Virus record (IMG/VR): IMGVR_UViG_3300044293_000344
Location: 1-28,525 of that record
Strand: one strand, 5' to 3'
From: a virus
Length of the DNA stretch: 28,525 nt
Below the pieces are notes generated by a model, which was not told where the DNA came from, made no database searches, and saw only the letters and a program-made list of their open reading frames with translations. The position numbers were made by a program, and so were the translations under genes. Positions 1-28,525 of this stretch are shown in pieces. Position 1 is the stretch's first letter. Every line of letters begins with the position of its first letter.

Positions 1-133
1 GGGCGCCGTAGGCTTCAGCGATGTCGCCAGCATCCCGGCACACCTCCCCGCCATCGCCCCAGTCCACCTTCGTCTCGCCTGCCGCTGCGCAGCGGTAGAC
101 GAGAATGTCAGCGTCAACGAGGAGGGTCGTCAT
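1..133 (-). CDS. 5'-3' exonuclease, N-terminal fragment (T7 gp6 position)
   Basis: An open frame starts with ATG at 133 and runs off the left edge, so only about 44 residues are visible. The N-terminus MTTLLVDADILVYRCAAAGE is the first beta strand and metal-binding aspartate motif (LLVDADILVY) of phage 5'-3' exonuclease/FEN-like nucleases. In T7 the gp6 exonuclease lies just downstream of the DNA polymerase block, which matches this position. It would degrade host DNA and remove RNA primers. The start overlaps the preceding 99-aa gene by 20 bases, and no strong Shine-Dalgarno is seen, so coupled translation is likely. Truncation is due only to the window edge. Confidence 0.7.
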   Translation of the reverse strand, partial: MTTLLVDADILVYRCAAAGETKVDWGDGGEVCRDAGDIAEAYGA

Positions 134-413
134 GGAGCCACAACGCGCCCACAAGTATACCGAGGGCGGACAACAGCAGGGTCACCACAAAGGTGGCTGC
201 GTTCTCCTGCTCGTCTTCGCCAGAGGAGGCGGCGATGGCCACAGCCGTCCCGACCGCCGCCCCGACAGCGATGGCGCTCGCAGGAGAGGGGGACGGAGCA
301 GGCGAGACGGTGCGCACCACCGGGGCTGGCGTGGGGGATGGGCGGGCGTGGGTGGGGAGGACCGGCGTGGTGAGGAGAAGCGCAGCCAGGAGCGAGAGGG
401 TGCGGCTGTTCAC
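114..413 (-). CDS. small secreted or membrane protein, 99 aa, unknown function
   Basis: The start is GTG at 413, inside the GTGA overlap with the stop of the upstream 68-aa gene, which indicates coupled translation. The protein has a signal-like N-terminus (MNSRTLSLLAALLLTTP), a Pro/Ser/Ala-rich linker, an Ala/Gly/Val hydrophobic stretch near residues 47-62, an acidic patch and a final hydrophobic helix around residues 73-93. It may sit in or across the inner membrane. No family is recognised. A lysis accessory or envelope role is possible from topology alone. The opposite strand is also open here because of high GC, but only the minus frame fits the coupling pattern. Confidence 0.55.
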   Translation of the reverse strand: MNSRTLSLLAALLLTTPVLPTHARPSPTPAPVVRTVSPAPSPSPASAIAVGAAVGTAVAIAASSGEDEQENAATFVVTLLLSALGILVGALWLHDDPPR

Positions 414-616
414 GCTTCGGGCTCCACCGGCACGAGGCGCACCTCGGTCACCTTGACCACCTCAAGTCGCCCGCCGAACGAGCGACCCATGCTCGACGCG
501 ATGGCCTTGGTGGTGAAGATTCGGGCGTCCTCCAGCGAACCCCAGAGGGGGCGCTTGTAGGCTTTCTTCGTGCGGAGATACTCGCCGCGCTGATTGCGGA
601 TGACGAAGCGGGCCAT
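410..616 (-). CDS. hypothetical protein, 68 aa
   Basis: The frame is open from 688, but the start is set at ATG 616 because GAAGGAGTGAGC lies directly before it; a start at 688 would swallow the ribosome site. The product begins MARFVIRNQRGEYLRTKK and is basic, with a central WGSLEDARIFTTK stretch followed by a helix and a valine-rich beta C-terminus. Small proteins of this shape are common in T7-like early/middle regions, but I cannot assign a function. It overlaps the next gene by GTGA. Its leader is a partial duplicate of the leader of the MazG-like gene. Confidence 0.65.
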   Translation of the reverse strand: MARFVIRNQRGEYLRTKKAYKRPLWGSLEDARIFTTKAIASSMGRSFGGRLEVVKVTEVRLVPVEPEA

Positions 617-620
617 GCTC

Positions 621-653
621 ACTCCTTCGCTATTGCGTTGAGGCTGGGGGCGA
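621..653 (-). repeat. duplicated ribosome-binding leader, copy 1
   Basis: These 33 bases match the leader at 926-958 at 27 of 33 positions without gaps, starting with ACTCCTTCGCT on the plus strand. Both copies place AGCGAAGGAGT just before a start codon on the minus strand. In the other copy the same bases also encode the last residues of the GIY-YIG protein. Confidence 0.6.
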
Positions 654-665
654 ACAGCGCAACCC

Positions 666-920
666 TCACTTACGTCCGCGCTCCTCATCGCACACTTCAG
701 CGGCGAATCTCACGGCCATCGCGGCGACCTGCATCGCTTCCTTACGCATTGCGGCGAGGTCTCTCCGCTGTTGGTTCGTCCAGACGTGGGCTTTGAGTTC
801 GTCCACTTCTTCGAGAAGCACAGCAAACGCCTCGTGCGCGCTGTTCATGGGCGGCCACTTGCTGCGCGCCAAGGCAACCTCACTGGCCACCATGTTGATG
901 ATCTCGCTCGTGGTCTTCAT
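666..920 (-). CDS. MazG-like nucleotide pyrophosphohydrolase family protein
   Basis: ATG at 920 is preceded by AGCGAAGGAGTAGCCG, an excellent ribosome site. The 84-aa, largely helical protein contains HEAFAVLLEEVDELKAHVW at residues 29-47, the EExxE-type metal-binding helix of all-alpha NTP pyrophosphatases (E37, E38, E41), followed by a second helix MRKEAMQVAAMAVRF carrying E61. The family hydrolyses (d)NTPs or alarmones. In phages it may adjust nucleotide pools or blunt stress signalling. It is short for the family, consistent with the minimal phage form. It starts 3 bases after the GIY-YIG stop. Confidence 0.7.
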   Translation of the reverse strand: MKTTSEIINMVASEVALARSKWPPMNSAHEAFAVLLEEVDELKAHVWTNQQRRDLAAMRKEAMQVAAMAVRFAAEVCDEERGRK

Positions 921-923
921 CGG

Positions 924-1307
924 CTACTCCTTCGCTGTCGCGTTGAGGGTTGGGTCGAGAACGTAGATGTAGAGGCACTCCTCCAGAGCGGGCCGAGGGC
1001 ACGCCCTCCACGTCACCCGGGAGGGCGCGTGGTGGGACAGTTGCTCCATGTGCGTGATGCACCGCGCTCGGATGCTGCGGGTGGACATGCCGACATAGAG
1101 GCACTTCTTCCCGCGCCATATCGCGTAAACACCAGGGACGGCGGGGACGTCGAGCGCGGTGCCCGACGCCCCGTCCCACTGAAGGCTAGTGCGTGTCGGC
1201 CCATGTCTTACCGACGACGTAGTTCCCGGCGAGGGGGCACCGGAAGTTGAACGCTTCGCCCGCGAGCCGCACGCAGTCGGCCGCGAGCTTCCCGACGAAC
1301 TCGGCAT
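924..1307 (-). CDS. GIY-YIG domain protein, start uncertain
   Basis: The C-terminal ~80 residues carry a clear GIY-YIG fold: VPGVYAIWRGKKCLYVGMST gives the GVY...YVG pair, followed by RSIRARCITHMEQL and an E in PALEECLYIYVLDP. Such domains are single-strand-nicking nucleases (homing, repair or restriction). The start is unclear. The frame is open back into the 3' end of the DNA polymerase gene. I give ATG 1307, which has GGAGG 12 bases upstream, but the Ser/Arg-rich N-terminus looks like out-of-frame polymerase code. No ATG, GTG or TTG lies in frame between there and the domain. Expression through a -1 slip from ATG 1204, or a non-canonical start, is possible. Confidence 0.6.
   Translation of the reverse strand: MPSSSGSSRPTACGSRAKRSTSGAPSPGTTSSVRHGPTRTSLQWDGASGTALDVPAVPGVYAIWRGKKCLYVGMSTRSIRARCITHMEQLSHHAPSRVTWRACPRPALEECLYIYVLDPTLNATAKE
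926..958 (-). repeat. duplicated ribosome-binding leader, copy 2
   Basis: This is the partner of 621-653 (27/33 identity). Here the element is both the 3' end of the GIY-YIG coding frame and the ribosome site of the MazG-like gene. Confidence 0.6.
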
Positions 1308-3108
1308 GTTGGGGGAGAACCTCCATCTGGATTTCGTCGTGGACGTTCGCCACAAACTCATAGTCCACACCGGGGGTGAACCCTGCGGCCTGGAGGGCGT
1401 CGTCCAGTTCCACCAGGGCGCGCTTCATCAGCACCGCACCGGCGGACTGGAGCAGGGTGTTCAACGCGGCGTGCGGTGAACGGGCGTGGAGATGCCGCCC
1501 ATCGAGGCCCAGCAGATAACCACGCGCCTTGAGGGCCGCCTGGACCTTCTCGACCAGCTTCGCCAGGGCGGGGAGGGCGCGCATGAAGCGATCCCGAGCG
1601 CGCTTCCCCGCCACCGCCATCTGCTGCTGCGTGCCGCGCACGCCCAGGATTTCTCCGAGCTTTACGCTCCCGGCGCCGTAGATGAAGGCGTAGAACCAGA
1701 CCTTGGCGATGTCGCGACCAGTCGGCGTCTTCCCATCGATGTCATACTTCTGCCGGGGGTCGAGCCCGAGGGCACGCGCGTTGACCGAGTGGAGGTCACC
1801 ACCGGCCGCCTTCACCGCTGGATCGTCAGAAGACAGCACCAGCTTGACGTAGGCTCCACCATCGAAGGGCACCATGTAGCCTGCCAGATTGCGAAGCTCG
1901 ATTGCCGCCGCGTCCATCCCGATGAGGACGTAACCCTCACCCGCACGGAACAGGGCGCGGCACTCCTTGCCCCAGGGGGCGCGCCCGGAGGGCACCTGGG
2001 CCATGTTCGGTGACTGGTGCGTCATGCGCCCGGTGTGCGCCCCATTGGTGTTCACCGAGCCATGGATGCGCCCATCGACCACCTTGGTCAGCCACGCCTC
2101 GGCGCCCGTGGCGATCTGCCCCAGGCGCTTCTGCACAGTGAAGTAACGCGCCGCCAGCTTCGCCTCGGGCCAAGGCAGCGTGCCGAGGACCGCTTCATCA
2201 ATCTTCGGTTGGCCCGTCTCGGTGAGTTCTGCGGGCTCCCAGCCGTAGAGCGCCGTGAGGCGATCTGAGTAGTCCCGGCGGCTGTTCGGGTCGAAGACGT
2301 GAAGCTCTACCTTGGTGAGCGGGCAACCCGCCGTATACCCCTGCGCCCGGTTGTCGCGCTTGGGGACAAACTCTCCAGTCTTGCGCCACCAGGGGCGGAA
2401 GGTCCGCCGAAGCTGGTCCTCCAGATCGGCGCGCTCGGCCTGCAATTCAGCCAGCAGCCGGTAGGCTCCCTCAATGTCGAAGGCGAAGCCCCGCCGCTCC
2501 TGGCGAGCGATGATCCACGCCACGCGATGCTCCAACGCGGCAGCGGTAGGGGCCAGGGCAGCCTTCATGAGGGCCTCATAGAGGCGCAGCGTGACCACGG
2601 TGTCCTGCTCGCAGTAGTCCTGCATCTCAGGGCTCCAGGCGCGCCACTCGTCGCCCTCCGTGTAAGAGGCGCCGGCCTGCTCCTTGAACCAGTCGGAGTA
2701 GCCGCCCTTGAGAACCCCAAGCCGCTGCCCCCAGGCTTCCAGCGATTGGTTCCCGTAGAGCTTGCCCGGGAAGGTGCCGGCCTCGCGCTTGCTGTCTTCC
2801 TCGCGCAGCACGTCGCCGGTCTTCCACAGGCGCGCCAGGACGAGGGTGTCCGTCACGCGCCCGGTCGGCGCCCAGCCCGGGTAGAGCTTCTGGATCGCCG
2901 GAATGTCGAAGCGGATGATGTTGTGCCCGATGACTTCCTCGGCGTCGCGCAGGAGGCGCAGCGGCTCCTCAATCTGGGCGGGCTCGGTGGTGCCGGCGGC
3001 GTAGCTGCGCACCAGATTGCCGGTGTCCGCATCCCGAAGCACGAGCGAGTGGATCACGGTCAAATCCGGCAGCAGGCCGTCTGTCTCGATGTCGAAGATC
3101 AGCCGCAT
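1186..3108 (-). CDS. DNA polymerase, family A (T7 gp5-like)
   Basis: This is the replicative polymerase, 640 aa (T7 gp5 is 704). The exonuclease domain is intact: Exo I DIETDGL (D6, E8), Exo II GHNIIRFD (D68), Exo III YCEQD (Y165, D169). Polymerase motif A is MDAAAIELR (D399), motif B is RDIAKVWFYAFIYGAG (R465, K469, Y473) and motif C is VHDE (590-592). Y473 aligns with the T7 tyrosine that governs dideoxynucleotide acceptance. The frame extends to 3195, but the N-terminus MRLIFDIETDG marks ATG 3108 as the start. That start overlaps the upstream 70-aa gene by 10 bases. Proofreading and polymerisation therefore both look functional. Confidence 0.97.
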   Translation of the reverse strand: MRLIFDIETDGLLPDLTVIHSLVLRDADTGNLVRSYAAGTTEPAQIEEPLRLLRDAEEVIGHNIIRFDIPAIQKLYPGWAPTGRVTDTLVLARLWKTGDVLREEDSKREAGTFPGKLYGNQSLEAWGQRLGVLKGGYSDWFKEQAGASYTEGDEWRAWSPEMQDYCEQDTVVTLRLYEALMKAALAPTAAALEHRVAWIIARQERRGFAFDIEGAYRLLAELQAERADLEDQLRRTFRPWWRKTGEFVPKRDNRAQGYTAGCPLTKVELHVFDPNSRRDYSDRLTALYGWEPAELTETGQPKIDEAVLGTLPWPEAKLAARYFTVQKRLGQIATGAEAWLTKVVDGRIHGSVNTNGAHTGRMTHQSPNMAQVPSGRAPWGKECRALFRAGEGYVLIGMDAAAIELRNLAGYMVPFDGGAYVKLVLSSDDPAVKAAGGDLHSVNARALGLDPRQKYDIDGKTPTGRDIAKVWFYAFIYGAGSVKLGEILGVRGTQQQMAVAGKRARDRFMRALPALAKLVEKVQAALKARGYLLGLDGRHLHARSPHAALNTLLQSAGAVLMKRALVELDDALQAAGFTPGVDYEFVANVHDEIQMEVLPQHAEFVGKLAADCVRLAGEAFNFRCPLAGNYVVGKTWADTH

Positions 3109-3311
3109 GAGGACACCAGTCGCAGCGGCGGGAGGAGGCTGCGAGCGACCCTTGCGTCGTCCTGCGCTTTGCAGAACGCCAGAGCGGCGCCCCACGTCTT
3201 CTCCTTCACCATCGCCTTACGCATGGCGTCGAGATGCCGGGAGGCGTTGGTGGCGCGAGCGATCCGCTGGGCCGGCGTCGGGCCGGCTTCCTTGGTCTTG
3301 TCGTTGTGCAT
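3099..3311 (-). CDS. hypothetical protein, 70 aa
   Basis: ATG at 3311 is preceded by CGAGAGGCCCTTCAGCC, a reasonable ribosome site. The product is a basic, mostly helical small protein (MHNDKTKEAGPTPAQRIARA at the start; LDAMRKAMVKEKTWGAALAF in the middle). Its end overlaps the DNA polymerase start by 10 bases, which suggests coupling to polymerase synthesis. No family is recognised. Coding confidence is moderate because it depends on position, ribosome site and plausible composition. Confidence 0.55.
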   Translation of the reverse strand: MHNDKTKEAGPTPAQRIARATNASRHLDAMRKAMVKEKTWGAALAFCKAQDDARVARSLLPPLRLVSSCG

Positions 3312-3353
3312 GGCTGAAGGGCCTCTCGTTGGAGTGCCAGGGGGGAGGGGGGA

Positions 3354-3764
3354 TCAGCGTGGGGCGAGGCGGTAGAAGCGGTGCCAGCCGTAGGCCGCCG
3401 CCAGGTCTTTGCCGCGAGCCCACGCGGGGTAGACGCGGATGGAGTGGTAGTAGTCGGCGCCGTTGGTCACGTCCGGGCAGTCCTCGAACATGACGGCACG
3501 GGCCGCAACGGCGGGGACCGCAAGGAGGTCGCTGGTGATCTCGGCGTAGCGTGCTTGACCGAGGCTGGGGTCGCCAGGGTTCCAGCAGGAGAACTGCCGG
3601 GGGGCGAGGCAGACGCCGGCCCACCCGGCGCCCCACCAGCGCACAGTGGGATGCTTCACGCGGTTGCGGATGACGCAGGCCACGGCGAGCATCCCGTAAA
3701 GGCCCTCGCCGCGCGCCTCGCCGTAGAGGGTGCGCGCGACGGTAGCGACGTCGTCGGGGGTCAT
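3354..3764 (-). CDS. SleB-type cell wall hydrolase (probable endolysin)
   Basis: The 136-aa protein has the Hydrolase_2/SleB signature VARTLYGEARGEG, with E16 in the catalytic position, then GMLAVACVIRNRV and CLAPRQFSCWN. Family members are lytic transglycosylases or amidases that cut peptidoglycan. There is no signal peptide, so export would need a holin. The start overlaps the preceding gene stop by ATGA. Its location inside the replication module rather than next to the holin-like genes is unusual for T7-like phages. The phage also encodes a T7-type amidase, so two wall hydrolases are present. Confidence 0.88.
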   Translation of the reverse strand: MTPDDVATVARTLYGEARGEGLYGMLAVACVIRNRVKHPTVRWWGAGWAGVCLAPRQFSCWNPGDPSLGQARYAEITSDLLAVPAVAARAVMFEDCPDVTNGADYYHSIRVYPAWARGKDLAAAYGWHRFYRLAPR

Positions 3765-4000
3765 CTTTGCGACTTCGCGTCCAAGAACGCCTTGCGCGCC
3801 TCGGCGATGAGATACTCGCGAAGCTTCTCCACGATCCCATCGACCACATGCTGAATACGAATGTCGGCCAGAATGGGGGGGTCGATGAGGGCGTCGTCGA
3901 ACCTGAAGTTGGCGCCGATCAGTTGATAGACTCTCATCTGGGACTGGTCCCCGACCAAGAAGCCGCGCCCCTCAGCGCGGTGGTAGATGATGCCATTCAT
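3761..4000 (-). CDS. hypothetical protein, 79 aa
   Basis: ATG at 4000 has CACAAGGAGACCCTC upstream, a strong ribosome site. The start overlaps the upstream gene stop by ATGA, and the end overlaps the SleB gene by ATGA. The protein starts MNGIIYHRAEGRGFLVGDQS and ends with a charged helix rich in E, K and R. No homology is recognised. The unbroken coupling chain through this stretch supports it as a real gene. Confidence 0.65.
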   Translation of the reverse strand: MNGIIYHRAEGRGFLVGDQSQMRVYQLIGANFRFDDALIDPPILADIRIQHVVDGIVEKLREYLIAEARKAFLDAKSQR

Positions 4001-4197
4001 GAGGGTCTCCTTGTGCGTCGCGGGGACGCCGCTGGTTCATCGAAGGAAGGGCCGGGGTTCGCCCCGTGGAACCCCGGGGGGAACTCCCGATGCGGGTTCA
4101 GACGCGCACCGGGGTAGGTCGTGAGGGTGGATACGGAACCGGAGCCGAGGCTCGCGACCCCGTTCTCGAAGTCCTCCAGATCGGCGCGGGGGCTCAC
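3997..4197 (-). CDS. hypothetical protein, 66 aa, GTG start
   Basis: The gene is recovered from overlaps: GTG 4197 forms GTGA with the stop of the 59-aa gene, and its TGA forms ATGA with the start of the 79-aa gene. The product begins MSPRADLEDFENGVASLGSG and is proline/glycine-rich with little predicted helix, ending in a basic tail. A GGAGG run lies about 13-15 bases upstream of the GTG. The same frame stays open far upstream, but that part shadows the primase-helicase gene. Function unknown. Confidence 0.55.
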   Translation of the reverse strand: MSPRADLEDFENGVASLGSGSVSTLTTYPGARLNPHREFPPGFHGANPGPSFDEPAASPRRTRRPS

Positions 4198-4373
4198 GGC
4201 TCCAGCACCTCCTCCAGTTCCTCCAGCACGTCGAGCAGCGCGGCGATCTGCGCGCGGGTCAGTTCGAGTTCGACAGGGCCGAAGGTCAGCGTGATGTAAT
4301 CCAGATCGAAGACGGTGCCGTAGATGGCAACCTCGTCCGCGATGTGGGGGGCGGTGGTGGTCGGGGTGAACAT
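4194..4373 (-). CDS. hypothetical acidic protein, 59 aa
   Basis: ATG 4373 overlaps the stop of the primase-helicase gene by one base (TGATG), and its own TGA is inside the GTGA start of the next gene. The protein begins MFTPTTTAPHIADEVAIYGT, has a hydrophobic core (FDLDYITLTFGPVELELT) and ends in an acidic leucine-rich helix (LLDVLEELEEVLEP). The alternating beta and terminal coil pattern looks like a folded small protein. No family is recognised. Confidence 0.6.
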   Translation of the reverse strand: MFTPTTTAPHIADEVAIYGTVFDLDYITLTFGPVELELTRAQIAALLDVLEELEEVLEP

Positions 4374-6010
4374 CAGAACGGGACTCCTTCATCTTCCCTA
4401 AAGGGATGGGGGTGGGCACGATCCGGCGCGTCCCGTTCATAGAGGCGGCCAGCTTCGCTATCGTATCCGAGGCTGATGGTCCGCCCCGTGGAGCGGCCAG
4501 TGTAGCGATCCTTGAGAACGCGCAGCGTGGTCGTCTGCCGCTCGTCCTCATCCTCGGCCTGCTGGTTGCGCTCCAGACCGAGCATGAACAGCGACCAGAA
4601 GCCGATGGCCCTGGCGCCCTTGAAGTGCCTGATGGCGACGCGCCCGCCTTCCTCGTGGGGCTTCCCCTCGGGGGTGGCGAGATGTGAGACGAACAGCAGC
4701 CAGATCGGGATTTCCTTCACCAGCCCGCCGAGTTCGCCCATCACCTTCTCCAGCACTTCGCGCTCGCGTTCCGGTTCCTGGGCGGCGAGGGCGGTGAGGT
4801 GGTCGAGGTAGAACAGGCGCACGCCCGCTGCGTGGTAGAGGTAGCGGATGCGCTCGCGGATGGTTCCCCAATCTGCGACGCCGAAGTGGTTATAGAGGAA
4901 CAGGCGGTCAGCCGGGAGCGCGTCGATGGCCTCGACCACGTCGGCCTGCGGGCGGCTCTCGTCGGGCACATGCAGCGCCTTGCCCACCAGCTTACCAGCC
5001 AGGCGAAGCACCGTCTCGGTAGGCTCTTGCTCCAGCGCGAAGACGGCGACGCGCTCATTGAGGACCGTCAAGTCATAGAGCATTTGCTGCGCCAGGAAGT
5101 CGGTCTTGCCGATCCCCGTGCCCGCCCCCAGCGCCACAAGGTCGCCCATCCGGCGCCCATAGGTCGCGGCGGTGAGCGAAGGGAGGAACCACGGGAGCCC
5201 CGCAGTCACGGGCCGAATGGCGTCCTCTCGCACGTCAGCGATGGTGACGATCCCATCAGGCCGATACTCCTTGGCCCCCCAGGTCGCATCCACCAGTTCC
5301 TTCGACCGCCCGGCCTTCAGCATATCGCAGGCGTCTTTCAGAGGCAGGCGGGCGATCTTCGCCTTTCGTGGCGGCAGGACGGCGGCAGCATCCCGGGCAG
5401 CCTTCTGCCCTGGCTCGTCCATATCGAAGACGAGGACCACTTCCTCGAAGCGGTTCAGCCATTCGATCTGCGCGGCGATGTCCTTTGCCGCGCTTTGCGC
5501 GCCATTCTTGAGGGACACCACGGGCCACTGGTGGCCGAACGCCTGGGACAGCGCGGCTGCGTCAAGCTCGCCCTCGGTGATGCAGACGCGCTTTCCGCCG
5601 TCGCGCCACAGGTGTTGGCCCACGAGACCGGCGGCGCGCATGTCGCCCAGGACCGCGAACTCCTTGTCGGGGTAGCGCAGCTTCTGCGCCACCACCGCCG
5701 ATCCGTCCGGTGCCCACACGTCCTGCACCAGAACCCACTTGCCCTTGCGGTCCTTCGCTCGCCGGTAGCCCCACTTACGAGCGGTAGCTTCGGTCAGGCA
5801 GCGGTCGGGGAGGGCCACATAGTCACCGCCCTGAATCAGGTCGCCGGCCACGACTGGCCTCCTCTTGGTGTTGGGGGTTGCGCCATCGCTGGCCTCGTAA
5901 CGGCCACACCCAAAGCAATGGGCGTGGCCATCCGAGTAGCGGGCGAGGTTGTCCCTGCTCCCGCACGCGGGGCAGGGCTCCTTCCTCACGAAGGTGCTGT
6001 CGCTTTCCAT
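4373..6010 (-). CDS. fused primase-helicase (T7 gp4-like)
   Basis: 545 aa (T7 gp4 is 566). The N-terminal zinc ribbon has C13, C16, C32, C35. The TOPRIM primase core has TEGELDA (E146) and VFDMDEPG (D196, D198). The RecA-type helicase has Walker A GAGTGIGKT (295-303), FALEQEP just after, Walker B-like LFYLDHL, a SH sensor in LLFVSHLA, and HFKGARAI. The C-terminus is short, charged and ends in Phe (FREDEGVPF), like the T7 tail that contacts the polymerase. ATG 6010 is chosen because the zinc ribbon begins directly after it and GAGGAGC lies upstream; the frame itself is open to 6061. It overlaps the 58-aa gene by 25 bases. Confidence 0.96.
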   Translation of the reverse strand: MESDSTFVRKEPCPACGSRDNLARYSDGHAHCFGCGRYEASDGATPNTKRRPVVAGDLIQGGDYVALPDRCLTEATARKWGYRRAKDRKGKWVLVQDVWAPDGSAVVAQKLRYPDKEFAVLGDMRAAGLVGQHLWRDGGKRVCITEGELDAAALSQAFGHQWPVVSLKNGAQSAAKDIAAQIEWLNRFEEVVLVFDMDEPGQKAARDAAAVLPPRKAKIARLPLKDACDMLKAGRSKELVDATWGAKEYRPDGIVTIADVREDAIRPVTAGLPWFLPSLTAATYGRRMGDLVALGAGTGIGKTDFLAQQMLYDLTVLNERVAVFALEQEPTETVLRLAGKLVGKALHVPDESRPQADVVEAIDALPADRLFLYNHFGVADWGTIRERIRYLYHAAGVRLFYLDHLTALAAQEPEREREVLEKVMGELGGLVKEIPIWLLFVSHLATPEGKPHEEGGRVAIRHFKGARAIGFWSLFMLGLERNQQAEDEDERQTTTLRVLKDRYTGRSTGRTISLGYDSEAGRLYERDAPDRAHPHPFREDEGVPF

Positions 6011-6162
6011 CCGGCCAGAAGCTCCTCGGTTCGCGCGAGGCGTTGCTCGATCAGCGGGCACTCCGGCTTGCCGTCCTTGGTGACGGCGGACTGGAGCAAA
6101 AAGAGGCCCCGCCGATGTGCGCGCAGGGCCTCACCCAATTCCCGGTGCTGTTCGACTGTCAT
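5986..6162 (-). CDS. hypothetical helical protein, 58 aa
   Basis: ATG 6162 lies in an ATGA overlap with the HTH gene stop. The product starts MTVEQHRELGEALRAHRRGL and continues as an amphipathic, charged helical protein with one Lys/Gly turn and a second helix (EQRLARTEELLAGWKA). It may form a short helical hairpin. It contains the ribosome site of the primase-helicase gene and overlaps that start by 25 bases. The ribosome site of its own is weak, so translation probably depends on the upstream gene. Function unknown. Confidence 0.55.
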   Translation of the reverse strand: MTVEQHRELGEALRAHRRGLFLLQSAVTKDGKPECPLIEQRLARTEELLAGWKATAPS

Positions 6163-6356
6163 CGGGCGAGCGAGTATTCCGCATACCGGGCGCCGGTCGG
6201 GTCGCGGCGCTGCGTCACCGCGATGGGGTGCCCCATCCGGCGCAGGTCGTGCATCCGCGAAGCGAGGCGTTCGATCCTGTAAACGTGCCGCGCCTTGAGC
6301 GGGCTGATCGTCCCATACTGCTGGAGGTGCGCGAGCAGTCTCTCGTTCTGCGTCAT
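6159..6356 (-). CDS. helix-turn-helix protein, 65 aa
   Basis: ATG 6356 overlaps the lysozyme stop by ATGA. The protein begins MTQNERLLAHLQQYGTISPL, then ARHVYRIERLASRMHDLRRM, the pattern of a small winged helix with helix 2 and recognition helix 3, followed by a beta wing (HPIAVTQRRDPTG...YAEYSL). Small HTH proteins of this type occur in many phages and resemble Rha/ORF6N-free mini-regulators. DNA binding is likely; the target is unknown. It is placed in the middle gene block together with the replication proteins. Confidence 0.7.
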   Translation of the reverse strand: MTQNERLLAHLQQYGTISPLKARHVYRIERLASRMHDLRRMGHPIAVTQRRDPTGARYAEYSLAR

Positions 6357-6802
6357 GTGGTCCTCGGGTTGGGGGTGTCCTTCAAGGCGCCCCACCACGC
6401 GCGCACGTCGAATGACGGGCACGCCTTGGCGACGCCAGGAATGTCTCGGTGGCCCAGCACCTCGGCGCCGGGGTAGGTCTGCTCCAGGCGTTGCAGCAGC
6501 GTCTTCAGTGTTGCGAACTGCGCTCCCGTGAAGTTGTCCTCGGGGCGCCCAAACTTGTCGGTGCCGCCGACCAAGCAGATGCCGAGGCTTTCGCGGTTCA
6601 CCTGCTGCGCGTGCGCGCCGATCAGATCCTCCCGCCGGCCTGTTTCCAAGGTGCCGTCGCGGCGGATCACCCAGTGATAGCCGATGGAGAGAAAGCCACG
6701 GGCGAGATGCCAACCCGTGATCTCCTTCACGCCGATATCCCTGTCCGGCGGGGTTGCCGAGCAATGGACGACGATGAGGCGGGTGGTCTTACGAGGGGTC
6801 AC
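6353..6802 (-). CDS. T7-type lysozyme, N-acetylmuramoyl-L-alanine amidase (gp3.5-like)
   Basis: 149 aa (T7 gp3.5 is 151). Zinc amidase_2 features are visible: H13 in LIVVHCSATPP, Y42 in SIGYHWVI, H118 in LGHRD, K126 and C128 in KACPSFD. In T7 this enzyme both cuts peptidoglycan and inhibits the phage RNA polymerase to switch off early and middle transcription; the same dual role is plausible here but not shown. The start is GTG 6802, with AAGGAG at good spacing and a GTGA overlap with the endonuclease stop. The frame upstream is a shadow of the endonuclease. Confidence 0.93.
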   Translation of the reverse strand: MTPRKTTRLIVVHCSATPPDRDIGVKEITGWHLARGFLSIGYHWVIRRDGTLETGRREDLIGAHAQQVNRESLGICLVGGTDKFGRPEDNFTGAQFATLKTLLQRLEQTYPGAEVLGHRDIPGVAKACPSFDVRAWWGALKDTPNPRTT

Positions 6803-7221
6803 TTGGAGGGCTCCTTGAGCCAATGGTCGGGAATGTCCCGATCCGCGAAGGGAAAGCCGTGGCGCTCGCACCACATCGCGTAGGTCGTGGAGCTTTGCTT
6901 GCTGATGCGGGCGTTGCTGTTGGAGAACACGAATCGGATATCGAGGTGCGGGTGCTGCGCCTTGACGGCGAGCATCTTCTGTCGGTCGGCGGTCACGAAC
7001 CGCCCCTTGCTCTCCACGATGACGCCATTGGGAAGGCGCCAGTCGGGAGTGTATCGCCGCACCTTCTCGGGCAGGGTGTATTCGAGTGTCATGCACTCAT
7101 AGCCAACCGCGACGCCCCTCGCTTTGAGGGACGCCGCGATCTTGTCCTCCAGCCCCGAGCGGAAGCCGGCCACACGGCCGACCTCCGCAGCGGAGCGGGA
7201 GCGGTCAGAAGGCCGGCGCAT
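6799..7221 (-). CDS. endonuclease I, Holliday junction resolvase (T7 gp3-like)
   Basis: 140 aa with start ATG 7221. Catalytic residues E25, D60, E70 and K72 (FRSGLEDK, YTPDWRLP, VESKG) have exactly the spacing of T7 E20, D55, E65, K67. The enzyme resolves branched DNA and helps degrade host DNA. An alternative start is GTG 7173, which has GGAGG 8 bases upstream. I prefer 7221 because sequence similarity to T7 extends a few residues before that GTG and the offset is a constant 5 residues. The 7221 start overlaps the SSB gene by 17 bases. Confidence 0.92.
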   Translation of the reverse strand: MRRPSDRSRSAAEVGRVAGFRSGLEDKIAASLKARGVAVGYECMTLEYTLPEKVRRYTPDWRLPNGVIVESKGRFVTADRQKMLAVKAQHPHLDIRFVFSNSNARISKQSSTTYAMWCERHGFPFADRDIPDHWLKEPSK

Positions 7222-7900
7222 CCTCGTCGTCCGAGGCGGCGCCTTCATCGCCCTCCATGCCGGCGCGTGTGCTGTCCTCCGGCTCATAGCCGTCTTCCGC
7301 GTCGCCGAAGCCGTAGCGAGCGGCGTCGCCGCCGTCGCCCTTGCCCACCGCCTGGATCACCTTCACGGCCTCGATGCGGAGACTCACGCCGATGCCGGCC
7401 GCGAGGTTGCCGAAGGGGCTCATGGAGTAGGCGATGCGGACGCGGCTGCCGCCCCACAGGTCGGGCTTGTCCTTGTGGTCGATGTGCTTGCCGCTGGCGG
7501 ACCAGAAGGAGATGAAGCGGGCCTTCGCCTGCCCGGTCTTCTTGTCCTCATACTCGGCGGACGACTTGAACTTCAGGGCGATGTCGCCCGTCTCGACTCC
7601 CTCCGCGTCGCACACATCGTAGAACGGGAGATGCTCCTTCGGCTCGTCGAGGTTGAGCTTCTTGCCGGCCTTCGCCGCCTTCGCCTTGGCCTCCTTCAGG
7701 GCCTCCGCGTAGGCCGCCCGCGCCGCCGGCATCATCTCGTTGATGCGGCTGATGATGGGTGCAGCCTCCTCGGCGGACAGGATGAGGTCCGCCTTGAAGG
7801 TCTTCTTCCCCTTGTATTCGTCGGGGGTCTTCAGCTTCGGGAACTTGCCGAGCGTGCCGATGGGCGACGTGAGGATCTCGACCTTCTTCTTCTCTGCCAC
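7205..7900 (-). CDS. single-stranded DNA-binding protein (T7 gp2.5-like)
   Basis: 231 aa against 232 in T7. It has an OB-fold type core (KVEILTSPIGTLGKFPKLKT at the start, FISFWSASGKHIDHKDKPDLW in the middle) and a strongly acidic C-terminal tail ending in Phe (ASDDEDAPAF). In T7 that tail contacts polymerase and helicase and blocks non-specific binding. GTG 7900 has AACAAGGAGCCGCAAA upstream. The leader contains CCCACCTAACA just before the ribosome site, a motif shared with several early genes. Confidence 0.92.
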   Translation of the reverse strand: MAEKKKVEILTSPIGTLGKFPKLKTPDEYKGKKTFKADLILSAEEAAPIISRINEMMPAARAAYAEALKEAKAKAAKAGKKLNLDEPKEHLPFYDVCDAEGVETGDIALKFKSSAEYEDKKTGQAKARFISFWSASGKHIDHKDKPDLWGGSRVRIAYSMSPFGNLAAGIGVSLRIEAVKVIQAVGKGDGGDAARYGFGDAEDGYEPEDSTRAGMEGDEGAASDDEDAPAF

Positions 7901-7925
7901 TTTGCGGCTCCTTGTTAGGTGGGTT

Positions 7926-8039
7926 TCAGGAGTAGATCGACGGGTCGATCCCCTGCGCGAGCAGGGCGACGATCAGGTCGAGGGGGAGAGGCCGCCCACG
8001 CGCGTGCAATTTCGCGGCGATGCGCTCATGGCGAGTCAT
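7926..8039 (-). CDS. hypothetical protein, 37 aa
   Basis: ATG 8039 shares one base with the stop of the 50-aa gene (TGATG). The product begins MTRHERIAAKLHARGRPLPL and ends with LIVALLAQGIDPSIYS. It has a basic N-terminal helix followed by a hydrophobic helix. No independent ribosome site is obvious, so expression would rely on reinitiation. Function unknown. Confidence 0.45.
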   Translation of the reverse strand: MTRHERIAAKLHARGRPLPLDLIVALLAQGIDPSIYS

Positions 8040-8191
8040 CAGCGGTAGCCCATGAGTCGGTCGCCCCAGCGGTAGAGGGCGAGGCCGAGCGCCGCAAGGC
8101 GACTGTCTTGCGGGTGGTGCCAGTAGAGGTCGTCGCCCACGGCGTAGAACAGGCGCGCCAACAGGCGCACCGGCATGATCGGGCGGGGCAT
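8039..8191 (-). CDS. hypothetical protein, 50 aa
   Basis: ATG 8191 overlaps the upstream stop by one base (TGATG), with GAGGTG about 10 bases upstream. The protein begins MPRPIMPVRLLARLFYAVGD and ends GLALYRWGDRLMGYR; it is basic and aromatic with a central DDLYWHH. It may be an amphipathic or membrane-surface protein. No family is recognised. Confidence 0.5.
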   Translation of the reverse strand: MPRPIMPVRLLARLFYAVGDDLYWHHPQDSRLAALGLALYRWGDRLMGYR

Positions 8192-8454
8192 CACCGGGGC
8201 ACCTCGTTCCGAACATACTCCGCGACGGCGCGGAACTCGGGGATGCGCTGCCCCGAGGGGGACAGCATCAGGTTACGCGCCACGGTCGCAATGTCCTGAG
8301 GCTCGACGCCCAGGCGCTCGGCGACGAGCAGCAGCGCGGCGGCGACACCGAGAGGGCGCACGGCCTCCCGGCGCGTCTGCACCGCGTCGATCACGGCCAT
8401 GGCGCACTCGGCCACAGCCTCGGGGTTGGCGTTATTCATGCAGTCTCGGTTCAC
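8191..8454 (-). CDS. hypothetical protein, 87 aa
   Basis: GTG 8454 has AGGAGGTCACCGC directly before it, the best ribosome site in this stretch, and a GTGA overlap with the previous gene. An in-frame ATG at 8439 is a weaker choice. The product is helical (NPEAVAECAMAVIDAVQ; LGVAAALLLVAERLG; QDIATVARNLML), with no membrane segment long enough to be convincing. No family is recognised. Confidence 0.6.
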   Translation of the reverse strand: MNRDCMNNANPEAVAECAMAVIDAVQTRREAVRPLGVAAALLLVAERLGVEPQDIATVARNLMLSPSGQRIPEFRAVAEYVRNEVPR

Positions 8455-8648
8455 GCGGTGACCTCCTGGCGGGATGGGGCGCTCACCGACGCCCCCTCGG
8501 TGTTCGCGAGGCGGCGCGCGTCGAGGGCCTCCCGGATGAGGCGGGAGGCGATGCGGCCTTGCTCGCTGTTGGCTGCCAGGGATGCCGCCCCTGGCAGCCT
8601 TATGACCCGCCCGGCGGCGCCGAGACGGATCACTACGGAATGGTTCAT
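8451..8648 (-). CDS. hypothetical protein, 65 aa, first gene after the RNA polymerase
   Basis: ATG 8648 has GAGGGTTACC upstream. The product starts MNHSVVIRLGAAGRVIRLPG (beta-rich) and continues with a charged helix (EQGRIASRLIREALDARRL). It heads the middle gene block; a conserved 23-bp element lies 19 bases upstream and a hairpin separates it from the polymerase gene. Function unknown. Confidence 0.6.
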   Translation of the reverse strand: MNHSVVIRLGAAGRVIRLPGAASLAANSEQGRIASRLIREALDARRLANTEGASVSAPSRQEVTA

Positions 8649-8666
8649 GGGTAACCCTCGGGTGTC

Positions 8667-8689
8667 TGAGGGAAGTGTGGGGAAAACCC
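8667..8689. promoter_or_regulatory. 23-bp conserved regulatory element, copy upstream of the middle block
   Basis: These bases read TGAGGGAAGTGTGGGGAAAA then CCC on the plus strand. They match 11251-11273 at 22 of 23 positions. Both copies lie just upstream of a gene start (19 and 39 bases). The centre GGGGAAAACCCC is palindromic. It could be a phage promoter, an operator, or part of a hairpin. Confidence 0.55.
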
Positions 8690-8695
8690 CCAGGG

Positions 8696-8718
8696 GCGCC
8701 TCGGTGGCAGGGAGGCGC
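8696..8718 (-). terminator. hairpin after the RNA polymerase gene
   Basis: A 7-bp perfect stem (GCGCCTC with GAGGCGC) has a 9-base loop. On the minus strand it is followed by CCCCTGGGGGTTTT. It sits between the polymerase stop and the next gene. It may act as a terminator or RNA processing site. Confidence 0.5.
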
Positions 8719-8734
8719 TCCCTTAAGGGGAAGA

Positions 8735-11212
8735 TCAGGCGAAGAAGAAGGCGGACTCCTTCACCTGGGCGAGGTCCAGGCTACCCATAGGCGGCACCGG
8801 GGGGAGTTCAGCGAGGGCATCCTCCGCGACGAGCGGGGTGAGTTCCTCGCGGAGGCGTTCGAGAATGTTGGCGCCCGCATAGAGGTCGTGGAACGCCTCA
8901 CGCAGACACGCCTGCATCATCGGAATGTCTGCCGCGTGGGCACCGTAGCTGTCGTGGACCACGGCGAAAGCCGCCAGCCCGTTGAGCGCCCCGAGGCGCA
9001 CATACCCGCGCAGCGCCGCAGCATCCAGCGAGTGGACGAAGTTGGGGGCGATGCCTGTCCGCTGCGCGCGGGCGTCCACCTCCTCCAGCTTCACCGTGAT
9101 CTCGCCCCGGTATCTCACCTTGCCGAGCAGCACCGTGTCGATCTGCTTGCGCGTGTCCAGGCGATACCGCTGCTGGACAGTAAGCCCGTCAGGCGTCGTC
9201 CACGAGACGGGGAGACCGCCCTGGGCGACGGCGGCAGCCCACTTCTGCATCCACTCCATCGCCTGTCGGGCGGCCACCACGACTTCCCCGATAGCGGACC
9301 ACACATGGGGCGCCAGCCAAGTGACGGCGGCCATGACGCCATCCGTCTCCTGACCATCCTCCTGCACGAAGGCAAAGGGCTTGTCGGGCCGGGACGCCAG
9401 CCGCTCCATCGTGGCCTCCCGCAGATACTTGCGGGCGCTGAACTGACCCAGCCCATAGGGCAGGCACATGACGATGCGCTTCACCAGCTTCCGGTCACCG
9501 CCGACCGCCAGCCACTTGCGCGCCCAGGTTCCATCCTGCCCCTCAAGGGAAGCGATAAGGCGCAGCTTCTCCTCGGTGACGCCCCAGACCCGGGCGTAAA
9601 TGTCGGAGGGCTTGTCGCCTGGGACGAGGTTGACGGCAGCGCCGCCCACGGGATCGCGCAGCATGGCGGACAGGTGCTGGAGGCCGTTGCACGTCCCGTC
9701 CATATAGACAAGCAGCTTTGACGGGTAGCCGTAGCCGTGCGCCTTCAACCCGGCATAGTCGCGGCAGGCCGCCAGGAACTCCCACGGGGAGTCCGCCTCG
9801 GTCCACCAGGTATCTGCCCAGGGATCGGTGCCGGCCTGGATCACCCGCTCCTCGCGCTCGACCACCCAGCCTATGCGGTCGGAATAGTCGGCCTTGTCGA
9901 AGCCGAAGGTGTTGGCGACGTGGATCATCAGCCAGCCAGCTTGCTCCTCCGTCTCGATGGGGCGCGCGTCGGCCGCCTGGAGCAGCCCCCGCACCACCTT
10001 CGGCCCCTGCGGCGACAGCAGGGGGAGGTAATAGAGGCGCCCCCGGAAGTCCAACTGACAGGGCAGGTAGAAGCGGGGCTCGTCGCGGAACCGGCGAGCC
10101 TGCGCCAGGATCAGCCCCAGTTGGATCAGCTTGGAGGTCGAGGCGGTGCGCTCCTCGTGCCACAACGCTGCGGCCCGACGCCACTCCTTGCGGGCGGCCT
10201 CGTTGGTATCGATGTCCGCCGGCCTGGGCGGCATCGTGTCCAGCGGGGGCGGCACCGGGACGCCCTTGATGGGGCGGCCGGCAGCGGCGGCTTCCTCCAG
10301 GCGATCCAGCACCCAGGTGTTCATCGCATAGGCGGTGTCTTGCACAAGGTTGACCGCCTCGCACACTTGGGACAGGTCGGTGTTCGCCAATTCGGTCAGG
10401 TAGTCCTCCGTCCCGAGCGCCTTAACCAGGCACAGAGGGCGGGGCATCCGTCCCCAATAGCCGCCCCCGAAGATGCCCTTCCAGCGACGGGGCGGTATCA
10501 CCGTGGGCCAGAAGACGGGCTGGAGAAGTTCGTGTGCGGTTCGGCACCCGGCGATCCACTTGATGCACGCCTCGGAGGCGCGGACCACCTGCACCTGGGT
10601 CTTCAGGCCGGTCTTCCGCATCTCGATCTCGAAGAAGCCCGAGGTGTGCCGCAGTCGGTCGAACAGCCAGAGGCCGATGTGATACAGGTCTTCTTCCGAC
10701 CACCAGTCGGCCCTCGCGTAGCCCTCCCGGCCCACGATGGCCGACAGGGCGCGCCGCTTGTGGGCATAGTGCTTGGACTTTTCCACCATCTTCACCAGCC
10801 GCGCGATGAGGTCGGGGTCACGCTCTTGAATGAGCCGGAAGCGCACCTCGTCTTCCACCCGACGCCCGATGCCGATGCACAGGGCGTTCATCTTCGTTTC
10901 CTGGGAGACCTGAGCCAGAGCGGTTCGGATGGTGATGTAGGCGACCACCTCGGGGGGGAGCAGGGCGAGATAGCCGAGCGCCTTGTGATGGCGACCGGCC
11001 TTCCCCTCCTTCACCGCATCCAGCGCCTCGCGGATCGCCCGAGCCAGCGGATCGACGCACGCCTGGAGCATCCGGCTGCCGTAGCCAGTCTCATCCTCCC
11101 TCCCCGAGGCCACGGCGGCAGCCACCTGGGCGCGATAGCGGGAGGCTGATGCACCGAACATCTCCACCTCCAGCGCCTTCTGGCGCTCGATCTGCTCCGT
11201 AGTGATCGGCAT
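8735..11212 (-). CDS. single-subunit phage RNA polymerase (T7 gp1-like)
   Basis: 825 aa (T7 is 883). Catalytic motifs are intact: YMDGTCNGLQHLSAMLRD with D505, VKRIVMCLPYG with K578 and Y586, VVHDSYG with H753 and D754, and IAPNFVHSLDAAALR. The C-terminus ends FFFA, like the T7 FAFA. The specificity loop, around residues 684-702 (KQIDTVLLGKVRYR), keeps the LLG core but lacks the T7 promoter-contact residues: Q690, D692 and R702 stand where T7 has R746, N748 and Q758. A promoter unlike that of T7 is therefore expected. ATG 11212 has CCAAGGAGAACCCGT upstream. Confidence 0.97.
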   Translation of the reverse strand: MPITTEQIERQKALEVEMFGASASRYRAQVAAAVASGREDETGYGSRMLQACVDPLARAIREALDAVKEGKAGRHHKALGYLALLPPEVVAYITIRTALAQVSQETKMNALCIGIGRRVEDEVRFRLIQERDPDLIARLVKMVEKSKHYAHKRRALSAIVGREGYARADWWSEEDLYHIGLWLFDRLRHTSGFFEIEMRKTGLKTQVQVVRASEACIKWIAGCRTAHELLQPVFWPTVIPPRRWKGIFGGGYWGRMPRPLCLVKALGTEDYLTELANTDLSQVCEAVNLVQDTAYAMNTWVLDRLEEAAAAGRPIKGVPVPPPLDTMPPRPADIDTNEAARKEWRRAAALWHEERTASTSKLIQLGLILAQARRFRDEPRFYLPCQLDFRGRLYYLPLLSPQGPKVVRGLLQAADARPIETEEQAGWLMIHVANTFGFDKADYSDRIGWVVEREERVIQAGTDPWADTWWTEADSPWEFLAACRDYAGLKAHGYGYPSKLLVYMDGTCNGLQHLSAMLRDPVGGAAVNLVPGDKPSDIYARVWGVTEEKLRLIASLEGQDGTWARKWLAVGGDRKLVKRIVMCLPYGLGQFSARKYLREATMERLASRPDKPFAFVQEDGQETDGVMAAVTWLAPHVWSAIGEVVVAARQAMEWMQKWAAAVAQGGLPVSWTTPDGLTVQQRYRLDTRKQIDTVLLGKVRYRGEITVKLEEVDARAQRTGIAPNFVHSLDAAALRGYVRLGALNGLAAFAVVHDSYGAHAADIPMMQACLREAFHDLYAGANILERLREELTPLVAEDALAELPPVPPMGSLDLAQVKESAFFFA

Positions 11213-11250
11213 ACGGGTTCTCCTTGGGGGGTAAGCCTTCGGCGGCGCCT

Positions 11251-11273
11251 TGAGGGAAGCGTGGGGAAAACCC
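11251..11273. promoter_or_regulatory. 23-bp conserved regulatory element, copy upstream of RNA polymerase
   Basis: TGAGGGAAGCGTGGGGAAAA then CCC on the plus strand, 22/23 identical to 8667-8689. It lies 39 bases before the polymerase start. It is a candidate control point for polymerase expression, possibly a repressor site. Confidence 0.55.
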
Positions 11274-11467
11274 TCCCCATCCCCACGCTAGACCGTTCAC
11301 CCCCTAAAGGGTGTGGTGCGAACAGCGGGAGGGATGCCCCGAAAGTTGTGGCAGGGATGCCGCTTTGTGGCGCCGCCACAGAAATCCGATGCGGGGGAGG
11401 GGGAGGTCGGACCTAGGGAATCCCTAGGTTTTTCCCTAGGCGGCCCAGCTACTTAGGGGGCGGTCCC

Positions 11468-11526
11468 CTCTAGGGTTGCGGTAGACTGCGGATTTGCAGT
11501 CCGGGCAGCGGCCGGGAGCCCTAGAG
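11468..11526. other. cruciform with tRNA-Cys anticodon core (candidate attP core)
   Basis: An outer 8-bp inverted repeat (CTCTAGGG, 11468-11475; CCCTAGAG, 11519-11526) encloses GACTGC-GGATTT-GCAGTC (11484-11501). The 13 bases GGATTTGCAGTCC at 11490-11502 are identical to the anticodon region of the tRNA-Cys at 11652-11664. On the minus strand CGGA-CTGCAAA-TCCG would form a tRNA-Cys anticodon stem-loop, but no other tRNA arms are present. Confidence 0.5.
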
Positions 11527-11540
11527 TTTCCAGGGGTTCG

Positions 11541-11592
11541 CCGCTTGTGGCAGCCACATGTCACATGATGCGACACGCGGTGCCACAAGCGG
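11541..11592. repeat. 12-bp perfect inverted repeat
   Basis: CCGCTTGTGGCA at 11541-11552 is repeated inverted at 11581-11592 with a 28-base spacer. A further copy differing in one end base is at 17811-17822, in the putative genome-end block. Confidence 0.6.
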
Positions 11593-11617
11593 GGAGCCTC
11601 GGGTTGTCAGCGGATTG

Positions 11618-11691
11618 TGGAGGCGCCGCCCGGAGTCGAACCGGGCTCGCAGGATTTGCAGTCCTGAGCATAACCGATCTGCCACGGCGCC
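11618..11691 (-). tRNA. tRNA-Cys (GCA)
   Basis: A complete 74-base cloverleaf. The acceptor is GGCGCCG/CGGCGCC, the D arm GCA/TGC with GGTTA, the anticodon arm CAGGA-CTGCAAA-TCCTG with anticodon GCA, a short variable loop, T arm CCCGG-TTCGACT-CCGGG, discriminator T, and an encoded CCA. It has the same segment lengths as E. coli tRNA-Cys. It lies 57 bases downstream of the integrase stop. It is the only tRNA I find, and its place beside the integrase suggests a link with the attachment site. Confidence 0.93.
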
Positions 11692-11747
11692 AGCGGATCT
11701 AAGGTAGCCCCGTGCCTTGCCCGGTGTCCAGCCGAGGCGCCGGGAGG

Positions 11748-12821
11748 CTATCCCGCGTCGAGCTTGTCGGCCGCCGCAGCAAGGTCGGCGGACATGACGC
11801 GCGAGTAGCGCACCATCATGGAGGGGGTGGAGTGCCCCATCCAGTCCATGATGATCCGGGGCTGCACCCCCTCGCGCATCAACCGGCTCCCGCAGGAGTG
11901 CCGGAGGGTGTGCAGGCAGATGTCATCCCCCTCGATGCCCAGCGCCCGGCAGGCCCGCTGGAAGGCGCGCAGCGCGGCGTAGGGGCGCAGGCCGGGGAAC
12001 AGGCGGACGCCCTTCCGGTTCAGGTAGGGGACCACCTTCTGCTGCTCCGCGATCTCGGCGCGGCGGCGCTGGATGGTGGCCTGGAGTTGCTTCACGATGG
12101 GAACGTCGCGCGGCTTGCCGCTCTTGGTCCCGTTGATGACGCGCAGGAACCCTCGCCCCACCTGGGGGGTCACCACGTCCGACAGGTTCAGCCGCTCGGC
12201 CTCGCCCATGCGGATGCCAGACCAGTAGAGCACCTCCACGAGGTCGGCCGTCTCGGTGTCTCCGACGCGGCGCAACCAGGCAGCCACGGCCTCCACCTGT
12301 TCGGTCAGGAGGATCGCCTGCCGCCCGTTGTCGCCCTCGTCGAGGCGCTGGGGGAAGCGCGGCATCGCCACCCGGAAGTCGGTGCGGACCTCGGCCTCGC
12401 GGAACATAGCACCGAGGGCGGACACCTTGCGGTTCACGGTGGCCGGCCCATCGCCCGAGGCGGTGAGGTCTCGCTGCATCCGAGCGATGTCGCTGGTGGT
12501 AATCGTCGCGATGTCCCGCCAGTGACCGAAGTAGCGGACCACCGCCTCGCCGCACAGGGAGAGCTTCGCGGCGCTCTTGGCCTGCGCCCACCGGCCGCGC
12601 TCGGTGGCCTTAAGGGCCTCGTGTATGGGCATCCCGGTGATCGCGGCCTTGCCCTCTGGGCGCCGCTGCGAGGCTGGGATCGCGCGGCTGTTCAGGAGCG
12701 CGGCCAGAGCATCGGCGTGCCAAGCCTCGGCCTCGGCCTTGGTCGGGAAGTCGGCACGGGCGCGCTTCCCCTTGTGGGACACGCTCGCCTGCCAGGAGGA
12801 GCCACGCGGGGTCACCGGCAT
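11748..12821 (-). CDS. int: tyrosine recombinase, phage integrase
   Basis: 357 aa with an arm-binding/SAM-like N-terminal part and a full catalytic domain: R204 (SGIRMGEAE), K233 (TKSGKPRDVPI), H304 and R307 (LHTLRHSCG), H330 (DWMGHSTP) and nucleophile Y339 (VRYSRV). It should integrate the phage into the host chromosome. ATG 12821 has AAGGGAGGTTGAC upstream; its start follows the regulator stop by one base, so they form one operon. Integrases are absent from T7 itself but occur in a minority of temperate T7-like phages, for example some cyanophages and pelagiphages. No excisionase is recognised. Confidence 0.95.
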   Translation of the reverse strand: MPVTPRGSSWQASVSHKGKRARADFPTKAEAEAWHADALAALLNSRAIPASQRRPEGKAAITGMPIHEALKATERGRWAQAKSAAKLSLCGEAVVRYFGHWRDIATITTSDIARMQRDLTASGDGPATVNRKVSALGAMFREAEVRTDFRVAMPRFPQRLDEGDNGRQAILLTEQVEAVAAWLRRVGDTETADLVEVLYWSGIRMGEAERLNLSDVVTPQVGRGFLRVINGTKSGKPRDVPIVKQLQATIQRRRAEIAEQQKVVPYLNRKGVRLFPGLRPYAALRAFQRACRALGIEGDDICLHTLRHSCGSRLMREGVQPRIIMDWMGHSTPSMMVRYSRVMSADLAAAADKLDAG

Positions 12822-12822
12822 G

Positions 12823-13185
12823 TCAACCTCCCTTGCTAACGTGCTTGAGCGCGCGGGTCACCACGCCGCGCCCCTTGGGGGTCAGGCGCACCAGCTTCTG
12901 GCGGCGGTCCAACGGGTTCTCCCAGGACTCCACCAGCGCCAGCCCATCGATCATCTGCTGCTGGCCTCCGTTCCGGTAACCAGTCGAAGACAGCATCCCG
13001 ATGTTGCGGGACATGGCGCTGGCCCCGATGCCGAGCGACCGCTGGAGGTCCGCCATGGGCACTTCGCCCCCCTCCGCGATGAGCAGGAGGGTGAGGAGGG
13101 TTTGCACCTCCGAATCCTTGCCCATGCCGTCGCGGAGAGAGGCGAGAGCGCCCCTCAGACTGGAGGCATCTGGGATGCCAGGCAT
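12823..13185 (-). CDS. MarR-like winged-helix regulator
   Basis: The frame opens at 13257, but ATG 13185 is chosen because GAAAGGAACGGAACA precedes it. The 120-aa protein has the MarR layout: a long helix (VQTLLTLLLIAEGGEVPMA), helix-turn-helix DLQRSLGIGASAMSRNIGML, and a wing ENPLDRRQKLVRLTPKG. MarR proteins are dimeric repressors. Co-transcription with the integrase and a palindrome at its own promoter suggest a lysogeny regulator. No ligand pocket can be judged. The exact family assignment is by pattern only. Confidence 0.75.
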   Translation of the reverse strand: MPGIPDASSLRGALASLRDGMGKDSEVQTLLTLLLIAEGGEVPMADLQRSLGIGASAMSRNIGMLSSTGYRNGGQQQMIDGLALVESWENPLDRRQKLVRLTPKGRGVVTRALKHVSKGG

Positions 13186-13260
13186 TGTTCCGTTCCTTTC
13201 GCGTTGCGGGGAGGCGCCCAGGTCAGGACCGCCTCCACCCCGAGCCACCACGCCCACAGC

Positions 13261-13304
13261 GTTTTGCCGACAGGGTCTCCACCCGCACGCACTGTCGGGA
13301 AAAC
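13261..13304. promoter_or_regulatory. 13-bp inverted repeat, likely operator
   Basis: GTTTTGCCGACAG at 13261-13273 and CTGTCGGGAAAAC at 13292-13304 are inverted copies matching at 12 of 13 positions, with centres about three helical turns apart. They lie just downstream of the predicted transcription start and upstream of the MarR-like gene. The second arm also forms CGGGAAAACATCCCG. Autoregulation is the simplest reading; an RNA hairpin is the alternative. Confidence 0.55.
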
Positions 13305-13316
13305 ATCCCGCAGCGG

Positions 13317-13345
13317 AGGATAGTTCCTCGTGGCGAAAACCTCAA
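13317..13345 (-). promoter_or_regulatory. sigma70-like promoter of the regulator-integrase operon
   Basis: On the minus strand TTGAGG (13345-13340), a 17-base spacer and TATCCT (13322-13317) form a good -35/-10 pair in an otherwise GC-rich sequence. The expected start is near 13310. It would let the host RNA polymerase express the regulator and integrase without the phage polymerase. Confidence 0.55.
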
Positions 13346-13393
13346 GGCGTCCAATTTTGATGAACATTCAGCAGTCCCCGTGGAGGTTGCGGT

Positions 13394-13429
13394 GAGGGGG
13401 CCACACGGCGCAGCATTGCGGCCCCCCTC
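13394..13429 (-). terminator. strong hairpin after the 139-aa gene
   Basis: The minus strand reads GAGGGGGGCC, a 17-base loop, then GGCCCCCTC. The stem is at least 7 bp of G-C with one bulge. No T tract follows. It isolates the lysogeny operon from upstream early transcription. The rest of 13186-13471 holds only the promoter and inverted repeat described. Confidence 0.5.
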
Positions 13430-13471
13430 CGTTCTGGATATAGGATTATCTGCCTGCTGCGCAACCCTCAT

Positions 13472-13891
13472 TCAGTGCTGAAACCGTTCCTCCACCAGCC
13501 TGACCGGGTAGGCGCGGATGCGGTCGATGCCCTGGTCCTGCATGACCTTCGGCGCCCTCACCCAGACCTCGGCGATCCCCCGCTCGCGGCAGCGGTGCGC
13601 CAGCCAGAAGCCGTCGCGCTGGGTGCAACCGGCGGCGTCGCCCAGGGTGGCGATCAGTTCGGGCCGGTGTTCGGCCAGCCAGCCGATCACCGTGGCGTGC
13701 CCCCAGGGGCAGGGCGTCAGGTAGTCCTCCAGGGGGGACGGCAGGGTGGGCGCCGGCGCCTTGGCGACAAGCGCCAGGATGCGGTCGGTCGTCGCCTCGA
13801 AGGCGGCGATGCTCCCTCCGATGGGGGAAGTGAACAGCACGTTCTTGATGGCGAGCCGGAGGGCGTCGTGGTTCGTGGCGTCGAGCGACAT
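13472..13891 (-). CDS. hypothetical early protein, 139 aa
   Basis: The long upstream frame is discarded because ACAAGGAGACACGAGC sits just before ATG 13891. The protein begins MSLDATNHDALRLAIKNVLF, has a helical first half, then CPWGHATVIGWLAEHRPEL, then an alternating C-terminal part (GIAEVWVRAPKVM, RIRAYPVRLVEE). Two nearby cysteines and histidines (CPWGH; GCTQRDGFWLAHRC) could bind metal, which is speculative. No family is recognised. It is the last gene before the lysogeny operon. Confidence 0.65.
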   Translation of the reverse strand: MSLDATNHDALRLAIKNVLFTSPIGGSIAAFEATTDRILALVAKAPAPTLPSPLEDYLTPCPWGHATVIGWLAEHRPELIATLGDAAGCTQRDGFWLAHRCRERGIAEVWVRAPKVMQDQGIDRIRAYPVRLVEERFQH

Positions 13892-13994
13892 GCTCGTGTC
13901 TCCTTGTGTGGTAGGTGGGTGGCCCCCCTCAGGGGAACCTTGGGGCACGCTCGCGCGTCCCCTGCGAGGGGCGACGGCGCGGCGGTGCGGGGAA

Positions 13995-14009
13995 GCGGTC
14001 GGTGACCGC
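13995..14009 (-). other. 6-bp stem hairpin in early leader
   Basis: GCGGTC-GGT-GACCGC is a perfect 6-bp stem with a 3-base loop. It is one of a chain of hairpins filling the 270-base gene-free leader 13892-14161. Others are CCCCT-GCG-AGGGG at 13959-13971 and a CCCCTGAGGGG palindrome near 13926-13936. Confidence 0.4.
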
Positions 14010-14017
14010 AGGACGGG

Positions 14018-14088
14018 CCGTGGTATGTGGCCGGGGGCAACCACCCTCGCGGGTGGAAGTCGCACCCCCCGGCCTGCCCCTACCACGG
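14018..14088 (-). ncRNA. 71-base nested hairpin, candidate structured RNA
   Basis: Three stems nest perfectly: CCGTGGTA (14018-14025) with TACCACGG (14081-14088); GGCCGGGGG (14029-14037) with CCCCCGGCC (14066-14074); CCACCC (14041-14046) with GGGTGG (14051-14056) around a TCGC loop. No gene occupies this leader. It could be a structured leader, processing site, or small RNA on either strand; the minus strand is more likely because transcription goes that way. Confidence 0.45.
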
Positions 14089-14112
14089 AGCAGCACGAGG
14101 CTAGCCTAGCGG

Positions 14113-14165
14113 CTGGCCCTCACCAAGCCCCCCGGTGTCACCACCGGAGGGCGTCTGAGGGTCAG
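14113..14165 (-). terminator. extended terminator-like hairpin after the 71-aa gene
   Basis: The inner stem GCCCTCCGGTG/CACCGGGGGGC is 11 bp with one wobble pair and a GTGA tetraloop (14127-14152). It is extended by outer CTGACCCTCA/TGAGGGCCAG (14113-14122, 14156-14165). It begins at the stop codon of the 71-aa gene. No T tract follows. Confidence 0.55.
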
Positions 14166-14377
14166 CGGCCGGTCCACGCGGGGGAGGCGCGGCCATAGAC
14201 CTCCAGTTCGGCGATCTCCCAGGCGAGCCGGCAGGTGAAGCCCTCGGCCTGTAGCTGCTGCACGCGGGCAGCCCAGCGGGCGCGCTTCTCGTGGGCACCA
14301 GCGGCGACCGCCTCGACGTCCACCAGGGCGTGGTCGAGGTGGTCCAGCGGGCGCGGGTGTCGGGGGTAGGGCTTCAT
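14162..14377 (-). CDS. hypothetical protein, 71 aa
   Basis: ATG 14377 has GGAGTGTGAC upstream and lies one base after the stop of the 30-aa membrane gene. The protein begins MKPYPRHPRPLDHLDHALVD and has two helices (AVAAGAHEKRARWAARVQQL; AWEIAELEVYGRA) around GFTCR. The pattern suggests a small helical protein. No family is recognised. Confidence 0.6.
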   Translation of the reverse strand: MKPYPRHPRPLDHLDHALVDVEAVAAGAHEKRARWAARVQQLQAEGFTCRLAWEIAELEVYGRASPAWTGR

Positions 14378-14378
14378 G

Positions 14379-14471
14379 TCACACTCCGAAGACGGCGATG
14401 AGGAAGGCGGCGAGGTAGAGCCAGGCGGCGCAGGCCACGGCGCCCGGCAGGAGGAGCAGGAGGCGGATCAC
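14379..14471 (-). CDS. 30-aa single-pass membrane protein
   Basis: GTG 14471 has AAGGAGGCCGCCTC directly before it, a near-ideal ribosome site, and a GTGA overlap with the 146-aa gene. The product begins MIRLLLLLPGAVACAAWLYL and is one continuous hydrophobic helix ending FGV. It is too short for ordinary gene callers. The ribosome site, overlap and clean membrane helix support it. It could modulate the membrane or a host membrane protein early in infection. Confidence 0.55.
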   Translation of the reverse strand: MIRLLLLLPGAVACAAWLYLAAFLIAVFGV

Positions 14472-14908
14472 GAGGCGGCCTCCTTGAGGCTCACCAGGGC
14501 GCGCGTGCCGACGCATCGCGCGGCGGCCGGGAGGAACACCGCTTGGCGCTCCGACCGGGCCACGGCATCGGCGGGCACGCGGTAGACCCGCACCACATAG
14601 CCGCGAGCTTCCAGCACCTCACGATCCTCCTTCCAGAACCACCGGGAGAGCGCCTTGAGGCTCGGGAAGGCGAAGCGCCCCTCGCAATCGGAGTCGTGGT
14701 GGCGGTGGAAGTGTAGGCCCCGCCCAGAGCGGGCGGCGCGATCCTCGACCACGGCCACCGCCGCGCAGAGGTGGGGGTCTTGGGCGAGGGAAGGCGTTGG
14801 GTGGCGGAGGGGGTTGATGTCGTGGCTGTAGCCCATGCCACAAATGGGCCGGTAGGGGCCGCACCCCGTCTCGGCGTGCTCGACCCGGTAGAGTGTGACC
14901 AGTCTCAT
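14468..14908 (-). CDS. conserved-type phage hypothetical protein, 146 aa
   Basis: ATG 14908 is preceded by GTGAGGGGGCGCCCG. The product begins MRLVTLYRVEHAETGCGPYR and includes LHFHRHHDSDCEG, FAFPSLKALSRWF and LEARGYVVRVYRVPADAVA. The opening TLYRVEH...GPYR and the SLKALSRWF segment resemble a widespread phage hypothetical family, but no activity is known to me. It overlaps the 30-aa gene by GTGA. The upstream part of the open frame shadows the 148-aa gene. Confidence 0.65.
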   Translation of the reverse strand: MRLVTLYRVEHAETGCGPYRPICGMGYSHDINPLRHPTPSLAQDPHLCAAVAVVEDRAARSGRGLHFHRHHDSDCEGRFAFPSLKALSRWFWKEDREVLEARGYVVRVYRVPADAVARSERQAVFLPAAARCVGTRALVSLKEAAS

Positions 14909-14919
14909 CGGGCGCCCCC

Positions 14920-15366
14920 TCACCACCATTGCGCGACAGGGCCGGAGCCATCCGCCGGGACGACATCCTCCGGCGCATCGGGCTGGCGCTTGAAGCTGTT
15001 CAGGACAGCCTGCAAAACCGGTTCCATCGTCCTCGGCAGGACGGTCCTCGCGGGCCACAAGGTGGTGGCCAGGGCGGCGCGCCGCTCGGGTGCCATGTCG
15101 CGGTAGTCGCGCGCCATACCGGCGCCCGCCAATCGGCCGACTGCGTAAGCCTCACCGATCGCCTGCAAAACGTAGGCGGTCAAGGCGCCGGAGATGCCGG
15201 CCTTCGCCCGCACCTGGCGACATAGCTCGCGTTCGTCGGAGTAGCATTGCCCGGTGAAGCCGTGGGTGAACCCCTCGCGAACCGCCAGGACGGTAGCACG
15301 CACCCCCGGCCTCGGGTTGCGCAGATCGGACACGGCGATTTGGCGGCCTGATTTACGGTTTTGCAT
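14920..15366 (-). CDS. hypothetical early protein, 148 aa
   Basis: ATG 15366 is preceded by GAAAGGGAGTCTTCCCT. The protein is basic at the N-terminus (MQNRKSGRQIAVSDLRNPRP), then helical (CRQVRAKAGISGALTAYVLQ; AIGEAYAVGRLAGAGMARDY), and ends with an acidic, proline-containing tail to VAQWW. No family is recognised. Its leader contains a conserved TCGCAAG hairpin and CCCCACCACGAAAGG. Confidence 0.65.
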   Translation of the reverse strand: MQNRKSGRQIAVSDLRNPRPGVRATVLAVREGFTHGFTGQCYSDERELCRQVRAKAGISGALTAYVLQAIGEAYAVGRLAGAGMARDYRDMAPERRAALATTLWPARTVLPRTMEPVLQAVLNSFKRQPDAPEDVVPADGSGPVAQWW

Positions 15367-15437
15367 AGGGAAGACTCCCTTTCGTGGTGGGGTTGCAGCC
15401 TGCGAGGGCCGGCGGTGCTACACGCGATCCGCGACGG

Positions 15438-15457
15438 CGCGCCCCTTGCGAGGCGCG
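15438..15457 (-). promoter_or_regulatory. early leader hairpin with TCGCAAG loop, copy 1
   Basis: The minus strand reads CGCGCCTCGCAAGGGGCGCG, a 6-bp stem with a loop containing TCGCAAG. It lies about 70 bases before the 148-aa gene. The same loop occurs at 16205-16222 and 17045-17062, each in an early gene leader. Confidence 0.5.
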
Positions 15458-15464
15458 GCGTTTC

Positions 15465-15482
15465 GGCCCCTGCGTGGGGGCC
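15465..15482 (-). terminator. hairpin after the 166-aa gene
   Basis: GGCCCC-CACGCA-GGGGCC on the minus strand starts 3 bases past the stop codon. It is a 6-bp all-GC stem without a T tract. Confidence 0.45.
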
Positions 15483-15485
15483 TCA

Positions 15486-15986
15486 TCAGGCGGGCAGGAA
15501 GGTGTCCAACGGGCCGAGGGCGAACAGCCCCCGGTCGGTCAGGAGGGCGCCATGCGCGGCGGCGAGGCGCTGATCGCCGACCATGAAGCTCTCGTGGCGA
15601 TACGGGTTGAACGTGGCGCGGGACCACTGGTCGGCGCCGTCGCTCGTCTCGAACGCCTCCCGGCTGGGCTCGTGGTAGGCCAGCAGGGCTTCCTCGATGG
15701 GCGTCCCCAGGACGAAGGGCTTGAGAAGGAGGCGGCCAGCGCAGCGCCAGGCGACCAGATGACCAACCACCGTGGCGACCACCTGCTTGCGCCCGAAGGT
15801 GCGGATGCGGGCTACTCCGGCGGCGCTCACCGGGAAGCGCACGCCGCCCTGGTCGGGCGCCGTCAGGTCCACATGCGAGGCGTGCGCCACGGTGCGCCAG
15901 GAACCCTTCACGCGGGCCTGGATGGAGTAGGTGGGCGAGCCGTGGAGGCGCCCGGCGGTGATGTTGCGGAAGACGCGGACGAGCAT
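15486..15986 (-). CDS. hypothetical early protein, 166 aa
   Basis: ATG 15986 has GAGGAGTCACGCTG upstream and shares one base with the previous stop (TGATG). It begins MLVRVFRNITAGRLHGSPTY and continues with beta-rich segments (WRTVAHASHVDLTAP; KQVVATVVGHLVAW), then an acidic/aromatic C-terminal half. The MLVRVFRN opening resembles a recurrent phage hypothetical protein. No activity can be assigned. Confidence 0.65.
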   Translation of the reverse strand: MLVRVFRNITAGRLHGSPTYSIQARVKGSWRTVAHASHVDLTAPDQGGVRFPVSAAGVARIRTFGRKQVVATVVGHLVAWRCAGRLLLKPFVLGTPIEEALLAYHEPSREAFETSDGADQWSRATFNPYRHESFMVGDQRLAAAHGALLTDRGLFALGPLDTFLPA

Positions 15987-16180
15987 CAGCGTGACTCCTC
16001 GATGCTGGCTTGGAGGGCGCGGGCGGCGGCGAGCAGGCGCCGGCAGCGAGCGCGGTGGCGGGCGGCCTCGTCGAGGCGGCCAGCCTCCACGGCCTCGCTG
16101 TGAAGGGAGAGGGCGTTCAGCAGGTGGCGAATGGTGGTCGCGCGGGCCTGCTCAAGCTCGTCGGCCTGAGGGCGTTCCAT
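15986..16180 (-). CDS. hypothetical helical protein, 64 aa
   Basis: ATG 16180 has CACAGGAGACACCC upstream. The product is almost entirely helical and charged (MERPQADELEQARATTIRHL; LDEAARHRARCRRLLAAARA), likely a helical bundle or coiled coil. It is the first gene of a two-gene unit preceded by two hairpins and a conserved leader hairpin. Confidence 0.6.
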   Translation of the reverse strand: MERPQADELEQARATTIRHLLNALSLHSEAVEAGRLDEAARHRARCRRLLAAARALQASIEESR

Positions 16181-16204
16181 GGGTGTCTCCTGTGGCGGTG
16201 GGTT

Positions 16205-16222
16205 GCGCGCTTGCGATGCGCG
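16205..16222 (-). promoter_or_regulatory. early leader hairpin with TCGCAAG loop, copy 2
   Basis: CGCGCATCGCAAGCGCGC on the minus strand, followed by AACCCACCGCCACAGGAG. These 18 bases are identical to 17045-17062. A 5-bp stem is possible. Confidence 0.6.
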
Positions 16223-16240
16223 GATGGCACGGCCATCGAC

Positions 16241-16265
16241 CAGCCCCCGGCGAAACCGAGGGCTG
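16241..16265 (-). terminator. second terminator-like hairpin after the Gp88-like gene
   Basis: CAGCCCTCGG-TTTCG-CCGGGGGCTG on the minus strand is a continuous 10-bp stem with one wobble pair and a 5-base loop. Confidence 0.55.
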
Positions 16266-16281
16266 ACAGAAGGTCGCGCAA

Positions 16282-16304
16282 GGGCGCCCCCGAGGGAGGC
16301 GCCC
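16282..16304 (-). terminator. first terminator-like hairpin after the Gp88-like gene
   Basis: GGGCGCC, a 9-base loop, then GGCGCCC on the minus strand, starting 14 bases after the stop codon. It is in tandem with 16241-16265. Confidence 0.55.
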
Positions 16305-16317
16305 CGCTTAGGGATGG

Positions 16318-17019
16318 TTAGTGGCGCGGGTAGGCCACCTCGGCGACGTCACGGGACCAGCAGGCCCGGCAGGCGCCGCACACGCCGCCCTGTAGGTAAG
16401 CAGGGCACACATGCGCGCCGGCCCGAGGCGCGGCCTTGTGATAGACGCTGGAAGTCTGGGCATGGCGCGCCGAGGGCGCCCCGTCAATCTTCGTGGCCGA
16501 CACCCGCACCGTCAGGTTTTCGGGGATGACATGGCCGGCGGCTTCGAAGGCGGCGAGGACGCCGACCTCACGGGTGGGCAGCCAATGGCGCAATTCGGGC
16601 GTGCTGCGAGCGACGTCACAGATGGCGACCAGATGCGCCACAGATTGCAGGTCACCGCTATCGTGCCAGCGGTGCCAGCCCGGCGAAGTGACGGCGGCGG
16701 CAGGCTTGCCAGTGTCCAGCCCGTGGGCGTGGCGCAGCATCTTGACCATCGCCGGAACCCATCGCGGATTGTCGATGGCGGCGAGGCGCTTGCCTTGCGC
16801 GGCGGCGACGCTCGGGAAAGTGTAATTCCCCTTGAGGGCGTAACAATCGCTGCAAACCGTGTCGGGCACATTGTGCAGCTTGGCGCCGACATGGCAGGCG
16901 GCGGCGGGGATGCCGTAGGCGGTGCCCGGCATCTTGGACGGGTAGCCGAGGCTACCGGCGATGTCGGCGGCGGCCTTGACGGTGGCGATGGGCGCGAAGC
17001 CCGTATCATCGAAGGGCAT
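16318..17019 (-). CDS. Gp88-like cysteine-rich phage protein
   Basis: 233 aa, start ATG 17019. It carries KMPGTAYGIPAAACHVGAKL, then TVCSDCYALKGNYTFPSV (CxxC), a central HRWHDSGDLQSVAHL, and a C-terminal HVCPAYLQGGVCGACRACW with four more cysteines. This is the layout of the phage Gp88 family as I know it; cysteine spacing suggests a bound metal or Fe-S cluster. The biochemical role is unknown. As the first gene after the putative left genome end it would be among the earliest expressed, as host-takeover genes are in T7. The ribosome site is weak (CTGGAGCCTACCCC). Confidence 0.65.
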   Translation of the reverse strand: MPFDDTGFAPIATVKAAADIAGSLGYPSKMPGTAYGIPAAACHVGAKLHNVPDTVCSDCYALKGNYTFPSVAAAQGKRLAAIDNPRWVPAMVKMLRHAHGLDTGKPAAAVTSPGWHRWHDSGDLQSVAHLVAICDVARSTPELRHWLPTREVGVLAAFEAAGHVIPENLTVRVSATKIDGAPSARHAQTSSVYHKAAPRAGAHVCPAYLQGGVCGACRACWSRDVAEVAYPRH

Positions 17020-17044
17020 GGGGTAGGCTCCAGCGTGGTAGGTG

Positions 17045-17062
17045 GCGCGCTTGCGATGCGCG
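17045..17062 (-). promoter_or_regulatory. early leader hairpin with TCGCAAG loop, copy 3
   Basis: CGCGCATCGCAAGCGCGC on the minus strand, identical to 16205-16222, followed by CACCTACCACGCTGGAG before the Gp88-like gene. Confidence 0.6.
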
Positions 17063-17292
17063 ACCGGGCGGCCGGATGGGCGGACGATGGGATGGATTGC
17101 TTATGGCGGGCCTGCGCTATTGCGCCGCTTCCGCCCGGTTGCGTGGTGTTCCGCCGTTGCGGACCGTGCGGTGGCGACCAGCCAGCGCGACACCAGGGGA
17201 TCGTCCCCGCCCTCCACCGGAGGGCCTCCCCGTCCGACCATCTGGCCGTCCGGTGCCCAACCCTTAGCGCCGGGCAAAAACGCCGTAAAGGG

Positions 17293-17340
17293 AAAAATGC
17301 AGGAAAACAAAAAAAAAGTGCATTTTTGGCGGTTTCCTGC
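17293..17340. other. AT-rich element with two competing inverted repeats
   Basis: AAAAATGCA (17293-17301) pairs with TGCATTTTT (17319-17327), enclosing a 9-A run (17309-17317). Overlapping it, GCAGGAAA (17299-17306) pairs with TTTCCTGC (17333-17340). The two structures cannot form together. It is a conspicuous AT-rich patch in this GC-rich window, so an origin, bidirectional terminator or early promoter region is possible. Confidence 0.5.
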
Positions 17341-17436
17341 GGGTTTCCGGGCGGCATCGGGAGGGGCGATCCTCGCGTCTACAATGCTCGCGCGATGCGG
17401 GCGCGGGATCATGGTCTGTCGCGGGGCGCGATCCGG

Positions 17437-17641
17437 GCCGCCCTCGGGCCGCCCCCAGGCCGCCCCCAGGCCGCCCTCGGGATCGCCCCCAGGCCGCCCT
17501 CGGGATCGCCCCCAGGCCGCCCTCGGGATCGCCCCCAGGCCGCCCCCAGGCCGCCCCCAGGCCGCCCTCGGGATCGCCCTCGGGATCGCCCCCAGGCCGC
17601 CCTCGGGATCGCCCCCAGGCCGCCCTCGGGATCGCCCCCAG
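17437..17641. repeat. tandem array of 18 units of 11-12 bp
   Basis: The array is built from A = GCCGCCCTCGG, B = GCCGCCCCCAG, C = GATCGCCCCCAG and D = GATCGCCCTCGG in the order A B B A C A C A C B B A D C A C A C. The A-C pair forms a 23-bp higher-order unit, so the reading frame changes each repeat and coding is implausible. Related degenerate units continue at about 17694-17750. Confidence 0.85.
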
Positions 17642-17693
17642 GCCGAAAAGGGACAGATGCTGCCGGCCGCCCGCCGCAGCATCGGGCCGCCCA

Positions 17694-17750
17694 TGGGATC
17701 GCCCCCGGGCCGCCGGCCGGATCGCCCCCGGGATCGCCCCTGGCCCCCCG
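17694..17750. repeat. degenerate extension of the tandem array
   Basis: Diverged copies of the GATCGCCCCC and GGGCCGCC units continue after a 52-base interruption that includes GAAAAGGGACAGATGC. Confidence 0.5.
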
Positions 17751-18019
17751 ACCTGGCCCCCTTGCGGATGCACAATCCGCCGCAAGCCTAGGTTTTCCGC
17801 CGCTTTCCGCCCGCTTGTGGCGCCATCGTGTGGCACGGGGGCCTCCGGTAGGACGCCAAGAGGGCCGCCGGCCGGCTCCCCTACGGGGGGAGTGCGGCGA
17901 GGCGACCCTATCGATGCCCTCCTCAGACATGGACAACAAACATCCAGACCCCTTTAGGGCACCATCAGACACCCCTCCAGAACCGCCTAGGATGCCCGCT
18001 GGAGCCCCTCTGGAGCCCT

Positions 18020-18065
18020 CCCAGCTACCCCAGTAGCGGGGAAGACCGAAGGCCCCTGTGCGGGC
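18020..18065. repeat. 46-bp element flanking the large terminase, copy A
   Basis: Ungapped match at 35 of 46 positions to 20055-20100. Identity is concentrated in blocks CCCAGCTA, AGTAGC, AAG, AGGCCCCT and TGCGGGC at constant spacing, which looks like a protein-binding site rather than drifted coding sequence. This copy lies about 155 bases beyond the terminase stop. Confidence 0.65.
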
Positions 18066-18098
18066 ATCCTAGGCGCCCCCAAGGGGTAGCTCCCGGGA

Positions 18099-18110
18099 GG
18101 GAGTTTTCCC
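18099..18110. promoter_or_regulatory. GGGAAAACTCCC motif
   Basis: GGGAAAACTCCC on the minus strand. The GGGAAAAC core recurs at 8680, 11263 and 13298, all non-coding control regions. Confidence 0.35.
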
Positions 18111-18219
18111 TTGAAGGGAGACCACACATCTGCTACCCTATCCTTAAGAATATCTATAGGAGCCCCTTAGGAGTCTCCTTAGGGCTTCCCTACTGAGGTT
18201 ACCTACAGTCCTCATCCTC

Positions 18220-19965
18220 CTAAGGAGATCCTATACGAACTCCCTCCGATCTCGGCAGGGAGAACCAGAGGGTTCCTCGGGAGGAGCCCCCGGTGGCCTC
18301 GTCGATGAAGCCCTCCAGTTCCTTCTCCAGAAGCCCGTCTCGGTGCCTCCTGGCGGCCTCCTCATGGTCGAGCCCTAGCTGCTCCGTCCAGTAGGCCGTG
18401 GCGCCTGCCAGGGCGTCCAGCCTGTCGTCGTGCAGCAGGGCGCCCTTCTCCCGCGTGATGTGGGTCAGTTGCCAGAACAGGGCGAACTGGTGGGCCTTCT
18501 CCACGGGGTGCTGGTTGTAGTTCGATGCGTCCTCTCGCACGAGGGCCTCGTCCACGACCAGCAGGTGTCGGTTCAGCACCGGCTCCAGGGTGTCGATGAT
18601 GCGGAGTTCCTTCTGCTTCGACGAGCGGACTTCCTCGGTGGTGCAGGGGTAGACCTGCTGGAGCACCGGCTGGAGAAGCCGGAGGAACATGCCGTCGCCG
18701 AAGTTGCTCTCCACCCGGATCGCCTTCACGCCCCACCGCTTGGCCGCCTCGGCGAGCTTCCTGAGGTTCTCCTCGGAGTAGCCCCCGGTGAGCCCCCGGC
18801 AGTCGAGGAGGAACAGCATCCCCCTCGACATCGCCACCACGGCATAGGCGCACTCGTCCTTCCCTCGGCCGGCAGGGTCGATGAACATGGTCACGCCCTG
18901 GTAGGGCGCCCAGTTCTCCTTGCTGACCATGAAGGGCCGATGCCAGCGGTCGCCCGTGAAGCCCACCTGGGGGAGGTCGGGGACCACTTGCTCGCTGCCG
19001 CCTCCCCAATGAAGCTCCACGGGGGCCAGCCTTGGGTGGCACGACATGACGATCAGGTCGCGGAGACGCAGCGGGTATCGGTCGGCGTCGGACAGCGCCG
19101 TGTCGAGCATGAACTGGAGGGCGAAGCCTGCTCGCCCATAACTCAACTCACGCTCTGTGATCTCACTGTCGGGGAAGCGGGTGGGCTCCACCGGGGAGCC
19201 CTCGGGGGTGCCTCTGAAGATCTGGTCGGTGATCCAGGGCGCCAGGCGGGAGCCATACTTGGTCCGCTGGTCGGCGGTGGGGTAGCGCACCGGCCAGATG
19301 CGAACCTCATAGCCACGCGCCTCCAGTTGCTTCGTATAGAGGCTCTCCTCGGTCTGCGCCGTGCCGAGGTAGACCACCTCGCCCCCAGGCTTGAGGACGG
19401 CATCGAACTCCTTCACCTGCTCGGCCAGCTTCTCGCGCTTGCCCACGGTGTCGGAGTTGTTCGCCACCTCCACGTCGTCAGCCACGATGGTATCCGCACG
19501 GGAACCCGTAAGCTGCCCCGTGATGCCCACCGACTTGACGCTCGGGGACTGGTCGGTCTTCGCCGGGCCTACATCGAACGCCTCCAGCGAGGTGCGCTGG
19601 CCGGGCCTGGGCTTGAGGTGCTGGAGGTGCGCCACCTCCTCAATGAGCCTCTTGCAGAACAGCGAGAAGTGCCGCGCCCGGTCGGCACTCGCGGAGACGA
19701 CCATGACCTTGTGGTCGGCGTTCCGGTAGAGCAGCCACAGGACGTAGGCCGCCGTGATCCACGACTTGCCCACCCCTCGGAACGCCATGACGACGCGCCT
19801 GCGGGGGCCGTGCTGAAGGTAGCGGGCGATGTCATACTGAACCCCGGTCGGGGCTGGGAGGCCGAGGTGTCCCCAGATCACGAACAGGAAGTTGCGGAAG
19901 TCAGCCGCGAGGGGGTCACCCCCCTGGGTCGCGGTGGTGTCGATAGGCGGCTTCTTGGGTGCCAC
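18220..19965 (-). CDS. terminase large subunit (T7 gp19-like)
   Basis: 581 aa (T7 gp19 is 586). The ATPase domain has Walker A FRGVGKSW (62-69) and Walker B TIVADDVE (159-166). The nuclease domain has D363 in FIDPAGRGKDE, E419 in RVESNFGDG and a later DDRLDAL. It packages DNA and cuts concatemers. GTG 19965 has GTGAGGCATC upstream. It is preceded by a long hairpin and a 46-bp element that is repeated after the gene. It is the last late gene before the gene-free block. Confidence 0.96.
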   Translation of the reverse strand: MAPKKPPIDTTATQGGDPLAADFRNFLFVIWGHLGLPAPTGVQYDIARYLQHGPRRRVVMAFRGVGKSWITAAYVLWLLYRNADHKVMVVSASADRARHFSLFCKRLIEEVAHLQHLKPRPGQRTSLEAFDVGPAKTDQSPSVKSVGITGQLTGSRADTIVADDVEVANNSDTVGKREKLAEQVKEFDAVLKPGGEVVYLGTAQTEESLYTKQLEARGYEVRIWPVRYPTADQRTKYGSRLAPWITDQIFRGTPEGSPVEPTRFPDSEITERELSYGRAGFALQFMLDTALSDADRYPLRLRDLIVMSCHPRLAPVELHWGGGSEQVVPDLPQVGFTGDRWHRPFMVSKENWAPYQGVTMFIDPAGRGKDECAYAVVAMSRGMLFLLDCRGLTGGYSEENLRKLAEAAKRWGVKAIRVESNFGDGMFLRLLQPVLQQVYPCTTEEVRSSKQKELRIIDTLEPVLNRHLLVVDEALVREDASNYNQHPVEKAHQFALFWQLTHITREKGALLHDDRLDALAGATAYWTEQLGLDHEEAARRHRDGLLEKELEGFIDEATGGSSRGTLWFSLPRSEGVRIGSP

Positions 19966-20007
19966 GATGCCTCACTTAGGAGCGACGGCATGGGTAGCCC
20001 GCAGACA

Positions 20008-20042
20008 CCCCTCAGGACGGCCCTGGGAGGGCGCCTGAGGGG
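20008..20042 (-). terminator. long hairpin before the terminase gene
   Basis: A 9-bp perfect stem CCCCTCAGG/CCTGAGGGG encloses a second stem GCCCT-GGG-AGGGC (20020-20032). The leader 19966-20100 holds this hairpin and the 46-bp element but no gene. It may terminate, or protect and process, late mRNA. Confidence 0.5.
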
Positions 20043-20054
20043 TTCTGGTGAGGC

Positions 20055-20100
20055 CCCAGCTAGGGTAGTAGCCGGAAAGCCTTGAGGCCCCTATGCGGGC
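20055..20100. repeat. 46-bp element flanking the large terminase, copy B
   Basis: Partner of 18020-18065 (35/46 identical, no gaps). It lies directly after the 195-aa gene and about 90 bases before the terminase start. On the minus strand it begins GCCCGCATAGGGGCCT, faintly reminiscent of a phage promoter core (ATAGGG). Confidence 0.65.
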
Positions 20101-20688
20101 CTACAGGGCGCGCCTGAGGCCCACGATGGGCGCGCCGGTGTTGAGGAAGACCGACCAGTTCAGCGCGCTGCCTTCCGCCGGCAAGGGGTCGGTGGCGATG
20201 TGGTTGGCAACCAGGCTGGACGGAAGGGAGCCCGTGGTGAACGGAATGTTTCCGAAGTCGGACACGCCGAGGGAGATGACGGTGTTGCCCGTGCCAGTCG
20301 TCTGGGAGACGCAAAAGGTGGTGTTCGTGGAGTTCCCGTTTTGGGCGACCAAGCAGGTCCACAAAGCATGATCCGAGAGGGACCACGGCAGGACGCCGTC
20401 CATCACCACGGAACGGCCGCCCGTACTGCCCACCGACACCAAGCCACTGTCGAACAGCAGTTCGCCGGGGAGCCCATTGCGGCTGCGGTATATGCCCATA
20501 CGGGCGTTCAGATTCGGCCCCACACCAATGGTGTTCACCCGGCAGCCGATGGCGTCCACGAAAACCGGGCGCATGAAGCGCGCAACCGGGAGGGCGAAAA
20601 GAAGGTCGGGAGAGTTGGCGAACGTGGTGAACTGGCTGATGGCGGGGAGGATGATGCGCCCGACCGGGGGGGCGACGGACATGAGCAT
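20101..20688 (-). CDS. putative virion or appendage protein, 195 aa
   Basis: ATG 20688 follows GAGGGCCTAACCT, 3 bases after the small terminase stop. The protein is beta-rich and glycine/serine-rich (MRPVFVDAIGCRVNTIGVGP; MGIYRSRNGLPGELLFDSGL; VSQTTGTGNTVISLG), the composition of phage fibre, spike or decoration proteins. The MGIYR...G...PG pattern recalls carbohydrate-binding fibre modules. It sits between the two terminase genes, a place where T7 has spanins. No homology is certain. Confidence 0.6.
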   Translation of the reverse strand: MLMSVAPPVGRIILPAISQFTTFANSPDLLFALPVARFMRPVFVDAIGCRVNTIGVGPNLNARMGIYRSRNGLPGELLFDSGLVSVGSTGGRSVVMDGVLPWSLSDHALWTCLVAQNGNSTNTTFCVSQTTGTGNTVISLGVSDFGNIPFTTGSLPSSLVANHIATDPLPAEGSALNWSVFLNTGAPIVGLRRAL

Positions 20689-20691
20689 AGG

Positions 20692-20916
20692 TTAGGCCCT
20701 CAGTTCAGTGAAGGGGAGGTTGGCGAGGACGCCCGTGTTGAGCGTCTTCAGACCGTGGTTGCGCTCCGCGTCCGCGTTCACGCCGTTGTCGGCCAGGAAC
20801 TTGCGCGCCACCTCCAGATCGGCTGCCTTGACCTCCTCGCCGCTCTTGATGCGGGCGAGGAGGTTCTTCAGCAGGGCGTCATGGAGGTCGCGAAGCAGGT
20901 CGTCGGTCAGACTCAC
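20692..20916 (-). CDS. terminase small subunit (T7 gp18-like)
   Basis: 74 aa from GTG 20916, which lies in a GTGA overlap with the upstream 57-aa gene. The product begins MSLTDDLLRDLHDALLKNLL and continues RIKSGEEVKAADLEVARKFL then DNGVNAD. This is the helical pattern of T7-like DNA maturase A (89 aa in T7): a helix-turn-helix-like N-terminal region and an AADL...ARKFL segment. The open frame up to 20949 shadows the preceding gene. It should recognise DNA and load the large terminase. Confidence 0.85.
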   Translation of the reverse strand: MSLTDDLLRDLHDALLKNLLARIKSGEEVKAADLEVARKFLADNGVNADAERNHGLKTLNTGVLANLPFTELRA

Positions 20917-21086
20917 CGCTTCGACAACGCAGAGAAGAAGGTGCCCCACACATTGGCGATACGGGACACCACGCCGTCATCCTTGTCGGTCGGCGTCACG
21001 GCCGCCACGGCGACCAAGAAGGTGATGAGGGCGTCCACCAGGGACACCCAGGAGTTCGGGTCGGAGCCGGTCAGGAAGGTGAGCAT
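20913..21086 (-). CDS. 57-aa small membrane protein, possible holin
   Basis: ATG 21086 has AAAGGAC upstream and follows the previous stop by 4 bases. It begins MLTFLTGSDPNSWVSLVDAL, has one hydrophobic helix (LVDALITFLVAVAAV, about residues 16-30), then TPTDKDDGVVSRI and a second weakly hydrophobic helix to SKR. The region matches the T7 gp17.5 holin position. It could be a holin or holin partner of the 69-aa protein; this is inference from topology and place. Confidence 0.55.
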   Translation of the reverse strand: MLTFLTGSDPNSWVSLVDALITFLVAVAAVTPTDKDDGVVSRIANVWGTFFSALSKR

Positions 21087-21090
21087 GTGG

Positions 21091-21300
21091 TCATTGTCCT
21101 TTCAGGAGGGGGAGGAGGAAGTCCGCAGCGGCGGCCACCGCAGCCGAGACAGCGGCAGCCCAGCCGATGGCCTTGTTCTGGAACGCTTCGAGGGTGCCAA
21201 TGCGCCGCTCATGGGCGTCGTGGCGGATGAGGAGCGTGTCGAGCTTCCCATCCATCTTGCCGATCAGCAGGATCAGGTTCGGTTCGGTCGCTTGGGTCAC
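21091..21300 (-). CDS. 69-aa tail-anchored membrane protein, XhlA-like holin candidate
   Basis: GTG 21300 has AGGAGGTTCTCGC upstream and a GTGA overlap with the preceding gene. The N-terminal two-thirds is a charged amphipathic coil (LIGKMDGKLDTLLIRHDAHE), and the C-terminus is one membrane helix (AAAVSAAVAAAADFLLPLL). This soluble-coil-plus-anchor layout is seen in XhlA-type lysis proteins. It is located just downstream of the tail fibre block, as gp17.5 is in T7. Confidence 0.6.
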   Translation of the reverse strand: MTQATEPNLILLIGKMDGKLDTLLIRHDAHERRIGTLEAFQNKAIGWAAAVSAAVAAAADFLLPLLKGQ

Positions 21301-21695
21301 GCGAGAACCTCCTGCATCCGCTCGGGGGTCAGGAGGCCCGCCTGGACGAGCAACCCTACGCCCGCCTGCGTGCGCGCATCATCGAGGTCGATGGTGGACG
21401 CCCCGGCCGCCTTGGTCAGCCACAGGAGAACCTGGGCGTTCGACAGGGCGGCCTTTCCGATGGCCGCCTCCTCGTCCGCCGTGAAGCGGTCGAAGAACTC
21501 CAACGGGGTCTTGAGCCTGGTCGGCGGCAAGGCGGTTACCACCGGGGGCTCCTCGGGGGGTAGCGAGGGGTTCTCCTCGAAGGCCGCCTTCGCGCTGCGC
21601 CACAGGGGGTCGGCGTGGGTGACATGATAGGGGTAGCCGTTGCGCTCGATGACGAAGGTGCCATCGGTGCGAGCGTGCAGCAGGTTGATCGTCAT
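21297..21695 (-). CDS. hypothetical protein, 132 aa, downstream of the tail fibre
   Basis: ATG 21695 has GCCTGGAGAATCGC upstream and overlaps the fibre stop by ATGA. It begins MTINLLHARTDGTFVIERNG, followed by YPYHVTHADPLWRSAKAAF, a proline-rich linker, and a helical C-terminal half (PLEFFDRFTADEEAAIGKAA; LLWLTKAAGASTIDLDDA). A protein tightly coupled to the fibre gene may be a fibre chaperone or cap, but I see no decisive motif. Confidence 0.6.
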   Translation of the reverse strand: MTINLLHARTDGTFVIERNGYPYHVTHADPLWRSAKAAFEENPSLPPEEPPVVTALPPTRLKTPLEFFDRFTADEEAAIGKAALSNAQVLLWLTKAAGASTIDLDDARTQAGVGLLVQAGLLTPERMQEVLA

Positions 21696-22594
21696 GCGAT
21701 TCTCCAGGCAAAGCCGCACCACGCCTGCCCGGCCACCGCAGCGGCCAGCGTGGAGCCCCCGGCCGTGACGTTGGAAGCGTAGCTCGTGATGTTGCCGGTG
21801 GCGTTGAACTGGATGGCGAACCACCCCCAGGTGCCACCAGCGGGCAGCACCAGGGCGGCGCCGAGGGCGGCCTGGATGACAAGCCACTGGCCGAAGCCTG
21901 CCGAAGCGGTCGGGAGCGGGGGCGCGAGGAGAACGCCTCGGCCCGCCGCAGCGTCAGCCGCCTGCACCAGCGAGGAGCCGGTGGCGGTGAAGCCGAGGGT
22001 GGTTCGGGCGCTGGCCGCGTCCGTAGCGGACATCAGCAGGGAGCCCGTGGTGTTCACCCCAAGGGCCGCTCGGGCGTCCCCCTGGGTGGCAGCGGTGATG
22101 AGCGCCGACCCTATCGTGGTCGCGCCGATGCCGAGGCGTGCGGAGGCCGCATCCACCCAGCTATAGACGCCGACAGCGGTGGCGCGCAGCAGGCGGCCCA
22201 CCTGGGGGGCGCCAACCGAGGGCACGCCGTTGCCCCCGATGATGGCTTGGTTGACCTGGGTCGTGAGGGCGACAACCTGCTGGTCAATGTAGTCGCGCCC
22301 CTCCTCGGAGGCGTAGAGCGTCTGCTGGGTGTCCAGGACGAGGTCTGCCGCCTTGAGGTTGGCTGCGTCCTGCCAAAGCACCAGCGGCACCGACAGCGGC
22401 GTGTTCCGCGAGACATAAACGGAGACCCCGCTGGCGGGCGCCGGGGTGATCCGAATGACCGACGAGGTGACCCAGGTGAAGGAGGTCGTCACGTCGTTCA
22501 CCTTCGCCGTGACGTGGCTGCGGGCGATGTAGGGGAAGGGGACGGCGAAGTCGGTCGTGCTGCCGTTCCCCGTATAGGTCACATAGGAGGGCAT
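21692..22594 (-). CDS. tail fibre protein (T7 gp17 N-terminal domain)
   Basis: 300 aa from ATG 22594 (CAAGGAACAAC upstream). Residues 1 to about 130 match the T7 tail-fibre attachment domain: MPSYVTYTGNGSTTDFAVPF, FTWVTSSVIRITPAP, YVSRNTPLSVPLVLWQDAA, LKAADLVLDTQQTLYASEE, then a coiled coil. The shaft has three repeats of the form TTGSxL--A-D-A-ARxxLG (SALITAATQGDARAALG; SLLMSATDAASARTTLG; SSLVQAADAAAGRGVL). A short beta-rich tip follows. It is much shorter than T7 gp17 (553 aa), so receptor binding may be shared with another protein. Confidence 0.9.
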   Translation of the reverse strand: MPSYVTYTGNGSTTDFAVPFPYIARSHVTAKVNDVTTSFTWVTSSVIRITPAPASGVSVYVSRNTPLSVPLVLWQDAANLKAADLVLDTQQTLYASEEGRDYIDQQVVALTTQVNQAIIGGNGVPSVGAPQVGRLLRATAVGVYSWVDAASARLGIGATTIGSALITAATQGDARAALGVNTTGSLLMSATDAASARTTLGFTATGSSLVQAADAAAGRGVLLAPPLPTASAGFGQWLVIQAALGAALVLPAGGTWGWFAIQFNATGNITSYASNVTAGGSTLAAAVAGQAWCGFAWRIA

Positions 22595-22614
22595 GTTGTT
22601 CCTTGCAGGGGAGG

Positions 22615-22646
22615 GCCGGGGCATGCGTCTCCGCAGAGGCCCCGGC
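22615..22646 (-). terminator. hairpin between the large internal protein and the tail fibre
   Basis: An 8-bp perfect stem GCCGGGGC/GCCCCGGC with a 16-base loop. It fills the only gap between two late genes. It is a candidate RNA processing or partial termination site. Confidence 0.5.
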
Positions 22647-22651
22647 TTGGG

Positions 22652-25600
22652 TTACGGCTGGTTCTCGAACATCTGCTCCAGGGTGGGAGCCTGCGGCCGG
22701 CGACGCCGCTCGATCACCGCCGGGCCGCCTTCACGCTGCACGTCGCGCTGGAGGAGCATACGGGCGCGGATCGCATCGCGGACCTCAGGCAGTTCCTTCT
22801 GGAGTTCCGCGAGGGCCGCCTGGTGGTATCCCTGGAACAGCGACTGCACCATCTGCATCCGGGTTCCGTTGATGTCGCCCGTGCCGTCCGTCGCACGCGC
22901 GTAGCGTTCCGAGGCGAACAGCGTCTCGAACGCGGCCCGGATGTTCCGGCCGCCCGGCGTCACCTCCCCGACCAGTTGTTGGAGACGGCCGTGTGCGGTG
23001 CCACCCTCGGGGAGGCGGAAGTCGCGAAGGTCGATCCCCACGTTCCCGGGGTTGGGCGAGGGCGGGGAGAAGCCGGCGTTGTGGTGCATCTGGAGGCGCA
23101 GCAGTTCGCGCCCCACCGTGTCGGCCCCATCCACGCGCGTCATGGCGAACGGAGAGATCACGTTCAGCACCGCCTGGGGGACAACTGAGGGACCGGCCCC
23201 GGTGGGCATCCGCACGGGGTCGCCAAGGGCGTTGAACCGCACGTCCACGTCCCCGAAGCCCGGGGTGCGCGCACGCATGGCTTCCGCGATGGTGGTCGCC
23301 TCCCGGAAGTATTCGTTCCCGTAGGTGGAGTGCGACAGGTCGCGCGTAATGGCCGGCACCAGGGTGGCCGCCAGGGAGCGCAGGACCACCTCGGTGCGCG
23401 CGTCGCCGTCAGCGATGGCGGACGCGACTTGAAGGAGGCCCGTGGCGTAGGTCTTCGATGCGAGCGCCTTGGTCGCACCCGCGACCATCAGGAAGATCGC
23501 ATCGTCGAGCCGGCTGTCCCGCGTCTCCATCTCCATGTCCCTCGCAATGTCCGCGATGGTGGCGGCAATGGAGAGGATAACGCCGAAGGGGTCGGCCCGG
23601 TTGTAGGAGATGTAGCGGGTCGTCCCGTCGTCGTCAGTGATGCGGATGGAGTTTGGCTGGTAGTCGAAGCCGCTCTGCCCGCGACGCGCCTGGGGGTTAC
23701 TCGGGCCGGCCCCAGTGATGGTGCCGTCGAGCGCCCAGTGGACCGCCAGGAGGCTCACTGCCGTGCCGGTCCCGAGGCGAGACATCGCCATCGCAGCGCG
23801 ATCACCGCCAGCCGCCAACTCCGCACGGAACTCCCGCTGGAAGCCTGCCGTGATCGGGTTCGTGTTGACCACCTCACGGAGGACATTCGTGGGAACGCGC
23901 ACGAAGGGCATCACGACATGGAACCAGGGCGCACGCGCCTTGAACTGCTGCACGCCTCGGCCGATCTCGGACAGCCAGCCTTCCCCAAACTCGTCGGTGA
24001 AGGTGATCTGCCGGGCATAGGCGAGGGCCTCGTCCTGGGTGCCGCGCCCTGTGGTGCCATCGAGGGAGCCGGCGATGCGGCGCTCGATATGCTCGGCCGC
24101 CTGCTGCGCGTTGAGCCCCATGTCCCCCGCTTCCCGCCGCGCCATGGCGTAAACGCGGCCTCGGTAGGCAAGCTGCTTGAAGAACTCGTCCTGCGTCACG
24201 AGAAGGTTGCTCGGCGCGCGGGCGACGGCGCCAAGCCCGTTCACGACGAAGCTGGCGAAGGAGTTGTCGTTCACACCGAAGGTGCTGGCGTTGAAGGCGC
24301 CGGTTGCGTGTTCAAGCTGCGTCCGGCTGGGGTCGATGAGGCTGTCGCCTTCGCGCATGGCCCGCCCGGCGAGGCGCACCGCGTCGTTCAGCGACCGGAC
24401 CATCCCTTCATACTGGTAGACCGCCTCGCGCATGTTCCGCCAGCCGCTCTCGAAGTTCCCCGTGCCGGCCTGGAGGACGCCCGCCATCAGCCGCTCCACG
24501 GGCGTCTGCAAGCCGAGGCGGAAGGTGGAGGCGAGGGCGCCGACCATGTGCGTCTTCGGGGAGGACAGGAGGGCGCCAGTCCACATCTCGGAGAAGGCGT
24601 CCCAGGCGCCCCTCCCTTGGAAGTGTCGGGAGGCGATCCGGCGGGCCTGCTGCGCGGTGTTCGCGTAGCGGATGCGGTAGGCAAGCTCGACGACAAACCG
24701 CTCGCCGCCTTCAATGGTGTCCTCGATGGTCCGCCTGGTGGTGGTCGAAGACGTGGTGCGGGTGAAGTCAGTCGTCCGCGTGGTCGTGCGGGAAACCGTC
24801 GTGGGGCCTGGGGCCTCCGTGACCGCCGCTGCCAGAGCGTCTGCCCCCCGCGCCGCTCCATCCACAATGCCGTTGAGCATCGAGAGGTTGCGACCGAACT
24901 GCGAGCGGAGCCCCAGGGTCAAGGGGTCGATGTTGGCGAGCAGGTTGGTGTCTCGGAGGAAGGCCGCCATGAGGGCGTCCCGGTCTCCGTTGAACAGCGT
25001 GAAAGGGCGCCCTGCGGCAGCCAGGATAACCTGCTCGGCCATCTCAGCAGCGCGCCGCTGGATCGACGCGGTGAGCGCCGAGTAGGCGAGCGCGCGGGCG
25101 CCGATCCGCCGGGCATCCCCCAGGTCCGCCGCCATGGCCTGCACAAGCAGGTCACGCTGCGCCGGGTTGTCCGCCGCGATGTCGGCCGCCGAGGTGGCCC
25201 AGCGGTTCGCCGCGTCGGCCAGTTGCTGCTGGCTTTGGGCGGCGCCCCGGGCGGCGATGTATGCCTCGCTGTAAGTGCGCTCCAGGGCGTCCACCAGGGC
25301 GACCGCATCCTCAGGCGTCTGCATCCGGTCGAGGTTGCGCCAGACCACGCCAGCAGCTTCGCGGTCGAGAAGCTGCGGGTTGCCCCGCGCCCGCTCCATC
25401 TCGCGCATCAGCAGCGCCCCCTCGTCCGCGTTGATGGCGATGCGAGGAGGCATGGTGGTGCCGCCGGCCGAGGCGTCGAAGGTTACCTCGGGGCGGGCCG
25501 GTTCGCCCGTCGTGGGGGCCTGGGTGACCGACTCGGTGGTAGTCGTGCGCTGGCCCGTGGTGGTCGCCGTGCGGTCGGTAGTCGTCTCGGTTTCGGTGTG

Positions 25601-26479
25601 GGACTGCTTGACCCAACGCTCCTGCGTGGCCCGTATCCGAAACTCCTCGGAGACAAGCCGCTGGACTTCCGGCTCGCCGGCCGCCCGCCCAGCCTCCTCC
25701 GCCGCTTCAGCAGCCGCAGCGGTGTCCCCACGCCGCGCCGCGCGCAGCGCCCGGAAGGCGTGGAAGGCACCTTCTGCGAGACCGCCCACGGCGCCGTTCT
25801 CCAGCGCGGACTTCAGGCGCGCCTCGGCTTCCCCATCGGAGGGGTCGGCCGCCAGGAAGGCGGTGACCGGATCGCGCAGGCCCGCATGGTCGCGCAGAAG
25901 GTTCGACAGGCGCTCCTCATGCGGGTCGAACGCGGTTCCACCTGCAATGAGATCACGAGCGACGGTCTGCGTCACGGCGCCGCCACGGTTGGCCAGCCCG
26001 AGGGCCTTGAGGTAGCGCCCCGCCAGGACGTTGCCAGCGACGAACTGGCCGAGGCCCTCGACCAGGCTGCCGGTCACCGTGTGGCTGTCGGGGAGGAAAC
26101 CGTGGACAGCGTGGAGCCCCCGCCCGGCCAGGCCGATGGCGTCGCCAATCAGGCGGTTGCCATCGGGCAGCAGGCGCGGAAGGGGGCGGTCCCCGTCCAT
26201 GCGTTGGCGCATGTCGGAGAGTCCAGTGAAGACGCCGCTGAACGTGTCGGCCGTCTCTGCGAGGCCCTTGGTGGCGCCGCGCATCGCCGAGAAAGGGGAC
26301 ATGAGCCCCCCCGCAGCGACATCACGGGCGGCGCGCACAACCAGCCCGGGGCGGTCGTCCCCTTCCGCGCCCGGCGCCGGGGCCTCGTCGGCGGGAGCGG
26401 CGGGCGCCCCCTGCGCGGGGGGCCGGAACGCCGGGTCGAGGCCCTCGGACTGAAGGGCCTCAAGGAAGGTGCTGGACAT
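22652..26479 (-). CDS. large internal virion protein (T7 gp16 position)
   Basis: 1275 aa (T7 gp16 is 1318), located directly between the gp15-like gene and the tail fibre, as in T7. The N-terminus is Pro/Ala-rich and disordered, then long helical stretches dominate. Two threonine-rich low-complexity linkers are visible (ETETTTDRTATTTGQRTTTT and SRTTTRTTDFTRTTSSTTTR). I see no lytic transglycosylase motif at the N-terminus, where T7 gp16 has one. The protein would be ejected into the cell and form part of the DNA-ejection conduit. ATG 26479 has AAGGGAACC upstream. Confidence 0.8.
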   Translation of the reverse strand: MSSTFLEALQSEGLDPAFRPPAQGAPAAPADEAPAPGAEGDDRPGLVVRAARDVAAGGLMSPFSAMRGATKGLAETADTFSGVFTGLSDMRQRMDGDRPLPRLLPDGNRLIGDAIGLAGRGLHAVHGFLPDSHTVTGSLVEGLGQFVAGNVLAGRYLKALGLANRGGAVTQTVARDLIAGGTAFDPHEERLSNLLRDHAGLRDPVTAFLAADPSDGEAEARLKSALENGAVGGLAEGAFHAFRALRAARRGDTAAAAEAAEEAGRAAGEPEVQRLVSEEFRIRATQERWVKQSHTETETTTDRTATTTGQRTTTTESVTQAPTTGEPARPEVTFDASAGGTTMPPRIAINADEGALLMREMERARGNPQLLDREAAGVVWRNLDRMQTPEDAVALVDALERTYSEAYIAARGAAQSQQQLADAANRWATSAADIAADNPAQRDLLVQAMAADLGDARRIGARALAYSALTASIQRRAAEMAEQVILAAAGRPFTLFNGDRDALMAAFLRDTNLLANIDPLTLGLRSQFGRNLSMLNGIVDGAARGADALAAAVTEAPGPTTVSRTTTRTTDFTRTTSSTTTRRTIEDTIEGGERFVVELAYRIRYANTAQQARRIASRHFQGRGAWDAFSEMWTGALLSSPKTHMVGALASTFRLGLQTPVERLMAGVLQAGTGNFESGWRNMREAVYQYEGMVRSLNDAVRLAGRAMREGDSLIDPSRTQLEHATGAFNASTFGVNDNSFASFVVNGLGAVARAPSNLLVTQDEFFKQLAYRGRVYAMARREAGDMGLNAQQAAEHIERRIAGSLDGTTGRGTQDEALAYARQITFTDEFGEGWLSEIGRGVQQFKARAPWFHVVMPFVRVPTNVLREVVNTNPITAGFQREFRAELAAGGDRAAMAMSRLGTGTAVSLLAVHWALDGTITGAGPSNPQARRGQSGFDYQPNSIRITDDDGTTRYISYNRADPFGVILSIAATIADIARDMEMETRDSRLDDAIFLMVAGATKALASKTYATGLLQVASAIADGDARTEVVLRSLAATLVPAITRDLSHSTYGNEYFREATTIAEAMRARTPGFGDVDVRFNALGDPVRMPTGAGPSVVPQAVLNVISPFAMTRVDGADTVGRELLRLQMHHNAGFSPPSPNPGNVGIDLRDFRLPEGGTAHGRLQQLVGEVTPGGRNIRAAFETLFASERYARATDGTGDINGTRMQMVQSLFQGYHQAALAELQKELPEVRDAIRARMLLQRDVQREGGPAVIERRRRPQAPTLEQMFENQP

Positions 26480-26482
26480 GCT

Positions 26483-28441
26483 CTATCGGTTCCCTTGGAG
26501 GTAGAAGGCAGCGGCGCCCGTGCCGAAGACGCCGTCGAACAGGTCGAGGGCGCGGCGCACGCGGGCAGCGTCAGGCGACACAAGGGCTCGCTGGAGAGCC
26601 TCAAGCTCGGCCGCCCCGGGGCGCCGCGTGACGGAGGGAGTGAAGGGCTTACCGGCGTGAAGGGCGATATAGTCTGCCATGGGGTCGCTCGCCGGGGCAC
26701 CCGGGCCGGCGGCGACTGGTGCGACCTGGGGCGCAGGGGTAGAGGGCTCCCTGGGGGCGGGCCTCGTGGGGCTCGTGGGGCTCCCACGGGACTCTGGCGC
26801 AGCAGGTGCCTGGGGCTGACCCGCCGGGGTGGCCCCCAGGGGCAACGGCTGGCCTGGCGCCCAGAAGTCCTGGCGGAAGACCGCCTCGCTGTCCCCCTGC
26901 CGCTGGAGGAACACATCCGCCTGCTGACGCAGTTCGGCCGCCTTGGCGGTCGCCTCGGCTGGCGTCGGCATCCGGCCCTGGTTGGCGGCCTGAAAGTCGG
27001 TGGCCCACCGGGTCATCTCGACGATGAAGAACTGGTCAGCGATCCCTGACGCCCGCGCAAAGGTGGGGCGCTGGAAGGCGAACTCGGGCGCCGTGCCGCG
27101 CGTGATGCCCTGCCGGAGCGCCGACACGCCATCCATCGAGAGGATGAAGTTGCGCCCCTCGGAGGCCCGCTCGGCCACCAGGGAGAAATCCTGAAGGTAG
27201 CGGTTGTCGGTCAGCCGGCGGTCAATCAGCATGGCGTTCAGGGCGGCGCGCGGATCGGGCGCCGCCATCAGTTCCGAGCGGAGCGCGCCGATGTCTGCCA
27301 AGGTCTGCGTGTTGGCGCGGTCCTCGCGGCGCTGGGCCATTTCCTCAAGGGACGCCCGAAGCTGCATCTGCGTCGTGCCGAAGTTGGGGTCGAAGCGCCC
27401 CACCCGGCGGATCGTGTCCACGTCGGGGAGAGGGATCGGCTGGCCAGCCTGAATGGCGGCAAAGACTCGCTGGTTGAACTCAGCCGCCGCCGCCTGCGCC
27501 TGCTGGCGCCCGAACCGTTCGGCCATTTCAAACCGGCGAGACTCGTCACGGTATTGCCGCGCCTGGACCGCCTCCCTGATGTTGACCGCCCGGGTGCGCC
27601 ACTCGGGACCGCCGAGGCCCGCCACGGTTTGCCCCGGGCGGGTCACATCAGGGCGCGGCCTGGAGGCGGCATCGAGAATGTCGGTGCGCCCGTCGCGGGT
27701 CGCCACCTCCTCCACGGCACTCGCCAGGGCGGCGTTCACCCTGGCCCCGTCCATCCCGGCGAAGCGGAGACCGGCGCTCTCGCGCTGCGCCGCCGCAATC
27801 GCCTGCTCGGCCGTCATCCCGGTGCGCAGGGCGTTCGTGATGGTGGCCGACATGAGGTTCCCCAGGTCGGTCACCGCCGCCGCTTCGTTGCGCTGCACGC
27901 GCTGGGCCGCAGCCGTCAGGGCGAGGCGCTGGTCATGCTCCCCGGCACGCGCGAGGAAGCCCCGCTGCATGTCCTCGTCCATGTCTTGGAGGAAGGCGCG
28001 GCGCTGTTCGGCGACCCACTTGGTGGCCGCCTGGGGGTCGTCGTCATTCCGCAGCGGGTTGTCCGCAGAGTTCCACGCGGTGGTCAGGTGCGTGCCGTAT
28101 TCGGCCGCACGCGCCGCGCCGCGCACCTCGCGCCACGCCCGCTGGAAGACGGGAGAAGCCCCGGCCTGCACCTCACCCCGCTCGACCGCCTCGGCCCAGG
28201 AGCGGGCCTGGGAAATCTCCGCAGCCCGCCCGGCCTCGTCAGTGTCCTTCTCTCGCTTGAGGCGGGCGCCATCAGACGCGAGGTTCTGGAGGGAGGGCGC
28301 CAGGGAGCCAAGGGAGCGGGCAAGGTCCGTCAGGCCGTTCTGCTCGCCCACAATCCTCGGGCGGACAAACACGTCCACCGGGGAGGCGGCCGGCCGGCTC
28401 ACCGCCGGGAAGTCGTATTCAGGGAGACGGGGGGCCGCCAT
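26483..28441 (-). CDS. internal virion protein (T7 gp15 position)
   Basis: 652 aa (T7 gp15 is 747). The start ATG 28441 has AACGAGGCTAGTCC upstream. It is helical and Ala/Arg/Gln-rich (LAPSLQNLASDGARLKREKD; QRRAFLQDMDEDMQRGFLAR; FGRQQAQAAAAEFNQRVFAA), as expected for a conduit-forming core protein. Near residues 530-580 there is a Pro/Ala linker, followed by a small C-terminal domain ending FYLQGNR. It ends 3 bases before the gp16-position gene. Assignment is from size, composition and order; no sequence motif is decisive. Confidence 0.78.
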   Translation of the reverse strand: MAAPRLPEYDFPAVSRPAASPVDVFVRPRIVGEQNGLTDLARSLGSLAPSLQNLASDGARLKREKDTDEAGRAAEISQARSWAEAVERGEVQAGASPVFQRAWREVRGAARAAEYGTHLTTAWNSADNPLRNDDDPQAATKWVAEQRRAFLQDMDEDMQRGFLARAGEHDQRLALTAAAQRVQRNEAAAVTDLGNLMSATITNALRTGMTAEQAIAAAQRESAGLRFAGMDGARVNAALASAVEEVATRDGRTDILDAASRPRPDVTRPGQTVAGLGGPEWRTRAVNIREAVQARQYRDESRRFEMAERFGRQQAQAAAAEFNQRVFAAIQAGQPIPLPDVDTIRRVGRFDPNFGTTQMQLRASLEEMAQRREDRANTQTLADIGALRSELMAAPDPRAALNAMLIDRRLTDNRYLQDFSLVAERASEGRNFILSMDGVSALRQGITRGTAPEFAFQRPTFARASGIADQFFIVEMTRWATDFQAANQGRMPTPAEATAKAAELRQQADVFLQRQGDSEAVFRQDFWAPGQPLPLGATPAGQPQAPAAPESRGSPTSPTRPAPREPSTPAPQVAPVAAGPGAPASDPMADYIALHAGKPFTPSVTRRPGAAELEALQRALVSPDAARVRRALDLFDGVFGTGAAAFYLQGNR

Positions 28442-28525
28442 GGACTAGCCTCGTTGGGTGGGTGGGTTGCGCTATCGCCGGGCGGATGGGTTACGCGCCT
28501 CGGCTTGCGCCAAGTCTCGCGCGCC
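28442..28525 (-). promoter_or_regulatory. leader of the internal virion protein genes
   Basis: The minus strand contains CATCCGCCCGGCGATAGCGC, AACCCACC and then the ribosome site. CATCCGC...GCGC...AACCCACC is shared with the leader at 16181-16230, so this late gene carries the same kind of leader as early genes. No gene is visible in these 84 bases. Confidence 0.4.

Follow-up and report, generated by a model that had tools for sequence, protein, structure and literature searches.

The stretch of DNA analyzed here (the window) is a 28.5-kb fragment of a virus record with 68% G+C, in which all recognizable genes are carried on the minus strand. These include a T7-type RNA polymerase, a DNA polymerase A, a T7-type primase-helicase, and a T7-type terminase, with an SSB-like protein and an internal virion protein as further products. 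A plus-strand open reading frame (16411-18036, 541 amino acids) runs opposite to them without a family match and may be real or an artefact of high G+C content. Read along the minus strand, a winged-helix regulator is followed by a tyrosine integrase, a tRNA-Cys gene, a strong hairpin, an isolated copy of the tRNA-Cys anticodon stem-loop (the core), and the RNA polymerase (Table 1). The regulator occupies the position of the MarR-type regulator in related temperate phages, where the neighborhood is the same, and a regulator and integrase just upstream of a T7-type RNA polymerase are also found in RHEph01, LUZ100, HTVC119P, and others; the gene order of the window is that of temperate T7-like phages, i.e., integrase-bearing Autographiviridae. 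Alignment with relatives places the catalytic residues R204, K233, H304, R307, H330, and Y339 in the integrase, which is intact as judged from its sequence. As integrase and RNA polymerase both still flank the core, the window represents the unintegrated form, in which state it is best explained as part of the genome of a temperate T7-like (Autographiviridae-type) phage. Its integrase is only ~31% identical to that of the nearest mapped relative, and the closest integrases in our set, at 27 to 31% identity, belong mainly to tRNA-carrying, short-core phages. Close relatives of the integrase and RNA polymerase were sought among viral contigs and none was found, and named phages show no DNA similarity to the window.

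Table 1. Features of the window around the predicted attachment site
Feature	Position	Strand	Evidence
T7-type single-subunit RNA polymerase, on the other side of attP	8735..11212	-	Pfam PF00940, E 1.8e-93
CCCTAG-word cluster, candidate arm-type integrase sites	11412..11440	.	Word distribution
Left arm CTCTAGGG of core-enclosing inverted repeat, candidate arm-type site	11469..11476	.	Sequence
Predicted attP core, isolated tRNA-Cys anticodon stem-loop CGGACTGCAAATCCG	11489..11503	-	Exact repeat, shuffles, junctions of relatives
Predicted strand-exchange region, 7-base anticodon loop CTGCAAA	11493..11499	-	Inference
Right arm CCCTAGAG of core-enclosing inverted repeat	11519..11526	.	Sequence
Strong hairpin between tRNA-Cys and attP core	~11530..11603	.	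Inverted repeat of 23 nt, 83%; DNA fold z -4.83
Complete tRNA-Cys(GCA), predicted replacement of the host gene	11618..11691 (ARAGORN/Rfam start 11618/11621)	-	ARAGORN; Rfam RF00005, 56.6 bits
Tyrosine integrase, 357 aa	11748..12821	-	Pfam PF00589, E 1.2e-19
Winged-helix transcription regulator	12823..13257	-	Pfam PF13463, E 4e-5; phrog_9665 transcriptional regulator

The original prediction described a complete tRNA-Cys by the integrase, and ARAGORN and Rfam agree on this assignment. The gene encodes its terminal TCCA and sits between the integrase and the RNA polymerase; no sigma-70-like promoter was found at it. The recurrence of its anticodon core is likewise confirmed, as the 13-bp sequence GGATTTGCAGTCC is repeated exactly at 11490-11502, within the predicted attP core, and at 11652-11664, within the phage's own tRNA-Cys, 162 positions apart. 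None of 2,000 dinucleotide shuffles of 11213-11617 reached a match of 13 bp (the maximum was 12, with at least 12 in 6 shuffles), and the repeat is therefore not attributable to chance; the expected count of the 13-mer in the 535-bp gap between integrase and RNA polymerase is 8e-6. Both copies are centered on the GCA anticodon, and the phage tRNA is of the isotype Cys(GCA). With its flanks, the isolated copy reads CGGA-CTGCAAA-TCCG on the minus strand (11503-11489), exactly as predicted, and the expectation that these flanks need not match the phage tRNA also holds, with the copies diverging beyond 13 bp (CAGGA/TCCTG in the phage tRNA versus CCGGA/TCCGC at the isolated core).

The core was also said to stand without other tRNA arms, and indeed ARAGORN detects no tRNA there, and D-arm, T-arm, and acceptor sequences are absent beside it, leaving the anticodon arm alone. 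The window does not present the tRNA half that attP carries in canonical tRNA-reconstituting integration, and simulated integration into a Xanthobacter-type tRNA-Cys gave no tRNA at either junction. The location of the core between integrase and RNA polymerase is where the mapped junctions of relatives fall. The loop CTGCAAA is the predicted strand-exchange region because the loop is common to the cores of relatives using one anticodon. The core shares 15 to 17 bp with 54 complete tRNA-Cys genes, all of which lie on other viral contigs. A scan of viral contigs with the 15-mer returned mostly ordinary tRNA-Cys genes.

Of the cruciform in which the core had been placed, the enclosing inverted repeat (CTCTAGGG...CCCTAGAG) is present, but a cruciform role was dropped because the region folds no better than its shuffles (z -0.98); it is the neighboring hairpin, between core and tRNA-Cys, that folds strongly. 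This hairpin is without a T tract and is a candidate terminator, regulator, or integrase site. TTGTGGC/GCCACAA words in the gap, at 11346, 11365, 11545, and 11582, are possible operator or integrase sites. Five of the seven CCCTAG/CTAGGG words of the window fall in the integrase-RNA polymerase gap around the core, a clustering as for arm-type integrase sites, and these words are candidates for integrase binding.

Integrated relatives place this anatomy into context. Prophages were found by RNA polymerase alignment against bacterial genomes. As attP lies between integrase and RNA polymerase, the integrated copy has the RNA polymerase at one end and the integrase at the other; the integrase end was taken 28 to 48 kb downstream of the RNA polymerase, and junctions were recognized as short repeats whose joined host flanks yield a whole tRNA. 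Eleven integrated T7-like prophages interrupt a host tRNA-Leu at its anticodon loop, with a core of 8 to 15 bp. They comprise prophages of Litchfieldella (13 bp, Leu-UAG), a Rhizobiales genome (9 bp, Leu-UAA), Reyranella (11 bp, Leu-UAA), Rhizobium anhuiense (12 bp, Leu-UAG), a Hyphomicrobiales MAG (8 bp, Leu-UAA), Rhodopseudomonas palustris (11 bp, Leu-UAA), Xanthobacter YC-JY1 (11 bp, Leu-UAA), a second Rhizobiales genome (11 bp, Leu-UAA), and a Rhizobiaceae MAG (10 bp, Leu-UAG), together with a tenth (15 bp, Leu-CAA) and an eleventh (13 bp, Leu-UAG). In all nine tested (Litchfieldella to the Rhizobiaceae MAG), no tRNA spans the core at either junction or in attP, and every one of these prophages has a complete tRNA with the anticodon of the broken host gene, to which it is 65 to 84% identical; the other two have a same-anticodon tRNA beside the integrase. 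Independent 5'-half and 3'-half patterns detected no intact host copy of the split anticodon in these nine genomes, which include a closed chromosome; both patterns could miss tRNAs whose D- or T-loop is unusual. On the closed chromosome of Xanthobacter sp. YC-JY1 (L184/L026, G006:C1), no intact tRNA-Leu(UAA) other than that of the prophage was detected, and an essential tRNA therefore appears to be virus-encoded.

The same prophage set includes ordinary reconstituting members at Leu, Lys, Phe, Ser, and Cys tRNAs. Two Xanthobacter prophages (L186/L033 and L187/L073) cross over in the anticodon loop of tRNA-Cys, with the tRNA rebuilt, and it follows that this integrase group does use tRNA-Cys anticodon loops as attB. 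The window integrase had no match in 385 alphaproteobacterial genomes at E 1e-35. RNA polymerase searches of ~1,180 genomes (two orders and one class) added two further Leu lysogens and gave no short-core Cys lysogen. The original prediction had pointed to a tRNA-Cys split by a prophage with this integrase as the place to look, and neither this arrangement nor any other lysogen of the window phage was found in the genomes searched.

A survey of integrase-bearing T7-like phages and contigs recovered 54 nearby tRNAs, only 27 of which have an anticodon-centered repeat of at least 9 bp downstream of the integrase, mostly isolated. The Cys cases other than the window are L386, in which the layout of integrase, tRNA-Cys, and core is the window's own, and L167/L169. 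Another contig (L243), with an RNA polymerase adjoining tRNA-Cys, was rejected, being without an integrase. Isolated tRNA-Cys anticodon 15-mers also lie ~20 to 110 bp from integrase genes at L225, L228, L233, L253, L281, and L284, which have no T7-type RNA polymerase in the stretch examined; from their position near such integrases, the anticodon loop of tRNA-Cys seems to be a common site of attachment.

With the L169 integrase as a lead, we collected 67 contigs of the marine HTVC019P-type pelagiphage lineage, in which attP occurs at the same place in two forms, either a bare 13-bp core (GGATTGCAAATCC) or that core extended by the entire 5' half of tRNA-Cys. Where a contig offers sufficient sequence, a complete tRNA-Cys is present in 13/13 with a bare core versus 0/21 with the half-tRNA form (Fisher 1e-9, a value that treats related contigs as independent and is uncorrected for kinship). 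On the integrase tree, the attP state changes three to four times, two of these changes being forced by well-supported branches. HTVC019P itself combines a bare core with a full tRNA-Cys. The half-tRNA attP is found in HTVC021P, HTVC022P, HTVC201P, Jormungand, HTVC121P, and HTVC304P; no tRNA-Cys occurs in the fetched stretch of these phages, Jormungand excepted, for which the stretch ends shortly after attP and absence is uninformative. HTVC022P is reported to integrate at the host tRNA-Cys (PMC12753301).

Several further observations concern these pelagiphages. The complete tRNA-Cys of HTVC019P (L529, KC465901.1; 8946-9019) lies between lysozyme and primase and is unannotated in the record. 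At the attP sites of L469-L498 and L514-L524, tRNA-Cys is rebuilt from a phage-borne 5' half (acceptor strand and D arm) and not from the usual 3' half, and the rebuilt tRNA-Cys would consequently be transcribed from phage-side DNA. Pelagiphage replacement tRNAs (L463, L503, L512, and L518) often deviate from the core in the anticodon stem (AGA/TCT in place of GGA/TCC), a change that may protect them from the phage's own integrase; the window tRNA-Cys retains the 13-bp core and differs from it only further out.

Given its bare-core attP, the carried tRNA, the empty simulated junctions, the core match, and the nearest integrases, we adopt the reading that the window phage very probably undergoes tRNA-dependent lysogeny at host tRNA-Cys, with the phage tRNA-Cys replacing the disrupted gene. 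The isolated anticodon stem-loop between integrase and RNA polymerase would serve as attP, which the integrase would recombine with the identical sequence in the anticodon loop of the host tRNA-Cys. The host gene would be split and each half joined to unrelated phage DNA, so that no functional tRNA-Cys would remain at either junction. The phage tRNA-Cys would enter the chromosome with the prophage and supply the essential function, and lysogeny would therefore depend on it. Such a crossover, breaking the host tRNA and calling on the phage copy, is what the original prediction envisaged, and the 11 mapped relatives and the pelagiphage comparison argue for it. The anatomy of the window, the junctions in the tRNA-Leu relatives, and the link between short Cys attP and full tRNA-Cys in a related lineage are the observed basis, from which we infer the attB in the host of the window phage, that the lysogen expresses the tRNA, and that it needs this tRNA to survive.

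Phage tRNAs have established lytic roles in general (named in PMC10865867), and the tRNA-Cys could also be expressed during lytic growth; it could thus be speculated that it supplements translation or replaces a tRNA cut by host defence, independent of integration. This is very unlikely, as the lone tRNA agrees in anticodon with the attachment core, this agreement recurs in 11/11 mapped prophages, and sister phages with a half-tRNA attP manage without tRNA-Cys. Equally, a tRNA-Cys by the integrase might be a relic of imprecise excision and the core a leftover or plain attP, with no joint function, a reading offered for the tRNA-Leu beside the LUZ100 integrase, where the same idea is cited for pelagiphages (PMC10134795). 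We consider this highly improbable, since the junctions of mapped lysogens do lie at the core, no intact tRNA copy other than that of the phage was detected in them, and tRNA presence follows attP type (13/13 versus 0/21). The phage tRNAs are, moreover, only 65 to 84% identical to the gene that they replace and are therefore not fresh copies of it.

Ordinary integration, with the host tRNA-Cys made whole again by attP at one junction and the phage tRNA present only incidentally, is known in relatives, namely, in the two tRNA-Cys prophages of Xanthobacter and in pelagiphages with a half-tRNA attP, but the bare window core and the simulated junctions without a tRNA make it extremely unlikely here. 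The same 13 bp at both places would also suit an attP within the phage tRNA-Cys itself, in its anticodon loop, the isolated core then being a decoy, a hairpin, or a chance copy. Every mapped relative has the isolated core as its junction and the phage tRNA whole, and a 13-bp copy is beyond chance, which renders this reading extremely improbable.

The relatives reached from the window indicate that tRNA-dependent lysogeny is frequent among temperate T7-like phages, which bears on the question of its prevalence outside actinophages. The tRNAs used are Leu(UAA), Leu(UAG), Leu(CAA), and very probably Cys, and within one abundant group of pelagiphages tRNA replacement alternates with ordinary reconstitution. 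This accounts for the lone tRNA beside the integrase in many such phages, earlier taken as a relic. Loss of the tRNA is predicted to yield clear-plaque phages, and an essential tRNA of the lysogen is predicted to become virus-encoded. With related phages differing in the tRNA/attP module, how the switch evolved can be tested directly. More broadly, it is a tentative suggestion, falling just short of probable, that T7-like phages across Proteobacteria and pelagiphages commonly use tRNA-dependent lysogeny, that lineages switch repeatedly between rebuilding and replacing, and that the anticodon stem of the replacement is selected away from the core and ceases to be a target of the phage's own integrase.

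The original prediction regarded a full replacement tRNA with a minimal core as a different strategy; it is in fact already known, since tRNA replacement is described in PMC10865867, PMC8631192, and PMC11476347. Guerrero-Bustamante and Hatfull (2024) defined tRNA-dependent lysogeny experimentally in actinophages at Lys, Ile2, and Leu tRNAs and left its prevalence beyond actinophages as an open question (PMC10865867). For T7-like Rhizobium phages, a 12-bp core in tRNA-Leu was described in 2021, with the phage tRNA proposed as a replacement (PMC8631192); the R. anhuiense prophage mapped here is among those compared there. A Sinorhizobium survey reports similar replacement (PMC11476347). To our knowledge, earlier work had not covered the Cys isotype, as many mapped T7-like lysogens, or repeated switching among pelagiphages, the main pelagiphage integration-site paper (Zhao 2019) lying outside this comparison.

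Like the window phage, the actinobacteriophages Fionnbharth, LeBron, Gaia, and Mollymur (PMC10865867) have a tyrosine integrase and a full phage tRNA; their 8- to 17-bp core in a host tRNA of the same isotype, with no tRNA rebuilt at attL or attR, corresponds to what is predicted for the window phage. They are unrelated to it, use Lys, Ile2, and Leu in place of Cys, and have experimental proof where the window phage has comparative evidence only. The vTRX32-1-like Rhizobium prophages (PMC8631192) resemble it in being T7-like, with a core in host tRNA-Leu and a full phage tRNA, but the tRNA is Leu(UAG) and the integrase ~27% identical. HTVC019P-type pelagiphages (Pelagivirus) share with the window a T7-like genome and an attP with the tRNA-Cys anticodon core between integrase and RNA polymerase; they differ in their distant integrases, low-GC hosts, the rebuilding of tRNA by several members, and a tRNA-Cys downstream of the RNA polymerase, whereas that of the window is beside the integrase. 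The T7-like Xanthobacter prophages, finally, restore their tRNA from a phage-borne 3' half, unlike the window phage, and cross over in the tRNA-Cys anticodon loop, as is proposed for it.
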